Assembly (NCBI RefSeq): GCF_000701445.1 | Contig: NZ_JNIX01000007.1 | Span: 1 to 64,000 of the forward strand | Direction: 5' to 3' | From: Brevundimonas bacteroides DSM 4726 | GTDB taxonomy: Bacteria; Pseudomonadota; Alphaproteobacteria; Caulobacterales; Caulobacteraceae | Length of the DNA: 64,000 nt | Part shown: in pieces, positions 1 to 64,000 of the stretch | How positions within the stretch are numbered: the first letter of the stretch is position 1 | Layout of the letters: the number at the start of each line of letters is the position of its first letter | Position numbers and translations under genes: made by a program | The notes under the pieces: generated by a model | The model's input: the letters and a program-made list of their open reading frames with translations, nothing else | The model's database searches: none | Told to the model about the DNA's origin: nothing

Positions 1-157
1 CGGTCAGTCGGCTTCGAGCGACGCGGGGCCGTCCGCTTCCGGTCAGACCAGCCGCGCGGAGCGAAAGACGCGAAGCCGAAACCAAACATCACACGGTAAC
101 CGGGCCTCGCGCCCAAGCTCCGCCCGCCCTTCCCACCCGTTCACAGCGGAAGAGCGA
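1..157. repeat. Dispersed intergenic repeat, copy A (truncated by window start)
   Basis: Bases 1-62 are identical to 63006-63067. After a diverged middle, 118-157 matches 63124-63163 almost perfectly (GTTCACAGCGGAAGAGCG is shared). The two copies lie about 63 kb apart in the same orientation and neither is in a convincing gene. The left boundary is unknown because the window begins inside the repeat. Bases 158-251 hold nothing else I can support. Confidence 0.85.
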
Positions 158-251
158 TGACGCGTGACCGGCGCCGCGCCAGCGTCGCCTTGACGTTCGC
201 ACCAGGAGGGCCGCAACTCCGCCTTCGTTCTTCGCCGCTTCCGGACCGCCC

Positions 252-1916
252 ATGACCCGCGCCCTTCTCGCCGTCGCCTTCGCCACGACCGCCCTGCCCG
301 CATCGGCACAGGATCTGCTGATCCGCGGCGGGACGATCCACACTGGCGTGGACGGCGCCGCCCCCGCCGAGGTCGTCATCGCGCGGGACGGCCGCATCGC
401 CTACGTCGGTCCGGCCGCTGGCGCGCCGTCCACGGAAGGCCTGGAGATCGTCGAACTGAACGGCGCGACCCTGTTTCCCGGCTTCACCGACGGCCACGCC
501 CACCTCGACGGCATCGGCTGGCGCGAGCTGACGCTGAACCTGGAAGGCTCCGCCTCCGTCGTTGACGCCATGAGCCGCCTGACCGCCTGGGCCCAGGCCA
601 ACCCCGAGGGCGTCATCATCGGACGCGGCTGGATCGAGACGCGCTGGCCCGAAAGCGCCAATGGAGCCCGCTTCCTGACCGCCTCCGATCTGGACGCCGC
701 CGCGCCAGGCCGCATTGTCCTTCTGCAACGCGCCGACGGCCACGCGACCGTCGCCTCTACCGCCGCGATGACACGGCTCGGCATCACGGGTGAAACCCAA
801 GCCCCATTCGGCGGCGAAATCCTCAAGGGCTCCGATGGCCAGCCCACCGGCCTGTTCGTCGACGCCGCCGAGCAGCTGCTGGCCCCGCTGATGCCCCAGG
901 CCGATCCGGACGCGACGCGCGCCGCCTATCGAGCGGGCTTTCAGGTCGAGGCCCGCTACGGCTGGACCGGTCTGCATTCCATGAGCGTCCCCTGGCGCGA
1001 CGTGCCCCTGATCGAAGCCATGGCCGAGGCCGGCGAGGCCCCCCTGCGCGTATACAACAGCGTCACCCCTGACGGCGTCGCCGAGCTATTCCGGAGCGGT
1101 CCCCGCTCGGTGGCCGACGGCCGCGTCATCACCCGCGCGGTCAAGTTCTACGCGGACGGGGCGCTCGGCTCGCGCGGCGCGGCGCTGCACGCCCCCTACT
1201 CCGACGCGCCCGAGACCTCGGGCCTGATGCAGGTCGTGCGCGAGCAGCAGGTGCCGCTCTACGAACAGGCGCTGCGCTCCGGCATCCAGCTGGCCACCCA
1301 CGCCATCGGCGACCGGGGCAACACCGAGGTGGCCGAATGGTACGCCGAGGCGCTCGGCAATGTGCCACCCTCTGAACGCCCGAACGGCGCGGACGTGCGC
1401 TGGCGCATCGAGCACGCCCAGATCCTGCGGCCACAGGACTATCGCTGGTTCCACGAACTGCCGATCCTGGCCTCCATGCAGCCCAGCCACGCCATCGGGG
1501 ACTTCCACTTCGCGCCCGCACGTCTTGGCGACGCTCGTCTCGACGGTGCCTATGCCTGGAAGAGCCTGGTGGATCGTGGCGTCATCGTCGTCGGCGGCTC
1601 CGACGCTCCGGTCGAACGCGGCGATCCCCTGATCGAATTCTACGCCGCCGTCGCGCGCCGCGATCTCGAAGGCTTCCAGGGTCCGGACTGGCGCCCGCAG
1701 GAGGCGGTCGACCGGGCGACGGCCTTGAAGATGTTCACCCTCTGGCCCGCCTACGCCTCGTTCCGCGAGGACGAGCTGGGCACCATCGAAGTCGGCAAGC
1801 GCGCCGATTTCACGGCGTTCAACATCGACCTGATGACCGTGCCCGAGGCCGACATCCCGCGCGGCCGTGCCGTCCTGACAGTCGTCGACGGCGAGGTGAT
1901 GTACCGGGCGGACTGA
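252..1916 (+). CDS. Secreted amidohydrolase, YtcJ-like
   Basis: A 554-residue metal-dependent hydrolase of the amidohydrolase superfamily. Residues 1-20 form a signal peptide ending ALPASAQ, so the enzyme is probably periplasmic. The metal-binding HxH is in GFTDGHAHLDG (His82 and His84). A lysine in VKFYADGALGSRG is the likely bridging residue, and later histidines lie in LATHAIGDRGN and RIEHAQI. The C-terminal GGSDAP and KRADFTAF motifs are typical of YtcJ-type amidohydrolases. The substrate cannot be inferred; relatives act on amides or N-formyl compounds. It converges on the TonB receptor gene across a shared hairpin. Confidence 0.9.
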   Translation: MTRALLAVAFATTALPASAQDLLIRGGTIHTGVDGAAPAEVVIARDGRIAYVGPAAGAPSTEGLEIVELNGATLFPGFTDGHAHLDGIGWRELTLNLEGSASVVDAMSRLTAWAQANPEGVIIGRGWIETRWPESANGARFLTASDLDAAAPGRIVLLQRADGHATVASTAAMTRLGITGETQAPFGGEILKGSDGQPTGLFVDAAEQLLAPLMPQADPDATRAAYRAGFQVEARYGWTGLHSMSVPWRDVPLIEAMAEAGEAPLRVYNSVTPDGVAELFRSGPRSVADGRVITRAVKFYADGALGSRGAALHAPYSDAPETSGLMQVVREQQVPLYEQALRSGIQLATHAIGDRGNTEVAEWYAEALGNVPPSERPNGADVRWRIEHAQILRPQDYRWFHELPILASMQPSHAIGDFHFAPARLGDARLDGAYAWKSLVDRGVIVVGGSDAPVERGDPLIEFYAAVARRDLEGFQGPDWRPQEAVDRATALKMFTLWPAYASFREDELGTIEVGKRADFTAFNIDLMTVPEADIPRGRAVLTVVDGEVMYRAD

Positions 1917-1923
1917 ACGAATA

Positions 1924-1949
1924 CGGCCGCTCCGTTTCCGGAGCGGCCG
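1924..1949. terminator. Bidirectional hairpin terminator
   Basis: A perfect 10-bp stem, CGGCCGCTCC paired with GGAGCGGCCG, with loop GTTTCC. It lies between the 3' ends of the convergent amidohydrolase and TonB-receptor genes. There is no strong T-run, as is common in high-GC genomes. Confidence 0.7.
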
Positions 1950-1973
1950 CCAGTCAGAGGAGGACTTTAGAAC

Positions 1974-4625
1974 TTAGAACCGGGCGGTCAGACTGACCGA
2001 GGCGCTCGAACCCAGATCGTAGTTGTTGATCCGGATCTTATTGCCGAGTTCCTGGTACTCGTCGAACTCGGTGCCGAGCAGGTTGCGCAGCTCGAGCGCG
2101 AAGCCCAGGTCGCGGCCCATCGCCGTGAAGTCCTTGCGGTAGACGAAGTCCAGGAACACGCCGGGCTCCTGGATGTAGTCCGGTTCGCGGCTGCCGCTCA
2201 CGCCCGCGCCGCGCGCGGTGATGCGCTCGGACACATAGTTGACGATCAAGGTCGCCTGCGACCGGGCGGCGTCGTCCTCCCAGCCGAACTGGGCGTTGAC
2301 GACGTGCTCGGACTGACCCTGCATGCGGCTGCCGTCCTGGATGAAGAAGGCCGCGCTCTCCGCCACGCCCGCGCCGCCGAGCGTGAAGACCCGGTCACCC
2401 GCGACCACCTGAACCTCGGAGTCCGAGTAGGTGTAGTTGGCCTGAACCAGCCACCGCTTGTTGGCGATGAAGCTCATGCCATTGTCGGGGAACTCGAAGT
2501 ACTTCTTGGCTTCGAACTCGGCGCCGATGATCGTGGCTTGGGGCGCGTTCAGGAACGACTGCTGACGCTGGTTGCCGACGTCGACGATGATCGACTCGAC
2601 CGGGTTTTCCAGGTCCTTGTAGAAGATGCCGGCGGTGATGAACTGCTGGCGGGCGAAGTACCACTCCCAGCGGGCGTCCAGGTTCAGGATCTCGGTGTCG
2701 ATCAGGAACGGGTTGCCGATGAAGGTCCGGTCCGAATCGGGGTCGGTGTAGGACTGGGGCGCCAGTTCGCGGAACTGGGGCCGGCCGATGGTCTGCGACG
2801 CCGCGAGACGCAGCTGCATGTCCTCGGCGAAGTTCCAGGTCACCGTAGCGGCCGGAAGCCAGTACTGCTCCTCGATGCCGGTGTCCTGGAAGGGCGCGGC
2901 GCCGCCGAACAGGTCGCGCGGCGAGACCGACTGCTCGCCGTCCTCGTAGCGGACGCCGACGGTCAGGTTGACCAGCGGGATGATCTCCGCCTCGACCTGG
3001 CCGTAGATCGCGTTGACCGTCAGCTCGGCGTCATAGGCCGCCGCGCCGTTCGATCCGGTGATCTCCTCGATCTGCAGGGTCGTGCCGTTGATGTTGAAGT
3101 CCGAGAACAGGAAGTCGACGCGCGATTCCCGCTGATCCTCGGTCAGGCCGCCCGGCGAGATGAAGCGCAGGTCGCGACGCTCCGAATCGCGGGTGTTGTC
3201 GAAGTGGGCCAGGCCCAGGCTGAACACCGCCTCGCGGAAGTCCGAGAGCTCCAGCGTGTAGCGGAAGTCCGCCCCGGCCGAAAACACGTCGTCCTGCAGC
3301 TCGCTGAAGGAGATCAGGTTGCGGTTGATGTCGTGGACGTACTGGCCGCCGGCGTTGAAGCCGTAGCCGAAGCGGGTCTCGTAGGGCGCATCGCGCGAGG
3401 TGGTGGCGTAGGACGCCCGCCAGTCGATCTCGAAGGCGCCGTCGGCGAAGTCATGCTCGCCGGCCAGCTGGGTCGTGAACAGCTGACGGACGAAGTATTC
3501 GGTGAAGTCGTCACGGATGACCGAGCCGCCGGCGTCGAAGTCCGGGCCTTCCTGGCTGCGGGCTTCCTTGGAGGTGTTGCGGACGTAGAAATTGGTCCAC
3601 GTCACCTCGTGGTCCAGGCCCGACAGCGACAGGGCGCCCAGGAAGTTCAGCTGGACGTCGGTCTGGGTCGAGGCGAAAGCCTTGGACGTCGACACGACCA
3701 GGTTCGAGCCCGAGAACTGGCCCTCTTCCTGGAAGCCCTGACGGGTGTGGCTGCTGTAATCGTACCCGGCGACGGCGAGGACGCCGAGGGTGCCGATCGG
3801 GGTCTCGTGCGAGAAACCACCCGAGGCCTCCAGGCTGCCGTCGATCGGGATTTCCTCGCGCTGGAGCAGACGCAGCGGCGCGTTCTCGAGCGACTGACCA
3901 ATCTGGCGCAGCTGGGTCGCCGTATAGTTCGGACCGGTCTGGATGCGATTGCCGGAAGCGAAGGCCAGAGCCAGCGGGCCCGGGACGTCGCGGGTACCAT
4001 CGTCGAAGCCGAGGAAATCGGTGCGGCTGCCGTAGTAGATCAGGCCTTCCTGGGCCGTCGTCTCGGTGTCGTAGCCGATGCCGACCTTGAAGTCGAAGAA
4101 GGGGTCGTTGGGGGCGTCGACCGTGCGCAGGTCGATCACGCCGCCGCCGAACTCGCCCGGATAGTTGACCGAATAGGTCTTCTGGACCGTCACGCCTTCG
4201 AGGATGCCGGACGGGAAGAGGTCCAGCGGAACGACGCGCTGGAGCGGCTCAGGCGACGGCAGCGGCGAACCGTTCAGGAGCGCCGACGAGTAGCGTTCGC
4301 CAAGGCCGCGCACGTAGACGAACCGACCTTCGACGACCGACAGGCCGGTGACACGGGTCAGGGCTGCGGCGGCGCTGGAATCGCCCGTGCGTTGCAGGTC
4401 TTCCGCCGTCAGGAAGGCGGCGACCTCGGGGCTCTCGCGGTTCGGTTCCGGGATGTAGCGACCGAGAACGACGATCTCGTCGACCTGGGTGGCCTCGTCC
4501 TGGTCTTGAGTCTGTTCGGCCGGGGTCTGGTCGACCGGAGCGGTCTGGGCGTGGGCCAGGCCTGGCGCGATTAGCGCGCTGGTGGCCAGGAGGACCCCTG
4601 TCAGGGTCAGGGAAAGTGTCTTCAT
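1974..4625 (-). CDS. TonB-dependent outer-membrane receptor
   Basis: An 883-residue outer-membrane beta-barrel transporter driven by TonB. Residues 1-27 are a signal peptide ending GLAHAQ. The plug domain follows (TAEDLQRTGDSSAAAALTRV, then VYVRGLGERYSS and NYPGEFGGGVIDL). The rest is barrel, ending in the terminal aromatic sequence SLTARF expected for BAM recognition. The substrate is unknown. It is the downstream gene of a two-gene unit with the lipoprotein at 4707-6215, separated by 81 bp that hold a hairpin. The pairing suggests the lipoprotein binds or presents the same ligand at the cell surface (inference). Confidence 0.93.
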   Translation of the reverse strand: MKTLSLTLTGVLLATSALIAPGLAHAQTAPVDQTPAEQTQDQDEATQVDEIVVLGRYIPEPNRESPEVAAFLTAEDLQRTGDSSAAAALTRVTGLSVVEGRFVYVRGLGERYSSALLNGSPLPSPEPLQRVVPLDLFPSGILEGVTVQKTYSVNYPGEFGGGVIDLRTVDAPNDPFFDFKVGIGYDTETTAQEGLIYYGSRTDFLGFDDGTRDVPGPLALAFASGNRIQTGPNYTATQLRQIGQSLENAPLRLLQREEIPIDGSLEASGGFSHETPIGTLGVLAVAGYDYSSHTRQGFQEEGQFSGSNLVVSTSKAFASTQTDVQLNFLGALSLSGLDHEVTWTNFYVRNTSKEARSQEGPDFDAGGSVIRDDFTEYFVRQLFTTQLAGEHDFADGAFEIDWRASYATTSRDAPYETRFGYGFNAGGQYVHDINRNLISFSELQDDVFSAGADFRYTLELSDFREAVFSLGLAHFDNTRDSERRDLRFISPGGLTEDQRESRVDFLFSDFNINGTTLQIEEITGSNGAAAYDAELTVNAIYGQVEAEIIPLVNLTVGVRYEDGEQSVSPRDLFGGAAPFQDTGIEEQYWLPAATVTWNFAEDMQLRLAASQTIGRPQFRELAPQSYTDPDSDRTFIGNPFLIDTEILNLDARWEWYFARQQFITAGIFYKDLENPVESIIVDVGNQRQQSFLNAPQATIIGAEFEAKKYFEFPDNGMSFIANKRWLVQANYTYSDSEVQVVAGDRVFTLGGAGVAESAAFFIQDGSRMQGQSEHVVNAQFGWEDDAARSQATLIVNYVSERITARGAGVSGSREPDYIQEPGVFLDFVYRKDFTAMGRDLGFALELRNLLGTEFDEYQELGNKIRINNYDLGSSASVSLTARF

Positions 4626-4668
4626 GATCTGCGCGCCTTGAAGGGGTTCAACGGAAAGCGGGAAAGGT

Positions 4669-4693
4669 GGCGGCGGCCCGGAAGACCGCCGCC
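4669..4693 (-). terminator. Intergenic hairpin between lipoprotein and receptor genes
   Basis: GGCGGCGG (4669-4676) pairs with CCGCCGCC (4686-4693) across a 9-nt loop. It lies between the stop of the lipoprotein gene and the start of the receptor gene. Transcription runs through both, so it may partly terminate or stabilise the upstream message and set their ratio. There is no T-run. Confidence 0.5.
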
Positions 4694-4706
4694 TCGCTAT
4701 CCGTCA

Positions 4707-6215
4707 TCAGCAGGTCGTGTTGCCCGACAGGCCGCAGGTCCAGCCGGCGTACCAGTTGTCGGCCGCGTTCTGTACGGCGCCGATGTAGCTGGTGGCCGTG
4801 AAGAAGCTGTAGACCGCCGGCGCGTTGACCGGCGTCACGGCGGTTTCGTTGGCGCCGTTGATGAAGGTCAGGATGTGGTTCGTCAGGGTCGCACCGGTCG
4901 GAGCCGTCATGGTGTTGGTGCCCGCGGCCGTGTTGCCGACGCTGGGGGCCGTGGTGAACACGGCGGCCGAGCGAGTGGCGTTGTTCGGGCGGTAGGACAC
5001 CGGGCAGGACATGAAGACCGAGCGGAAGTTGGCGCCCGCCGTCTGGGTGTCGGCGTCAGCGATGTCCAGGCAGCCCGCAACCGAACCGGCACCGGCGGTG
5101 AAGACGGAGTTGATGACCGTCGCGGCCGAACCCGTGTCGAAGTGGGCGACCGTGTGGGCGTCGATCGGCGAGACGCGGCCGGCCAGCGTCCAGTTGGCGA
5201 TCTGCGGCCGCGAGTTGTAGCGCGAGGCCAGCGGCGTGGCGGCCGGGGCGGCCGAGAACTCGAAGCCGGCCGAGCGGCTGGTCGAGGTCGGGGCGCGCTG
5301 GGTCACGATGCCGAACTGGGCGCCACCGCGCCAGCCGGTGTCGGTGTCCAGACCGTCGTCGTCGGCGCCCGTGATGACGATGCGGCGCAGGTTGACGTTG
5401 CCGCCGAAGATTTCGATGCCGTCGTCCGACGAGTTGTGGACCTGGACGAACTCGACCGTGGTGCCCGAGCCGACGCCGCCCATGGTCAGGCCCTGCAGCT
5501 CGTTGCCCGTCGAGATCTCGAAGCCCGAGAACTTGATCTGGACGTAGCGGATACGGCCCGAGTTATCGGTCGGGGTGTTGCCGCCGTAGAAGGCCGAGGT
5601 GCCCTCGACCTGGCCGGTGCAGGTGACCGGAGCGGTCAGCTGGCAGTTGGCCTGCGGCGCGCGACCGGCGATGACGAGGCCGCCCCACTGACCTTGCGAG
5701 GTCAGGGTGGTGGTGCCTTCGATGTTCTGGCGGCTGGTGAAGATGATCGGGTTGGTCGCGGTGCCTTCGGCGAAGATCTGCGAGCCGCGGTTAACGATCA
5801 GATAGTCCGAACCGCCCGAGGCGAAGATGCGCACGCCCGGATCAATGGTCAGGACGCCCTGCTGGCCCGTGGTCGAGGCCGGGTCGATGCCGCGGTCTGT
5901 GCCGACCTGGGTGCGGCCCGAGATGGCGTAGATCGTGCCGGCGCGGTTCGTCAGGGTCAGGTTGCCGATGATGTCCGACGGCAGCTGGCAGGCGCGCAGG
6001 GTGCCGTTGGCCACGGTGCCGACGTTGGCCAGACCGGCCGGGCAGTCGGCCGCCGGGGTTCCCGGGGGCAGAGGGTTGGTGCCGCCACCGCCCGTTCCGC
6101 CGCCCGTCCCAGTTCCAAAATCGCCTTCGCCGGGCGAAGCCACCTCGGCGGAGCCGCACGCGGCCAGCGCCATCACGGCCGCACCGGCCAGCAGAACCTT
6201 GGTCAGTCGAAGCAT
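4707..6215 (-). CDS. Surface lipoprotein partner of the TonB receptor
   Basis: About 502 residues. I chose the ATG at 6215 because GAGGGGA precedes it and the product then opens with a clean lipoprotein signal, MLRLTKVLLAG...LAAC, with lipidated Cys20. A Gly/Thr/Asn-rich low-complexity linker follows. The rest is rich in short beta turns (NRAGTIYAISGRTQVG, GSQIFAEGTATNPIIF, FSGFEISTGNELQGL, NSSDDGIEIFGGNVNLR), which suggests a right-handed beta-helix. Paired Cys near the C terminus (WTCG...TTC) may form a disulfide. No catalytic function is evident. It precedes the TonB receptor on the same strand, so it is probably a surface ligand-binding or processing partner. Confidence 0.85.
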   Translation of the reverse strand: MLRLTKVLLAGAAVMALAACGSAEVASPGEGDFGTGTGGGTGGGGTNPLPPGTPAADCPAGLANVGTVANGTLRACQLPSDIIGNLTLTNRAGTIYAISGRTQVGTDRGIDPASTTGQQGVLTIDPGVRIFASGGSDYLIVNRGSQIFAEGTATNPIIFTSRQNIEGTTTLTSQGQWGGLVIAGRAPQANCQLTAPVTCTGQVEGTSAFYGGNTPTDNSGRIRYVQIKFSGFEISTGNELQGLTMGGVGSGTTVEFVQVHNSSDDGIEIFGGNVNLRRIVITGADDDGLDTDTGWRGGAQFGIVTQRAPTSTSRSAGFEFSAAPAATPLASRYNSRPQIANWTLAGRVSPIDAHTVAHFDTGSAATVINSVFTAGAGSVAGCLDIADADTQTAGANFRSVFMSCPVSYRPNNATRSAAVFTTAPSVGNTAAGTNTMTAPTGATLTNHILTFINGANETAVTPVNAPAVYSFFTATSYIGAVQNAADNWYAGWTCGLSGNTTC

Positions 6216-6508
6216 CGGGAATCCCCTCGCGTTGAAATTTGCGGGTCGCCGCTGGCGTCCGAACGACGCAGTTCCCAGCAACCCCGCGCCGCCTTTAGGA
6301 CGCGAGTGCAATGCTCCCGTGACAGAAAATCTGCAGTTTATTACATTCGTTCAGAAAACGGAGCGGTTGTCGCGACAGTGTCGGAAACAAATACTTGCGA
6401 TGGATTTGAGGCAATCGATCCGAACCCGGATCATGCGTCCAAATGGCGCCGTTTCGGCGATTGCCGCTTGAGCGCTCGGGCGGTTCGGGTAGTTTGCGCG
6501 CTGGCTCC

Positions 6509-6582
6509 GCGGGCGTGATGTAGTGGTAGCCTGAAAGCTTCCCAAGCTTTTCGTGCGGGTTCGATTCCCGCCGCCCGCTCCA
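6509..6582 (+). tRNA. tRNA-Gly(CCC)
   Basis: A full cloverleaf with encoded CCA (6580-6582). Acceptor GCGGGCG (6509-6515) pairs with CGCCCGC (6572-6578). The anticodon stem AAAGC/GCTTT encloses loop TTCCCAA, with anticodon CCC at 6541-6543. The T arm is GCGGG-TTCGATT-CCCGC (6555-6571). It reads GGG glycine codons. A hairpin terminator follows at 6611. Confidence 0.95.
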
Positions 6583-6610
6583 GCTCCTCCGGCCCCGTGA
6601 TAAGGCGAAA

Positions 6611-6637
6611 CGCCGCCCCGAGAGGCTCGGGACGGCG
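6611..6637. terminator. Hairpin terminator after tRNA-Gly
   Basis: CGCCGCCCCGAG (6611-6622) pairs with CTCGGGACGGCG (6626-6637) with one mismatch and a tight loop, followed by CTTGCTT. It serves the tRNA on the plus strand and probably the small minus-strand gene at 6664. Confidence 0.65.
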
Positions 6638-6663
6638 CTTGCTTCAGGTGTCGCGAGTGCGGA

Positions 6664-6864
6664 TCAACGGCGGCGGGAGTGGCGGATCGCCGTGATCGAA
6701 CCAGCCGAGGTCGCCACCGCGATGGCGGCCCAGAACAGGGCGTCGTTCCAGGCGCGCTGCCAGAGGTGAAAGCCCACGATCGCGACCCAGGTCACGGCCA
6801 TGACGACGACGGCGCCCAGCGCCGCCTGATCGCCGTTTCGGGCGCCGTTCGGCCCGCCCGTCAT
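6664..6864 (-). CDS. Small two-TM membrane protein
   Basis: 66 residues with two hydrophobic segments (LGAVVVMAVTWVAIVGF and ALFWAAIAVATSAGSI) and a basic tail. I recognise no family. Its ATG overlaps the TGA of the upstream TraB/GumN gene by four bases (ATGA). This supports real translation by coupling and a place in the same operon. Function unknown. Confidence 0.6.
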   Translation of the reverse strand: MTGGPNGARNGDQAALGAVVVMAVTWVAIVGFHLWQRAWNDALFWAAIAVATSAGSITAIRHSRRR

Positions 6865-7823
6865 TGCCGCGTGACCGTGACGCCACGGTCCTCCAGAATC
6901 TCCTGAACGCTGTCGTCACCCGCGAGGTGGGCGCTGCCGACGGCGATGAAGGTGGTGCCGGACCCCGCCAGCAGGGCCTGGATCTGGTCGGCCCAATTGG
7001 CGTTCCTACGGACCAGCAGGGCCTGGTAGATCTCTTCCGAGGCCGAGCGCATCTCGTCGACGCCCAGGCGCTCGATGCCCTCGACGTCCCCCGTGGCCCA
7101 GGCTTCGACCAGGGCGTCCAGTTCCGTGGTGGCGTCCTCCCAGCTCTCCAGCGTGGCGCGCAGGAAGGCGACCTGGGTGTCCTCGGACAGGGTCGCCAGA
7201 ATGCGGACCTGCTCGTCGATGGTCTCGAAGCCGGTCACCGGCTTGCCGGCCGCCTCGGCGCGGGCCTTGAGGATGATCTCCACGCCGGACTGGGGATCAT
7301 ACCCGGCCTTGGCGAGCGGCGCGACCGACAGGGTCAGTCCCACCAGCCAGGGACGCAGCGGGTCGAGCTGGGCGGCGGTGGCGCCGATGGAGCCGGCGGC
7401 CTCGTTCAGTTCGGCGATTTCCTCGGCCGTCAGCAGGCTGGAGAGGGGACGGTCCGGCGAAACCCCATACTGGGCGATCAGGGGCTGGATGGCGGCCTGG
7501 TCGTCGGGGTTGGAGATTTCGAAGATGACGTTCTGGCTGGCGTCGAAAGCGGCGTCGACCTTGGGCGAGCCCCAGGCCGTGGTCGGGCGCAGCACATGGA
7601 CGGTGCCGAACAGATAGAGGGTCGAATCCGCGTCGCGGATCACCCACAGCGCGGGCCCGTCACCCTCGGCCTGGGGCACAGAGGCGGGGGCGGCGGTCTG
7701 GGCGAAGGCGTCGGCGGGGGCCGAGGCCAGGAACGCCACGGTCAGGCCGAGGCCGAGGGCGGCGCCGGCGGCCGAGCGGCCGATCCGGGCGGCGGAGGAC
7801 TTGAGCAGGGAGGCGAGTTTCAT
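6861..7823 (-). CDS. TraB/GumN family protein
   Basis: 320 residues. An N-terminal signal or anchor segment (about 20-42, ending ADAFAQT) is followed by a TraB/GumN-type domain. The family signature GTVH is at 73-76 (LFGTVHVLRP), and the second conserved motif is near the C terminus (FIAVGSAHLAG). Both are present, so the putative metal-binding, peptidase-like site looks intact. Bacterial members are uncharacterised or proposed periplasmic metalloproteases. Translationally coupled to the small membrane gene downstream. Confidence 0.88.
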   Translation of the reverse strand: MKLASLLKSSAARIGRSAAGAALGLGLTVAFLASAPADAFAQTAAPASVPQAEGDGPALWVIRDADSTLYLFGTVHVLRPTTAWGSPKVDAAFDASQNVIFEISNPDDQAAIQPLIAQYGVSPDRPLSSLLTAEEIAELNEAAGSIGATAAQLDPLRPWLVGLTLSVAPLAKAGYDPQSGVEIILKARAEAAGKPVTGFETIDEQVRILATLSEDTQVAFLRATLESWEDATTELDALVEAWATGDVEGIERLGVDEMRSASEEIYQALLVRRNANWADQIQALLAGSGTTFIAVGSAHLAGDDSVQEILEDRGVTVTRQ

Positions 7824-7881
7824 CGTTCCGATCCTTTCGGTCAGGGAGGCAGGCGTTGAAGTCAGGAGAAAGGCGGCGGCG

Positions 7882-8469
7882 TCAGGTGATCCCGCGTCGC
7901 GCCGAGGCGACGATGGAGGCGAGCAGATAGACGGCCATCAGGATGCCCATGAGAGCCCAGGCGCTGATGCTATCCACCATCCCGAGGCGCTCGGCGGCGG
8001 CGTAGAGGAACAGCGCCGTCTGCAGCGCCCAGAAGGCGATGGCGGAGGTCTCGGCCATGACCTGGCGCAGCATTTCGTCGGCGCGACGCCACAGCATGAC
8101 GTTGGCGACCGTCTGTGTGGCCAGCAGCAGCACGATCCCGCCGAAGACCACATCGGGCGCTATGGCCGCCGGGGCGTACATGGGCAGGAGCAACATGACG
8201 CCCGCCAGCAGAAAGACGGCGATCTGCAGCACGCCGCAGCCCTTGGGGATAGTGGAGGGCCGCGTGAACAGGACGATGGCGCTCATCAGACCGATGGCGA
8301 TCAGGGCGACGGCCATAGCTACCGCCAGAACGTCGGGCCACGGCGCGCCATGGTCCTTGAACAGCTGGGCCATGCCATAGCCGCAGAAGGCGCCGACGCC
8401 GGCGAGAACAACGGTCAGGCCGACCTTGGCGGCGAGCGACCGGGGACGATCTTGGATTTCCGACATCAT
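7882..8469 (-). CDS. Multi-pass membrane protein in XRE operon
   Basis: 195 residues from the ATG at 8469 (a second ATG follows at once at 8466). About six hydrophobic segments are visible, for example VGLTVVLAGVGAFCGYGM, VLQIAVFLLAGVMLLL, VVFGGIVLLLATQTVANVM and ALMGILMAVYLLASI. I do not recognise the family; it is reminiscent of DUF2975-type membrane proteins that travel with small XRE regulators. The start lies two bases after the stop of the HTH gene, so the two are co-transcribed and probably coupled. Confidence 0.75.
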   Translation of the reverse strand: MMSEIQDRPRSLAAKVGLTVVLAGVGAFCGYGMAQLFKDHGAPWPDVLAVAMAVALIAIGLMSAIVLFTRPSTIPKGCGVLQIAVFLLAGVMLLLPMYAPAAIAPDVVFGGIVLLLATQTVANVMLWRRADEMLRQVMAETSAIAFWALQTALFLYAAAERLGMVDSISAWALMGILMAVYLLASIVASARRGIT

Positions 8470-8471
8470 GG

Positions 8472-8669
8472 TCAGGCTCCGCTGTCCGAAAAGATGGATT
8501 CGATGGGTTGTTCGAAGACGCGGGCGATCTTGAAGGCGAGAGGCAGGGAAGGGTCGTAGCGGCCGGTCTCGAGCGCATTGACGGTCTGGCGCGAGACACC
8601 GAGCGCGGCGGCCAGATCCGCCTGGCTCCAGTTGCGTTCGGCGCGAAGAACCTTGAGGCGGTTGTTCAT
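8472..8669 (-). CDS. XRE-family HTH regulator, YozG-like
   Basis: 65 residues, essentially a single Cro/C1-type helix-turn-helix. MNNRLKVLRAERNWSQADLA leads into recognition helix ALGVSRQTVNALETGRYDPS. Short regulators of this type usually sit in operons with membrane proteins they control. Here it lies between two membrane-protein genes. A 7-bp inverted repeat in the promoter region at 9130-9168 is a plausible autoregulatory operator. Confidence 0.9.
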   Translation of the reverse strand: MNNRLKVLRAERNWSQADLAAALGVSRQTVNALETGRYDPSLPLAFKIARVFEQPIESIFSDSGA

Positions 8670-8678
8670 TGGACGGGA

Positions 8679-9104
8679 CTATCGACGCTGGAGCCACCAG
8701 AAGGCCCAGGCGATGCCGTAGCCCACGGTCTGGACACCGCCGATCAGGGCGGCGCCGGCCAGCAGCAGGTCCTTCGGCTCTCCGGTAAGCCGCTCGGGCG
8801 CGGCGTACATGAGGGTGAACAGGATCACCCCGCCGATCGCCAGGCCGAAGGTCGAGCCCCACCACCAGGCCCATTTGTGGGCCTCCTGCGCCGCCTCATC
8901 GAGCGCGCGCCACCAGCGGGCGCAGACCCAGAGGCCAGCCGCCATGGCCAGGCCCACGGACCCGGCGACGATCAGCGGTCCGACACCCGCCGTCTCGCCA
9001 AACGCCGCCGATATGCCGCCGGCGATGCCGCCCGCGATCAGGCAGACCAGAAGCAACCCGCCATAGCGGGCGACGGGATTATCCTTCACGCTCGCCTCCA
9101 TCAT
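8679..9104 (-). CDS. Four-TM membrane protein upstream of XRE regulator
   Basis: 141 residues from the ATG at 9104. An in-frame GTG at 9119 would add five residues; neither has a clear Shine-Dalgarno. Four hydrophobic segments are visible: GGLLLVCLIAGGIAGGI, VGPLIVAGSVGLAMAAGL, WWWGSTFGLAIGGVILF and LAGAALIGGVQTVGYGI. It is the first gene of the three-gene operon (membrane protein, HTH, membrane protein). Function unknown. Confidence 0.75.
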   Translation of the reverse strand: MMEASVKDNPVARYGGLLLVCLIAGGIAGGISAAFGETAGVGPLIVAGSVGLAMAAGLWVCARWWRALDEAAQEAHKWAWWWGSTFGLAIGGVILFTLMYAAPERLTGEPKDLLLAGAALIGGVQTVGYGIAWAFWWLQRR

Positions 9105-9129
9105 GGTCACGACAAGCACCCATGTCTGT

Positions 9130-9168
9130 TTGACAAGGATGTTTTACATGACGCTCCCGTGTTGTCAA
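9130..9168 (-). promoter_or_regulatory. Promoter with inverted-repeat operator for the XRE operon
   Basis: On the minus strand, TTGACA (9168-9163) is followed after 16 nt by TAAAAC (9146-9141), a reasonable -35/-10 pair. TTGACAA (9168-9162 on the minus strand) and TTGTCAA (9136-9130) form a perfect 7-bp inverted repeat whose arms are 32 bp apart, about three helical turns. One arm overlaps the -35, which suits repression by the XRE regulator encoded in the operon. Assignment to that regulator is inference. Confidence 0.55.
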
Positions 9169-9177
9169 GTGAGCTTG

Positions 9178-10425
9178 TCAGCGCCCTACAAGATTTTCAA
9201 GAGCGGGGGTCGGCGAGGCCTCGGCGACCAGCTCGGGCCGGGTGACGGGGCGCGGGGCCTGTTCGACCGGCGCGAGGTCCGGCAGCTCCTTGCCCTCGTG
9301 ATCGACGTGAAGATCTTCGAACCGTTTGGCCGATACCATGACCTGGCTCTCCAGCGAGCCGACGAACTGGTTGTACTTGCCAACCGCCTGTTCCAGCGCC
9401 CGGCCGACGCCGAACACATGACCGCCCATTGTGGCGAGGCGCTTGTAGAGTTCCTTGCCCAGCTTCGCGACCTCGTCGGCGTTCCTGGACTGCTCTTCGG
9501 CGCGCCAGCCGTAGGCAACAGCCTTGCACAGGGCGAATAGGGTGGAGGGCGTGACGATGATGACGCGCTTGGCCATGGCCTCGGTCATCAGCTCGGGCTC
9601 ACGGTCCAGCGCCGCGGAGAGGAAGGCGTCGGACGGCACGAACAGGGCGACGAAATCCGGGCTGGGCTTGAACTGGTCCTGATAGGCCTTGGCGGCAAGC
9701 GCGGAGACATGGCCCTTGATGGCCTGGGCGTTGCGGGTGGCCAGCGCCGCTTCCCGTTCGGCGTCCTCGGCGTCTCCGGGTTCAGGGAACACCAGCGGTG
9801 CCTTGGCATCGATCACGAACATGCCGGCGCCGGGCAGGCGAACAAGGAAGTCGGGCCGCTTCTGGCGGCCGTCCTCGTCGGCGGCGGATGATTGCTCGAT
9901 GAAATCGAACCGGCCCGCCATGCCCGCGGCCTCCAGCACGTTCCGGCAAGTCTGCTCGCCCCAGCGGCCGCGTCGCCCGGTATTGCCGCGCAGCACCTCG
10001 GTCAGGCGCCGCGCCTCGTCGCGGGTGGCCGACGACGCGATCATCAGGGCCGAGAGCTGTTCCTTCAGTGTGCCGGTCTCTTCCGCGCGAGCCTTCTCCA
10101 GGGCGGTGACCTTCTCCTCGAACTTGGACAGTGTCTCGGCCACCGGCTTGAGCTGGGCCTCCAGTCGTTCGCGCACGGCGCGGTCCTGTGCCTGGAAAGT
10201 TTCGGTGGCGCGCGTGACCATCTGATCGGCCACAGCCTGGGCCGACTGGGCGGCCTGGGCCTTGAGGAACTCGGCCATGGTGGCGCGGCTGTCTTCCAGC
10301 AGCGCCAACTTCTCTTCGGCGAGCGCGACCTGGCCCTTGGCCGCGCGCCAAGCCAGGAACGCCCAGACGAAGGCCAGGGCGAAGCCGACTGCGAGGGCGG
10401 CGAGGATGAGGGTCAGAGCGTTCAT
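9178..10425 (-). CDS. rmuC: DNA recombination protein RmuC
   Basis: 415 residues. An N-terminal membrane anchor (LTLILAALAVGFALAFVWAF) is followed by a long coiled coil (about 35-130, Ala/Glu/Lys/Gln-rich). The RmuC domain opens with VLRGNTGRRGRWGEQTCRNV and contains FVIDAKAPLVFPEPGD and FVPSDAFLSAAL, which resemble a nuclease fold. In E. coli RmuC limits inversions at short inverted repeats. Its neighbours recR and ybaB are also recombination-related. Confidence 0.93.
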   Translation of the reverse strand: MNALTLILAALAVGFALAFVWAFLAWRAAKGQVALAEEKLALLEDSRATMAEFLKAQAAQSAQAVADQMVTRATETFQAQDRAVRERLEAQLKPVAETLSKFEEKVTALEKARAEETGTLKEQLSALMIASSATRDEARRLTEVLRGNTGRRGRWGEQTCRNVLEAAGMAGRFDFIEQSSAADEDGRQKRPDFLVRLPGAGMFVIDAKAPLVFPEPGDAEDAEREAALATRNAQAIKGHVSALAAKAYQDQFKPSPDFVALFVPSDAFLSAALDREPELMTEAMAKRVIIVTPSTLFALCKAVAYGWRAEEQSRNADEVAKLGKELYKRLATMGGHVFGVGRALEQAVGKYNQFVGSLESQVMVSAKRFEDLHVDHEGKELPDLAPVEQAPRPVTRPELVAEASPTPALENLVGR

Positions 10426-10510
10426 GATCCGTTCGTTAGCGGGAATCGTCGCGCGGGGCGAGCATGGCGGATGCGCAAACCGCTTCCAAACGGTTGGAGG
10501 GCTCCAACGA

Positions 10511-10550
10511 GTGCAAGGAGTCCAAGGAGTCCATGCAGTGCACGGAGTCC
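10511..10550. repeat. Short imperfect direct repeat GGAGTCC
   Basis: GTGCAAGGAGTCC, then AAGGAGTCC, then GTGCACGGAGTCC within 40 bases of the 245-bp gap between recR and rmuC. It is a microrepeat of roughly 9-base units. No function is evident; nothing else was found in this gap. Confidence 0.5.
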
Positions 10551-10670
10551 CGACCGTCCAACACTCCGACGTCTTTCAATGAAGGTGCGAGGCAGATGCT
10601 CATCGACCCAGCATAGATCGTCCCTACGTCAGAAATGGACGCACGACCCCCGGGCTCACGCGAGAGCTGG

Positions 10671-11273
10671 CTAGGCGGGGCGTCTCGCCCGAAGCGCCTG
10701 GACGATCGTGCCGTCGTCCAGCCAGTCGAGATCGCCGCCGACAGGGACGCCGCGCGCGAGCGAGGTGATCTCAAGACCATCGCCCGCGATGCGGTCGGCC
10801 AGATAATGCGCGGTGGTCTGGCCATCGACCGTGGCGGGGAGCGCCAGGACGACCTCGCGCACGCCCCCTCCCCTGACCCGGCCGACCAGCTCGGAGACGC
10901 GCAGCGCCTCGGGACCCACGCCGTCCAGCGCCGACAGAAGGCCGCCCAGCACATGATACTTGCCTCGAAAGGCGCCAGACCGTTCCATGGCCCACAGCGC
11001 GCCGGCCTCCTCGACGACGCAGATCAGGCCGTTGTCGCGGGCAGGATCGGAACAGATGGCGCAGGGGTCGCGGGTGTCGGGCGTGCCGCAGACCGAGCAG
11101 GAGACGACCTTCTCGGCGGTCTCGGCCAGGGCGGCGGCGAGCGGCACCAGCAATTGCTCCCGGCGTTTCAGGAGCGCCAAGGCCGCGCGGCGGGCCGAGC
11201 GGGGGCCGAGCCCCGGCAGCTTGGCCAGAAGGCCGATCAGCCGCTCGATCTCGGGTCCGGCGGAGGCGGCCAT
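10671..11273 (-). CDS. recR: Recombination protein RecR
   Basis: 200 residues, the usual length. An N-terminal helix-hairpin-helix region ([20 protein letters not shown]) precedes the C4 zinc finger ([16 protein letters not shown]). The Toprim domain follows ([15 protein letters not shown], then [18 protein letters not shown]-type sequence). RecR clamps DNA with RecO and RecF to load RecA at gaps. It lies 7 bp downstream of ybaB, the conserved order. dnaX, normally just upstream, is displaced by ligD and ku. Confidence 0.96.
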
Positions 11274-11280
11274 TCCCGCG

Positions 11281-11610
11281 TTAGAAAAGCTTGGGCATGC
11301 CGGGGATGTTGAGCCCCGCCATCGGCCCGGCGGCCTCGCGCATCAGCTCGGCGTTGACGGCGTCGAGCTTTCGCTTGGCGTCGGCGTGGGCGGCGACGAT
11401 CAGATCGGCGAGGATTTCACCCTCGCCCGGAACCATCAGACTGTCGTCGATCCGGACCGAGGTGATCTCGCCGGGGCCTTTCAGCGCCACGGTCACCAGG
11501 CCGCCGCCGGAGGTGCCCTCGGCGGTGGTTTCGGCCATCTTCGCCTGGGCGTCCTGCAGCTTCTGCTGCATCGCCTGGGCCTGCTGCATCAGGGCGTTGA
11601 GATCTTTCAT
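11281..11610 (-). CDS. ybaB: YbaB/EbfC nucleoid-associated protein
   Basis: 109 residues starting [20 protein letters not shown], with the hallmark Gln/Met-rich N-terminal helix, then the central beta sheet ([20 protein letters not shown]) and C-terminal helix. Family members form tweezer-shaped dimers that bind DNA. It is in an operon with recR. The ATG at 11610 is chosen because the conserved N terminus begins there. Confidence 0.95.
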
Positions 11611-11706
11611 GGGCGGTAGATAGGCGCCCTCGCATGAGGCGTGCAAGGCGCATCGCGGATCGGAGAGAGGCACCTGGGCGTTAGGCCGCCGGAGGATCGG
11701 CAAACG

Positions 11707-14247
11707 ATGCGCGGCGAGCTCGAGACCTATCGCAGGAAGCGACGCTTCAACGACACGCCAGAGCCGCGTGGACGCAAGGTCGCCGGCAAGGCGACGGGCG
11801 GTGGTCGTTATCTTATCCAGCGACACGCGGCGACGCGGCTGCACTATGATTTCCGCATCGAAGTCGACGGGGTGCTGAAGTCCTGGGCCGTGACCAAGGC
11901 GCCGTCGCGGGATCCGAAGGTCAAGCGGCTGGCGGTCGAGGTCGAGGACCATCCCCTCGACTACGGCGACTTCGAAGGGACCATTCCCGGCGGCAACTAT
12001 GGCGCCGGCACGGTGCAGATGTGGGACACGGGGACCTGGAGCCCCCAGGAGCCGGACCTGGCCGCCGCCTTCAAGCGGGGCCAGGTCAAGATGGTGCTGG
12101 AAGGTGAGCGGCTTCAGGGCAAGTGGGCGCTGATCCGTCTGAAAGGCGATCGCGGCAAGCCGTCCAAGCGCAACAACTGGCTGCTGATCAAGGAGAAGGA
12201 CGACCACGCAGTCGAGGGCGAGAGCGACGCCAACATGGAGATCGATGCGTCCGTCGTCTCGGGCCGGACGATGGCCGAGATCGCCGACGGCAAGGCGCAG
12301 TGGACGTCGTCGAAGCCCACGAGCCGCAGGGCTCCCGCGAAACCGAAGCCGAGCCCGGCGCAGGTGTCTCACGCGCGAAAGCCTCACGCCTTCGTGCCGA
12401 TCCAGCTGTGCAAGGTGGTCGATCATCCGCCCGGCGACGCGGGCTGGGTGCATGAGATCAAGTTCGACGGATATCGCGTGCAGATCTCGACCGGAGGCGG
12501 GCGGGCGACGGTGCGGACGCGCAACGGCCTGGACTGGACCGATCGATTTCCGGAGCTGGCGGCCGACGCAGGGGCCTGGCCAGACGCGGTCATCGACGGG
12601 GAGGTCTGCGCCCTGGCCGAGGACGCCAGTCCGGACTTCTCTGCACTGCAGGCGGCCCTGTCCGACGGCAAAACGGAGGATCTGATCTATTTCGCCTTCG
12701 ACCTGCTGTTCGAGGGTGCCGAAGACCTGCGGGACCTGCCGCTGTCGCACCGCAAGGCGCGGTTACGGGCGCTGCTTGACCGACTGCCCCATGGCATGGC
12801 GGGCCGGGTGAGATTCGTGGACCACTTCGGGTCGAGCGGGCGGGCCGTTCTGGAAAGCGCGTGTCGCATGGATCTGGAAGGTGTCATTTCCAAGCGGCTG
12901 GACGCGCCCTATCGCGCGGGGCGATCGACGACCTGGGTCAAGTCCAAATGCCGGGGCCGTGACGAGGTCGTCATCGGCGGCTGGACGGCGGAAGGGTCCC
13001 GCTTCCGGTCCCTGCTGGTGGGGGTGAAGGACAAGGATGGCCTGCGGTCGCTCGGCCGAGTCGGAACAGGCTTCGGCCAACCCCTGCTCAAGACCCTGCT
13101 ACCGGCGCTGGAGGCGGCGGGCGCTGGCTCGTCGCCCTTCGTCGGCAAGGGGGCGCCGCGTCGAACGGGCGGGGAGACGATCCACTGGCTGAAGCCCGTG
13201 CTGGTCGCAGAGATCGACCACGGCGGCTACACCGACGGCGGATCGTTGCGGCAGGCTAGCTTCAAGGGCCTGCGCGAGGACAAGCCGGCAGCCGAGGTCG
13301 ATGCCATGCCCCAGGCCCCGACCAAGGCGGCCGGGACGACCAAGGTCGGCAAGACCGTGGTGGCGGGCGTCACGATCTCAAACCCCGACAAGGTGCTGTG
13401 GCCCGGGCGGGACGGCGCGCCGGCGATCACCAAGGCCGATCTGGCGCGCTACTATGAGGCGGTCGCCGAGCGCATCCTGCCCCACATCGAGGACCGGCCG
13501 GTGTCGATCATCCGCGCGCCGGAGGGCATCGGCGGCGAACGCTTCTTCCAGCGCCACGCCATGCCGGGTTCCAACCCCCGGCTGAAGCTCATCGATGTGA
13601 AGGAGCGCAAGCCCTACGTCTCCGTAGTCGACGTCGGGGGGCTCGTGGCGGTGGGACAGGCCGGAGGGCTGGAGCTGCATCCCTGGGGCGCAGCGCCAGG
13701 CGACCCGGAGACGCCGGATCAGATCACCTTCGACCTCGATCCGGACGAGGGGCTGGACTTCGAGGCGGTGATCGCGGCGGCCAGGGCGGTGAAAGCAAAG
13801 CTGGAGACGCTGGGGCTGAACCCGTTCGTCAAGACGACCGGCGGCAAGGGTCTGCACGTCGTCGTCCCGATCAAGGCGGACAAGCGATCGGCCGTCACCT
13901 GGGACCAGAACAAGGCCTTCGCCAAGGCCGTGTCCGAAGCCGTGCGCGCCGACCAGCCCGACCGCTTCACCACGACTCTCGCCAAGAAGGCGCGGGGCGG
14001 GAAGATCTTCCTCGACTATCTGCGCAACGGACGCATGGCGACGGCGGTCGCGCCCTGGTCACCCCGCGCCAGGCCAGGCGCCGGCATCGCCTTTCCGCTG
14101 AGCTGGAGCCAGGTCAAGTCCGGGCTGGATCCGCGCGCCTACACGATGCATACGGCACCGGCGCTGCTGAAGAAGGCCGATCCGTGGAAGGCGTTCCGGG
14201 CAAGCGCGGTCAGCCTCAGGCCGGCTTTGAAGACGATGGGGGTCTAG
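11707..14247 (+). CDS. ligD: Multidomain DNA ligase D (NHEJ)
   Basis: 846 residues from the ATG at 11707, chosen for GGAGGA 10 nt upstream. Three domains in order. Phosphoesterase (about 1-190): His40, His46 and Asp48 in QRHAATRLHYDF, and DHPLDYGDFEG. ATP-dependent ligase (about 225-550): nucleophile Lys252 in HEIKFDGYRV, with DGEVCAL downstream. Polymerase/primase (about 575-846): catalytic aspartates in TFDLDPDEGLDF and KTTGGKGLHVV. It ends and seals double-strand breaks held by Ku. Convergent with ku, and the two stop codons share a CTAG. Confidence 0.97.
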   Translation: MRGELETYRRKRRFNDTPEPRGRKVAGKATGGGRYLIQRHAATRLHYDFRIEVDGVLKSWAVTKAPSRDPKVKRLAVEVEDHPLDYGDFEGTIPGGNYGAGTVQMWDTGTWSPQEPDLAAAFKRGQVKMVLEGERLQGKWALIRLKGDRGKPSKRNNWLLIKEKDDHAVEGESDANMEIDASVVSGRTMAEIADGKAQWTSSKPTSRRAPAKPKPSPAQVSHARKPHAFVPIQLCKVVDHPPGDAGWVHEIKFDGYRVQISTGGGRATVRTRNGLDWTDRFPELAADAGAWPDAVIDGEVCALAEDASPDFSALQAALSDGKTEDLIYFAFDLLFEGAEDLRDLPLSHRKARLRALLDRLPHGMAGRVRFVDHFGSSGRAVLESACRMDLEGVISKRLDAPYRAGRSTTWVKSKCRGRDEVVIGGWTAEGSRFRSLLVGVKDKDGLRSLGRVGTGFGQPLLKTLLPALEAAGAGSSPFVGKGAPRRTGGETIHWLKPVLVAEIDHGGYTDGGSLRQASFKGLREDKPAAEVDAMPQAPTKAAGTTKVGKTVVAGVTISNPDKVLWPGRDGAPAITKADLARYYEAVAERILPHIEDRPVSIIRAPEGIGGERFFQRHAMPGSNPRLKLIDVKERKPYVSVVDVGGLVAVGQAGGLELHPWGAAPGDPETPDQITFDLDPDEGLDFEAVIAAARAVKAKLETLGLNPFVKTTGGKGLHVVVPIKADKRSAVTWDQNKAFAKAVSEAVRADQPDRFTTTLAKKARGGKIFLDYLRNGRMATAVAPWSPRARPGAGIAFPLSWSQVKSGLDPRAYTMHTAPALLKKADPWKAFRASAVSLRPALKTMGV

Positions 14248-15137
14248 GCGGCCTTCTTCTTGGTCGCAGGCTTGCGGGTGTTGGACTTGGCGGCGGTCTT
14301 CTTGGCCGGGGCCGACTTGGCGGACGTCGCCTTCTTGGCCGCCGCTTTGACGTCGCCAGACGCGGACCCTTTCAGACTGTTCCGCAGCGCCGCCATAAGG
14401 TCGATGACATTGGTGTCTTCCGGCTCCTCGACGCCGACGACGGCCTTGCCGCCCTTCTGCTTGGCCTTGATGAGGTCGCGGAGCGCGTCGTCGTAGCGAT
14501 CATGAAACTTGGTCGGATCGAACTCGGCTTCCTTCTGGCCGATGATGCGTGTGGCGATCTCGACCATATCCTTGTCGGTCTTCACTGCGGGGATGTCGTC
14601 GAAGTAGTCGGCCGCGTCGCGGACCTCGTCGTGAGCCCGCAAGGTGTAGGCGATCAGGCCGGCGTCCCGAACCTCCAGCGCGATCTGTCGCTCGCGGCCG
14701 CGCAGCACCAGACTGCCGATCGCGACCTTGCCGGCGGCCTTCATGGCGTCGCGGATGACGGCGAAGGCTTCGACGCCCACGCCCTTCTCGGGCACCACGA
14801 AGAAGGGGTCGGACCAGTAGAGGCGGTCGATGTCGGTCTCGTCGACGAAGCTGTCGATGCAGATGGTGTGGGTGGTCTCCAGCTTGACCTTGTCGAAGTC
14901 GGCGTCGTCCAGAAGGACGTATTCGTCCTTGGAAACCTCATAGCCCTTGACCAGGTCAGACCGCTCGACCGGTCCGGCGTCGGGGTCGGTCGGCACCATG
15001 CGGATGCGATTGTTGGTGTCCGGATTGATCAGGTGGAAGCTGACCCGGGCGTTGGACGCGGTGGCGGTGTAAAGGCCGACGGGGCAGGTGACCAGCGACA
15101 GCTTAAGATGACCATGCCAGACGGGACGCGCGGCCAT
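14244..15137 (-). CDS. ku: Non-homologous end-joining protein Ku
   Basis: 297 residues. The Ku core begins ARPVWHGHLKLSLVTCPVGL and contains VERSDLVKGYEV and IIGQKEAEFDPTKFHDRYDD. The C-terminal ~45 residues are a Lys/Ala-rich tail (for example KKATSAKSAPAKKTAAKS) resembling the basic extensions that promote DNA binding or threading. It forms the homodimer that binds broken ends and recruits LigD. Its stop overlaps that of the convergent ligD by 4 bp. Confidence 0.97.
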   Translation of the reverse strand: MAARPVWHGHLKLSLVTCPVGLYTATASNARVSFHLINPDTNNRIRMVPTDPDAGPVERSDLVKGYEVSKDEYVLLDDADFDKVKLETTHTICIDSFVDETDIDRLYWSDPFFVVPEKGVGVEAFAVIRDAMKAAGKVAIGSLVLRGRERQIALEVRDAGLIAYTLRAHDEVRDAADYFDDIPAVKTDKDMVEIATRIIGQKEAEFDPTKFHDRYDDALRDLIKAKQKGGKAVVGVEEPEDTNVIDLMAALRNSLKGSASGDVKAAAKKATSAKSAPAKKTAAKSNTRKPATKKKAA

Positions 15138-15143
15138 GACTGT

Positions 15144-15183
15144 GACTCCTCGGTTTCGGGGAGTCGTAACGGCGCTGTAGCGC
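15144..15183. terminator. Possible hairpins between ku and dnaX
   Basis: GACTCC (15144-15149) pairs with GGAGTC (15160-15165), and GCGCT/AGCGC forms a second small stem near 15173. They lie between the dnaX stop and the ku start, both minus-strand genes, so one may terminate dnaX transcription. No T-run; weak evidence. Confidence 0.35.
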
Positions 15184-15213
15184 TTGGGTTCACAGTCCGC
15201 GCCTTGTTGGGCC

Positions 15214-17049
15214 TCAGTCGTCTTCGCCGACCGCTTCGTCGGGGATGACCGGCAGTTCCACCACCGGGGTCAGGGTCTTGATCTCACCCAGGACCGTGCC
15301 GGGGAACGCCTGCATCACCGCCTGGACGAAGGGGTCGGCCTCGACCTCGGCCCGGAGGTTGGCGGCCGCCTTCTTCTCCTGTTCGATCAGGGTCTCGCCG
15401 CCGCCCTGGCCGTTGGCGACGACGAACCACTGGCGGCCGGTCCATTCCTTTAGACGGCCCGCCAGGCGGGTGGCGAGGTTGGCGGGCGCGCCGGGGGCGG
15501 GCTCGAAGGTCAGCTGGCCGGACTTGAAGGACACAGGGCGGACGTAGCGCTGGACGTCCATCTGCAGCGCGATTTCGCGCTTCTCCCCGATCAGGGCGAC
15601 CACGGCCTCGAAGCTCTGCGGGTCGGGCAGGCTGGGCTGGGCGGCCGGGCGGGCCGCGAGCTGGGCCGAGGCGCCGCCTCCGCCGCCGCGCGGCGCGGAG
15701 CCGCCGGGGCCGCCGGACAGAGGCTCTCCGGACTGGAGCTTCTTCAGCGCCTCTTCCGGGCCGGGCAGGTCGGCGGCATAGGCGAGGCGGACGATGGCCA
15801 TTTCGACCGCGTCAGCGGGGCTGGGGGCGCGGCGGACCTCCTCCAGCGCCTTCAGCAGCATGGACCAGGTGCGCGACAGCGTCCCGGCCGAGACCACCGA
15901 GCCGAGCGCGGCCAGGCGCTGGGCCTGATCGTTCGGCAAGCGAGTCGCGTTGGGGCCCAGCATCTTGGCGACCGAGGCGGCGTGGCAGTGTTCGAGCAGG
16001 TCGTTGGTCACCTGCACCGGGTCGGCGCCGAAGCCGTAGAGGGTGCGGAAGGTCTCCAGCGCCTCGGGCGTGCGACCGGCCATCAGCTGTTCGAACAGCT
16101 GGATGGTCTGGCTGCGGTCGGCCAGCCCCAGCATGTCGCGGACCAGGTCGGTGCGGACCGGCTCTCCGCGCTCGCCCTGGACCAGCGCCTGATCCAGCAG
16201 GGACAGCCCGTCGCGGACCGAGCCCTCGGCGGCGCGGGCGATGAGGGCGAGCGCATCGGCCTCGACCTTCATGCCTTCCTTGTCGGCGACGCGGGCCAGG
16301 TGCTCAACCAGGACCTCGGGCTCGACGCGGCGCAGGTCGAAGCGCTGGCAGCGGCTGAGGATCGTCACCGGGACCTTGCGGATCTCGGTGGTGGCGAAGA
16401 TGAACTTGGCGTGGGGAGGAGGCTCTTCCAGCGTCTTCAGCAGTGCGTTGAACGCCTGGTTGGACAGCATGTGGACTTCGTCGAGCACATAGACCTTGTA
16501 GCGGGCCTCGACCGGGGCGTAGCGGACGCTTTCGAGAATATCGCGGATGTCGTTGACGCCGGTGTGGCTGGCGGCGTCCATCTCCATGACGTCCATGTGC
16601 TGGCCCGCCATGATCGCCGCGTCGTGGCGGCCGTGGGCGGTCAGCTCCAGCGAGGGCCGGTCGATGGTCGGTGTCTCGTTGTTCAGGGCGCGGGCCAGCA
16701 GGCGCGCGGTCGTGGTCTTTCCGACGCCCCGGACGCCAGTCAGCATGAAAGCGTGGGCGATGCGGCCGGTGGCGAAGGCGTTGGTGAGCGTCCTCACCAT
16801 CGCCTCCTGGCCGATCAGGTCCTCGAAGGTGCGTGGCCGGTATTTGCGGGCGAGGACGGTGTAGGCCTCGCCGTCATTCTGGTGGGCACCCGGCGGCTGG
16901 GTCGCCGGAGCGGGCGCGACCCTGGCTGCCTCGGCCGTGGGGGCAGTCGCGGGCGCGCCGAACATGTCGTCGGTGTTCTGGTCGCGCTCTGGCGCGTCGT
17001 CGTCCTCCGCCCAGGGCGGATCGCCGGAATCAAGGTCGACGTCGGTCAT
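15214..17049 (-). CDS. dnaX: DNA polymerase III subunit gamma/tau
   Basis: 611 residues. After a ~60-residue acidic N-terminal extension, the AAA+ clamp-loader ATPase starts at YTVLARKYRPRTFEDLIGQE, with Walker A GVRGVGKTTTARLLA, Walker B YVLDEVHMLS and sensor NALLKTLEEPPPHAKFIFAT. The four-cysteine zinc module seen in E. coli DnaX is absent: LNNETPTIDRPSLELTAHGR has no Cys. The C-terminal third is the Ala/Pro/Gly linker and tau-like region. The SRP RNA lies upstream, but ybaB-recR is separated by ligD/ku. Confidence 0.96.
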   Translation of the reverse strand: MTDVDLDSGDPPWAEDDDAPERDQNTDDMFGAPATAPTAEAARVAPAPATQPPGAHQNDGEAYTVLARKYRPRTFEDLIGQEAMVRTLTNAFATGRIAHAFMLTGVRGVGKTTTARLLARALNNETPTIDRPSLELTAHGRHDAAIMAGQHMDVMEMDAASHTGVNDIRDILESVRYAPVEARYKVYVLDEVHMLSNQAFNALLKTLEEPPPHAKFIFATTEIRKVPVTILSRCQRFDLRRVEPEVLVEHLARVADKEGMKVEADALALIARAAEGSVRDGLSLLDQALVQGERGEPVRTDLVRDMLGLADRSQTIQLFEQLMAGRTPEALETFRTLYGFGADPVQVTNDLLEHCHAASVAKMLGPNATRLPNDQAQRLAALGSVVSAGTLSRTWSMLLKALEEVRRAPSPADAVEMAIVRLAYAADLPGPEEALKKLQSGEPLSGGPGGSAPRGGGGGASAQLAARPAAQPSLPDPQSFEAVVALIGEKREIALQMDVQRYVRPVSFKSGQLTFEPAPGAPANLATRLAGRLKEWTGRQWFVVANGQGGGETLIEQEKKAAANLRAEVEADPFVQAVMQAFPGTVLGEIKTLTPVVELPVIPDEAVGEDD

Positions 17050-17098
17050 CAGCGCAGGTTAGCGCGGGAGAGGCGGCGGAGGCGACTCCGCTTCTATT

Positions 17099-17268
17099 CT
17101 TTCGTCATTCCGGGCGGAGCGTAGCGGAGACCCGGAACAGGGCGGCGCGCGATAGCGCGAAACTGTCGCGCAGGCCGCTCCCGGACGCATTTCGCCTCCG
17201 CTGCGCTCCGGCGCCACCTTGTTCCGGGTCTCTGGTCGCTTCGCTCCCGACGCCCGGAATGACGAAAG
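17099..17268. repeat. Palindromic intergenic repeat element
   Basis: Perfect 18-bp terminal inverted repeats: CTTTCGTCATTCCGGGCG (17099-17116) and its complement (17251-17268). Further imperfect pairing lies inside (GAGACCCGGAAC with GTTCCGGGTCTC). It fills the gap between dnaX and the DUF3597 gene and ends flush with that gene's stop codon. It resembles the palindromic repeats scattered between genes in Alphaproteobacteria. Confidence 0.8.
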
Positions 17269-17670
17269 TCAGGACATCAGGTCGCGGGGAAGTTGGCCGC
17301 CATTGTCGATGATCTTCTGAATGACCTGCTTGTGCAGCCAGATGTTCATCGCCGCGCTGTCGGATTTGTCGCCGGTATAGCCAAGCTCATCCGCCAGTTC
17401 CTTGCGTTCGGCCAGCGAGCTTTCCAGGCCGATCAGCTTCATCAGGTCGACGATGGAGGTGCGCCAGTTCAGTTTCTGGTCCCGCTGCTCGTTCATGAAG
17501 TCGAGGATGCCGGCGACATCGACGGGCTGGGGCGGCTGGGGCGCGGTGGCGACGGCGGCGGTGACGGGTGGCTGGACGGGAGCGGCGGTCGGGGCCGGCG
17601 TCGGGGCGGCGGCTGGCGCGTCCTTCTTGCGATTGAAGATGCCGCCGAGGATCTTGCCGAGAATGCTCAT
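17269..17670 (-). CDS. DUF3597 domain protein
   Basis: 133 residues. The N terminus MSILGKILGGIFNRKKD leads into an Ala/Pro linker, then the DUF3597 domain (VDVAGILDFMNEQRDQKLNW, DLMKLIGLESSLAERKELAD, NIWLHKQVIQKIIDNGG). The family is small, widespread in Proteobacteria and of unknown function; the C-terminal fold resembles a LysM-like or helical module. Its stop codon abuts the palindromic repeat. Confidence 0.88.
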   Translation of the reverse strand: MSILGKILGGIFNRKKDAPAAAPTPAPTAAPVQPPVTAAVATAPQPPQPVDVAGILDFMNEQRDQKLNWRTSIVDLMKLIGLESSLAERKELADELGYTGDKSDSAAMNIWLHKQVIQKIIDNGGQLPRDLMS

Positions 17671-17743
17671 GTCGCCGCTCCGGTTGGGGTCGGACGAGGA
17701 GCGGTCTCACGCGGTGAAGGTTCCCGTCGTCACGCAGCCTGAA

Positions 17744-17839
17744 CGCGCTCAGGCAGCGAGCAACCGCGTCGCGAGCGGTAGCGCACCAACCCGCGCTCAG
17801 GCAGCCAGGCTCCGCGAGCCGAGCGGTAGCGCATCAAAA
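17744..17839. repeat. Two tandem 48-bp imperfect repeats
   Basis: The unit begins CGCGCTCAGGCAGC and ends GAGCGGTAGCGCAYCAA. Copies are 17744-17791 and 17792-17839. It lies directly 3' of the SRP RNA on that RNA's strand. No function known. Confidence 0.7.
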
Positions 17840-17842
17840 CAA

Positions 17843-17983
17843 GGGAGGTGGAGACCGCGACCCGAAGGGGAATTCGTTGTGGCTGCTGCCTTCCGGCCCT
17901 GACCAGGTTGGCGAAGCCTTCGCCCGCGATCTCCGAGGCCCATATGGGCCGACGGCGCGACGGGATCAAGGCGCCCCCTCCCC
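17843..17983 (-). ncRNA. ffs: Signal recognition particle 4.5S-type RNA
   Basis: The universally conserved SRP domain IV is present on the minus strand: ACCTGGTCAGGGCCGGAAGG followed by CAGCAGCC (around 17880-17908), containing the GGAA-type tetraloop and asymmetric loop that bind Ffh. Flanking helix arms pair: GGAGATCGCG with CGCGGTCTCC. The outer GGGAGG (17978-17983) pairs with CCTCCC (17843-17848), followed by a T-rich stretch TTGTTTT. Ends are approximate (+/-10 nt). A location upstream of dnaX is usual in alphaproteobacteria. Confidence 0.92.
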
Positions 17984-18013
17984 TGCACAACCGAACGCCG
18001 CTAGGAATCGGAC

Positions 18014-18934
18014 ATGGCCCTCCCCGCCCTGAACACCTTCGCCGGCAATCCGCTGGACCGCGCCGGAGACCGGCGAAACGACCCCGAATGGCTGGCTGAA
18101 CAGGGGGCGAACCCCGAGGCGCTGGCCATGATGCTTTGGCAGGGCCGGCCGCTGCTGGAAGAGACGGCGAACGGGCCGCGTCTGGCCTGGGTCGACCTGA
18201 CCCGAGCGCGGGCAATGGTGGATGAAGCCGATCATGAGCTGTTCCTCGGCCTGTGGAAGGGCGCGCCGGTGTTTGCCGTGGAGTTCGAGGGCGCGGCCGA
18301 CCCGACGATCGGACCGGTGGCCGGGCTGGGCGTCTTCACCGAGCTGCGCGAGGCGGCGGCGGTGCTGCCGGACGCGGACGCGGCCATGGCGGGGACAGCG
18401 CGCAGCCTGTTCGACTGGAGCCGGCGGCATGGCTTCTGCGCCAACTGCGGGCAGGCGACGGAGCTCATCTCCGGCGGATGGAAACGGAAGTGCCCGGCCT
18501 GTGCGACCGAGCATTTCCCGCGTGTCGATCCGGTGACGATCATGCTGCCGGTGTTCGAGGGCCGCTGCCTGCTGGGGCGGCAGGCGGCCTGGCCCCACGG
18601 GCGGATGTCGGCGTTGGCAGGCTTTCTGGAACCCGGCGAGACCATCGAGGAGGGCTGCGCCCGCGAGATCGCCGAGGAGGCGGGGCTGACGGTGACGGCT
18701 CTGCGCTATCACTCCAGCCAGCCGTGGCCCTTTCCATCCCAGCTGATGATCGGCCTGATCGCGGAGGTGTCGGACGATCACGCGACGCCCGACCAGACCG
18801 AGCTGGAAGAGGTGCGCTGGTTCACGCGTGACGAGGCGCGGGCCGTGCTGGCGGGCGCGCACGAGGTGAAGGCCCCGCCGAGGTTCGCGATCGCGCGGAC
18901 CTTGCTGGAGGCGTGGGTCGAAGGCGAGGGGTGA
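18014..18934 (+). CDS. nudC: NAD+ diphosphatase NudC
   Basis: 306 residues. A divergent N-terminal domain is followed by a four-cysteine zinc ribbon (FCANCGQATEL...KRKCPACATEHFPRVDP) and a Nudix hydrolase domain. Its signature GX5EX7REUXEEXGU is complete: GFLEPGETIEEGCAREIAEE followed by AGL. The NudC-specific SQPWPFPSQLM follows. It cleaves NADH/NAD to NMN(H) and AMP and can remove NAD caps from RNA in characterised homologues. Confidence 0.95.
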   Translation: MALPALNTFAGNPLDRAGDRRNDPEWLAEQGANPEALAMMLWQGRPLLEETANGPRLAWVDLTRARAMVDEADHELFLGLWKGAPVFAVEFEGAADPTIGPVAGLGVFTELREAAAVLPDADAAMAGTARSLFDWSRRHGFCANCGQATELISGGWKRKCPACATEHFPRVDPVTIMLPVFEGRCLLGRQAAWPHGRMSALAGFLEPGETIEEGCAREIAEEAGLTVTALRYHSSQPWPFPSQLMIGLIAEVSDDHATPDQTELEEVRWFTRDEARAVLAGAHEVKAPPRFAIARTLLEAWVEGEG

Positions 18935-18945
18935 GCGGGCGACGC

Positions 18946-19076
18946 TCTCCCTCCCCTTCATGGGGAGGGACGACCGCGAAGCGGTCAGGGTGGGGTCCGA
19001 AAAGTAGGTTCGCACCGCTCTGCCCCACCCGCGCTCGGCTCCGCCTCGCGGTCCCTCCCCATACAGGGGAGGGAGA
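18946..19076. repeat. Palindromic intergenic repeat element
   Basis: 26-bp terminal arms, 18946-18971 and 19051-19076, are inverted copies with two or three mismatches. Each arm is itself a small hairpin (CCTCCCC...GGGGAGG). It fills the gap between convergent nudC and kdsB. Its C-run/G-run double-hairpin style matches the element inside the E2 gene at 49616-49735. Confidence 0.8.
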
Positions 19077-19085
19077 AGTCGCACG

Positions 19086-19808
19086 TCATGCCAACCCGCG
19101 CGCCGCCTCCAGGTCGGCGGGATTGTCGACAGAGATCGGGGCCTCAGCCACCGTCGCGGCCCAGATTGACAGCCCCAGTTCAAGGGCGCGCAGCTGCTCC
19201 AGCTTCTCGCGCTTCTCCAGCGGTGACGGCGGGGCGGCGCAGAAGCGTTTCAGGGCCTCGCGGCGGTAGCCGTAGATGCCGATGTGACGCCAGACGGGGC
19301 CGTCGCCGTAGAGGGTCGAGCGGGTGAAGTAGAGGGCGCGGGCGTGGCGGTGGCCTTCTTCGATCGCCAGCACGGCCTTGACCACATCGACATTGGCGCG
19401 GTCGGATGGATCCAGCTCGGGCGCAACGAGGGTGGCGATGTCGCACGTGGGCTCGCCGTGCAGCAGGGCCGCGCAGGCCGTGGCCAGGCCCGGATCGGCG
19501 AAGGGCATGTCGCCCTGAAGGTTGACGACCGCGTCGTACTCGCCGTCGGGGTCGATCGCTTCCAGGGCGGCGAGCGCGCGGTCAGAACCGCTGGGCAAGG
19601 CCGGATCGGTCAGAACGGCGCGGCCGCCGGCGGCTTGGACTACCTCGACGATCTCCGGGTCGCCGGCGGCGACGGCGACGGGCAGGCCCGACAGCACAGC
19701 CTGTTCCCAGGCGCGCACGATCATGGGCCTGCCGCCGATGTCGGCCAGGGGCTTGCCCGGCAGGCGGGTCGCGGCCATGCGCGTCGGGATCAGGATCAGG
19801 GGCGTCAT
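19086..19808 (-). CDS. kdsB: CMP-KDO synthetase
   Basis: 240 residues. The nucleotidyltransferase N terminus PLILIPTRMAATRLPGKPLA has the activated-sugar signature. VNLQGDMPFADP supplies the metal-binding aspartate, and FTRSTLYGDGPVWRHIGIYG is typical of KdsB. It activates 3-deoxy-manno-octulosonate with CTP for lipid A-core synthesis. GGGAA lies upstream of the ATG. Confidence 0.95.
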   Translation of the reverse strand: MTPLILIPTRMAATRLPGKPLADIGGRPMIVRAWEQAVLSGLPVAVAAGDPEIVEVVQAAGGRAVLTDPALPSGSDRALAALEAIDPDGEYDAVVNLQGDMPFADPGLATACAALLHGEPTCDIATLVAPELDPSDRANVDVVKAVLAIEEGHRHARALYFTRSTLYGDGPVWRHIGIYGYRREALKRFCAAPPSPLEKREKLEQLRALELGLSIWAATVAEAPISVDNPADLEAARGLA

Positions 19809-19962
19809 TTATGCGTTTCCCGTGATGCGACGCCGAGCCGCTGAATCGAGCGGCCGGGCCGGTTGCGAAGGCGGCGCTAGCGTGTCAGAGACCGCCGCGC
19901 AAGACACTCGCCCGCTTCGCCACTCCCCGGCGCGGGCCATTAGACGGGATGCGACGACGCGG

Positions 19963-20682
19963 ATGAGCGGCGATCTGAAGTGGAACAAGATCATGGGCGC
20001 GGGCCTGGGTACGGCCTTCGTCGTGCTGGCGCTGCAGCAGGTCTCGGGGGCGATCTATGCGCCCCATCATGAGTCCGAGAAGATGGGCTACTTCATCAAT
20101 GCGCCCGAGGAGGCCGAGGGCGGCGCCGAAGAGGCCGTGCTGCCGCCGGACTGGGGCACACTGCTGCCGGTCGCGGACCTGGCCGCCGGTGAAGCCGCAT
20201 TCGCCCGCTGCGCGTCGTGCCACTCGATCAATGCGGGCGGCGCCAACGGCATCGGGCCGAACCTGCATGGCGTCGTCGGACGTCCGGTCGGCGCTCATGC
20301 CGGCTTTGCCTTCTCGGAAGCCATGGTGGCGCACCGCTCGGTCGATCCGACCTGGTCGCTGGACGCGCTGGATCAGTTCATCAACGCCCCGGCTCGCTAC
20401 GTCGAGGGCACCAAGATGTCCTTCGCAGGCCTGCGCGATACCCAGGCCCGCGTGAACCTGATCGCCTATCTGCGCAGCCAGGGCTCGGAAGGCTTCCCGA
20501 TCCCCGCGCCCGATCCGGCGCGTCAACCCGGCGCGGCAGCACCCGCCGAGGGTGCGGCTCCGGCGGACGGCGCTGCGGCTCCGGCCGAAGGCGCGGATGC
20601 GGCGGGCGTCGATCCGAACGCGGCGGCGACGCAGGCCGGCGACGTGGCGGCCCCGGCGGCCGACAGCGCGCCCGCGGGCTGA
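19963..20682 (+). CDS. Membrane-anchored class I cytochrome c
   Basis: 239 residues from the ATG at 19963. One N-terminal membrane anchor (IMGAGLGTAFVVLALQQVSG) is followed by a periplasmic monohaem domain with CASCH and a later GTKMSFAGL that supplies the methionine ligand. The layout matches CycM/c552-type cytochromes that carry electrons from the bc1 complex to terminal oxidase. The last ~60 residues are Ala/Pro/Gly/Glu low-complexity repeats (PAEGAAPADGAAAPAEGA). Longer in-frame starts exist upstream, but they would antisense kdsB. Confidence 0.9.
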   Translation: MSGDLKWNKIMGAGLGTAFVVLALQQVSGAIYAPHHESEKMGYFINAPEEAEGGAEEAVLPPDWGTLLPVADLAAGEAAFARCASCHSINAGGANGIGPNLHGVVGRPVGAHAGFAFSEAMVAHRSVDPTWSLDALDQFINAPARYVEGTKMSFAGLRDTQARVNLIAYLRSQGSEGFPIPAPDPARQPGAAAPAEGAAPADGAAAPAEGADAAGVDPNAAATQAGDVAAPAADSAPAG

Positions 20683-20686
20683 TCGT

Positions 20687-21502
20687 CTAAAGGATGCGTC
20701 TGAAGCGGGCGGCCTCGAAGCCGTCCGCCAGACAGCGCGCATCGGCTTCGGCGAAGGTCTCGAGGACGACCGCGCCGTGATGGCCGCTGGCGTGAATTAC
20801 TCGGCTCGCGTCGAGCATCAGGGCCGAATGGCCGGTCCAGCTCTGGCCGGACTCGATCTTCAGCCAGACCACCAGGTCGCCGCGGCGAGCCTCGGCGAGC
20901 GCGATCGGTTCGCCGAGTTCGGCCTGTTCATGAGCGCGCCGAGGACCGGCCAGACCGCAGGCGAACAGGGCCTGTTGCACCAGACCCGAACAATCGGTCG
21001 CCCGCGACGACCGCGCGCCCAGTTCGTGAGGCGTGCCCAGCAGGCGTTCGGCGACGGTGACTGGGTCGGTTTCGAACAGGCCGATCGGACGCGCGCTCAA
21101 GATGTCTGCATTCTCGATCACCAGGGCGTTCAACGGGAGTTCGGCATCGACGATGCCCATGGTGTGGGTGGGACGAACGAGCCCCGGTGCCAGCGCGGCC
21201 AGATCGATCCAGCCGACAACGCCATCGCGGCGGGCCTGACCCCAGGCGCGGCCGTCGGCCTCATCCAGAACGTCGAAGACCTCGCCGAACAGCAGCTGAT
21301 CGATCCGCTCGGAGGCCACGTCGGCCTCGGCATGGATGTCGGCCACCGCGACGGCGGCACGCATGGTCCGCGTGGCACGATAAGCGTCGGCCGGCACCAT
21401 CCCCTCGAGCGACAGCGCCGCGAGGTCGGGACGGGCCAGAAGCGGCCGGGCGGGGATGAAGGCGTCGGTCAAGCGCGGGCTCTGACGATTGAGCAGGCAC
21501 AC
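20687..21502 (-). CDS. NlpC/P60 family cell-wall peptidase
   Basis: 271 residues. Bacterial SH3-like modules occupy about 45-150 (WGQARRDGVVGWIDLAAL is typical). The C-terminal NlpC/P60 domain has catalytic Cys in ATDCSGLVQQAL, and His in TGHSALMLD with further conserved sequence RVIHASG. No signal peptide is visible, so it may act in the cytoplasm on recycled muropeptides or be exported another way. The GTG start at 21502 is uncertain. It follows the M17 aminopeptidase by 42 bp on the same strand. Confidence 0.85.
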   Translation of the reverse strand: MCLLNRQSPRLTDAFIPARPLLARPDLAALSLEGMVPADAYRATRTMRAAVAVADIHAEADVASERIDQLLFGEVFDVLDEADGRAWGQARRDGVVGWIDLAALAPGLVRPTHTMGIVDAELPLNALVIENADILSARPIGLFETDPVTVAERLLGTPHELGARSSRATDCSGLVQQALFACGLAGPRRAHEQAELGEPIALAEARRGDLVVWLKIESGQSWTGHSALMLDASRVIHASGHHGAVVLETFAEADARCLADGFEAARFRRIL

Positions 21503-21544
21503 TGGCCGACGAAGGCGAAAATCCCGTTAAGCTGCGAGGCTGAA

Positions 21545-22942
21545 TCAGGATTCTCCGTATCGCCCCTTCAACATGGCATAGGTCGCGCGCAGACCTTGCG
21601 CCTCGCCGCCTTCGGGCCAGCCAGGGCGATTGCGGGGGTTCCAGGCGAAGATGTCCATGTGCGCCCAAGCGCCGGTGGTCGGCGCGAATTTCTGCAGGAA
21701 CAGGGCGGCGGTGATCGACCCCCCTTGCGCCCATCCGGCGCTATCGTTCCTCACATCGGCCAATTCGCTGTCGATGGCGGCGCGATAGCCGGGCCACAGG
21801 GGCATGCGCCAGAGCGGATCGCGGACCTCAGCGGCTGCACGTAGCAGGTCTGCGGCCAACGCCTCGTCGTCGGTGTAGAGTGGCGGCAGTTCCGGCCCGA
21901 GGGCCACGCGAGCGGCCCCGGTCAGGGTGGCGAAGTCCAGCGTCAGGTCGGGCGTATGCTCCGAGGCGCGAGCGAGCGCATCGGCGAGGATCAGCCGGCC
22001 CTCGGCGTCGGTGTTGCCGATCTCGATGGTCAGACCCTTGCGGCTGCCCAAGATGTCGCCGGGGCGGAAGGCGTCGGCGGAGATGGCGTTCTCCACCGCC
22101 GCGACCAGCACCACCAGCCGCACGGCCAGCCCCGCCTGCATGACCAGTCGGCCGAGCGCCAGCGCGTGCGCGGCTCCGCCCATGTCCTTCTTCATGTTGC
22201 GCATGCCAGCGGCGGGCTTGATGTCGAGGCCGCCCGAGTCGAACGCCACCCCCTTGCCGACCAGGGCGATCAGCGGCCGGTCGGTCCGGTCAAGGTTCCA
22301 GCCGATCTCGAGGATGCGCGGCGCGCGGTGCGGCGCGGCGGCGCGGCCCACTGCGTGGATGGCCGGGTAGTTCTGCTCCAGCAGGTCGTCGCCGGTCGTG
22401 ACGGAGAGCGTCGCGCCGTGGGCCTCGGCGATCTCGCGGGCGATGGTCTCCATCTGCAACGGGCCCATGTCGGCGGCGGGGGTGTCGACCATCTCGCGGG
22501 CCAGTGCGCATGCCGAGGCGATGCGGTTGGCCTCCTCCGCGTCGAAACCCTCAGGCGCGACCAGGCGGACCTCGGCGACATCCTTTCGGGGCTTGTAGCG
22601 GTCGAAGGCGTAGCGACCGAGCAGGAAGGCCAGCGCGGCCACGCGGGCGTCCTCCGGCTCCGCCTCCAGACGGTAGAGGCCGGTCGGCAGCCTGGCCGTC
22701 AGGGCGCGGGCGCTCATGGGATCGAAGGTCTGGCCCGTCCCGACCAGCACATGATCGACCCCGCCGTCAGCACCGGGCACGACGACAACCTGACCCGGCT
22801 TGCCCTTGAACCCCATCCGCTCGGCCCAGGTGCGGGCGGTGTCGGCGATCGCGCCTTCCGGCCCGGCGAACCGGACCGGGATGGCGGCGGCGGCCTCGGC
22901 CGAATCGGCGGCGACGATGGGATCGGGCGAGAGGGCGGACAT
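21545..22942 (-). CDS. M17 leucyl aminopeptidase family protein
   Basis: 465 residues from the ATG at 22942 (an upstream in-frame extension overlaps the opposite gene and lacks family similarity). The catalytic domain contains LVGKGVAFDSGGLDIKPAAG and the signature NTDAEGRLILADAL, with the lysine, aspartates and glutamate that bind two metals. It cleaves N-terminal residues from peptides in the cytoplasm. Together with the neighbouring NlpC/P60 peptidase this may be a peptide-recycling unit (inference). Confidence 0.93.
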   Translation of the reverse strand: MSALSPDPIVAADSAEAAAAIPVRFAGPEGAIADTARTWAERMGFKGKPGQVVVVPGADGGVDHVLVGTGQTFDPMSARALTARLPTGLYRLEAEPEDARVAALAFLLGRYAFDRYKPRKDVAEVRLVAPEGFDAEEANRIASACALAREMVDTPAADMGPLQMETIAREIAEAHGATLSVTTGDDLLEQNYPAIHAVGRAAAPHRAPRILEIGWNLDRTDRPLIALVGKGVAFDSGGLDIKPAAGMRNMKKDMGGAAHALALGRLVMQAGLAVRLVVLVAAVENAISADAFRPGDILGSRKGLTIEIGNTDAEGRLILADALARASEHTPDLTLDFATLTGAARVALGPELPPLYTDDEALAADLLRAAAEVRDPLWRMPLWPGYRAAIDSELADVRNDSAGWAQGGSITAALFLQKFAPTTGAWAHMDIFAWNPRNRPGWPEGGEAQGLRATYAMLKGRYGES

Positions 22943-23024
22943 GGCGGGCCTTTGTCGGATTAACCAATGCTTGACGCGAAGCGCCGAGTCTTCTGCGGAC
23001 AGACTTACCGGATCGGTCCGCCCC

Positions 23025-23852
23025 ATGTCGCTGAACCGCGTCGCAAGCTCAATCCTGATCGCCGCCGCATGCTGCGCGGCCATGCCCGCCTTCGCCCAGA
23101 CCGCGCCGACCCAGACGGCCGCCGCGCCGGCGGTGCCCGCGCCGCGCCAGCCCGCCTCGGCCGAGGAGCGCGCCGCCTACAACCGCCTCGATCCCCTGGC
23201 CCGCTCGGTGTTCTGGGCGCGGGAGATGGAGGTCAATCCCATGGACCCCGTCGCGGGCGTCGAGCTGGCCGAGGCCCTGCGCCAGCTGGGCCAGCACGAA
23301 CAGGCCGCCGCCACGGCGCGGCAGGTTCTGACGCTGCAGCCGACCAACATCGAGGCCATGCTCGAAATCGGCCGGGCCGAGATCGCGCGGGGTCAGGCCT
23401 TCTATGGCATCGCCCCGCTGGAACAGGCGCGTGATCTGGCGCCCAACGACTGGCGGCCGCTGTCGCTGCTGGGCGTGGCCTATCAGCAGGTGCGCCGCGC
23501 TGAGGATGCCCAGGCCGCATGGCGGGCGGCGCTCGCCATCTCTCCGGACAATCCGGACGTCCTGACCAACGCGGGCATGGCGCTGGCCACATCCGGCGAC
23601 GCGACGGGAGCCGAAGCCATGCTGCGCCGCGCGGTCGCGCAGCCGACGGCGACCCAGCAGATGCGGCTGAACCTCGCCATGATGCTGGGCCTGCAGGGCA
23701 ATATGCCCGAAGCCGAGCAGATCATCCGCCGCGAACTTCCGCCCGAACTGGCCGACCGGAACCTGCAATGGCTGCGGTCGCAGACACGGGTTCAGTCCGC
23801 CGCCCTGCCGACCGATCAGGCGCGGACCTGGGGCTCGCTGCAGAGTCCCTGA
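23025..23852 (+). CDS. Secreted TPR protein, TadD-like
   Basis: 275 residues from the ATG at 23025. The signal peptide is ILIAAACCAAMPAFAQ, followed by an Ala/Pro linker. Three or more TPR units follow (GVELAEALRQLGQHEQAAAT, EIGRAEIARGQAFYGIAPLE, LGVAYQQVRRAEDAQAAWRA, TNAGMALATSGDATGAEAML). The arrangement resembles TadD, the TPR assembly factor of Flp/Tad pili. No tad genes lie nearby, so the pilus role is only a possibility. Divergent from the M17 aminopeptidase. Confidence 0.8.
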   Translation: MSLNRVASSILIAAACCAAMPAFAQTAPTQTAAAPAVPAPRQPASAEERAAYNRLDPLARSVFWAREMEVNPMDPVAGVELAEALRQLGQHEQAAATARQVLTLQPTNIEAMLEIGRAEIARGQAFYGIAPLEQARDLAPNDWRPLSLLGVAYQQVRRAEDAQAAWRAALAISPDNPDVLTNAGMALATSGDATGAEAMLRRAVAQPTATQQMRLNLAMMLGLQGNMPEAEQIIRRELPPELADRNLQWLRSQTRVQSAALPTDQARTWGSLQSP

Positions 23853-23890
23853 GGCTTTCGGGCGGACCCGGCTGCGCCTATGTTCGGCCC

Positions 23891-24346
23891 ATGATCGACG
23901 ACCTCTACAGCGCGCGCATCCTGACGCTGGCGGCGAACCTGCCGCACGCCGGACGGCTGGCCGCGCCGCAGGGCACGGGTGAGCGGGTGGCCAGGCTGTG
24001 CGGGTCCAAGGCCATCGTGGATGTGGTTCTGGACGAGGCTGGGCGCGTCGTCGACTTCGCCCAGGACGTGAAGGCCTGCGCGCTGGGCCAGGCGGCCGCC
24101 GGTGTGCTGGGCGAGAGCGTGATCGAGGCTTCGATCGATGAACTTCGCACCACGCGCGATGCGATGCTCGGCATGCTGAAGTCGGGCGGCGAAGGTCCGA
24201 CCGGTCGGTTCGAGGGTCTGCGCGTGCTGAAACAGGTCGCGGACTATCCCGCGCGCCACGCCTCCACGATGGTCGCCATCGAGGCGACGCTGGAGGCGGT
24301 CGAGGCCGCGCTCGCCGCCCGAACTAGGCTCGCCGGCGCCGCCTGA
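23891..24346 (+). CDS. NifU/IscU-like iron-sulfur scaffold protein
   Basis: 151 residues. The N terminus MIDDLYSARILTLAANLPHA precedes a U-type scaffold domain with cysteines at VARLCGSKAIV and VKACALGQAAAGVL. The usual third scaffold cysteine is not obvious, so cluster assembly ability is uncertain. It forms a conserved alphaproteobacterial cluster with yidD and thrS downstream. Confidence 0.82.
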   Translation: MIDDLYSARILTLAANLPHAGRLAAPQGTGERVARLCGSKAIVDVVLDEAGRVVDFAQDVKACALGQAAAGVLGESVIEASIDELRTTRDAMLGMLKSGGEGPTGRFEGLRVLKQVADYPARHASTMVAIEATLEAVEAALAARTRLAGAA

Positions 24347-24391
24347 CGGCCCGGTTGCAGACCCCGCCCGCGCGGGGGATAAGCCCGGCCC

Positions 24392-24643
24392 ATGGCCCGC
24401 TCCGGCAGTCTTTATGAACGCGGCGTCCGCGCGGCCCATCGGGGCTACAAGCTGACGCTCAGCCCCTTCTTCGGCCAGTCCTGCCGCTTCCTCCCCACCT
24501 GTTCCGACTATGGCCGGGACGCCCTGATCCAGCACGGACCCGTCAAGGGCGGGTGGCTGACGGTGCGGCGACTGTGTAGATGCCATCCCTTCGGCGGATC
24601 GGGATACGACCCGGTGCCGCCCATCGAGACCAAAGACCCATGA
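24392..24643 (+). CDS. yidD: Membrane protein insertion efficiency factor YidD
   Basis: 83 residues with the full family signature: [20 protein letters not shown] followed by CSDY, then [20 protein letters not shown]. It assists YidC-dependent membrane insertion. Its stop overlaps the thrS start (ATGA). Confidence 0.95.
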
Positions 24644-26565
24644 TCCAGCTGACCTTCCCCGACGGCGCCACGCGTGAATACCCCGCCGGTTCGACCGCGC
24701 GCGATGTCGCCGCCGCCATCTCGCCGTCCCTGGCCAAGAAGGCCGTGCTGGCCGAGCTGAACGGCGAGCAGCGCGACCTGAACCGGGTGCTGGAGACGGG
24801 CGGCAGCTTCCGCCTGATCATGCGCGACGACCCCGAGGCGCTCTACACCATCCGCCACGACACGGCCCATGTGCTGGCCGAGGCCGTGCAGACGCTGTTC
24901 CCCGGCACCCAGGTCACCATCGGCCCGGCCATCGAGGACGGCTTCTATTACGACTTCTTCCGCGAGACGCCCTTCTCGACCGACGACTTCGCCGCCATCG
25001 AAAAGGAGATGGCGAAGATCGTGGACCGCGACGCCCGGTTCGAGCGCGAGGTCTGGGACCGCGACGAGGCCATCGTCTTCTTCGAGGCGCGGGGCGAGAA
25101 GTTCAAGGCCGAGCTGATCCGCGACCTGCCGGAGAACGAGACCATCACCCTGTATCGCCAGGGCGACTGGATCGACCTGTGCCGGGGGCCGCACTTCCCC
25201 TCCACCCGCCACGTCGGCAAGGCCTTCAAGCTGACCAAGCTGGCCGGGGCCTATTGGAGGGGCGACTCCAAGCGCGAGCAGCTGCAGCGGATTTACGGCA
25301 CCGCCTGGGCGACCAGGGAGGACCTCGACGCCTATCTGAAGCGGCTGGAGGAGGCCGAGAAGCGCGACCACCGCAAGCTGGGCCGCCAGATGGAGCTCTT
25401 CCACATGCAGGAAGAGGGCCGGGGCATGGTCTTCTGGCATCCCAAGGGCTGGGTGCTGTGGCAGGTCATCGAGGCCTATATGCGCCGCCGCCTGGACGCC
25501 GCCGGCTATGTCGAGGTCAAGACGCCCCAGGTGCTGGACAGGAAGTTCTGGGAGGCGTCCGGCCACTGGGAAAAATACCGGCCCAATATGTTTGTCTGCG
25601 AGACGGTGGAGGGCGAAACGCTCAGCCTGAAACCGATGAACTGCCCCGGCCACGTGCAGATCTTCGGCATCGGCCAGAGGTCCTATCGCGAACTACCGCT
25701 GCGCATGGCCGAGTTCGGCGCCTGCCACCGCTATGAGCCGTCCGGCTCGCTGCACGGCCTGATGCGGGTGCGCGGCTTCACCCAGGACGACGCCCACATC
25801 TTCTGCCGCGAGGACCAGATCGTCGAGGAGACGGCGAACTTCATCGCCCTCGCGCGGTCGGTCCACGCGGACCTGGGGATGGAAACGGCCTACATCAGCC
25901 TGGGCACCCGGCCCGAGGTGCGCGCCGGCGACGACGCCTTCTGGGACAAGGCTGAGGCCCTGATGGCCGAGGCGGCCCGCGCCGCCGGGACCGAGCCGGT
26001 GGTGACGGAGGGCGACGGCGCCTTCTACGCGCCCAAGCTGGATTTCGTGGTCAAGGACGCCATCGGCCGCGAATGGACGTGTGGCACCATCCAGCTGGAC
26101 TATGTGCTGCCCGAGCGTCTGGGCGCGGAATATGTCGGCGAGGATGGCGGCAAGCACCGGCCGGTCATGCTGCACCGGGCCATCCTGGGCAGTTTCGAGC
26201 GGTTCATCGGCATCATGATCGAGAACTACGCCGGGGCCTTCCCCCTGTGGCTCGCGCCCGTCCAGGCCGTGGTGGCGACCATCACCTCCGACGCCGACGA
26301 CTATGCCCATCAGGTCGCCGCCCGCTTCAAGGCCGCGGGCCTGCGCGTCGAGACCGACCTGAGGAACGAGAAGGTCGGCTACAAGGTGCGCGAACACTCG
26401 GTCGGCAAGGTCCCCGTCATCGCCGTCGTCGGCCGCTCCGAGGCCGAAAAGGGCGAGGTGGCGATCCGGCGGCTGGGCAGCCAGGAGCAGACGGTGGTCA
26501 GCCTGGACGAGGCCGTGCGGCTCCTGACCGAGGAGGCGACGCCGCCGGATTTGCGGCGGGGGTAG
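24640..26565 (+). CDS. thrS: Threonyl-tRNA synthetase
   Basis: 641 residues. N-terminal TGS domain ([19 protein letters not shown]), editing domain ([12 protein letters not shown] with [11 protein letters not shown] and [13 protein letters not shown]), class II catalytic core with the zinc cysteine in [13 protein letters not shown], motif 2 at [20 protein letters not shown], and C-terminal anticodon-binding domain. The ATG at 24640 overlaps the yidD stop by 4 bp, implying translational coupling. The last conserved gene before the AAA+ insert. Confidence 0.98.
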
Positions 26566-26615
26566 AGCTAGCGACGCATGAATGTGCGTTTGGCTGTGGC
26601 ACCCGATCAGCTAGC

Positions 26616-28007
26616 TTACCAGTAGATCGCGACAACCTCCGCATCGAGGTAGGCGCGCCGCTCACCCGCTTGAGCGGCGGGTGTGCCAGGTGCGAGCGTT
26701 CCGGCAGCCGGTGTGGGCGACAAGGTTGGCGTAAGCGATAGCCCAGCTACGGCGCGCGCCTCGTCGCGCAACTTCTGGTCCTTGTCTGGCGAGATGCGAA
26801 TGTCTGCCGCCTTCTTGAGCAAGAGCTTCATGGTCGTGAAGGCGCTTTTTTGATCCGAGACCGACCCGCCTCTTTCTTTGAGGCGTCGGACCTCCTCGTC
26901 GATATCCAACGCAAGGGCGCGACGAGCATCCTCGCTAAATGATCTGCGGCTCGTGGCGAGAAGCGCTTCGCTATAGTGGCGCAGCGCCATCTCCAGAGGT
27001 GACGTGCCCGCTGGCACAAGCGGCGCAGGCGCTGCGGCAGCGGCCTCGGTCGGCGCGCCAAACGGCGTGTTCCAAGTCACGCTGATCTGCTGCGGGAAAT
27101 CCGGAGCGATCTTGCGGAAAACGTCTACGAGTTTGACCGGCATCCAATCGTCTCGGAGCCCCTGCTTGGATACCCGGCAGAGCATGGTGAACTCCGCGTC
27201 GGCGAACAACACGCGGCGGAGGTCCTTCCAGTAGCTCTGGGCGTCGGTGACACCTGCGATGAGGAGGGGACGAGCCGCTACGTCGAGACCTGCGACAGCC
27301 CGGCGATCAACCACATAGTCGACGCCGCTCACCTCGACCACTACATGGTCGATCGCCTCGCCGAGAATGGGAACGAGGCCAGCCATAAGCCTCTGAAGTA
27401 TCTTCACCATGGGCTGTATCTCGTTGAAGCGCATAGCCGAGGCGTCAGGGACAATCTCCTCGATCTCCGCAGCCATCCCCGTGAATTCTGTCATCATCGT
27501 AGTTATGTGAAAGACCGGGTGGGCCGACAGACGCACTCGGAACTCCGCAAGGACACCACGCTTCAAGTCATGCGAGGCCGTGGCTACGCTAGGATTTTCA
27601 AGTTTGGCGAGATCCTCGAGCCGATGAAGAGGCTCAACGGTTTCGAGCGGGCTGATCAGTCGAAGCGTGGGGCGGTCATGAAGGTCCTTAAACCAGGACT
27701 GAACAGTCGCCTTGCTGGAAGTTTGAAAGCTTCGGCTGCTCGCGTTCTGGAACTTCGCAGATGTCTCGCCCGTGGCCGCGAAGGGCAGGCCACCGGCAAG
27801 CTTTAGGTTCATCTCGTCGGTGACCGAGGTCAGCGACTGCTGGGCGACAGCGTCCTTAATCTCGCCGATCTGGGACGACAGCAGGCTTCGCAGGCTACCC
27901 TCGTCAAGATAAACGAACTCGCGCAATGGGCCGGGCTCGTGCTCGGCGACCACGGTTGCAGATTTGGGCGCTTTCGCACCCCAGAACCAAAGAGGGAGCA
28001 GGATCAA
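26616..28007 (-). CDS. DUF6414-like protein of AAA+ two-gene module
   Basis: 463 residues from a TTG at 28007 that overlaps the stop of the AAA+ gene (TTGA), with AAGGAG eight bases upstream. Longer starts would sit inside the AAA+ reading frame without a ribosome site. After a short hydrophobic N terminus (ILLPLWFWGAKAP), REFVYLDEGSLRSLLSSQIG resembles the opening of the family I recall as DUF6414 (recognition from memory). The middle (HPVFHITTMMTEFTGMAAEI and DHVVVEVSGVDYVVD) and the Ala/Pro-rich C terminus match nothing I know. Base composition is lower in GC than its neighbours. Probably the effector or substrate adaptor of the ATPase. Confidence 0.78.
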   Translation of the reverse strand: MILLPLWFWGAKAPKSATVVAEHEPGPLREFVYLDEGSLRSLLSSQIGEIKDAVAQQSLTSVTDEMNLKLAGGLPFAATGETSAKFQNASSRSFQTSSKATVQSWFKDLHDRPTLRLISPLETVEPLHRLEDLAKLENPSVATASHDLKRGVLAEFRVRLSAHPVFHITTMMTEFTGMAAEIEEIVPDASAMRFNEIQPMVKILQRLMAGLVPILGEAIDHVVVEVSGVDYVVDRRAVAGLDVAARPLLIAGVTDAQSYWKDLRRVLFADAEFTMLCRVSKQGLRDDWMPVKLVDVFRKIAPDFPQQISVTWNTPFGAPTEAAAAAPAPLVPAGTSPLEMALRHYSEALLATSRRSFSEDARRALALDIDEEVRRLKERGGSVSDQKSAFTTMKLLLKKAADIRISPDKDQKLRDEARAVAGLSLTPTLSPTPAAGTLAPGTPAAQAGERRAYLDAEVVAIYW

Positions 28008-29236
28008 GTACGCGTCTCCTTCCGGGGGGCAAGGCGACGCAGGACCCGTTCGTATCCGATCATCATGTCCTCCGCCGAAATCCGCCCGCGTTCGTCGCGC
28101 GAGGCGACCTGGCCAGCTTCGGTCCAAATCAGGTCGAGGTCGGCCGCTGACCAACCTTCAGTCAGCACCGCGAGTTCGTTGTAAGGGAGGTCGTCAGCCG
28201 TACGCTTCCGCCGCGCGCCAACTCTTAGGATGTCGCACCGGTCGCTCTCGCTGGGGGCTCCGAACGCTATCACCCTATCGAACCGCCCAGGGCGGAGTAG
28301 CGCCGGATCGAGTGCTTCCAAACGGTTCGTAGCGGCGATGACGATCACGGCACCGTCTCTTCGGAACCCGTCCATCAGCGTTAGCAACTGCCCGACGAAC
28401 TTGCGGGACCATTCATGGGTATCGGTTCGACGTTCAGCGATCGTGTCGATCTCGTCAAAGAAGATGATCGCGCGGCCGTTTGGCGAGGCTTGGGCACGAT
28501 CGAAAAGGTCACGCAATGCCCGCTCGGAACTGCCCACCCATTTGCTGACTAGTGAGGGGCCATCGATCGGGTAGAAAGCCGCGTCTGTTTCTTGGGCGAT
28601 GATACGCGCCAAGTGCGTTTTTCCCACGCCGGGGGGACCGGTGAATAGAATTCCCCGTAGCGGTCGGGTACCGATACGGTCCAGATGCTTTCTGTATTTA
28701 AACTGGGATTCAATTAGCTCCCGCGCCTGTGCTACGACTTCTCGAAAGCCTCCAAAGTCTTCAAATGTCAAAGGTTCAGGGGCGGCGGTGGTTGGGGGCG
28801 CTGGCTCATCGCGGTCGCTGATCTCATCGCGAAGCCGTTCAATCGGTGTTTCTGACACGACCCGCAGTGCGCCACGGATGGCGTTGAACTCTACCGTTTG
28901 ATTGCGCTCGTATACGTCGTCTGGGCCGATAGAGACGATCTCCATTCCTTGCGTGGTTTCGACCACCATCGTCCGGTCGTCCCGTATCAACCGAACAACC
29001 CCGACCCTGCTGGGATCGATCCATGTCTCGGGCGGCGCAAAATGACAGCGGTTATACTCGAGGAAAAGAATGTCTCCTCTTGTCGGAAACACACTCATGC
29101 CTGTTACGATGGCCGATCGCCCGTCCTGATAACGGACGTAGACCTTGCCCTCAGCATCATCGACGCCTGTGACCTGGGCCAGATCTCCGTCCAAGGTTGC
29201 GATGTCTTGAATGGTCATGCAGGCACTGCGGTCCAT
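28004..29236 (-). CDS. AAA+ ATPase, Cdc48/meiotic-clade-like
   Basis: 410 residues from the ATG at 29236 (alternative ATG at 29218; neither has a clear ribosome site). Residues ~15-135 look like a beta-rich (OB-like) domain (AEGKVYVRYQDGRSAIVTGM). A classic AAA module follows: Walker A GPPGVGKT (200-207), pore loop SKWVGSSERALRDLF (Trp233), Walker B IIFFDEIDTIAERR (Asp261, Glu262), sensor 1 Asn304, and the arginine-finger motif LRPGRFDR. The C terminus (KETRT) lacks an HbYX proteasome-docking motif. Likely a hexameric unfoldase or remodeller working with its coupled partner. Foreign composition suggests transfer. Confidence 0.9.
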   Translation of the reverse strand: MDRSACMTIQDIATLDGDLAQVTGVDDAEGKVYVRYQDGRSAIVTGMSVFPTRGDILFLEYNRCHFAPPETWIDPSRVGVVRLIRDDRTMVVETTQGMEIVSIGPDDVYERNQTVEFNAIRGALRVVSETPIERLRDEISDRDEPAPPTTAAPEPLTFEDFGGFREVVAQARELIESQFKYRKHLDRIGTRPLRGILFTGPPGVGKTHLARIIAQETDAAFYPIDGPSLVSKWVGSSERALRDLFDRAQASPNGRAIIFFDEIDTIAERRTDTHEWSRKFVGQLLTLMDGFRRDGAVIVIAATNRLEALDPALLRPGRFDRVIAFGAPSESDRCDILRVGARRKRTADDLPYNELAVLTEGWSAADLDLIWTEAGQVASRDERGRISAEDMMIGYERVLRRLAPRKETRT

Positions 29237-29406
29237 AGATGGAGGCGTGTCGCATGGTCGCGATCGCGGAATCTGGGGGAGGCAGAAATACCTCGGGATA
29301 CGACGTCAGGTGGAGCCGTCAAGCTTGAGATGCAAGACCTCGGTGCACGGTCGATCAGCGGCATTGCTCCTTAAATCCCCCTCCGCCCCCTCCCATATCC
29401 CTCCGC

Positions 29407-30408
29407 ATGACCGCCCTCTCCATCCTCGACCTCGCCCCGGTGCCCGAGGGCTCTGACGTCTCCCGCGCCCTCGCCAACACGATCGACCTGGCCCGCCATG
29501 CCGAGCGGCTCGCCTACAACCGCTACTGGCTGGCGGAGCATCACAACATGGCGGGCATCGCCTCGGCGGCGACGTCGGTGGTGATCGGGGCGGTGGCGGC
29601 GGCGACGAAGACGATCCGGGTCGGGGCCGGCGGGATCATGCTGCCCAACCATGCGCCGCTGGTGATCGCCGAGCAGTTCGGCACCCTGGCGGCGCTGCAT
29701 CCCGGGCGGATCGACCTGGGGCTGGGCCGGGCGCCGGGGTCGGACATGGCCACCGCGCGGGCGCTGAGGCGCAACCTCGCGGTCGACGCCGACAGCTTCC
29801 CCCAGGACGTGGTCGAGCTGATGCACTGGTTCGAACCGGCCGAGGACGGCCAGCGGCTGCGCGCCAACCCCGGCGAGGGCCAGGACGTGCCGATCTGGAT
29901 TCTGGGGTCGTCGACCTTTGGCGCCCAGCTGGCGGCGCATCTGGGCCTGCCCTACGCCTTCGCCAGCCACTTCGCGCCCGGCGACATGATGGCGGCGATC
30001 CGCCTCTATCGCGAAACCTTCCGGCCCTCGGCGCGGCTGGACCGGCCCTACGTCATGCTGGGCTTCAACGTCTTCGCCGCCGAGACGAACGAGGAGGCGC
30101 GTCTGCTGTTCACCTCGGTCCAGCAGGCCTTCGTCAATCTGAGGACCGGGCGGCCCGGCAAGCTGCCGCCGCCGCAGGAGGGCTATGCCGAGCGGCTGGA
30201 CCCCGCCGCGCGGGCCATGATCGACCAGGCCCTGTCCTGCTCTGCCGTCGGCGGGCCAGCGACCGTGCGCGATCAGGTGCGCGCCTTCATCGATCGCACC
30301 GGAGCCGACGAGCTGATGATCACCAGCCAGATCTGGGACCACGCCGCGCGGGTCCGGTCGCTGGAGATTCTGGCCGAGACGCCGGCGGACTGGGCTCAGG
30401 CGGCCTGA
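29407..30408 (+). CDS. LLM-class flavin-dependent oxidoreductase
   Basis: 333 residues with the bacterial luciferase-like TIM barrel. [20 protein letters not shown] and [20 protein letters not shown] are typical of the single-subunit YhbW-type subgroup; [20 protein letters not shown] and [17 protein letters not shown] are core motifs. It uses reduced flavin; the substrate is unknown. It resumes normal high-GC chromosome immediately after the AAA+ insert. Confidence 0.92.
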
Positions 30409-30516
30409 GCGCGGGCCAGGCGTGGCCGCAAGTCATCGAACAACCGAAGCTTCACCGTCGGAACCGCCGGGGATGGACGTCGTTCCTCTGGCTCAATCCC
30501 CGGAAGGAGCTGACCC

Positions 30517-31017
30517 ATGGCCGACAAGACCCTCGACACCCTGTTCCACGACACGCTCAAGGACATCTATTACGCCGAGCGCAAGATCCTGAAGTCCCTG
30601 CCCAAGATGCAGCGCGCGGCCCAGTCGCCCGAGCTGAAGGCCGCGTTCGAGAAGCACATCGGCCAGACCGAAGGCCAGATCGAGCGCCTGCAGCAGGTGT
30701 TCGACATCATCGGCAAGCCGGCGCGCGGCAAGACCTGCGACGCCATTGAAGGCATCCTGGCTGAGGGCGACGAGATCGCCGAGGAGTACAAGGGCACGGC
30801 GGCCCTGGACGCCGGCCTGCTCGCGGCGGCGCAAGCCGTGGAGCACTATGAGATCACCCGCTACGGCACGCTGAAGCGCTGGGCCCTGGTGCTCGGGATG
30901 GATGACGCGGCCAAACTGCTGGACGAGACCCTGCAGGAGGAGTCGCAGACCGACACCGACCTGACCGCCATCGCCGACGCCGCCGTCAATGCCGAAGCGA
31001 TGCAAGCCGCCGCCTGA
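30517..31017 (+). CDS. DUF892 ferritin-like protein, YciE/YciF type
   Basis: 166 residues. TLDTLFHDTLKDIYYAERKI, then KAAFEKHIGQTEGQIERLQQ, and later AAQAVEHYEITRYGTL give the four-helix DUF892 fold with glutamate/histidine positions for a di-iron site. Family members are stress-induced in enterobacteria. GGAAGGAG lies upstream of the ATG. Confidence 0.92.
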   Translation: MADKTLDTLFHDTLKDIYYAERKILKSLPKMQRAAQSPELKAAFEKHIGQTEGQIERLQQVFDIIGKPARGKTCDAIEGILAEGDEIAEEYKGTAALDAGLLAAAQAVEHYEITRYGTLKRWALVLGMDDAAKLLDETLQEESQTDTDLTAIADAAVNAEAMQAAA

Positions 31018-31085
31018 TCCCGCTGGAGAAAGCGTGATGCGAAGCCGCCGGGTCCGCCCGGCGGCTTCATGCATATCAGACCCGC

Positions 31086-31739
31086 TCAGGGTCGACGCCC
31101 ATCCACATTCCCCGGTGGAGAATAGCGGCAGGCCAGCAGCTGCTGGCCCTCTCGGGCCTCGATCGCGCAGCCAACGTGGGTGGTGCCCGACCAGATCAGC
31201 TGGGTGTAGTGGCCGACGGCTGTCCAGTTCCCGGTTCGGCTGACATTCGGGAAGACGCCGGGGCGGTAGTCCACCCGCTGTCGGGTCCAGTCCTCGACCA
31301 TCTGCTCGGGCGTCCAGAAGCGGTCGCCCCAGCCGGTCCACAGGTTTTCGCCGTGCCCATGCGGACGCGGGTCGTGGGCGAAGCGCCTCGTGCCGATCAG
31401 TTCGCGGGCCCAGCCGCGCGCCTCAGCCTCCAGATCCGCGCTCCAGACCAGCGGCGGCGCCCCGACGCGGCGGCGTTCGGCATTGTGGGCTTCGAGCAGC
31501 CGCGCCTCGACCGAGGCCGACGGGCGACTGTCCTGCGGCGGGGCGATGGGGACGACGACGCGCGCCTCCTGCGACGGCGGTTCGATCCAGCGCGGGCCGC
31601 CGGGGTCGGCCGGGACAGGCACCGGGGCTGGGGCTGGAGCTGGGTCCTGAGCTGGACCCGGGGCCGCGACAGGGGCCGGGAAAAGGGCGCAGGCCGAGGT
31701 CAGGGAGGCGGCGACGACGGAGGCGGCGAGGCGTATCAT
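31086..31739 (-). CDS. Secreted CAP/SCP-like protein
   Basis: 217 residues. A signal peptide with a Cys near its end (ASLTSACALFPAPV, a possible lipobox) leads into a Pro/Ala-rich linker. The CAP domain follows: LLEAHNAERRRVGAPPLVW, the HGENLWTGWG motif with conserved His/Glu, and VGHYTQLIWSGTTHVGC. These resemble PR-1/SCP extracytoplasmic proteins; substrate unknown. Divergent from the thiolase gene. Confidence 0.9.
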   Translation of the reverse strand: MIRLAASVVAASLTSACALFPAPVAAPGPAQDPAPAPAPVPVPADPGGPRWIEPPSQEARVVVPIAPPQDSRPSASVEARLLEAHNAERRRVGAPPLVWSADLEAEARGWARELIGTRRFAHDPRPHGHGENLWTGWGDRFWTPEQMVEDWTRQRVDYRPGVFPNVSRTGNWTAVGHYTQLIWSGTTHVGCAIEAREGQQLLACRYSPPGNVDGRRP

Positions 31740-31795
31740 GGCGTTCTCAATAGCCGACGCGCGCGGCCGTTCCGTGTCAAGGTAACTCTTATCTT

Positions 31796-31813
31796 GACGT
31801 TGACGTAAACGTC
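31796..31813 (+). promoter_or_regulatory. Palindromic operator upstream of thiolase/fadJ
   Basis: GACGTTGACGTAAACGTC. GACGT and ACGTC flank a 2-bp spacer (31802-31813), and GACGTT/AACGTC form an outer inverted repeat. It lies 48 bp before the thiolase start and overlaps a TTGACG that could be a -35. Operators of this ACGTAAACGT style are known for MerR-family (LiuR-type) repressors of acyl-CoA catabolism in proteobacteria. The assignment is inference. Confidence 0.5.
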
Positions 31814-31860
31814 GGCTTTAGACGCTTTCACGCGATCCGTCCTCAATGGAGACTGACACC

Positions 31861-33066
31861 ATGACCGACGCCTATATCTACGACGCGGTGCGAACCCCGC
31901 GCGGCAAGGGCAAGAAGGACGGCTCGCTGCACGAGATCACCGCCCTGTCGTTGGCGACCCAGGTGCTGGAGAACCTGCGCGATCGCAACGGGCTGGATAC
32001 GTCCAAGGTCGACGACGTCATCCTGGGCTGCGTCTCGCCAGTGGGCGAGCAGGGCGCCGACATCGCCCGCACCGCCGTGCTGAACTCGGGCTGGGCCCAG
32101 ACGGTCGCCGGCGTCCAGATCAACCGCTTCTGCGCCTCGGGCCTGGAAGCCGTGAACATGGCCGCGGCCAAGGTGAAGTCCGGCGAGGCCGACTTCGCCG
32201 TTGGCGGCGGCGTCGAGGCCATGAGCCGCGTGCCGATGGGCTCGGACGGCGGGGCTTGGCCGGTCGATCCGTCCAGCGCATTCCCGACCTACTTCGTGCC
32301 CCAGGGCGTCTCGGCCGACATGATCGCGTCCAAGTGGGGCTTCTCCCGCGACGACGTCGACGCCTATGCGGTCGAGAGCCACAAGCGTTCGGCCAAGAGC
32401 TGGGCCGAGGGCCGGTTCAACAAGTCGGTGGTGCCGGTCAAGGACCAGCTGGGTCTGACCATCCTGGATCATGACGAGACGATCCGTCCGAACACGGACA
32501 TGCAGACGCTGGGCGCGCTGAACCCGTCCTTCGCCATGATGGGCGAGATGGCCTTCGACGCCGTGATCCACCAGCGCTACCCCGAGGTCGAGCGCGTCAA
32601 TCACGTCCACACCCCGGGCAACAGCTCGGGCATCGTCGACGGATCGGCGGGCGTGCTGATCGGATCGCTGGAGGCCGGCAAGGCTCTGGGGCTCAAGCCA
32701 CGGGCGAAGATCCGGGGCGCGGCCTCGATCGGGTCGGAGCCCTCGATCATGCTGACGGGGCCCGAGTTCGTCGCCAACAAGCTGCTCGGCAAGCTGGGCA
32801 TGTCCACGTCGGACATCGACCTGTGGGAGCTGAACGAGGCCTTCGCCGCCGTGGTGCTGCGCTTCATGCAGGCGCTCGATATCCCGCATGACCAGATCAA
32901 CGTCTGCGGCGGCGCCATCGCCATGGGCCACCCGCTGGGCGCCACCGGGGCCATGATCACCGGCGTGGTGCTGGACGAGCTGGAGCGGTCGGACAAGGAG
33001 ACCGCCCTCATCACCCTGTGCATCGGCGGCGGCATGGGCACCGCCACGGTGATCGAACGCGTCTGA
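31861..33066 (+). CDS. Acetyl-CoA C-acyltransferase (thiolase)
   Basis: 401 residues from the ATG at 31861, chosen for GGAG nine bases upstream over the in-frame ATG at 31846. Catalytic Cys is in [13 protein letters not shown]. Conserved [31 protein letters not shown] (catalytic His) and [10 protein letters not shown] (second Cys) complete the thiolase site. It releases acetyl-CoA in the last beta-oxidation step. It is followed by the multifunctional FadJ-like enzyme. Confidence 0.95.
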
Positions 33067-33097
33067 TTTCATCGAGCGCGCCAGCGCTCATTAAAGA

Positions 33098-33193
33098 GGT
33101 TCATCACAGCGACCACTGCGAAGACACAGCGATCACAGCGCGCACCGATCCGCAGTGTCCCCCGTGCCTTCGCAGTGTTCGCCGTGATGAACC
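33098..33193. repeat. Palindromic element between thiolase and fadJ
   Basis: 10-bp terminal inverted repeats GGTTCATCAC (33098-33107) and GTGATGAACC (33184-33193). Inside are further complementary blocks (ACTGCGAAG and CTTCGCAGT). Long hairpin potential in the 177-bp gap; it may modulate expression of the downstream gene. Confidence 0.65.
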
Positions 33194-33243
33194 GAAACCG
33201 GTCGGCCCCGCGCCGACGTTTCAGAATGAAGGACCTGCGGCCA

Positions 33244-35418
33244 ATGGAAAACTTCAAGATCGACGTCGACGCCGACGGCATCGCCCTGGTCACCTTCGAT
33301 GTGCCGGGCCGTTCGATGAACACCCTGACCGGCTCGGTCATGGCCGAGATCCCGCAGGTGGTCGAACGCATCAAGACCGACGACGCCATCAAGGGCGCGG
33401 TCCTGACCTCGGGCAAGACCTCGGGCTTCTGCGCCGGGGCGGACCTGGGCGACATGGCGGCGGGCATGCTGACCGGCGGCTCGCTGCAGGACGCCTATGA
33501 CGCGGGCTGGAAGCTGAACGGGGCACTGCGCGCGCTGGAGACCTGCGGCAAGCCGGTGGCGGCGGCGATCAACGGCCTGGCGCTGGGCGGTGGGCTGGAG
33601 CTAACGCTGGCGTGCCACTACCGCGTCGTCGGCGACAACCCGAAGATCCAGCTGGGTCTGCCGGAGATCAAGGTCGGCCTGTTCCCCGGCGGCGGCGGCA
33701 CCCAGCGCCTGACGCGCCTGGTCGGCGTCCAGGCCGCCATGATGGCCATGAGCGAAGGCAAGTCCTTCCGCCCCAACGACGCCAAGGGGGCGGGCATCGT
33801 CCATGAGGTCGTCCCGGCAGGAACCGAGGTCGAGGCCGCCAAGGCCTGGATCAAGGGCGGCGGCAAGGCCCAGCAGCCCTGGGACGACAAGGTTTACAAG
33901 CTGCCCGGCGGCGGCCCCTATCACCCGGCCGGCATCCAGAACTTCCTGGTCGGCAACGCCATGCTGAGGAAGCAGTCCTACGGCAACTACCCGGCGGTGC
34001 TGAACCTGATGAAGGCGGTCTATGAGGGCGTTCAGGTGCCGATGGACGCGGCGCTCCGCATCGAGACCCGCTACTTCATCAAGACCCTGATGACGCCCCA
34101 GGCCCAGGGCATGATCCGCAGCCTGTTCCTGTCCAAGCAGGAGCTGGACAAGGGCGCGGTGCGTCCCAAGGACGTGCCGCAGTCCGATCCCAAGAAGGTC
34201 ACCGTGCTCGGCGCCGGCATGATGGGCGCGGGCATCGCCTATGTGAACGCGCTCGCGGGCATCGAAACGGTCCTGATCGACCGCGACCAGGAGAGCGCCG
34301 ACAAGGGCAAGGCCCACGTCGAGGAGTTGCTGAAGAAGCGCCTGTCGCGCGGCCAGCTGACCCAGGACAAGTACGACGCCCTGCTGGCGTCGGTGATCGC
34401 CACCACCGACTATGACCACATCAAGGGCTCGGACCTGGTCATCGAGGCGGTGTTCGAGAACCGCGAGATCAAGGCCGATGTGACCAGGCGCGCCGAGGCC
34501 CAGCTTACGCCCGGCGCCGTGTTTGGATCGAACACCTCGACCCTGCCGATCACCGGCCTGGCTGAGGCCTCGGTCCGCCCCGAGGACTTCATCGGCATCC
34601 ACTTCTTCTCGCCGGTCGACAAGATGATGCTGGTCGAGATCATCATGGGGGCCAAGACGGGCCAGGCGGCGCTCGCCAAGGCGCTGGACTACGTCATGAA
34701 GATCAAGAAGACCCCGATCGTCGTCCAGGACGGCCGTGGCTTCTACACCAGCCGCTGCTTCGGCACCTATGTGGCCGAGGGCCTGGCCATGCTGGAGGAG
34801 GGCTATGCTCCGGCCCTGATCGACAACATCGGCCGCATGACCGGCATGCCGCGCGGCCCGCTGGAGATGCACGACGACGTCGCGCTCGATCTCAGCGTCA
34901 AGATCGCCAAGCAGACCAAGGAAGACCTCGGCGACGCCTATGTGCCCCTGCCGGGCTGGAAGATCGTCCAGACCATGGTCGAGGACCTGGGCCGCTATGG
35001 CCGCAAGAACGGCAAAGGCTTCTACGACTATGATCAGAAGCCCAAGACCCTGTGGAAGGGCCTGTCGGAGCTGGTGCCGGTCACCATCAACGACTCGACG
35101 CCCGAGATGATCGAGGACCAGAAGCGCCGCCTGATCTTCCGTCAGGCGGTCGAGGTCGCCCGCTGCTGGGAAGAGGGCGTGATCGACGACCCGCGCGAAG
35201 CCGACGTCGGCGCCATCCTGGCCTGGGGCTTTGCGCCCTGGACCGGCGGCCCCATCACCTACATCGACCAGATGGGCGCCAAGGCCTTCGTCGAGCAGGC
35301 CGACGCCTATGCGGCCAAGTACGGCGAGCGGTTCACGCCGCCCCAGCTGCTGCGCGACATGGCCGCCAGGGGCGAGACCTTCTACGGCCGGTTCACGGGC
35401 GCCAAGGCGGCGGCCTGA
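33244..35418 (+). CDS. fadJ: Fused enoyl-CoA hydratase / 3-hydroxyacyl-CoA dehydrogenase
   Basis: 724 residues from the ATG at 33244 (in-frame ATG at 33226 is possible). The N-terminal crotonase domain (to ~190) has the oxyanion-hole and catalytic regions SGFCAGADLGDMA and LPEIKVGLFPGGGGTQRL. The NAD-binding domain begins KKVTVLGAGMMGAGIAYVNA, with GIHFFSPVDKMMLVEII giving the catalytic His. C-terminal dehydrogenase repeats finish the protein. It performs steps two and three of beta-oxidation, with the upstream thiolase for step four. Confidence 0.95.
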   Translation: MENFKIDVDADGIALVTFDVPGRSMNTLTGSVMAEIPQVVERIKTDDAIKGAVLTSGKTSGFCAGADLGDMAAGMLTGGSLQDAYDAGWKLNGALRALETCGKPVAAAINGLALGGGLELTLACHYRVVGDNPKIQLGLPEIKVGLFPGGGGTQRLTRLVGVQAAMMAMSEGKSFRPNDAKGAGIVHEVVPAGTEVEAAKAWIKGGGKAQQPWDDKVYKLPGGGPYHPAGIQNFLVGNAMLRKQSYGNYPAVLNLMKAVYEGVQVPMDAALRIETRYFIKTLMTPQAQGMIRSLFLSKQELDKGAVRPKDVPQSDPKKVTVLGAGMMGAGIAYVNALAGIETVLIDRDQESADKGKAHVEELLKKRLSRGQLTQDKYDALLASVIATTDYDHIKGSDLVIEAVFENREIKADVTRRAEAQLTPGAVFGSNTSTLPITGLAEASVRPEDFIGIHFFSPVDKMMLVEIIMGAKTGQAALAKALDYVMKIKKTPIVVQDGRGFYTSRCFGTYVAEGLAMLEEGYAPALIDNIGRMTGMPRGPLEMHDDVALDLSVKIAKQTKEDLGDAYVPLPGWKIVQTMVEDLGRYGRKNGKGFYDYDQKPKTLWKGLSELVPVTINDSTPEMIEDQKRRLIFRQAVEVARCWEEGVIDDPREADVGAILAWGFAPWTGGPITYIDQMGAKAFVEQADAYAAKYGERFTPPQLLRDMAARGETFYGRFTGAKAAA

Positions 35419-35431
35419 CGATCCGATTTGG

Positions 35432-35459
35432 CTGGTCTCGAGATCGATCTCGAGACCAG
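35432..35459. repeat. Perfect 28-bp palindrome
   Basis: Left half CTGGTCTCGAGATC and right half GATCTCGAGACCAG are exact complements with no spacer. It lies 13 bp after the fadJ stop and 15 bp before the 3' end of a convergent low-GC gene. It could be a bidirectional terminator stem, though no T-run follows, or a protein-binding site. Confidence 0.75.
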
Positions 35460-35473
35460 TCCCATATCCCTAG

Positions 35474-35698
35474 CTAACGCGCGCTTGCACCCGAAGCTGG
35501 AGATGAGGCCGCCGATCGCTCGGCAAGGCGGAACTGGAGATCGGCCGCTGCCATAGCACAGACCAGTAACGCCAGGCAGAAGGCGACAAAGAAACAAGCA
35601 CCCCCAATCGCCTTCGTGACTTTTCGCCGTTCGGTCAGGAGTATCACAGCGATTGCCGAGGTCACCAAGCCTAGAACCAAGACGAGTCCAAAGATCAC
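35474..35698 (-). CDS. Small two-TM membrane protein, low GC
   Basis: 74 residues with two hydrophobic segments (IFGLVLVLGLVTSAIAVILL and AIGGACFFVAFCLALLVCAM) and a Ser/Ala-rich tail. No family recognised. The start overlaps the stop of the upstream ORF (ATGA at 35695-35698), supporting a coupled two-gene unit. Base composition is clearly lower in GC than flanking genes, suggesting acquisition. Confidence 0.55.
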   Translation of the reverse strand: MIFGLVLVLGLVTSAIAVILLTERRKVTKAIGGACFFVAFCLALLVCAMAAADLQFRLAERSAASSPASGASAR

Positions 35699-35997
35699 GA
35701 GCCATCTCCGCTAGGGTTTTGGCCAACATTGACATACCCATTGCCCACGTCTGCCCAATAGTAACCCATGTTATCGCGGACGACGTGCGCGTCAATGTCC
35801 CCATCACCTGCCTGATCAACGTACCAAGAATTTCCACCTTCCTGTCCGTAGACAACGTCGCCATTCAGCAAATAGCTAGCATACTCAAGATCGCGTGGAT
35901 CAAAGTTGTCCAAATTGTCATCCGTAGGATCAGCAGTTAGTTGCCGATCTGCAAAGTAATCCAACAGCCGCCCCATCAACCAATCAAAAGGCCCCAC
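35695..35997 (-). CDS. Hypothetical acidic protein, low GC
   Basis: About 100 residues from a GTG at 35997 preceded by GGAAG (longer in-frame starts reach 36141 but encode unlikely basic sequence). The product opens GPFDWLMGRLLDYFADRQ, is rich in Asp/Asn/Gly/Tyr (DLEYASYLLNGDVVYGQEGG, GYYWADVGNGYVNVG) and has no Cys. No family recognised. Coupled to the small membrane protein gene. A secretion signal is not evident. Start uncertain. Confidence 0.5.
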   Translation of the reverse strand: MGPFDWLMGRLLDYFADRQLTADPTDDNLDNFDPRDLEYASYLLNGDVVYGQEGGNSWYVDQAGDGDIDAHVVRDNMGYYWADVGNGYVNVGQNPSGDGS

Positions 35998-36169
35998 GAG
36001 CAACACTTCCAAAAAACAACTCGTGAGTCGAAGAAGCAGTCGTTTCTGCGCACAGTCAACTGCTCGCACGCGAGGATTGCGTAAAGCTTTTGGGCAACTT
36101 TTGTGACGAGATCGCCGAGGCCTAAGCCGATCGCTGATCAATACGGCAGGGCGACCCGGATGGCCTGAC

Positions 36170-36739
36170 CTAGCGGGTCAGCCGCACCGGCCGACGGCGG
36201 CCGTCCCCGGTGATGACGCCCGCCCAGCCGGCGGGCGACGCCGTGAGATCGAGCTGGCTTCCTGCGGCCCCGAATACCAGTCGGCTGGCGTCTCGCTCGA
36301 TCTGAACGAGTGGAATAAGGCCACCCGAACCGTCGGACAGGCACAAGGCTCCCTCGACACTGCGATCCGGGCCGGGATCGCTCAGGGCCAGTCTGCCGAC
36401 GGCGCGCCCCTCCTGATCCACCAGCCGCCACAGACCGTCCAGCGGCCCCATGCGGGCGTCCATCGCGGCCTCGGCGTCGTCGACGCCGCGGTCGTAGGCG
36501 CTGTCGGCGGTGGAGGGCGTGTATTCATAGCTGCGGGCATAGGCCTCGACCACGACGGGCGCGACGATCGGGGCCCGGCGTGTGTCGCCACCACCGTCGC
36601 CCTCGGCCTGGACACGGCCGAAGTTCGAGGGCGGCTCGAAGGGACGAACCACAGGAGGCTGGTAGACGCGTAGCTGACCGGCCCCGTCCTGAACGGCGGG
36701 TGCCAAGGCTGTGATGGCGAAAAAGGCAAGAACGCTCAC
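36170..36739 (-). CDS. Hypothetical secreted protein
   Basis: 189 residues from a GTG at 36739, where a signal peptide begins (VSVLAFFAITALAPAVQ). Longer in-frame starts would overlap the upstream gene and lack a signal. The C-terminal part (LWRLVDQEGRAVGRLALSD, LVQIERDASRLVFGAAGSQL) looks like a small beta-barrel that could bind a ligand. No family recognised. Start codon uncertain. Confidence 0.55.
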   Translation of the reverse strand: MSVLAFFAITALAPAVQDGAGQLRVYQPPVVRPFEPPSNFGRVQAEGDGGGDTRRAPIVAPVVVEAYARSYEYTPSTADSAYDRGVDDAEAAMDARMGPLDGLWRLVDQEGRAVGRLALSDPGPDRSVEGALCLSDGSGGLIPLVQIERDASRLVFGAAGSQLDLTASPAGWAGVITGDGRRRPVRLTR

Positions 36740-36837
36740 ATCGCCAGAATGTCTTGGTCGGCGAACGCATTCCAGAGCGATCGCTGAACCCGCGAAAAAG
36801 TGATCGGTTCCCTGTCCGCGGACGATAACGGGCGAGG

Positions 36838-37146
36838 TCAGTCCAAACCGTCGTCGGTGACGACGAAGGCGCGTCCTTCGGCCAAGGCCTCCCGAGCCAG
36901 TTGGTCCTGCACCAGATGCCAGCGACGCAGTCGCTCGAAGCCGATGGCATGCTCCGGCGAGGCGTCCAGCCACTCCGTGAACTCACGCTTGCGGCGGCGA
37001 TAGTGCGGCTCGGTCGGGTCCGGGACCGGCGGCACCTGGGGCAGCCGGCTCGCCACGTCGGGCGGGATGGGGAAGTCTCCCGATGACGTCGACAGGATCA
37101 TGGCCTCGCAGCCTAGGAGAAGAATCGACGCCCCGAAACCCCGCAT
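36838..37146 (-). CDS. Hypothetical small protein, FecR-N-like motif
   Basis: 102 residues from 37146, or 87 from the ATG at 37101. The longer form opens MRGFGASILLLGC, which could be a short lipoprotein signal. The segment RRKREFTEWLDASPEHAIGF weakly resembles the N-terminal domain (DUF4880) of FecR-type anti-sigma factors, but the protein is much too short to be FecR. Function unknown. Confidence 0.45.
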   Translation of the reverse strand: MRGFGASILLLGCEAMILSTSSGDFPIPPDVASRLPQVPPVPDPTEPHYRRRKREFTEWLDASPEHAIGFERLRRWHLVQDQLAREALAEGRAFVVTDDGLD

Positions 37147-37247
37147 GGGCGAACGGCGCCACCTTCGGCGCGAACCGGCGTTCGTTCATCGCAGCGCCAT
37201 CCTATGGCCAAGCTCGGCCGCTTGGGTGACGCAGTAGGAGAGACGCG

Positions 37248-37688
37248 ATGAGACGATATGGCATGAACCTCACGGCGGCGCTGGTGGGTCTGACGCTCGC
37301 CTTCGGCACGGCCGCTCAGGCGCAGGACCGGGTAGACCAGCTTCTGCCCGCCGAGAAGCCAGCGCCCGGTGAAGTCGACCGGCAGGCGTCGGACGCCGAG
37401 CAGGATCCAGCCGAGGTGCGCACCACGCAGGCCCTGAACGCTGAGATCACAGCGCGCAACGACCTGGCTGAAAGCCAGGAGCGCGCTGACCAGGCCGCCT
37501 TCGAGGCTGAGCGGGCGCGGTGGGAGCAGCAGCAGGCGCTGAACAATCAGGCGCGACTGGACTGGGAAGCCAGCGTGCGCGCATCCGAAGAGGCGCGCCA
37601 GCGATGGGAGGCCGACCGTGCCCGCTGGGAAGCCGACGTCCGGGCCTGTGAGGCCGGCGACCTGAGCCGCTGCGCGGCACCGAAGTAG
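37248..37688 (+). CDS. Secreted coiled-coil hypothetical protein
   Basis: 146 residues. Signal peptide MNLTAALVGLTLAFGTAAQA (from an internal Met6), then a highly charged Ala/Glu/Arg/Gln helix (~55-130) likely to form a coiled coil with repeated RWE/RWEAD units (ERARWEQQQ, ARQRWEADRARWEAD), ending with two cysteines (VRACEAGDLSRCAAPK). Probably periplasmic; function unknown. GGAGAGACG precedes the ATG. Confidence 0.7.
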   Translation: MRRYGMNLTAALVGLTLAFGTAAQAQDRVDQLLPAEKPAPGEVDRQASDAEQDPAEVRTTQALNAEITARNDLAESQERADQAAFEAERARWEQQQALNNQARLDWEASVRASEEARQRWEADRARWEADVRACEAGDLSRCAAPK

Positions 37689-37788
37689 AGTAACCCCGCG
37701 TCGCCATCTGCCGTAGTGGCTTCGAAGCGTTGGTTTGCGGGTCACAGTGGCCTGTGAGACCCTGCGCTAGAAGACCACGGGGGTAGGC

Positions 37789-38586
37789 ATGACGGACGGG
37801 GTGATCGAGGGCGTCGCCGGGCCGGAAGAGCGGCCGGATCGTCACGCCGACCGGCCGCTGCCGGATGGGCGCACCGACACCTATCGCCACCCTCCGCTCG
37901 TGCGCGTCAGCCACTGGGTCAATGTGACGGCCGTGGTGATCCTGATCATGAGCGGGCTGAACATCCTCCTGGCCCATCCGCATCTGGACTGGGGCCGGGA
38001 CACCAACTGGGGCAATCACTGGGTCGACATTCCGCCCATTCCCAACTGGCTGCTGATCCCCGATCACAGGAACCTCGCCGAGGCGCGGCACTGGCACTTC
38101 TTCTTCGCCTGGGTCTTCGTCATCAACGGCCTGATCTATCTGGCCTATGGCTTCATCAGCCGCCGCTTCAACGGCCGTCTGTGGCCGAGCCGCGAGGACC
38201 TGGCCGGATTCTGGCCCTCGGTGAAGGAGCACGCCCGCTTCCACTTCCCCAAGGACGAGGAGGCGCGGAATTACAACGTCATCCAGAAGCTGACCTATGT
38301 CTTCATGATCCTGGTCGTCCTGCCGATGATGCTGATCACCGGGCTGTCGATGTCGCCGGGGTTCAACGCCGTGGGCGGCTTCCTGCTCGACATCATGGGC
38401 GGGCGGCAGTCGGCGCGGACGCTGCATTTCATCTCGGGCGCCCTGATCGTGGGGTTCATCGTCGTTCATGTCGGGCTCGTGTTCTGGACGGGCTTCGTCA
38501 ACAACATGCGGGCCATGATCACCGGCTGGTTTGTGCTGGAGCCGTCCACGCCCCATGGCGAGGACCGCAAGGGAGACCCGTCATGA
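37789..38586 (+). CDS. Membrane cytochrome b (b561/YedZ-like)
   Basis: 265 residues. After a cytoplasmic N terminus come transmembrane helices with haem-ligating histidines (VRVSHWVNVTAVVILIMSGL, HWHFFFAWVFVINGLIYLAY, LHFISGALIVGFIVVHVGLV). The layout fits the di-haem cytochrome b subunit of a membrane oxidoreductase. Its stop overlaps the start of the molybdopterin enzyme gene (ATGA), so it is probably that enzyme's electron partner. Confidence 0.9.
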   Translation: MTDGVIEGVAGPEERPDRHADRPLPDGRTDTYRHPPLVRVSHWVNVTAVVILIMSGLNILLAHPHLDWGRDTNWGNHWVDIPPIPNWLLIPDHRNLAEARHWHFFFAWVFVINGLIYLAYGFISRRFNGRLWPSREDLAGFWPSVKEHARFHFPKDEEARNYNVIQKLTYVFMILVVLPMMLITGLSMSPGFNAVGGFLLDIMGGRQSARTLHFISGALIVGFIVVHVGLVFWTGFVNNMRAMITGWFVLEPSTPHGEDRKGDPS

Positions 38587-39353
38587 GCGAGGCGCTTCTG
38601 AACCGCCGCTCCTGGATCGCGCGGGCCGGCGCGGCGTTGGGCGTTATGGCTTTGGCCGCCTGCCAGCGAGGCCAGACCATTGGAGAGTCGCTGCGCGTCT
38701 CGGCCGAGGCTCTGACGCGGCGCTCGCAGCGGCTGCTGATCCCCCGTGAGGCCCTGGCACCGGAGTATCGCCCTCAGGACATCTCGCCCTTCTTCAAGCC
38801 GAACGGCTCCATCGACCCGGCGGCGTCGGACTATGTGGCGCTGCGGGACGCAGGCTTCGCGGACTACCGACTGACGGTCGACGGGCTCGTCGAGCGGCCA
38901 TTGTCACTGTCCCTCGCCGAGTTGCGCGAACGACCGAGCCGGACCCAGATCACCAAGCACGACTGCGTCGAGGGCTGGACGGCGATCGGCCAGTGGACCG
39001 GAGTTCGGCTGGAGACCCTGCTGGACGAGGCGGGCCTGAAGCCGGAGGCGAAGTATATCGTCTTCCACTGCTTCGACGCCCTGACCCAGACCGAGGACGG
39101 ACCGCGCTACTATGAGAGCGTCGATCTGGTGGACGCCAGGCATCCCCAGACGATCCTGGCCTATGAGATGAACGGCGAGACCCTGACGGTGCCGCACGGC
39201 GCGCCGCTCAGACTGCGGGTCGAGCGGCAGCTGGGCTACAAGCAGGCCAAGTACATCCGTCGGATCGAGGCGGTCGAAAGCTTCGAGGCCATGCCGGGGC
39301 CGAGGGGCGGCTATTGGCCCGATCGCGGCTATGAGTGGTACGCGGGAATCTGA
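38583..39353 (+). CDS. Sulfite-oxidase-family molybdopterin oxidoreductase
   Basis: 256 residues from the ATG at 38583. The N terminus has a twin-arginine-like RRSWIARAGAALGV followed by LAAC, so the protein is probably exported folded and may be lipidated. The molybdopterin domain has the Mo-ligating Cys in KHDCVEGWTAIGQWTG, plus VFHCFDALTQTEDG and VPHGAPLRLRVERQLGYKQA. Related to YedY/MsrP and SorA; the substrate could be sulfite or oxidised methionine. Coupled to the cytochrome b gene. Confidence 0.9.
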   Translation: MSEALLNRRSWIARAGAALGVMALAACQRGQTIGESLRVSAEALTRRSQRLLIPREALAPEYRPQDISPFFKPNGSIDPAASDYVALRDAGFADYRLTVDGLVERPLSLSLAELRERPSRTQITKHDCVEGWTAIGQWTGVRLETLLDEAGLKPEAKYIVFHCFDALTQTEDGPRYYESVDLVDARHPQTILAYEMNGETLTVPHGAPLRLRVERQLGYKQAKYIRRIEAVESFEAMPGPRGGYWPDRGYEWYAGI

Positions 39354-39362
39354 GCTCGGAGT

Positions 39363-39383
39363 CCCTCTCCCGCTGGGAGAGGG
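39363..39383. terminator. Hairpin terminator between convergent genes
   Basis: CCCTCTCCC and GGGAGAGGG form a perfect 9-bp stem with loop GCT. It separates the molybdopterin gene from the 3' end of nrdB and can serve both. Confidence 0.7.
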
Positions 39384-39389
39384 AAGAAG

Positions 39390-40436
39390 TCACCCCGGCA
39401 CCAGGCTCATGTCGCGGCGGGCCATCAGCTTGTCGAACTCCGACCAGACACCGTCGGCGCCGTGCCAGGCGCCCTGGGTGGCGGCCTTGGAGTATTCGGT
39501 GGCGCGGGCCTCGAAGAAGTTGGCGTGCTCGACACCCGACAGCAGCGACTGGAGCCACGGCAGGGGGTTTTCCTTCACGCCGTAGAGCTCGGGCAGCTTG
39601 AGCTGGCGCAGGCGCCAGTCGGCGATGAAACGGATGTATTGCTTGATGTCCTCGGGCGTCATGCCCGAGACCTCGCCGGCCTCGAAGGCCAGGTCGATGA
39701 ACTTGTCTTCCAGCTTCACCACGGTGCGGCAGCACTCGACGATGTCGTCGGCGACGGCGGGGGTGACGCAGCCGGTCTCCTTGTTGAAGGCGTGATAGAG
39801 CTTGATGATGCCGTCGCAGTGCAGGCTCTCGTCGCGCACCGACCAGGACACGATCTGGCCCATGCCCTTCATCTTGTTCTGGCGCGGGAAGTTCATCAGC
39901 ATGGCGAAGGACGCGAACAGCTGAAGCCCCTCGGTGAAGCCGCCGAACATGGCCAGGGTGCGGGCGATGTCGGCCTCGGTCTCGACCCCGAACTGGCCCA
40001 TGTAGTCGTGCTTGTCCTTCATGGCCTCGTATTCCATGAAGGCGCCGAACTCGCTCTCGGGCATGCCGATGGTCTCGAGCAGCAGAGCATAGGCCGCGAT
40101 GTGGATGGTCTCCATGTTCGCGAACGCCGAGAGCATCATCTTGACCTCGGTCGGTTTGAAGACCCGGCCGTATTTCTCCATGTAGTTGTCGGCGACCTCG
40201 ATGTCCGACTGGGTGAAGAAGCGGAAGATCTGCGTCAGCAGGTTGCGCTCGCGGTCGTTCAGGTTGGCCGCCCAGTCCTTGCAGTCCTCGCCCAGCGGCA
40301 CTTCCTCGGGCATCCAGTGAACCTGCTGCTGCTTCTTCCACATGTCGAAGGCCCAGGGATAGCGGAACGGCTTGTAGGCGGCCGAGGGCGTCAGCAGGCC
40401 GGCGGTTGCGGGCTTGATCGAGACGTGAGCATTCAT
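39390..40436 (-). CDS. nrdB: Class Ia ribonucleotide reductase beta subunit
   Basis: 348 residues. The di-iron/tyrosyl-radical site is intact: Asp78, Glu109, His112, radical Tyr116 (METIHIAAY), Glu169 (FTEGLQLFASF), Glu203 and His206 (RDESLHCDG). Spacings match the E. coli enzyme exactly. It supplies the radical for reduction of ribonucleoside diphosphates. nrdA is not in the window. A possible NrdR box lies ~95 bp upstream. Confidence 0.96.
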   Translation of the reverse strand: MNAHVSIKPATAGLLTPSAAYKPFRYPWAFDMWKKQQQVHWMPEEVPLGEDCKDWAANLNDRERNLLTQIFRFFTQSDIEVADNYMEKYGRVFKPTEVKMMLSAFANMETIHIAAYALLLETIGMPESEFGAFMEYEAMKDKHDYMGQFGVETEADIARTLAMFGGFTEGLQLFASFAMLMNFPRQNKMKGMGQIVSWSVRDESLHCDGIIKLYHAFNKETGCVTPAVADDIVECCRTVVKLEDKFIDLAFEAGEVSGMTPEDIKQYIRFIADWRLRQLKLPELYGVKENPLPWLQSLLSGVEHANFFEARATEYSKAATQGAWHGADGVWSEFDKLMARRDMSLVPG

Positions 40437-40530
40437 GGCGGGACCGAAGCGGACAGGGGTTGGACAGCGTCTGGACTATCCAAGCCCAGATTCGAAACTG
40501 ACGCTACCTCTAGACGGTTAACGATCCCCA

Positions 40531-40547
40531 ACATCAACATCTTGTGT
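40531..40547 (-). promoter_or_regulatory. Candidate NrdR box upstream of nrdB
   Basis: On the minus strand ACACAAGATGTTGATGT fits the NrdR consensus ACACWAWATATWGTGT at about 11 of 16 positions. NrdR boxes normally occur in pairs with helical phasing; I see only one, so this is weak. Confidence 0.3.
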
Positions 40548-40612
40548 GCGGATGGGGACAACAGGTCGCAGATCGGACTGGCGGAACTCACGAGAGTTGG
40601 GGAAACCCGCCG

Positions 40613-41395
40613 CTATTGGGCCGTCATCCCACCGTCCACCTTGAACTCCGACCCGGTCACGAACTTGGATTCGTCCGAGGCCAGGTAGACCACCAGATAG
40701 GCCACGTCGTCCGGCTCGCCGATGCGCTTCAGGGGAATGCCCCGGGCCAGCTTTTGGTGGGCCGTCTCCTCGTCGCCGCCGGCCATGGCGATGAAGGGGT
40801 CCAGGATCGGAGTCTTGATGAAGACCGGGTGCACCGAGTTGCAGCGGACGTTCCAGTCCTTCTTGGCGGCCTCGAGCGCCAGCGTCTTGGTGTACATCCA
40901 CACCGCCGCCTTGGTGGCGTTGTAGGCGCCCATGCCAGGCCCGGCCGCGAGCGCCGCGATGGATGAGATGTTCACGATCGAGGCCGGCGCCGCCGCGCGC
41001 AGATGCGGCATGCAATGCTTGGCCCCCAGCATCACGGACTTCAGATTGATGTCGAACTGACGCTGCCAGTTCTCGACCGTATCCTGTTCGACGAAGGCCA
41101 GCGGCCCGCCAACGCCGGCGTTGTTGATCAGCACCGACAGCGAGCCCATCGCCGCCACGGCCTGATCCACCACCTCGGCCCAGCGGGCCTCGTCGGCCAC
41201 GTCGTGCTGCCAGGCGAAGGCCGCGCCCGGCGTCTCCGCGTTGATCGACGCCGCCAGGGCCTCGGCGCGGGCTCCGTCGATGTCGGTGACGGCGACTTTC
41301 GCCCCCTCGCGCACCAGCATGCGGGCCATGGCCTCGCCGAGCCCGCCTGCGGCGCCTGTGATCAGGGCGGTCTTGCCCGCGACCCGTCCAGTCAT
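40613..41395 (-). CDS. Short-chain dehydrogenase/reductase
   Basis: 260 residues from the ATG at 41395 (GGAGGA eight bases upstream). Rossmann motif GAAGGLGEA for NAD(P), INNAGVGG, and the catalytic Ser and YNATK with Asn. The C terminus ends GSEFKVDGGMTAQ, as in classical SDRs. Substrate unknown. Two bases downstream of the pterin dehydratase gene, so co-transcribed. Confidence 0.93.
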   Translation of the reverse strand: MTGRVAGKTALITGAAGGLGEAMARMLVREGAKVAVTDIDGARAEALAASINAETPGAAFAWQHDVADEARWAEVVDQAVAAMGSLSVLINNAGVGGPLAFVEQDTVENWQRQFDINLKSVMLGAKHCMPHLRAAAPASIVNISSIAALAAGPGMGAYNATKAAVWMYTKTLALEAAKKDWNVRCNSVHPVFIKTPILDPFIAMAGGDEETAHQKLARGIPLKRIGEPDDVAYLVVYLASDESKFVTGSEFKVDGGMTAQ

Positions 41396-41396
41396 C

Positions 41397-41699
41397 TCAC
41401 TGTCCTCCCAGAGCGGCTGCCGCGTCGTCGATGAAGCGCCCCAGCGTCGTGTCAAGCTCGGTCACGCCCCCCGCGTCATGGGTGGTCAGCAACACCTCCA
41501 CCCGATTGTAGACATTGGACCATTCCGGATGGTGATCCATCGTCTCGGCCTTCAGGGCCACGCGGCTCATGAAACCGAAGGCGGCGTTGAAGTCGGCGAA
41601 GGTGATCTCGCGGCGGATGGCGGGGCGCTCGCCCGGCGCGACGGACCAGGCGGTCAGATCGGCGACGGCGGCGGCGGGGTCGATGACGGGGCGGCTCAT
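41397..41699 (-). CDS. phhB: 4a-hydroxytetrahydrobiopterin dehydratase
   Basis: 100 residues from the ATG at 41699. The PCD/DCoH fold signature is [20 protein letters not shown], with the paired catalytic histidines, and the C terminus reads [12 protein letters not shown]. It recycles the pterin cofactor of aromatic amino acid hydroxylases. No hydroxylase gene lies nearby, so a role with the adjacent SDR is possible but unproven. Confidence 0.92.
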
Positions 41700-41819
41700 G
41701 CCCTTTCGCCTAGACTGCCGCCCGATCCGCGACAAGCGCCATGCCGCCGCCGATCATCGTTCGGAACGCACGGCCAAGGTTGGGCGTTGGGAAGCGTCGC
41801 CATTTCTCGGAGGCTCGAC

Positions 41820-42521
41820 ATGGACAATCTCTGGATCGCCTCGCTCGCCGACGTCGACCGTCAGCGGCTTGAGCCGCATCTCAGCGAAAAGCCCTTCGCC
41901 CAGGGCCAGATGCTCTATGACGCCGGCGAAGAGGTCGACGAGGTCTGGTTTCCCCTGACCGGCGTGGTGTCCCTCATGACGGTCCTGCCCGAGGACCGGC
42001 TGATCGAGACCGCCGCCATCGGCCGCGAAGGTCTGGTGGGCGTCACCTGCGGCCCCATGAACGGCCGCGCTTCCAGCCGCGCCATCGCCCAGATCGAAGG
42101 CTCGGCCGCCTGCTGCCCTGCCGACGTCTTCTCCGATGCGCTGGGCGATAGCCCGGACCTGAGGAACGCCCTGTCGCGCTTCACCGAAAGCCTGTTCGCC
42201 CAGGTCCAGCAGACCGCCGCCTGCAACGCCCAGCACCGGCTGGACGAGCGTTTGGCGCGCTGGCTCCTGACGCTCCACGACCGCGCCGAGGGCCCCCGCT
42301 TCGACCTGACCCAGGCCGACATCGCCGGCATGCTGGGCGTGCGCCGCGCCACGGTGTCGGAGGTCGGCACGGAGTTGGAAGAGAAGGGCCTGATCCGTCG
42401 CGGCCGGGGCTGGGTCGAGGTGCTGGACCGCCCAGCGCTCGAGGCCCACGCCTGCGGCTGCTACTCGGCCATGCGCGGGGTGATGAAGGACCTCGGGGTG
42501 CCGAGGCCCAAGGCGGCGTGA
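41820..42521 (+). CDS. Crp/Fnr-family transcriptional regulator
   Basis: 233 residues from the ATG at 41820. The N-terminal cyclic-nucleotide-like barrel (DEVWFPLTGVVSLMTVLPED, AAIGREGLVGVTCGP) lacks the classical cAMP phosphate motif and the N-terminal Fnr cysteine cluster. The C-terminal winged helix is RFDLTQADIAGMLGVRRATV, with SEVGTELEEKGLI. Typical of alphaproteobacterial Crp/Fnr members whose signal is unknown. Divergent from the pterin dehydratase gene. Confidence 0.9.
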   Translation: MDNLWIASLADVDRQRLEPHLSEKPFAQGQMLYDAGEEVDEVWFPLTGVVSLMTVLPEDRLIETAAIGREGLVGVTCGPMNGRASSRAIAQIEGSAACCPADVFSDALGDSPDLRNALSRFTESLFAQVQQTAACNAQHRLDERLARWLLTLHDRAEGPRFDLTQADIAGMLGVRRATVSEVGTELEEKGLIRRGRGWVEVLDRPALEAHACGCYSAMRGVMKDLGVPRPKAA

Positions 42522-42584
42522 GCGCTTCCGCCTGCGGCCACGCGGGCGGATGACGGCGGGCCTGCGACCCGCTAGACCGCCCGC

Positions 42585-43349
42585 ATGACCGAGACCGCCG
42601 CCACATCCTCCTTCGGCTTTCGCGACGTCGACGCGCGCGAGAAGGTGCGTCTGGTGCGCGGCGTGTTCGACAGCGTGGCCTCCAGCTACGACTTGATGAA
42701 CGACTTGATGAGCGGCGGCGTCCACCGGCTGTGGAAGGACGCGGCAGCCGCGAAGTTGAACCCCCGGCCCGGCGAGGTGATCCTCGACGTCGCGGGCGGC
42801 ACCGGCGACATGGCGCGACGCTATTCGAAGCTCGCCCGCCGCGCCCAGGAACGCCGGGGCGGGGCCGACGCTGCGGTCATCGTGCTGGACTACAACGCCG
42901 AGATGATCCTGGCGGGGGTGCAGAAGGGCGGTGAGCCCGAGATGGTCTGGACCGTCGGCGACGCCATGAAGCTGCCCATCCCCGACGCCTCGGTCGACGC
43001 CTATTCGATCAGCTTCGGCATCCGCAACGTCGCCGACATCCCCGTAGCGCTGCGAGAGGCCCGGCGCGTGCTCAAGCCCGGCGGGCGGTTCCTGTGCCTG
43101 GAGTTCTCGCGACCGACTGCGGAGGCCGTCCGCAAGGCCTATGACGCCTGGTCGTTCAACGCCATTCCGGCCATCGGGCAATGGGTCGCCAAGGACCGCG
43201 ACAGCTACCAGTACCTGGTCGAGAGCATCCGCCGCTTCCCCGACCAGCCGACCTTCAAGGCCATGATCGAGGACGCGGGGTTCCGGAACGTCGCTGTCAC
43301 CAACCTGTCGGGCGGGGTCGCGGCCATCCATTTCGGGTGGGCGATCTGA
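42585..43349 (+). CDS. ubiE: Ubiquinone/menaquinone methyltransferase UbiE
   Basis: 254 residues. The start region [20 protein letters not shown] leads into SAM-binding motif [13 protein letters not shown] and the UbiE signatures [18 protein letters not shown] and [20 protein letters not shown]. It C-methylates the ubiquinone (and, in menaquinone makers, demethylmenaquinone) ring. It overlaps ubiB by 13 bp. Confidence 0.97.
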
Positions 43350-44947
43350 CACCGCAGGCTCCCAACCCCGCCTACCGCGTCGCCCCGGCCGCGCCGCCGG
43401 CCGAGCCGGTGCGCGATCCGCTGGGCGCCAGCATTCGCCTGATCCGCTGGGGCGGAGCGCTGGCGCGCCACGACGCCCTTATCCCGCGCGAGATCACCCA
43501 CCTCCTGCCCGGCTGGTTCCGCCCCATCGCGGGCTTCGTGCACCTGTTCGCCGGCAAGGACGCGCGGACGGGCCGCCCTGGCCAGCGCCTGGGCCGTGCC
43601 TTCGAGACCCTGGGTCCCGTCGCCATCAAGCTGGGCCAGGTCATGGCCACCCGCGCCGACATCTTCGGCATCGAGTTCGCCCGCGACCTGGGCCGGCTGA
43701 AGGACAAGCTGCCGCCTTTCCCGACCGATCAGGCCCGGCTGGAGGTCGAACGCTCCATCGGCCGCACGGTCGAGGATCTGTTCATCGACTTCGGCGATCC
43801 CATCGGCGCGGCCTCCCTGGCCCAGGCCCACCCGGCCTATCTCGCCGATGGCCGAAAGGTCGCGGTCAAGGTGCTGCGCCCCGGCGTCGAGCGCCGCGTG
43901 GCCAAGGGTCTGGACGCCATGCGGCTGGCGGCGCGGCTGGTGCATCGGTTCGTGGTGCCCGCCCGCCGGCTGGAGCCCCAGGCCTTCGTCGAGACCGTCG
44001 CCCGCTCCATGTATCTGGAACTCGACATGCGTCTGGAGGCCGCCGCGGCGTCGGAGCTTCACGACGTGATGGAAAAGGCCCGCGCCGACGGCATGATGCA
44101 CATGTCTTCGCCCAGGGTGGTGTGGGACGGCGTCGGCAAGCGGGTGCTGACGCTGGAGTGGGCACCCGGCCTGCCCATGACCGACCCCGGCGCCGCGCTC
44201 CAGCCCGGGCTCGACAAGGACCAGCTGGCCGACAACGTCGTGCGCGCCTTCCTGATCCAGGCGCTGGATCACGGCGTCTTCCACGCCGACCTGCATGAGG
44301 GAAACCTGTTCTGCCAGGCGCCCGCCGACCTGACCGCCGTCGACTTCGGCATCGTCGGCCGCATCGGCCCGGCCGAGCGGCGCTACCTCGCGGAAATCCT
44401 GTGGGGCTTCCTGACCCGCGACTATGGCCGCATCGCCCGCGTCCACTTCGAGGCCGGCTATGTCCCGCCGCACCATTCCGTGGAGGCCTTCGCCCAGGCG
44501 CTGCGGGCCGTCGGCGAACCGGTTATCGGCCGCGCCGCCTCCCAGGTCTCGATGGGCCGCCTGCTGGGCCAGCTGTTCGAGATCACCGCCCTGTTCGACA
44601 TGCATCTGCGGCCCGAGCTGATCCTGCTTCAGAAGACCATGGTCTCGGTCGAGGGCGTGGCCCGCCGCCTGAACCCCGATCACGACCTCTGGAACGCCGC
44701 CCAGCCGGTGGTGGAGCGCTGGATCATGCGCGAGCTCGGCCCGCGCGCCCAAGTCCGCGACGCGCTCAAGGAGGGCCTGGCCGCCGCCCGGGCATTGTCC
44801 CGCCTCATTCAGGATCCGCCCCAGACCCAGACGGTCGTGGTCGAGCGCACGAAACCCTCGCCCTGGCTGGGCGTTGGGGTCGGCGTGTCCGTCATCCTGT
44901 CGGCCGCCGCCTTGCTTCTGTCGCTTTGGCCCCGGATTCTTGGCTGA
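43337..44947 (+). CDS. ubiB: Ubiquinone biosynthesis protein kinase-like UbiB
   Basis: 536 residues from a GTG at 43337 (overlapping ubiE; start uncertain because no strong ribosome site is visible). The ABC1/ADCK family KxGQ motif is [16 protein letters not shown]. Kinase-like motifs [10 protein letters not shown] and [11 protein letters not shown] with DFGIVGRIG follow. The C terminus carries a hydrophobic membrane helix ([20 protein letters not shown]). An ATPase needed for ubiquinone assembly, partner of ubiE. Confidence 0.95.
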
Positions 44948-44966
44948 CCCTCTCAAAGGACGCCCG

Positions 44967-45575
44967 ATGATCCGTTCCGCCGTGTTCGCCGCCCTCTTCG
45001 CCGCCGTCGCCGCGCCTGTCCTGGCGCAGACTGCGGGCCAGGCCGTGCCGGTGGGCGAGACCCGCTCGCTGGTTCCGTCCACCAGCCCGACGGCGGCCGC
45101 GACCATCCCCAACACCTTCGATGCGCCTGCGCGCCCAATCATGGCCCCGACCTCGGCTCCGGCCGCCGCCGCTGGACCGACCCAGGACGAGGTCACCCAG
45201 GCCGACATGGCCGAGGGCGCGCTCCGCGTCGTCATCGCCGACCTCGCCGAGGGGGAACTGGACGCCGCCCTGTTCACGACCGATCTTGCCAACCGTCTGC
45301 GGCCTCAGCTGCCGACGCTCCGTCCGATCGTTCAGGGCTTCGGAGCCTTGGAGCTGATCGAGCCGCAGGGCCTGAGCAACGGCGCCAACCAGTTCCTGGT
45401 CACGTTCGAAAACGCCGCCACCCAGTGGATCGTCGGCCTGAACGAAGAGGGCCGAGTGTCCGCGCTCCTGTTCCGCCCCGCCCCGGCGGTGTCCTCTGAG
45501 CCCGAGCCTTCGGAGCCCGCTCCGGCCACGACCGGCACGACCCCGCCCGCTCCGCAGACGGGCGACGCGGACTAA
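44967..45575 (+). CDS. Secreted DUF3887-like hypothetical protein
   Basis: 202 residues from an ATG preceded by AAGGA. Signal peptide MIRSAVFAALFAAVAAPVLA, then a Pro/Ala/Thr-rich linker, a compact domain (~80-170: GALRVVIADLAEGELDAALF, LELIEPQGLSNGANQFLVTF, WIVGLNEEGRVSALLFRP) and a Pro-rich tail. The domain resembles NTF2-like DUF3887 proteins, but identification is tentative. Its TAA overlaps the arfB stop by 4 bp. Confidence 0.75.
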   Translation: MIRSAVFAALFAAVAAPVLAQTAGQAVPVGETRSLVPSTSPTAAATIPNTFDAPARPIMAPTSAPAAAAGPTQDEVTQADMAEGALRVVIADLAEGELDAALFTTDLANRLRPQLPTLRPIVQGFGALELIEPQGLSNGANQFLVTFENAATQWIVGLNEEGRVSALLFRPAPAVSSEPEPSEPAPATTGTTPPAPQTGDAD

Positions 45576-45973
45576 TCCAAGTCCGGCCTTCCCCGCCCGG
45601 CCTTGATCGAGGACCGGCCCGCCTTGGCCTGAAGCCGCCGCTCCTTCGACGCTCGCGTGGGGCGTGTGGCGACGCGCTTCACCGGCGCGATGGAGGCCTT
45701 GTCGATCAGGGTCTGCAGACGGTCCACCGCATCCGCGCGGTTGCGCTCCTGGGTGCGGAAGCGCACGGCCGTGATGACGATGACCCCGTCCTGCGTCAGC
45801 CTCTGACCCGCCAGCTTCATCAGCCGCTCGCGCACCGCATCGGTCAGGCTGGGCGAGTGGCGCGCGTCAAACCGCATCTGGACCGCCGTCGCCACCTTGT
45901 TGACGCTCTGCCCGCCCGGCCCGCCCGCGCGGAAGAATCGGAAATCCAATTCGCTTTCAGGGATGACGGTCAC
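45572..45973 (-). CDS. arfB: Ribosome rescue factor ArfB
   Basis: 133 residues. Catalytic GGQ loop in FRAGGPGGQSVNKVATAVQM, followed by a basic C-terminal tail (KERRLQAKAGRSSIKAGRGR) that enters the mRNA channel of stalled ribosomes. It hydrolyses peptidyl-tRNA on non-stop ribosomes. The start overlaps the yaiI stop (ATGA). Confidence 0.96.
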   Translation of the reverse strand: MTVIPESELDFRFFRAGGPGGQSVNKVATAVQMRFDARHSPSLTDAVRERLMKLAGQRLTQDGVIVITAVRFRTQERNRADAVDRLQTLIDKASIAPVKRVATRPTRASKERRLQAKAGRSSIKAGRGRPDLD

Positions 45974-46431
45974 GCCAGCACCCGCTTCGCCCGGACAACC
46001 GCCGTATCCAGCGCCTCCAGGAAGGCCGACCGGTCCTTGGCCGAGAACGGCGGCGGCCCGGATGTCGCGACGCCCATCGACCGCAGGTGCTCACCCACCA
46101 TCCGGCCGGCCAGCGCCGATCCGATCATGTCGGGGGTGAAGCTCTGTCCATTGGATTTCAGCGCTTGCGCCCCGGCCTTCAGGCAGCGGTCGGCCAGGGG
46201 AATGTCCGCGGTGATGACGATGTCGCCCGGCCCGGCCCGTTCGGCGATCCAGTCGTCGGCGACATCCGGCCCGGCATCGACCACGATCTGCTCGATCCAG
46301 GGCTGGCGCAGGGTGTTGATCCAGCCGTTCGACACCACGAACACATGCAGGCCATAGCGCGCCGCCACGCGATAGACCTCGTCCTTCACCGGACAGGCGT
46401 CGGCGTCGATGAAGAGGCGGGGCAGAGGCAT
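45970..46431 (-). CDS. yaiI: YaiI/YqxD (DUF188) family protein
   Basis: 153 residues from the ATG at 46431. The PIN-like DUF188 signature IDADACPVKDEVYRVAARYG is at the N terminus, with DIVITADIPLADRCLKAGA and LALDFG-type features later. Possibly a nuclease-like fold; function unknown. Coupled to arfB downstream. Confidence 0.93.
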   Translation of the reverse strand: MPLPRLFIDADACPVKDEVYRVAARYGLHVFVVSNGWINTLRQPWIEQIVVDAGPDVADDWIAERAGPGDIVITADIPLADRCLKAGAQALKSNGQSFTPDMIGSALAGRMVGEHLRSMGVATSGPPPFSAKDRSAFLEALDTAVVRAKRVLA

Positions 46432-46474
46432 GGTCGGGATATAGACCCGCCGGGCCGATCTGCGAACGGGGCCG

Positions 46475-47881
46475 TCAGATGTGGATGGCGTGACCCAGGG
46501 CCCGCAGGGACGCCTCGTGGAAGGCCTCACCCAGGGTCGGGTGGACGTGGATGACGCCCGCGACGTCCTCCAGCACGGCCCCCATCTCCAGCATCTGGGC
46601 GAAGCTGTTGGACAGCTCCGCGACGTGCTGGCCGACGGCCTGGAGGCCCAGGATGCGGTGGTCGGATTTCGACGCGATCACGCGGACGAAGCCGCCGTCC
46701 TCGCCCGCCTCGATGGCCAGCGCCCGGCCGATGGCGGCGAGCGGGAAGACCGACTGGATCACGTCGTCGCGGCCCTCAACGTCGAGCGGGCCGAGACCGG
46801 CGGAGACGATCTCCGGCTCGGTGAAGCAGACGGCCGCGATCGTCACAGGGTCAAACCGCCGGTCCTTCCCGGCGATGATCTCGGCGACCATCTCGCCCTG
46901 GGCCGAGCCCTTGTGGGCCAGCATGGGTTCGCCGGTCAGGTCGCCGACGGCCCAGACGTTGCGCATGCTGGTCGCGCAGCGATCGTCGACCTTCACGAAC
47001 GGTCCGGCCATCGCCACGCCCATGTTCTCCAGACCCCAGCCGGATGTGCGGGGCTTGCGGCCCACGGTGACCAGCACCTTGTCGGCTGGAATCGACAGAG
47101 GCTCGCCGTCCTTCGTTGTGATCGACAGCGCGCCGTCGCCGAAGCCGCCCGCGCGGGCACCGAGGAACAGCTGAACCCCGTGCCGTTCCAGCCACTTGTG
47201 CACCGGATCGGTCAGGGCCTTGTCGTAGAGCGGCAGGATGCGGTCGGCCATTTCGACGATGGCGACCTCGGCCCCCAGCTTGCGGTAGGCGATGCCGAGC
47301 TCCAGCCCGATGTAGCCGCCGCCGACCACGACCAGCCTGCCCGGCACGGCATCCAGCGACAGGGCCTCGGTCGAGGAGATCACGTCGCCGCCAAAGGGCA
47401 GGAAGGGCAGTTCGACGGGCTCGGACCCCGTCGCCAGGATGACGTGCTCGGCGGTGATGGTGACCGGACCGTCCTCGGTCTCGACGCGGCACGTCTTGGC
47501 GTCCTGGAAGGTCGCCCAGCCCTTGATCACCTTGACCTTGGCCTTCTTCAGCAGGGCCGCGACGCCGGTGTTCAGCTTGCGGACGATCCCGTCTTTCCAC
47601 TCGACCGTTTTGGACAGGTCGATGGCGGGTGCGGACGCGGTGATGCCGAGCGTCCCGTCGCCGGCGGCCTTGGTCACGGTCTCATACTTGGCCGCCGCGT
47701 GGATGATGGCCTTGGACGGAATGCAGCCGACGTTCAGGCAGGTGCCACCGAGGCCGTCCCCACCGTCCACCAGTACGGTCTCCAGCCCTAGCTGACCGCA
47801 ACGAATGCCCGCGACATAGCCGCCAGTGCCGGCACCGATGATGAGGACTTTGGTCTTCAGTATTTGCATGGAGCTCATCAT
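46475..47881 (-). CDS. lpdA: Dihydrolipoyl dehydrogenase (E3 of bkd complex)
   Basis: About 468 residues. Several starts crowd 47869-47884; the ATG at 47881 overlaps the upstream stop (TGATG), and the ATG at 47869 fits the family length. FAD motif VLIIGAGTGGYVAGIRCG, redox disulfide GGTCLNVGCIPSK, NAD motif VVGGGYIGLELG, and C-terminal HPTLGEAFHEA with the catalytic His/Glu. It reoxidises the lipoyl groups of E2 encoded in the same operon. Confidence 0.95.
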   Translation of the reverse strand: MMSSMQILKTKVLIIGAGTGGYVAGIRCGQLGLETVLVDGGDGLGGTCLNVGCIPSKAIIHAAAKYETVTKAAGDGTLGITASAPAIDLSKTVEWKDGIVRKLNTGVAALLKKAKVKVIKGWATFQDAKTCRVETEDGPVTITAEHVILATGSEPVELPFLPFGGDVISSTEALSLDAVPGRLVVVGGGYIGLELGIAYRKLGAEVAIVEMADRILPLYDKALTDPVHKWLERHGVQLFLGARAGGFGDGALSITTKDGEPLSIPADKVLVTVGRKPRTSGWGLENMGVAMAGPFVKVDDRCATSMRNVWAVGDLTGEPMLAHKGSAQGEMVAEIIAGKDRRFDPVTIAAVCFTEPEIVSAGLGPLDVEGRDDVIQSVFPLAAIGRALAIEAGEDGGFVRVIASKSDHRILGLQAVGQHVAELSNSFAQMLEMGAVLEDVAGVIHVHPTLGEAFHEASLRALGHAIHI

Positions 47882-48327
47882 CAACGGGGCAGATGCGTCG
47901 GTGGGCGATCGGGCATCAGCAGGGTGTCTGGTGGATAGTGGTTCAGCACAATCGTGCTCGATCCCACGCCGGGTTCGGCGGACTCGACCTCATCCAAGAA
48001 GAAGAGGAGTGCGGCACCTTCCCGGAGGTAGGGATAGTGTCTTGGGCAACTGACTTGGTCCTCGCCCGTCGGTCGGTGCATCACGAACGTCGCCGGCGGC
48101 CGCCCTTTCAGAGCGACGATGGTTTCGACCGTCGCCTCTATAACCGGCACCCCGGCTTCGGGTGGCAGCTCTCGGGCGGCAGTCACACGGCCGATCACCA
48201 CAGATGAGCTATCTTCGATCAGCGACCGGTCAGGGCGGTGCGCATAGACAATCGAGCAGGCTTGCGACGCCTTTGGAGCCAGCGCTGCGAACGCAACAAC
48301 GGCTATCCCGAACGACCGCCAGCGCAT
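47881..48327 (-). CDS. Secreted cysteine-containing protein inside bkd operon
   Basis: 148 residues from the ATG at 48327. Signal peptide MRWRSFGIAVVAFAALAPKA is followed by SQ-A-CSIVYAHRPDRSL, so the mature protein probably starts at Cys. DSSSVVIGRVTAARELPPEA and ALKGRPPATFVMHRPTGED resemble TIMP/NTR-like OB-barrel secreted proteins that begin with a Cys; the match is only suggestive. It lies exactly between E2 and lpd, its stop overlapping the lpd start, and looks somewhat lower in GC. Unexpected in a metabolic operon. Confidence 0.7.
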   Translation of the reverse strand: MRWRSFGIAVVAFAALAPKASQACSIVYAHRPDRSLIEDSSSVVIGRVTAARELPPEAGVPVIEATVETIVALKGRPPATFVMHRPTGEDQVSCPRHYPYLREGAALLFFLDEVESAEPGVGSSTIVLNHYPPDTLLMPDRPPTHLPR

Positions 48328-48329
48328 GG

Positions 48330-49997
48330 TCACATCCACAGCGTCGCGGGCTGTTCCAGCAGGCCCTTGATGCGCTGCACGAAGACCGCGGCGTCGTGGC
48401 CGTCGACGATGCGGTGATCGAAGCTGGACGACAGGTTCATCATCTTGCGCACGACCATCTGGCCGTCCTTCACCACCACCCGCTCCTGGATCTTGTTCGG
48501 GCCGACGATGGCGACCTCGGGGTGGTTGATGATGGGGGTGTGGACCACGCCGCCCAGCGTGCCCAGCGAGGTGATGGTGATGGTCGAGCCGGTCAGCTCC
48601 TCGCGCTTGGCCGAGCCGTCCTTGGCCGCGCCCGAGACGCGGCCGATTTCCAGCGCGGTATCGTAGGGGTCGCGCGCCTCGGCGTGGCGGACCACCGGCA
48701 CCATGAGGCCGTTCGGCGTCTGGGCGGCGATGCCCAGATGCACGGCCGCGTGCTGGGTCAGGACCCCGGCCTCGTCGTCGTAGTGGGCGTTGATCTGGGG
48801 CTGGTCGCGCAGCGCCACGACGATGGCGCGGGCGATGAAGGGCAGGACGTTCAGCTTGGGCCGGTCCGTCCCCTTGTTCTGGGCGTTCAGATGGGCGCGC
48901 AACTCCTCCAGCGCCGTGACGTCGATCTCCTCGACATAGGTGATGTGGGGGATGCGCCGGACGCTCTCGGCCATCTTCTCCGCGATCTTGCGGCGCAGGC
49001 CGATGATGCGGACCTCGGAGGAGCCTTCGGCGCGGGCGTAGGTGGAGCTGGTGGCGGAGGCCGCCGCCGGGCGCGAACCGCCAGACAGGAAGGCGTCCAG
49101 ATCGCCGTGCTCGATGCGGCCGGCGGGACCGGAGCCGGGGACGAACTGGAGCTCGATGCCCAGTTCGCGTGCGCGCTTGCGCACGGCGGGCGAGGCGAGC
49201 GGGCGGACGCCGGGGGTCTGGGCCTGACGCGCGACCGGGGCTGTGGACGCCGCCGGCACCGGTATCGACTTCGAGGTCTCGGACTTCGGCTGGGGCGCTG
49301 CCTTGGCCGTCGGAGCCGGGGCGGGCGTTGCTGCTTTCGGGGCGGCGGCGACATTGCCCGCGCCCTCCACGTCGAAACGCACCAGCGGTCCGCCCACGGG
49401 GACCTGCATCCCCGCCTCGCCGTGGAGCGCCGTGACCACCCCCGCGACGGGGCTGGTCAGTTCGACCGTGGCCTTGTCGGTCATGACCTCGGCCAGAAGC
49501 TGGTCTTCGGAGACCGCGTCGCCGACCGCGACGTGCCAAGCGACCAGCTCGGCTTCGGCCGTGCCTTCGCCCACGTCGGGGAGCTTGAAGACGTAGTTTC
49601 CGGGGGCGTCGGACTTGCCCCCCTCCCCGGCTTCGCCGGTACTCCCCCCAGAGGGGGGAGAGACGGGATCGGTCGTCTGTCCCCCCTCTGGGGGGACCGA
49701 AGCCTGCGGAGCAGGGTTCGAGGGGGGCTCAGAGGACTCGGCGGCGTTCCCCGCCCCCTCGACCTCGAACTCGACCAGCGGCCCGCCGACCGGCGACATC
49801 ACGCCCGGCTCGCCATGCAGCGCCGTGACCGTGCCCGCGACAGGCGAGGTCAGCTCCACTGTCGCCTTGTCGGTCATGACGTCGGCCAGGATCTGATCCT
49901 CGGCCACGGTGTCGCCCACGGCGACGTGCCAGGCGACGAGCTCGGCCTCGGCGGTCCCTTCGCCCACGTCGGGCAGCTTGAAGACGTAGCGACCCAT
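48330..49997 (-). CDS. bkdB: Branched-chain 2-oxoacid dehydrogenase E2, two lipoyl domains
   Basis: 555 residues from the ATG at 49997. Two lipoyl domains (4-84 and 135-215) agree at about 70 of 81 positions, each with a lipoylated lysine in MTDKATVEL (Lys44, Lys175). The linker between (about 88-128) is encoded by a palindromic repeat element. An Ala/Pro linker, the subunit-binding domain (PLASPAVRKRARELGIEL) and the catalytic acyltransferase (SSSFDHRIVDGHDAA) follow. BCKDH E2 proteins normally have a single lipoyl domain. The start overlaps the E1beta stop (TGATG). Confidence 0.95.
   Translation of the reverse strand: MGRYVFKLPDVGEGTAEAELVAWHVAVGDTVAEDQILADVMTDKATVELTSPVAGTVTALHGEPGVMSPVGGPLVEFEVEGAGNAAESSEPPSNPAPQASVPPEGGQTTDPVSPPSGGSTGEAGEGGKSDAPGNYVFKLPDVGEGTAEAELVAWHVAVGDAVSEDQLLAEVMTDKATVELTSPVAGVVTALHGEAGMQVPVGGPLVRFDVEGAGNVAAAPKAATPAPAPTAKAAPQPKSETSKSIPVPAASTAPVARQAQTPGVRPLASPAVRKRARELGIELQFVPGSGPAGRIEHGDLDAFLSGGSRPAAASATSSTYARAEGSSEVRIIGLRRKIAEKMAESVRRIPHITYVEEIDVTALEELRAHLNAQNKGTDRPKLNVLPFIARAIVVALRDQPQINAHYDDEAGVLTQHAAVHLGIAAQTPNGLMVPVVRHAEARDPYDTALEIGRVSGAAKDGSAKREELTGSTITITSLGTLGGVVHTPIINHPEVAIVGPNKIQERVVVKDGQMVVRKMMNLSSSFDHRIVDGHDAAVFVQRIKGLLEQPATLWM
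49616..49735. repeat. Palindromic repeat element in frame inside bkdB
   Basis: Two perfect 8-bp stem-loops, CTCCCCCC-AGA-GGGGGGAG (49642-49660) and GTCCCCCC-TCT-GGGGGGAC (49679-49697), are inverted copies of each other. Outer arms with C-runs and G-runs pair imperfectly (near 49618-49635 and 49710-49730). It is translated as a Pro/Gly/Ser linker (SVPPEGGQTT, SPPSGGSTGEAG). It resembles the intergenic element at 18946-19076. Confidence 0.8.
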
Positions 49998-51121
49998 CAG
50001 CGTCCTCCGCTCATGACGGATTTCAGGGCGTCCGCAACCCTCTGCGGGCCCGGGAAGTATTCCCACTCGAACGCATGCGGATAGGGCGTGTCCCAGCCAC
50101 AGACGCGGGTGATCGGCGCCTCCAGCTCGTAGAAGCAGCGTTCCTGAACCAGGGCCGACAGTTCCGCTCCGTACCCGGAGGTTTTCGGCGCCTCGTGCAC
50201 GATGACGCAGCGGCCGGTCTTCTTCACGCTGGCCTCGATGGTCTCGATGTCGAGCGGCACCAGGCTGCGCAGGTCGATGACTTCGGCGTCGACGCCGGCG
50301 TGCTCGGCGCCCGCCAGCGACACCCACACCATCGATCCATAGGCCAGGATGGTGACGTCATTGCCCTCGCGCATGATGCGCGCCTTGCCGATCGGCTCGA
50401 TGTACTTGCCCGTCGGCACCTGGGCCAGAGCCTGCGCCTTCCACGGCGAGACCGGGTTCTGGTGCCAGCCGTCGAAGGGGCCGTTGTAGAGCCGCTTGGG
50501 CTCGAAGAAGATGACCGGATCGTCGTCCTCGATCGCCGCGGTCAGCAGACCCTTGGCGTCATAGGGGTTGGACGGGATCACCACCTTCAGGCCGGCGATG
50601 TGTGTGAACAGGCTCTCCGGGCTCTGGCTGTGGGTCTGGCCGCCGAAGATGCCGCCGCCATAGGGGCTGCGCACCACGATGGGGGCGGTGAACTGCCCGG
50701 CCGAGCGGTAACGCAGCTTGGCGGCCTCGGACACGATCTGGTCGTAGGCCGGATAGATGTAGTCGGCGAACTGGATCTCCACGACCGGACGCAGACCGTA
50801 GGACCCCATGCCGATGGAAGCCGCGACGATGCCGCACTCCGAGATCGGAGCATCGAAGCTGCGGGTCAGGCCGTGCTTCTTCTGAAGGTGATCTGTGACC
50901 CGGAAGACCCCACCGAAATAGCCCGCGTCCTCGCCGAAGCTCAGCACGTTGGGGTCTTCGGCCATCTTGACGTCCAGCGCCGAGTTCAGCGCCTGGATCA
51001 TGTTCATCGGCGCGACCGTCGACGCCTCGGGCGCGTCGGAGGCGGGGGCGTCGGACTGGTCCGCCATGTCGGGCTCGATGCCGTCCTGGATGTCGGCGTC
51101 GGTGAAGGCTTGCTCGGTCAT
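49997..51121 (-). CDS. bkdA2: Branched-chain 2-oxoacid dehydrogenase E1 beta
   Basis: 374 residues. A ~38-residue acidic Ala/Asp-rich extension precedes the transketolase-type core (MNMIQALNSALDVKMAEDPN, LSFGEDAGYFGGVFRVTDHL, GMGSYGLRPVVEIQFADYIY, PYGGGIFGGQTHSQSPESLF). It ends YPHAFEWEYFPGPQRVADAL, as in BCKDH E1beta. Forms the alpha2beta2 ThDP decarboxylase with the E1alpha gene 4 bp upstream. An internal Met39 could be an alternative start. Confidence 0.95.
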   Translation of the reverse strand: MTEQAFTDADIQDGIEPDMADQSDAPASDAPEASTVAPMNMIQALNSALDVKMAEDPNVLSFGEDAGYFGGVFRVTDHLQKKHGLTRSFDAPISECGIVAASIGMGSYGLRPVVEIQFADYIYPAYDQIVSEAAKLRYRSAGQFTAPIVVRSPYGGGIFGGQTHSQSPESLFTHIAGLKVVIPSNPYDAKGLLTAAIEDDDPVIFFEPKRLYNGPFDGWHQNPVSPWKAQALAQVPTGKYIEPIGKARIMREGNDVTILAYGSMVWVSLAGAEHAGVDAEVIDLRSLVPLDIETIEASVKKTGRCVIVHEAPKTSGYGAELSALVQERCFYELEAPITRVCGWDTPYPHAFEWEYFPGPQRVADALKSVMSGGR

Positions 51122-51125
51122 CGGC

Positions 51126-52358
51126 TCAGACCCCCACTTCGCGGCGCTGTTCGACCAGGCGCCAGTCCTCGGTGGCGTAAACCTCCTCGAACATGGTCTT
51201 CACGCTGGGGCGGGACTGGCCGAGCGTGCCGATGGCCTCGGCCTCCTTGCCCGCGGCCCGGACCTGTTCGACGGCGTCCTTTTCGGCCTCGGCCTGCTGC
51301 TCCTCGGACCATTCGCCGAGCGCGATCAGGTGCTGCTTCAGCCGCACGATCGGGTCGCCCAGCGGCCACTTCTCGTGCTCGTCGCCGGGGCGGTAACGGC
51401 TGGGATCGTCCGAGGTCGAGTGCGGGGCGCCGCGATAGGTGAACAGCTCGATCACCGTCGCGCCCTGGTTCGTCCGCGCCCGCTCCTCGGCCCACTGGGT
51501 CGCCGCCCAGACGGCCAGGAAGTCGTTGCCGTCGACCCGCAGCGCCGGCAGGCCATAGCCGATGGCCTTGGAGGCGAAGGTCGTCTCCAGCCCGCCCGCG
51601 ATGCCCATGAAGGAGCTGATGGCCCACTGGTTGTTGACGACGTTCAGGATCACCGGAGCGCGATAGACGGCGGCGAAGGTGAGCGCGTTGTGGAAGTCGC
51701 CTTCCGCCGTGGCGCCGTCGCCGATCCAGCTGATGGCGATCTTGTCGTCGCCCTTGTAGGCGCTGGCCATGGCCCAGCCGACGGCCTGCGGCACCTGTGT
51801 GCCCAGATTGCCGCTGATGGTGAAGAAGCCGTAGTCCTTGGCCGAATACATGATCGGCAGCTGGCGGCCTTTGATCGGATCTTCGGCGTTGGAATAGATC
51901 TGGTTCATCATCGCCGCGAGCGGATAGCCGCGCGCGATAAGCAGGCCCTGCTGGCGATAGGTCGGAAAGCCCATGTCCTCTCTGGACAGGATCATGCCCT
52001 GGGCGACGGCGATGGCCTCCTCGCCGGTGCACTTCATGTAGAAGCTGGTCTTGCCCTGGCGGTGGGCGCGGTGCATCCGGTCGTCGAAGGCTCGGGTCAG
52101 GATCATGGCCTTCAGGCCCCGGCGCATCGTCTCGGGATCCAGCTTCGGGTCCCACGGCCCGACGGCCCGGCCCTCGTCGTCCAGCACCCGCACCAGGCGG
52201 AAGGCCAGATCCAGCATGGCGACCGGGCGCGCATCGACCGGCGGCCGATCCACGGCGCCGGCGGCGTCGATCTTGATGTGGCTGAAGTCCGGCGCGTCTC
52301 CCGGGCGGCCCGAAGGCTCCGGCACGCGCAGCGAGAGCGGCCTTGAGTTCCTGGTCAT
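51126..52358 (-). CDS. bkdA1: Branched-chain 2-oxoacid dehydrogenase E1 alpha
   Basis: 410 residues. Thiamine diphosphate motif IGDGATAEGDFHNALTFAAV with ILNVVNNQW, and the phosphorylation-loop-like TYRGAPHSTSDDPSRYRPGD. First-position features FYMKCTGEEAIAVAQGMIL and GFPTYRQQGLLIARGYPL are typical of branched-chain rather than pyruvate enzymes. First gene of the operon E1alpha-E1beta-E2-secreted protein-Lpd; divergent from the Lrp-type regulator. Confidence 0.95.
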   Translation of the reverse strand: MTRNSRPLSLRVPEPSGRPGDAPDFSHIKIDAAGAVDRPPVDARPVAMLDLAFRLVRVLDDEGRAVGPWDPKLDPETMRRGLKAMILTRAFDDRMHRAHRQGKTSFYMKCTGEEAIAVAQGMILSREDMGFPTYRQQGLLIARGYPLAAMMNQIYSNAEDPIKGRQLPIMYSAKDYGFFTISGNLGTQVPQAVGWAMASAYKGDDKIAISWIGDGATAEGDFHNALTFAAVYRAPVILNVVNNQWAISSFMGIAGGLETTFASKAIGYGLPALRVDGNDFLAVWAATQWAEERARTNQGATVIELFTYRGAPHSTSDDPSRYRPGDEHEKWPLGDPIVRLKQHLIALGEWSEEQQAEAEKDAVEQVRAAGKEAEAIGTLGQSRPSVKTMFEEVYATEDWRLVEQRREVGV

Positions 52359-52439
52359 TCCATCCTGCCGTCCGGTTGATCCGAGCGCGTCACTGATTTC
52401 CGGCGCTCATAACACGCACCCCGCGTTAACGCTCGCCTA

Positions 52440-52492
52440 TTATCGCCTTGCGCAAGCCCAGTTTAGGGTATTTTATTGCGCGATAGCGATAA
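52440..52492. promoter_or_regulatory. Inverted repeat between bkd operon and Lrp-type gene
   Basis: TTATCGC (52440-52446) and GCGATAA (52486-52492) are perfect complements 46 bp apart. Between them lie TTGCGCAA and TTGCGC. The stretch is AT-richer than its surroundings and lies in the 147-bp divergent promoter region. A plausible site for the adjacent Lrp-family regulator, which typically wraps DNA across several half-sites. Confidence 0.5.
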
Positions 52493-52505
52493 TCGGAGAA
52501 ATGCC

Positions 52506-52994
52506 TTGGCTGACGAACTGGACCCGATCGACGCCCGCATCCTGGACATCCTGCAACAGGACGCCGGCCTGTCGGTCGCGGAGGTCGCCGAGCGGGTGGG
52601 CCTGTCGGCCTCGCCGTGCTGGAGACGGATCAAGAGACTGGAGGATACCGGCTTCATCCGCAAGCGGGTGACGCTGCTGGACGCCGGGCTCCTGGGTCTG
52701 GACTTCGAGGTCTACGCCATCGTCAAGCTGAGCCTTCCGTCCAAGGACAACCTGGATGCCTTCGAGGCCGCGGTCGCCAACTGGCCCGAGGTCGTCCAGT
52801 GCGCCACCATCACGGGTCGCGAGGACTATGTGCTGCGGATCATCACCTCGGACATGCATGCCTTCGACCAGTTCCTGCGGGAAAAGCTGCTCAGCCTCGG
52901 CATCGTCTCGGACTGCGAGAGCCACATCGTCACCCGAGGGGTGAAGAACGTGACCACCCTGCCGCTGGGCATCGTCACGCCCCACGTGCAATAG
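52506..52994 (+). CDS. Lrp/AsnC-family regulator, BkdR-like
   Basis: 162 residues from a TTG at 52506 with GGAG eight bases upstream. N-terminal HTH (LDPIDARILDILQQDAGLSV, SASPCWRRIKRLEDTGFIRK), then the RAM effector domain (EVVQCATITGREDYVLRIIT). In Pseudomonas the related BkdR activates the divergent bkd operon in response to branched-chain amino acids. The same divergent layout here supports that role (inference). Confidence 0.92.
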   Translation: MADELDPIDARILDILQQDAGLSVAEVAERVGLSASPCWRRIKRLEDTGFIRKRVTLLDAGLLGLDFEVYAIVKLSLPSKDNLDAFEAAVANWPEVVQCATITGREDYVLRIITSDMHAFDQFLREKLLSLGIVSDCESHIVTRGVKNVTTLPLGIVTPHVQ

Positions 52995-53024
52995 TCTCGG
53001 GCACAGTTCAGGAGGCCGCACAGC

Positions 53025-53960
53025 ATGATCGAGATGGTGATCGACGCCCGCAGGAAGGACCTCGGCGGCTTCGAGGTCGGGCGCGTCCTGCCGTTCCATT
53101 CGCGCCGCATGATCGGGCCCTTCATCTTCCTGGATCACATGGGCCCGGCCGAGTTCGCGCCGGGGGCCGAGGCGATCAATGTGCGACCGCATCCGCACAT
53201 CGGACTGTCGACGCTGTCCTATCTGTTCGAGGGCGAGATGCTGCACCGCGACAGCCTGGGCTACACCCAACACATTCGTCCCGGCGAGGTGAACTGGATG
53301 ACCGCCGGCAAGGGCATCGTCCATTCCGAACGGACCGATCCGCTCAAAAGGGCGCAGGGCGGCCCGCTGAACGGCATGCAGGCGTGGATCGCCCTGCCGA
53401 CCGAGGCCGAGGAAACGAATCCCAGCTTTCAGCACATCGGTGAAGAGGGACTGCCCCTCTATGAGAACGGCGGCCTGTTCGCGCGGCTGGTGGCGGGGGA
53501 GGCTTATGGCGCCAAGGCGGGGGTGCAGGTGTCCTCGCCGCTCTTCTACGTCCATTGGGAGCTGCAGGACGGCGTGCGGACCGCCCCGCCGCCGGGCAGC
53601 GGCGCCGGCGGCATGTCGGAGCGCGCGCTCTATGTCGCCAAGGGTTCGGTCGAGATCGGCGACCGCACCTTCCACGAGGGCCAGCTGGTCGTGCTGGAGC
53701 CGACGGCGGAGCCGACCGTGCGATCCATCGGCCCGTCGACGGTCATGGTGCTGGGCGGAGAGCCGGTCGGCGAGCGCCACATCTGGTGGAACTTCGTCCA
53801 CTCGTCGAGGGAGCGCATCGAGCAGGCCAAGAAGGACTGGAAGGCCGGCCGCATGACCCTGCCGACCGAGGACGACCACGAGTTCATTCCTCTTCCGGAC
53901 GACGCTGCGGTGACCACCCGTTCCGACCCGGTTTCCCCTGGGCCGACACATCCGGTCTAG
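53025..53960 (+). CDS. Pirin-family protein
   Basis: 311 residues of bicupin. The metal-site histidines lie in VRPHPHIGLSTLSYLFEGEM and the second pair in WMTAGKGIVHSERTD, matching the human pirin ligands His/His/His/Glu. The C-terminal cupin (LYVAKGSVEIGDRTFHEGQL) follows. Some bacterial pirins degrade quercetin or modulate pyruvate dehydrogenase; here the function is unknown. GGAGG lies upstream. Confidence 0.93.
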   Translation: MIEMVIDARRKDLGGFEVGRVLPFHSRRMIGPFIFLDHMGPAEFAPGAEAINVRPHPHIGLSTLSYLFEGEMLHRDSLGYTQHIRPGEVNWMTAGKGIVHSERTDPLKRAQGGPLNGMQAWIALPTEAEETNPSFQHIGEEGLPLYENGGLFARLVAGEAYGAKAGVQVSSPLFYVHWELQDGVRTAPPPGSGAGGMSERALYVAKGSVEIGDRTFHEGQLVVLEPTAEPTVRSIGPSTVMVLGGEPVGERHIWWNFVHSSRERIEQAKKDWKAGRMTLPTEDDHEFIPLPDDAAVTTRSDPVSPGPTHPV

Positions 53961-54107
53961 GGCGACCAGACAAGGGCATGCCCCGCGATCGTCCCTGCTC
54001 GGTGGGGTCTGGCGTCCATTCTGCGGGGGCTCAACCTGAACGCATGAAACAGCCGAGCTCCATATGGCTCAGGTTGTATTGCTGGGGCTCGCACGTTAGC
54101 CCGGCTT

Positions 54108-54293
54108 ATGGATCAGTGGTGGGTCGAACTGGAGCCTTCGAGCGGCGAACGGGTCGTCTGTTTACGGCGTGACGGCGTCGTCCATCGGGAACGGATCGAG
54201 GCGCGACATCTCGCCTCTCACCGCGACCCGATAGAGTGGCTCTGGCTTGTCGTGGGCCGAATGGACCGGTCGCTCATGGGCAAGTGGAAGTAG
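54108..54293 (+). CDS. Possible small protein
   Basis: 61 residues, MDQWWVELEPSSGERVVCLR and onward, basic and Trp-rich at the C terminus. No family recognised and no clear ribosome site. Its stop lies two bases before the methyltransferase start, which would suit coupling, but it could be chance. The preceding gap (53961-54107) holds nothing else. Confidence 0.35.
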   Translation: MDQWWVELEPSSGERVVCLRRDGVVHRERIEARHLASHRDPIEWLWLVVGRMDRSLMGKWK

Positions 54294-54295
54294 AC

Positions 54296-55222
54296 GTGGC
54301 TTACCAAGAAATCGCAATGCTGGAGCCTATCGGTGCGCTGGATCACGAGCGTTACCTGGCTGCGAACCCCGATGTCCGATTGGCAGGATTGGACCCGGCT
54401 GTGCATTATGAGTTGCACGGGCACAGCGAGGGCCGACGCCAAGTTGTCGATCCCGCGCGCGTCATGGCCTTGCGGGAGGAGAAGCTCTCGCGCGTGCGGT
54501 TCAACCGGTCCTGTGCGAGAGCTGCGACGGGGGCCTTTGACGTCTTGTCGGCCGGAGCGCGCGCAAGCTTCAAGCTTCCAGAATATCCGCCGGTGGCAGA
54601 GAACGACTATGCGCCCGAACTGGTGGACATGATCCGTGGCAATCCGGACAGTCTTTTTCTGGACGTTGGTGCTGGGTTCAGACACGTTTACTATTCTAAC
54701 GTCGTGAACGCAGAAATCTGGGCTGCACCTTCGACAGATGTGGTGTGTCTCGGTGAGGATCTGCCGTTTGAAGATGGGCAGTTCGACCACGTATTCTGCC
54801 TGGCCGTACTGGAACACACCAAAAGACCCTGGATCGCGGCCCAAGAGATCATGCGTGTTCTAAAGCCTGGCGGCACCATCCGCATTGACTGGCCATTTCT
54901 CCAGCCAATTCACGGCTACCCGCATCATTATTATAACGCGACCCCCATGGGCCTCATGTCCATGTTCGAGGATATGGATGTGCAGTCGGCCCGAGTTCGT
55001 CCCTGGCAGCACCCGATCTTCACCTTGTCTTGGTTCCTGAACGAGTGGGCGACAGGCCTGCAAGGCGCCGCGCTGGAAAGCCTGAAGTCACTGACAGTTC
55101 AGAACATTCTGGATGCGAATCCGGAGGTGTTGCTTCGCCACCCGTTCTGCCAAGAGCTTGGTGCGGCACGCCAGGAAATCATCGCTGCGGGGACCACCTT
55201 GATCGCCACGAAGCGAGCCTAG
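54296..55222 (+). CDS. Class I SAM methyltransferase with DP-H-G-type N-terminal motif
   Basis: About 308 residues from a GTG at 54296 with GGAAG just upstream. The N terminus HERYLAANPDVRLAGLDPAV, then HYELHGHSEGR, is the short module found on polysaccharide-biosynthesis glycosyltransferases and methyltransferases. The Methyltransf_11 fold follows: LFLDVGAGFRHVYYSNVV, then FDHVFCLAVLEHTKRPWIAA and MRVLKPGGTIRIDWPF. Base composition is lower in GC than the chromosome, suggesting acquisition. Likely modifies a surface glycan; substrate unknown. Confidence 0.8.
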   Translation: MAYQEIAMLEPIGALDHERYLAANPDVRLAGLDPAVHYELHGHSEGRRQVVDPARVMALREEKLSRVRFNRSCARAATGAFDVLSAGARASFKLPEYPPVAENDYAPELVDMIRGNPDSLFLDVGAGFRHVYYSNVVNAEIWAAPSTDVVCLGEDLPFEDGQFDHVFCLAVLEHTKRPWIAAQEIMRVLKPGGTIRIDWPFLQPIHGYPHHYYNATPMGLMSMFEDMDVQSARVRPWQHPIFTLSWFLNEWATGLQGAALESLKSLTVQNILDANPEVLLRHPFCQELGAARQEIIAAGTTLIATKRA

Positions 55223-55535
55223 CCCGGAGGCACCCGGCTCACTCACCAAGCCTGGTCTCATGACACTGGAAGTCCGGTTCAAGGCCGATGACGACCTCCA
55301 AGGCACCAGTGATGTGACCTCACAAGAGCGCTGCGGAGGCCGTAACCGTCGAAAGCCTGGAAGCCGCGTGAACTCTGCTGATCCGCGTGTATCTGCCTCC
55401 TAGACGCGCGGTGCGGTCGGCACTGATGTGACGTTGAGCATTCTCGTCGTTGACCGACATCGACATCAGGTGAAACCTGGAACGCGCGCGTCGCAGGGCT
55501 TCACTGGAAGATCCAAGTCATCGCAGGCAAAAGCC
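55223..55535. other. Gene-free stretch between methyltransferase and tRNA-Ala
   Basis: 313 bp with no supportable gene. It abuts the 3' end of tRNA-Ala, a common island attachment point. No second copy of the tRNA 3' end and no integrase were seen. Confidence 0.5.
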
Positions 55536-55611
<76 letters not shown>

Positions 55612-55685
55612 GCGCCATTGGCAGCAGGAGCGGGCGACATAGAGGGGCCAAGCGGCCGGTGTCAACGGCCCTGCGCAGAGTGGCT

Positions 55686-56300
55686 TCAGAACGGCAGCAG
55701 GTTCCGCTGACGGCTGTAGGCCATGGTACCGACGTTGGCGCCGAGGCGCAGGCCAACGCCGGTCCGCACGGGGGCCAGCACAATGCCGTCGGCGCGCTGG
55801 TAGTTCACGCCCACGCCGCCGACCAGATAGGCCGAGCCCTCCACGCCCGGATAGCGGCGGTAGATCGCATCGGGATTGTAGAGGCCATAGACAAGCGTGA
55901 AGACGCGGCTGGCGTTGCCGCCGACGTCCCAGCCCACCGAGATGCCCTGCCAGAACACCTCGATCGAGGCGCTCATGTCCTTCATGTGCAGGGCGCCGCG
56001 GCCATAGCGCAGACCCACGACGGCGGCCCCTGCCCCCTCCTCGCCCGCGATATAGGCGGTGGGGGCGTCGCCCTGGTCGGCGAAGATGCGTTCGATGGCG
56101 GCGCCCATGGCTTCGGCGGCGATGCCGAGTTCGCGCGAGCCCGCCGCCACCAGCTCGTCGGCGGTGTAGGCCGGGGCATTGGTGTCGGATGCGATCGGAT
56201 AGGCCGGTTCGACCGGCTGGCGCGGCTGGGTCGCGCAGGCCCCCAGGGAAGTGGCGGTCACGGCGGCGAAGCCGGTCTGGATCAGCTGGCGGCGGTGCAT
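55686..56300 (-). CDS. DUF1134 (EipA-type) envelope protein
   Basis: 204 residues. The N terminus is a lipoprotein-like signal ([20 protein letters not shown], then ACATQP). The DUF1134 domain has [40 protein letters not shown] and [20 protein letters not shown]. In Brucella the homologue EipA is periplasmic, small-beta-barrel and needed for envelope integrity. The cysteine suggests this one may be lipidated. Confidence 0.88.
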
Positions 56301-56403
56301 GAATGGTCCCCGGACTGGTTCGCCCCCTTGGCGTTCGGTCAGGGTCGGCGAGGTTTGAGTCAGCCTTGGGGCGGCAAGGTTAACGGAAACTTTCCGAGCC
56401 CGC

Positions 56404-56946
56404 TCAGTGCTTGTCCGTCTTGGCCGTCAGCCAGTCCATCAGGGCCAGCAGCACGCCGGAGACCACAAAGGTCAGGTGGATGATGACGCCCCACAGCATC
56501 GCCGCCTCGTCCAGCGGATAGCCGGGCTTGCCGATGTTCATGAAGGACTTCAGCAGTTGGATGCCCGAGATCGCCACGATGGAGGCGATCAGCTTCATCT
56601 TCAGGCCCGAGAAGTCGACGGTGCCCATCCACGGCGGGCGGTCGGTCTCGCCGTCCAGATCCAGCTTGGACACGAAGTTCTCATAGCCCGAGAAGATCAC
56701 GATCAACAGCAGATTGCCTGCGAGCGACAGGTCCACCAGCGTCAGGACCGCCAGGATCGCCCCGTTGGAGTCCATCTCGTCGCGCGGCGCAAAGGCTTGG
56801 GGCAGGTAGTAGGCCAGATCGCGCAGGAAGACGGCCAGCAACATGACCAGGGCTAGCGCCAAACCGACGTAGAACGGCGCCATCAGCCATCGTGAGCGGA
56901 ACAGCATCCGCTCAAAGGCCGTCTCGATCCTCGGCTTGACGCCCAT
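56404..56946 (-). CDS. YqhA/UPF0114 membrane protein
   Basis: 180 residues with three or four transmembrane helices. The N-terminal IETAFERMLFRSRWLMAPFY and the central VDLSLAGNLLLIVIFSGYEN are the YqhA/TIGR00645 signature. Function unknown. It follows pheT on the same strand with a 15-bp gap. Confidence 0.93.
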   Translation of the reverse strand: MGVKPRIETAFERMLFRSRWLMAPFYVGLALALVMLLAVFLRDLAYYLPQAFAPRDEMDSNGAILAVLTLVDLSLAGNLLLIVIFSGYENFVSKLDLDGETDRPPWMGTVDFSGLKMKLIASIVAISGIQLLKSFMNIGKPGYPLDEAAMLWGVIIHLTFVVSGVLLALMDWLTAKTDKH

Positions 56947-56961
56947 CCTGAGCCCCCCGGG

Positions 56962-59385
56962 CTAGCTCCTGAGCCGCGCCCCCAGCTTTTCGGCGGCGGC
57001 GACAATGCGCCCAGACAGACCCTCGATATCGGCGTCGGTCAAGGTCGCCTCGCGCGGCTGGATCACGACCTCGATGGCGATGGACTTCGAACCCTCCGGC
57101 ACGCCGGCGCCGCGATAGACGTCGAACACCCGAACGTCTGTGATCAGGGCCTTGTCCGCTCCCGCTACGGCACGAACGAGATCGCCCCCCGCCCGGCCGT
57201 CCTCGACCACGAAGGCGAAGTCGCGGGTCAGCGGCATCAGATTGGGCAGGTCGGCGTTGCCGCGCGCCTTGGTCGCCTTGGCCTTGGGCTCGGGCACAGC
57301 GTCCAGAACGATCTCGAACGCCAGCATGGGGCCATCGGCGTCCAGCGCCTTGAGCACCCGCGGATGCACCGCGCCGAACTCGGCGATGACTGTCTTGGGG
57401 CCCAGTTGCAGCCGCGCCGACCGCCCCGGGTGCCACCAGTCGCGGTTGGCCCCTTGCGCGAGCTGCATCGCCCCGACCGGCGCGCCGATCTGCTCCAGCA
57501 GGGCCGTCAGGTCGCCCTTCAGCGTGAACAGGGCGTCCTCTCCCGCCCCGCCCCAGTGCCGGGCGGCGCGGGGGCTGATCAGGCCGGCGATCACCGTCCT
57601 CTGCTCGCCCGGTCCATCGCCCAGATAGATCGGCCCGATCTCGAACAGGGCCACGTCGCCGTGACCCCGGGCGGCGTTCCTCGCCGCCGCCTGGATCAGG
57701 TTGGGCAGGACCGACGGCCGCATGCAGTCCAGGTCGGACGCGATGGGGTTGTCCACCACCAGACGCTCATCCCCTCCGCCGAACAGCTGCGCGATATCCC
57801 GCCGCGTGAACGACCACGTCACAGCTTCCGAATAGCCCATGGCCGCGAGCGCCCGGCGCGCGATCCGCACGCGAGCCTGACGGGCATTCAGCACGCCCCG
57901 GCTGGGCGCGCCCTGATCGGGCAGGGGGGTGTCGGGCAGGTGATCGTAGCCGTGGATGCGCGCGACCTCTTCCACCAGATCGGCGGGGCCTTCCACGTCG
58001 CGGCGCCACGAAGGGGGGGTGACGGTCCAGCGCTCGACCTGACCCGCGCCGCCCGCGGTCACCAGGAAGCCGAGCTGACCCAGGATCGTGCCGATCCGGT
58101 CATCGTCCAGGTCCAGCCCCGACAGCCGCTTCACATAGGCGGGATCGAAGGGGAACGGGGCCGGGTTCGCCGGGGCCTCGCCCGCCAGCACGATCTCCGA
58201 GGGCTCCCCGCCGCACAGGTCCAGGATCAGCCGCGTCGCCAGCTCCAGCCCCGGCACGACCGAGGCGGGATCGACCCCGCGCGCGAACCGGTACTGGGCG
58301 TCCGAGGTGATCCCCAGCGACCGCCCCGTCTGGGCCGTCGCGATGGGGTCGAACCAGGCGCTCTCGACGAACACATCGACCGTCGCATCGTCGCAGCCAG
58401 TGCTCTCGCCGCCCATGACGCCCCCCAGGCCGATGGGTCGTTCGCCGCCGGCGTCAGCGATGACGCAATCCGCCGGGGACGCCGCATAGGTCTTGCCGTC
58501 GAGCGCGATCAGGTGCTCGGGTTCGCCAGTCTCGCACGCCGCCTGTCCACCGCGCACCACAATCTCGGACCCGACCAGCTTGTTCGCGTCATAGACGTGC
58601 AGCGGCCGAGCCCGGTCATACGCAATCAGATTGGTCACATCGACCAGCCGGTTGATCGACCGCAGCCCGATCGACGTCAGTCGTCTTTGCAGCCACTCCG
58701 GCGACGGCCCGTTCTTCACCCCCCGGATCAACCGACCGGCGAACACCGGGCACAGCTCCGGCGCCTCGATCCGCACCGAGACGGGACAAGGGAAGCCGCC
58801 CCGGACGACCGCGATGTCGAAATGCTTGAGCGTGCCCACGCCCGCGGCGGCCAGATCGCGCACGATGCCCGTCACCCCCAGCCAGTCCGGCCGGTTGGGC
58901 GTCACCTCGAAATCGATCACCGGTTCCGCGCCGAACAGCTTGGCCACCGGCGTGCCCACTGGAACCTCCGGAGGGAGTTCCTGGATACCGTCACTCTCGT
59001 CGGCCAGCTGCAGCTCCGAAGCCGAGCACAGCATGCCGTTCGACACCACACCGCGCACGGGCTTCTCGACCAGCGTCACGCCCAGACCCGGCACATAGGC
59101 CCCGATCGGCGCATAGATGGTCGTCAGGCCTGCCCGGGCGTTCGGCGCTCCGCAGACGATCTCCTTCAGGCCGTCGACGGTCTCGACCTGGCAGACCCGC
59201 AGCCGGTCGGCGTCGGGGTGTTGAACCGCTTCCACGATCTTCGCCACGGTGAAGGGCGCCAGGGCGGCGGCTGGATCGTGGACCTCCTCGACCTCCAGTC
59301 CGGCCATGGTCATGGCGTCGGCGACCTCGGCCGCGGTGGCTGTCGTGTCGAGGTGATCCTTCAGCCAGGACAGGGAGAACTTCAT
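56962..59385 (-). CDS. pheT: Phenylalanyl-tRNA synthetase beta subunit
   Basis: 807 residues. N-terminal [24 protein letters not shown]-like tRNA-binding domain ([20 protein letters not shown]), B3/B4 editing domain, B5 domain, catalytic-like core ([20 protein letters not shown]) and C-terminal ferredoxin-like anticodon domain. Pairs with PheS to charge tRNA-Phe. Its ATG overlaps the stop of a small membrane gene (ATGA) rather than following pheS directly. Confidence 0.97.
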
Positions 59386-59846
59386 GACGGCGAGACCAGT
59401 CCCAGGATTACCTGGATGAGGATGAACAGATAGGCGAAACCCGATAGCCAGAGCGCGATCGTGAACCGCATGGTCCGACCCATGACCAGCTTCAGCCCAT
59501 GCTCCAGGATGGCCTCTTCGGTCACCCGCTCAGCAGCGATGCCCGACGATGTGGCCCACAGCGTCGTGCAGCACAGGCCGACCGCGAGCAGCAGCAGGAT
59601 CAGCGCAGCGGTCGCCCAGCCCCCGTCCGCCCGCTCGGACAGATACAGCGCGAGCGCCGCGAAGATTCCGTCCGCCGACATCAGCCCGCCCGCCTTGCCC
59701 ATGATGCGGTCCAGCGCCGTCACGCAATAGCTCGAGGCCGCCTTGGGTCCATCCAGATAGGCCATCAGCGCCTGGCGATAGGCCAGCCGGTCGGACGCGC
59801 GCACCGGCACGCCCAGCATCGCCGTCAGGAGCGGTGTGGAGCTCAA
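59382..59846 (-). CDS. Small membrane protein between pheS and pheT
   Basis: 154 residues. Two C-terminal transmembrane helices ([20 protein letters not shown] and [20 protein letters not shown]) follow a soluble N-terminal part. No family recognised. Coupled at both ends by 4-bp overlaps, with the gene upstream and with pheT downstream, so it is clearly part of the phe operon. Confidence 0.75.
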
Positions 59847-60256
59847 GCCACGCTCCGGATGGACAGGATCTGCTCCAGGATCGCCGCATTGCCGGTGAAG
59901 CCGAGCCCGTGGAACTCGCAGCCGTCGAAGGTGCAGTTGCGGACCGGGATGGCGCCGATCGCCATATTGGCCACAGGCCGCAGCACCATATTGGCGATGT
60001 CGCCCTTGGAGTTGCCAAAGTTGGTGGCTTCGAAGTTCGTCCCGTCCAGCACCAGCATCACCGCCGGCCCTTCGATGCGGCAGCCCCTGAAGGTCACGCC
60101 CTCGATCACCGACCGGCCCTGGCGCAGCGTCGCCATGAACAGCTCATAAAGCGGCATGTCTTCGTTCTCGAAGACGCGCTTGGTCAGGTCCGAGGCCGGA
60201 TTGAAGCGGCGGCCCAGCCCGGTCATCGGCAGTTGCGACGGATCGACAAATGTCAT
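59843..60256 (-). CDS. Pentapeptide-like repeat protein between pheS and pheT
   Basis: 137 residues. Short repeats of the form xxFxG (VTFRGCRIEG, TNFEATNFGN, CTFDGCEFHGLGFTG) suggest a small right-handed quadrilateral helix of the pentapeptide-repeat type, though the pattern is loose. An N-terminal helix-like stretch (NEDMPLYELFMATLRQGRSV) precedes it. Coupled to the next gene by ATGA. Function unknown. Confidence 0.72.
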   Translation of the reverse strand: MTFVDPSQLPMTGLGRRFNPASDLTKRVFENEDMPLYELFMATLRQGRSVIEGVTFRGCRIEGPAVMLVLDGTNFEATNFGNSKGDIANMVLRPVANMAIGAIPVRNCTFDGCEFHGLGFTGNAAILEQILSIRSVA

Positions 60257-60272
60257 GGGTCAGGTCCGGGGT

Positions 60273-61349
60273 TCAGCTCAGGCCGGAGGCCAGGTTGGGC
60301 GCAGCGAACGCCGAAAAGCCATAGTGGGCCAGCCAGCGCACATCGGCCTCGAACATGGGACGCAGGTCCGGCACGCCGTATTTCAGCATGGCCAGGCGAT
60401 CGACGCCCATGCCGAAGGCGAAGCCCTGCCACTGGTCCGGGTCGATGCCGCAGTTCCGCAGCACATTGGGATGCACCATCCCGCAGCCCAGAATCTCCAG
60501 CCAGTCGTCGCCCTCGTTGAGCACCAGCTTGCCGCCCGACCGGTCGCAGCGGATGTCCATCTCGGCCGAGGGCTCGGTGAAGGGGAAGTGGTGCGGCCGG
60601 AACCGGGCGTCCACGTCGTCCAGCTCGAAGAAGCGCGCCACGAAGTCCTTCAGCGTCGTCTTCAGATGCCCCATGTGGATGTCCCGTCCGATCACCAGAC
60701 CCTCGATCTGATGAAACATCGGGGTGTGGGTCGCGTCGGAATCCTTCCTGAAGGTGCGGCCGGGCGCGACGATGCGGATCGGCGGCTCCTGGCTCATCAT
60801 GGTGCGCACCTGCACCGGGCTGGTGTGGGTCCGCAGCACCTTGCGCTCCCCCGTCTCCGGGTCGGGCCGCAGGAAGAAGGTGTCGTGCATCTCCCGCGCC
60901 GGATGCTTGGGCGGGAAGTTCAGGGCCGTGAAATTGTGGAAGTCGTCCTCGATGTCCGGGCCCTCGGCGACCGAGAAGCCCATTTCCGCAAAGACGGCGA
61001 TCATCTCGTCCATCACCTGCATGGTCGGGTGAACCCCGCCCTTGCGACGCGACCGCGCCGGCAGGGTCAGATCGACGTGCTCCGCCGCCAGACGCGCGTC
61101 CAGCTCGGCGGCTTCCAGCTCGGCCTTCTTCGCCGCGAGGGCCGAAGCGACCCGGTCCCGCAGGCCGTTGATGACCGGCCCCTGCTCGCGACGCTCCTCG
61201 GGGCTCATCGCCCCCATGCCCTTCAGCAGACCAGAGATCGTGCCGGTCTTCCCCAGCGCCGCGACGCGCACGGCCTCCACCTCGGCGACGGTCGCCGCCC
61301 CGCCGATGGCGTTGATCAGATCCAGTTCGAGGGTTGCCAAGTCGATCAT
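60273..61349 (-). CDS. pheS: Phenylalanyl-tRNA synthetase alpha subunit
   Basis: 358 residues from the ATG at 61349 (the upstream in-frame extension is unlike the family). N-terminal coiled-coil tRNA-binding arm, class II motif 2 ([20 protein letters not shown] and [20 protein letters not shown]) and motif 3 ([20 protein letters not shown]). PheS binds Phe-AMP. The operon runs pheS, two small genes, pheT, yqhA. Confidence 0.98.
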
Positions 61350-61401
61350 GGCGGCAGGCTCTAGCCGCTCAAGGCTCCAGACGGAAGACGGCGGAGGCGG
61401 T

Positions 61402-62325
61402 TCAGCCGCGCTCGCCCGGCTCCTGGCGATAGGGCATCTCCTGCCGGTAGGGTCGGCCCTCGCCCGTGTCGCCCGGCGGCAGGTCGCCATAGTAGCCCGC
61501 GGGCGGGGTCACATAGATCGGCGCGGGCTGATAGTCGACCGGCGGGGCCTGGACGATGATCGGCTGCTGATGGACGGGCGGGGCCGGGGCGTACTGATGC
61601 CCGCCCGTCACCGCGCCGCCGCCCTGATAGGCATAGCCGCCGCCGTAGGCCTGGCTCTCGCTGTAGCTCTCGTAGGTGGCGGTGCTGGAGCCGTAGGCGC
61701 TCTGGTGATCCTGCTCGAAATACACCTGGGGCGGGGCTTGGACGACCGACGGCTGGGCGTAACCGTAGCCGCTTCCGTAGCCATGTCCGCCGCCATGGCC
61801 GTAGCCGCCGCAGACGCCGTCGCAGGGGCGCGGGCGCGGCGGGCGGCAGCCGCCGCAGCGGTCCGTGGTCACATATCGCCGACCGAAGCCGTGGACGGTG
61901 TAGCCGAACGGCCGGCTCGGCCCGTAACCCGGCCCGCTGACGTAAACGTATCCATAGCCGCTGCCATAGCCGTATCCGCCCAGGTCGATCCCGCCCGAAC
62001 CTACGGCGATCATGCCGCCGTGCCCGCCGTATCCGCCGCGCACCTGTCCCAGATCATAGGCGCGTGCGTTGATCGAGGCTCCGGCCCCCGCCGAGGCATA
62101 GGCGCTGGCGTTCGCATTGGCGTTCACATTGACGTTGATGTTGCCGCCGTAGTGGCCGCCTCCGCCACAGCCGCCCCGGCAGCCGCCGCCCGGATGCCCG
62201 CCGCCTCCGTGACCCCCGCCATGATGCCCGCCACCCCCAGGTCGGTCTCCAGCGAGCGCGGGGGTGGCGGCCATGATCAGCAGGCCGAGAAGCGAGGCGA
62301 TGAGGGTCGAAAAAAGTCGGGACAC
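61402..62325 (-). CDS. Glycine-rich secreted protein
   Basis: 307 residues. Signal peptide [20 protein letters not shown], ending TPALAG. The rest is low-complexity: His/Gly repeats ([14 protein letters not shown]), an Asn/Ala segment ([16 protein letters not shown]), Gly/Tyr repeats ([10 protein letters not shown]), four or more Cys ([28 protein letters not shown]) and a Pro/Gln-rich C terminus. Possibly an extracellular adhesive or metal-binding protein. No family recognised. Confidence 0.7.
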
Positions 62326-63005
62326 GGCAGACTCTCCAGGCGGATCATGCCGTCCTAGAGTGTCGTGGTGCGTTTGGGTTCCGGATGCTCCCTGGGCGCG
62401 AGAGCGCCGTTCCAGACGTGGTTAAACTTCGCGCGTGTGGCGTGAAGGTGGGGCGTGGAGCCAGTGCGGCGGCCGCATCCGCGTCAACCCGATCCGCGCG
62501 ACGGAAGAGATCGCCGCCACGCCCGATGCGGCCTGAGGCGCCGTCCCGGAAGCCTGGCGGTTGCCGGGATCGCGCCCCACGTCCCTTCGCCCCTTGCGGG
62601 TCGACGAAGGATCGCGAGCTGTTTTTCTCAATCATCCAACGACGCCCGGAATCAGCGAGTAAAATCAACGCCCGCTCCGTTTGAGACGCTCTGAACGCGC
62701 CCTCATTGAAACCTGCCTTACAATCACCCCCGGTTCCGTCGCCTGGGAAGGGCGCAAGGCCTTGCGAGCTTGTCGCGGCGGAAGCGGTTGGAGCGGGGGC
62801 TCCCGAGGTCCAACGACCGGAGGCCGTGAAGAGCGGTCGTCCGGCGTCCGGATCAAGGGGGTGGTTCACGGGTCCTTCGGGGCTCGCGGCGATAAGGGCG
62901 TCGGCAGAAGACCGGCGTCGTTCAGGGGATCGGCTTTCGCAAGCACGCCGACCTTCCCGCCGGAGGCGTCAGTAGCGGCAAGGCTCTAACAGGGCCGTTG
63001 GTCCC
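62326..63005. other. Gene-free intergenic stretch
   Basis: About 680 bp between the glycine-rich protein gene and the dispersed repeat. Short open frames exist on both strands but none has a family, a ribosome site and plausible composition together. No tRNA or recognisable ncRNA was seen. Confidence 0.55.
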
Positions 63006-63163
63006 CGGTCAGTCGGCTTCGAGCGACGCGGGGCCGTCCGCTTCCGGTCAGACCAGCCGCGCGGAGCAGTCAGCGTTCGCCGAAACACAAACCCATACGG
63101 TCTCCGGGCGAAGGCCCGGCTGCTCCGCCCGCCCTTCCCATCCCGTTCACAGCGGAAGAGCGT
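63006..63163. repeat. Dispersed intergenic repeat, copy B
   Basis: Same orientation and order as copy A at 1-157. The first 62 bases are identical, the middle is diverged but alignable (CGCCGAAACACAAACCCATACGG-like), and the end is near-identical. It lies downstream of ileS. The region 63164-63399 between it and ileS holds nothing else I can support. Confidence 0.85.
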
Positions 63164-63399
63164 CGACGCATGCCTGTTTCCCTCCGGCTCTCCGCCCCCT
63201 GGGCGGAGACAGGCGGCAGAGCCGCCAGAGGCGGGCCCGTGACCGCGCACTCCGCACAACGCCAACGCCACTGTCGCCGGCTTAGTCGGTCCTCATCCGC
63301 GCCACTGCCTCGCCCCCCTTCGTCTCGGCGCTGGTCGCGCCGATCCACTCCCCCATCGCCGATGGCGACGGGGGAGAGACGACAAACGGTCTTTGACAA

Positions 63400-64000
63400 T
63401 CAGCCCCTTTGCGCGTCCCACCAGCGGACCGCGTCCGCGTCCCTCGCCGAAAGGTCGGGATAGTCCCGGTCCGACCCTACGTCCGGCACACGCCGCCAGG
63501 AGCGGGCGCACTTGGCGTAAGGCGCGACCGCGACCTCTGCAGATACTGTCTCGCCGCCGACCCGCAGCTCTGCGCCAGACGTGCGGAACACCTCCGCCGC
63601 GTCCAAGCCGTCGAACGCCGCGAACGCCTCCGCCGGTCCCGACACTGTCGGCCAGGCGTCCAGCGCCCCGCCGATCAGCTTGTCGCGGCGCGCCGCTTCC
63701 AGCGCGTCGTTGACGACCGAGACGACCGTCTGGACCTTGGCCCACCGCTCGGCCTCCGCCGCATTCTCCCACTCGGCCGGCGTCTCCGGGATCACCCGCG
63801 CGCAGTTCGTGCCCGCGTCCGGATACCGCGTCGTCCACGCCTCCTCCATGGTGAAGGGCGTCAGCGGCGCCAGCCACGCGGTCAGCCTCAGAAAGACCTC
63901 CTGCATCACCGTCCGCGCCGCCCGCCGCCGCATCGCGTCCGGCCGGTCGCAGTACAGGCTGTCCTTGCGGATATCGAAGTACAGCGCCGACAGATCGCCC
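63400..64000 (-). CDS. ileS: Isoleucyl-tRNA synthetase, C-terminal part (runs off window)
   Basis: The 3' ~200 codons of ileS; the 5' end lies beyond the window. GDLSALYFDIRKDSLYCDR then RRAARTVMQEVFLRLTAWLA and PFTMEEAWTTRYPDAG are the anticodon-binding region. The C-terminal zinc knuckle is degenerate: KCARSWRRVPDVG keeps one Cys, but the other three positions of the usual C-x2-C...C-x2-C pattern are Ser, Ser and Asp (DLSARDADAV). Confidence 0.93.
   Translation of the reverse strand, partial: GDLSALYFDIRKDSLYCDRPDAMRRRAARTVMQEVFLRLTAWLAPLTPFTMEEAWTTRYPDAGTNCARVIPETPAEWENAAEAERWAKVQTVVSVVNDALEAARRDKLIGGALDAWPTVSGPAEAFAAFDGLDAAEVFRTSGAELRVGGETVSAEVAVAPYAKCARSWRRVPDVGSDRDYPDLSARDADAVRWWDAQRG

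Follow-up and report, generated by a model that had tools for sequence, protein, structure and literature searches.

A palindromic repeat element read in frame within an inter-lipoyl linker of a Brevundimonas E2 gene

The linker between the two lipoyl domains of a dihydrolipoamide acyltransferase (E2) in Brevundimonas bacteroides DSM 4726 is very probably coded, for the most part, by a repeat that entered the gene, a two-part G/C-run palindrome of the REP/MITE-like class. The element occupies positions 49617-49728 (no strand assigned) of the 64,000-nucleotide stretch of DNA analysed here, which we call the window, and it was delimited from its inverted repeats, its reverse match to itself, its RNA fold and its absence from 56 of 103 orthologues.

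The palindrome and its host gene

The E2 gene lies at 48330-49997 on the minus strand, with its ATG at 49997 and a product of 555 amino acids, as judged from the list of open reading frames and from Pfam, which finds two Biotin_lipoyl stretches, an E3_binding domain and a 2-oxoacid_dh (acyltransferase) domain. The first lipoyl domain is at approximately 49767-49991 (minus strand, residues 3-77, with bounds estimated from alignment) and the second at 49377-49589 (minus strand, residues 137-207, the best stretch for Pfam PF00364). Two lipoyl stretches with open reading through the element bear out the original prediction that the element codes the linker between lipoyl domains. Since the domains are intact, we presume that the enzyme works with the element included. 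The gene had been named bkdB; the E2 part of that identity stands on the Pfam domains, while the "branched-chain" part comes from the neighbouring genes, recognised by eye as those for E1 subunits and lipoamide dehydrogenase, because none of the NCBIfam E2 models matched the window's gene at cut-off.

The element is 112 bp long, and each of its halves consists of a G/C-run hairpin, an adjoining smaller hairpin and a G-run tail. The inner arms (49643-49665 and 49674-49696) are 96% complementary over 23 nt, and the outer arms (49617-49625 and 49720-49728) are complementary at 9 of 9 positions. When 49600-49750 was compared with its own genome by BLAST, 49617-49728 matched its own reverse complement (77% identity, E 4.7e-13). 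As RNA the same interval folds to -95.1 kcal/mol, where shuffled sequences average -74.2 (z -4.2, with 0 of 200 shuffles as low). An ungapped self-complement scan did not detect the element, because its halves are offset. The inverted repeats, reverse self match and fold together confirm a palindromic repeat translated in frame inside the E2 gene, and they correct its bounds from the 49616-49735 first proposed. Within the E2 frame the element codes the stop-free peptide PPSNPAPQASVPPEGGQTTDPVSPPSGGSTGEAGEGG. As read in the gene, the right half ("a-type", 49617-49660, minus strand, peptide SPPSGGSTGEAGEGG) was recognised by a DNA pattern match at 49619-49648, and the left half ("e-type", 49680-49728, minus strand, peptide PPSNPAPQASVPPEGG) by its hairpins and translation; the e-type peptide recurs in glyS of genome G005 and in pdhB of G120. 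Rfam's whalefall-1 family also matches weakly at 49677-49729, scoring 25.7 bits where 37 are required.

The original prediction had placed the element with an intergenic repeat at 18946-19076 (no strand assigned; identified by inverted repeats and the half-element pattern). The two do share their parts, namely the G/C-run hairpin, a small hairpin around CGAAG and the G-run tail, but the intergenic relative is of a different sub-type, with its halves arranged in the opposite way, the G/C-run hairpins outside and the G-run tails inside. The class is dispersed in this genome, where a general half-element pattern has 27 matches against 8 for its reversed control. At up to 3 mismatches in 30 bases, no second copy of the window's a-type half was found in its own genome, and the full-length profile matches there at the E2 site only. 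The window shows no enrichment of the 13-base hairpin core (3 sites where 6.6 are expected), and a symmetric G/C-run hairpin pattern was uninformative in the genome, with 31 sites for the pattern itself and 26 for its reversed control. Lack of any other genomic copy was to count against a repeat; such a lack is found, narrowly, for the exact half type in its own genome, but not for the element class.

E2 linkers across the genus

The E2 gene was matched in 131 of 131 genomes of the genus. We fetched the locus from 110 of them and could read the first linker in 103. Six loci lacked two readable lipoyl motifs and do not enter the linker counts: L122 and L123 have a single lipoyl domain, L115 and L116 are truncated by the end of a contig, L124 is interrupted by a run of N, and the first linker of L112 has both N and a TGA. 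L127 was likewise left out of these counts. The first linker contains an element of this class in 47 of the 103 orthologues and is an ordinary Ala/Pro linker in the other 56; the second linker contains such an element in 47 of 102. Among named loci with two lipoyl motifs an element is present in 9 of 26, and no element motif was found in three more distant E2 genes, from Parvularcula (L330), a Parvularculaceae MAG (L359) and a proteobacterial MAG (L329). Alignment with relatives had been proposed as a check, and it gives the anticipated picture, in which about half of the orthologues lack the segment and have a different linker. The contrary case, the same peptide coded without a palindrome, was not seen among the linkers whose DNA was inspected, except in decayed copies such as those of L019 and L071.

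Ordinary first linkers are 38-49 amino acids long (median 42, n=56, measured from one anchor), and element-bearing ones are 43-80 (median 58, n=47). Beside a 42-residue element only about 15 native residues are left (medians, 45 of the 47 alleles), as against 42 in ordinary linkers, and the element therefore stands in place of much of the native linker. Native residues made redundant by the insertion may have been trimmed afterwards.

Two further observations concern these linkers. The second linkers of L012, L022, L055, L058, L060, L071 and L094 hold stretches rich in Thr and Ser; their DNA has no G/C runs but units such as GAATTCG and GAAGACTTCGACGAC, another kind of repeat in the same permissive linker. 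The E2 genes of L122 (genome G099) and L123 (G098) have one lipoyl domain, and the linker after it is coded by an element, with a beginning that resembles linker 1 and an end that resembles linker 2; recombination between two elements would explain this arrangement, with assembly collapse as the alternative.

Presence of an element is scattered over the gene tree as if shuffled. A codon tree built from the E2 core after removal of both linkers (101 rows, L113 and L125 left out) requires at least 31 changes in presence, compared with a shuffled mean of 33.4, and 20 of the 31 are forced by well-supported branches. On a tree of the upstream flank (E1 genes at 29 loci, L014 left out), presence needs 9 changes, equal to the shuffled mean, and a protein tree scored for three states, with one row misfiled, gave 36 changes. 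The window genome and G039, its closest relative among those compared, are sisters at 100/100 on the upstream-flank tree and have different palindrome families at the E2 site.

Species may have exchanged E2 alleles, which could account for some of this scatter. That homologous recombination of this kind is the main source of the patchwork, with a few insertions shuffled round the genus, is a serious possibility, but we think it somewhat improbable. It would fit the near-identical linkers that recur across several species, as well as the finding that, on both the E2 and the upstream-flank trees, elements are distributed much as shuffled labels would be. The variety at the first linker speaks against it, since the peptide motifs there distinguish eleven half-type combination labels, three of them partial, and a further family, type II (11 alleles), and exchange of E2 alleles cannot account for the elements found in glyS, carB, and the helicase, terminase and DUF6468 genes. 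Exchange and insertion are compatible rather than exclusive, and insertion of a repeat remains our preferred explanation for the segment itself.

Related elements in other genes and genera

Elements of the class are translated in pdhB, pdhC, glyS (at two sites), carB, a helicase gene, a terminase gene and a DUF6468 gene (host genes named by Pfam/NCBIfam), with empty sites in close relatives. In carB, 9 of the 12 genomes searched are empty, with 0-15 nt between the matched parts, while G088 and G085 have 50 and 44 additional residues. The insert point corresponds to residue 486 of the solved chain 1bxr_A, which we take to be E. coli CarB, and the carB inserts have caused no visible loss of native sequence, unlike the element in the E2 linker. 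The first glyS site is filled in 11 of 18 genomes and empty in 7, the window genome being among the empty ones and reading RDPATGG; at the second, 12 of the 18 loci read are filled, and at least three palindrome families are represented (L396, L393, L282, L394, L272). An AlphaFold2 model of an insert-bearing GlyS had a mean pLDDT of 52.7 and was not used. In G039, carB is split over two contigs (L439, L290) at a type II palindrome, and the same site holds another family in G088 and G085.

A second DNA pattern, for the inner part of the arrangement seen in the window's E2 element, was found at 62 sites, distributed over 30 of the 131 genomes (control 0). Among the 61 sites listed, 22 are genic, comprising 17 of the 56 examined that lie in coding-like open frames and five placed in E2 by position, and 39 were not called or placed in genes. 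The 17 comprise seven sites in E2 (one of them in linker 2), five in the helicase gene and one each in pdhC, pdhB, carB, the terminase gene and the DUF6468 gene. The genic call, based on GC content by codon position and open frames, is a rough test: the looser script called these 17 of 56, and a stricter one called 13 and missed known E2 and pdhB sites. Half-elements matching the general pattern, taken as a control (five loci in each of six genomes), were genic-like in 2 of 30 cases, both in a gene resembling the DUF6468 host. A profile of element peptides matches in 122 of 131 genomes at E <= 0.01 and in 107 of 299 genomes of the family at E <= 1e-4, although, having been built from genic copies, it favours such copies, and many of its matches are in short frames or contain stops. 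When 17 half-elements were aligned, the result was too uneven to serve for a covariance model.

The 30 bases of the a-type half of the window's own element, with up to 3 mismatches allowed, occur in 30 of 131 genomes, at 43 sites altogether (control 0), of which 42 are within four genes. Reading frames place 39 of them (17 in E2, 14 in glyS, 5 in pdhC and 3 in pdhB), three more are inside E2 by coordinates, and one, at a contig end, is uncalled; none of the 43 was seen between genes within the genus. Different genes can match at 30 of 30 bases. Across the family the half occurs in 54 of 390 genomes and 6 of 22 genera, and in the sister genera g2 and g21 all 20 of the copies sampled lie outside coding-like frames. 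Sister genera also translate elements of the class, in the pdhC linkers of G131, G190, G175 and G164 and in pdhB and glyS of G196, and G312, from another genus, has one in a helicase-like gene. The proposed search for other copies has turned up, besides the dispersed class in the same genome, identical or near-identical halves in other genes of the genus and, in sister genera, outside coding-like frames.

It is also conceivable, though quite unlikely, that the element is kept because its RNA hairpin has a function in the transcripts of bkd, pdh and glyS, such as pausing or a role in how the mRNA is processed or how stable it is. The very stable fold (z -4.2), the restriction of the a-type in this genus to E2, pdhB, pdhC and glyS, and the perfect 30-base matches between these genes are what such a function might produce, but about half of the species have no element at each E2 linker, the same linkers are filled by other palindrome families and by the Thr/Ser-rich stretches, and no Rfam family, whalefall-1 included, reached its gathering score when the element and 14 loci bearing such elements were searched. 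The proposal that there is no element at all, and that selection on a Pro/Gly/Ser linker peptide together with codon bias made the DNA symmetrical, is scarcely credible and was rejected on the copies outside coding-like frames in sister genera, the same 30 bases being found in this condition in G194, of another genus; GC-rich Pro and Gly codons do favour C and G runs, but the ordinary linkers of the same gene are Ala/Pro/Glu/Lys-rich and have no such hairpins.

Returning to an inserted repeat, its start phase is identical at all called sites (39 of 39 for the a-type and 17 of 17 for the second pattern). Stops alone do not force this shared phase, because at 28 of 28 loci tested none of the three phases of the a-type half contains a stop and the 20 sister-genus copies have no favoured phase (8, 11 and 9 are open in phases 0, 1 and 2). 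For whole elements, in 32 E2 alleles with clear bounds, all frames are open in 12 and at least one other frame contains a stop in 20; two element copies whose unused frames were translated were stop-free in them. Stops explain part of the frame bias in whole elements.

We infer that the element has been mobile and that it is expressed. The repeat would have spread as a non-autonomous mobile sequence, and its copies would persist in genes whose product can accommodate a flexible insert, for the most part in the reading frame with a hydrophilic Pro/Gly/Ser/Glu peptide as its translation. More tentatively, and with the odds rather against it, the sub-type found in Brevundimonas may survive only in genes, the reading frames trapping it while intergenic copies are lost, and pairs of trapped copies may recombine and change protein architecture, as in the E2 genes of G098 and G099.

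Known families of palindromic repeats

In the literature that we searched, translated palindromes were not reported from Brevundimonas or from Caulobacteraceae. Caulobacter has inverted repeats known as CIR elements (Chen and Shapiro, 2003). They are reportedly associated with CcrM sites, with GANTC inside the repeat. The window element resembles them as a long inverted repeat from the same bacterial family, but it has no GANTC in 49617-49728 and it lies inside the E2 gene, while CIR elements are strictly intergenic according to the relevant passage of PMC10969869. The terminal inverted repeats of MITEs are given as 15-30 bp in a part of PMC3733652; here the outer arms are 9 nt (complementary throughout), and the longer arms lie inside.

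Passages of PMC3733652 describe REPs as stem-loops of 20-40 bp tagged with GTAG or CGTC at one end, the CGTC stems starting with A/T pairs. Intragenic GTAG- and CGTC-tagged REPs are short palindromes or dimers that are mostly intergenic as a class and sometimes genic, including in tRNA synthetases and helicases, and they occur in free-living bacteria as well (same passages). The present elements are likewise short palindromes and dimers sometimes found inside genes, but 49617-49728 contains no GTAG and a single CGTC (at 49674, in the central spacer), the stems are G/C runs without leading A/T pairs, and the halves are about 44-49 bp.

The original prediction compared the element with Rickettsia palindromic elements (RPE), which are described in sections of PMC10969869 and PMC3733652 as palindromic repeats of about 150 bp, of several families, translated in frame in unrelated genes; translated palindromes are best known there from Rickettsia, with Wolbachia named in a cited title. 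An inverted repeat of 112 bp falls roughly within the 100-150 bp range, and in-frame translation in unrelated genes is seen for E2, pdhB, pdhC, glyS, carB and the helicase, terminase and DUF6468 genes. The differences are that the host is not one of the Rickettsiales, the nearest named E2 loci being from Brevundimonas and other Caulobacteraceae, that the window element has G/C-run stems and a two-part structure, that within this genus one half type is seen only inside genes, and that the same few sites are filled by different families. For annotation, these linkers are repeat DNA and not conserved protein sequence. Across the genus, translated palindromes turn up repeatedly in pyruvate dehydrogenase genes, in carB and in glyS, at the same few permissive sites. 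With one phase at all called sites and empty sites in close relatives, they offer numerous natural replicates of the entry of repeats into proteins, from which to learn what frames and sites persist and whether genes can be the last refuge of a repeat family. We do not claim membership in RPE, but the comparison is apt as a mode of working, found here in another lineage.
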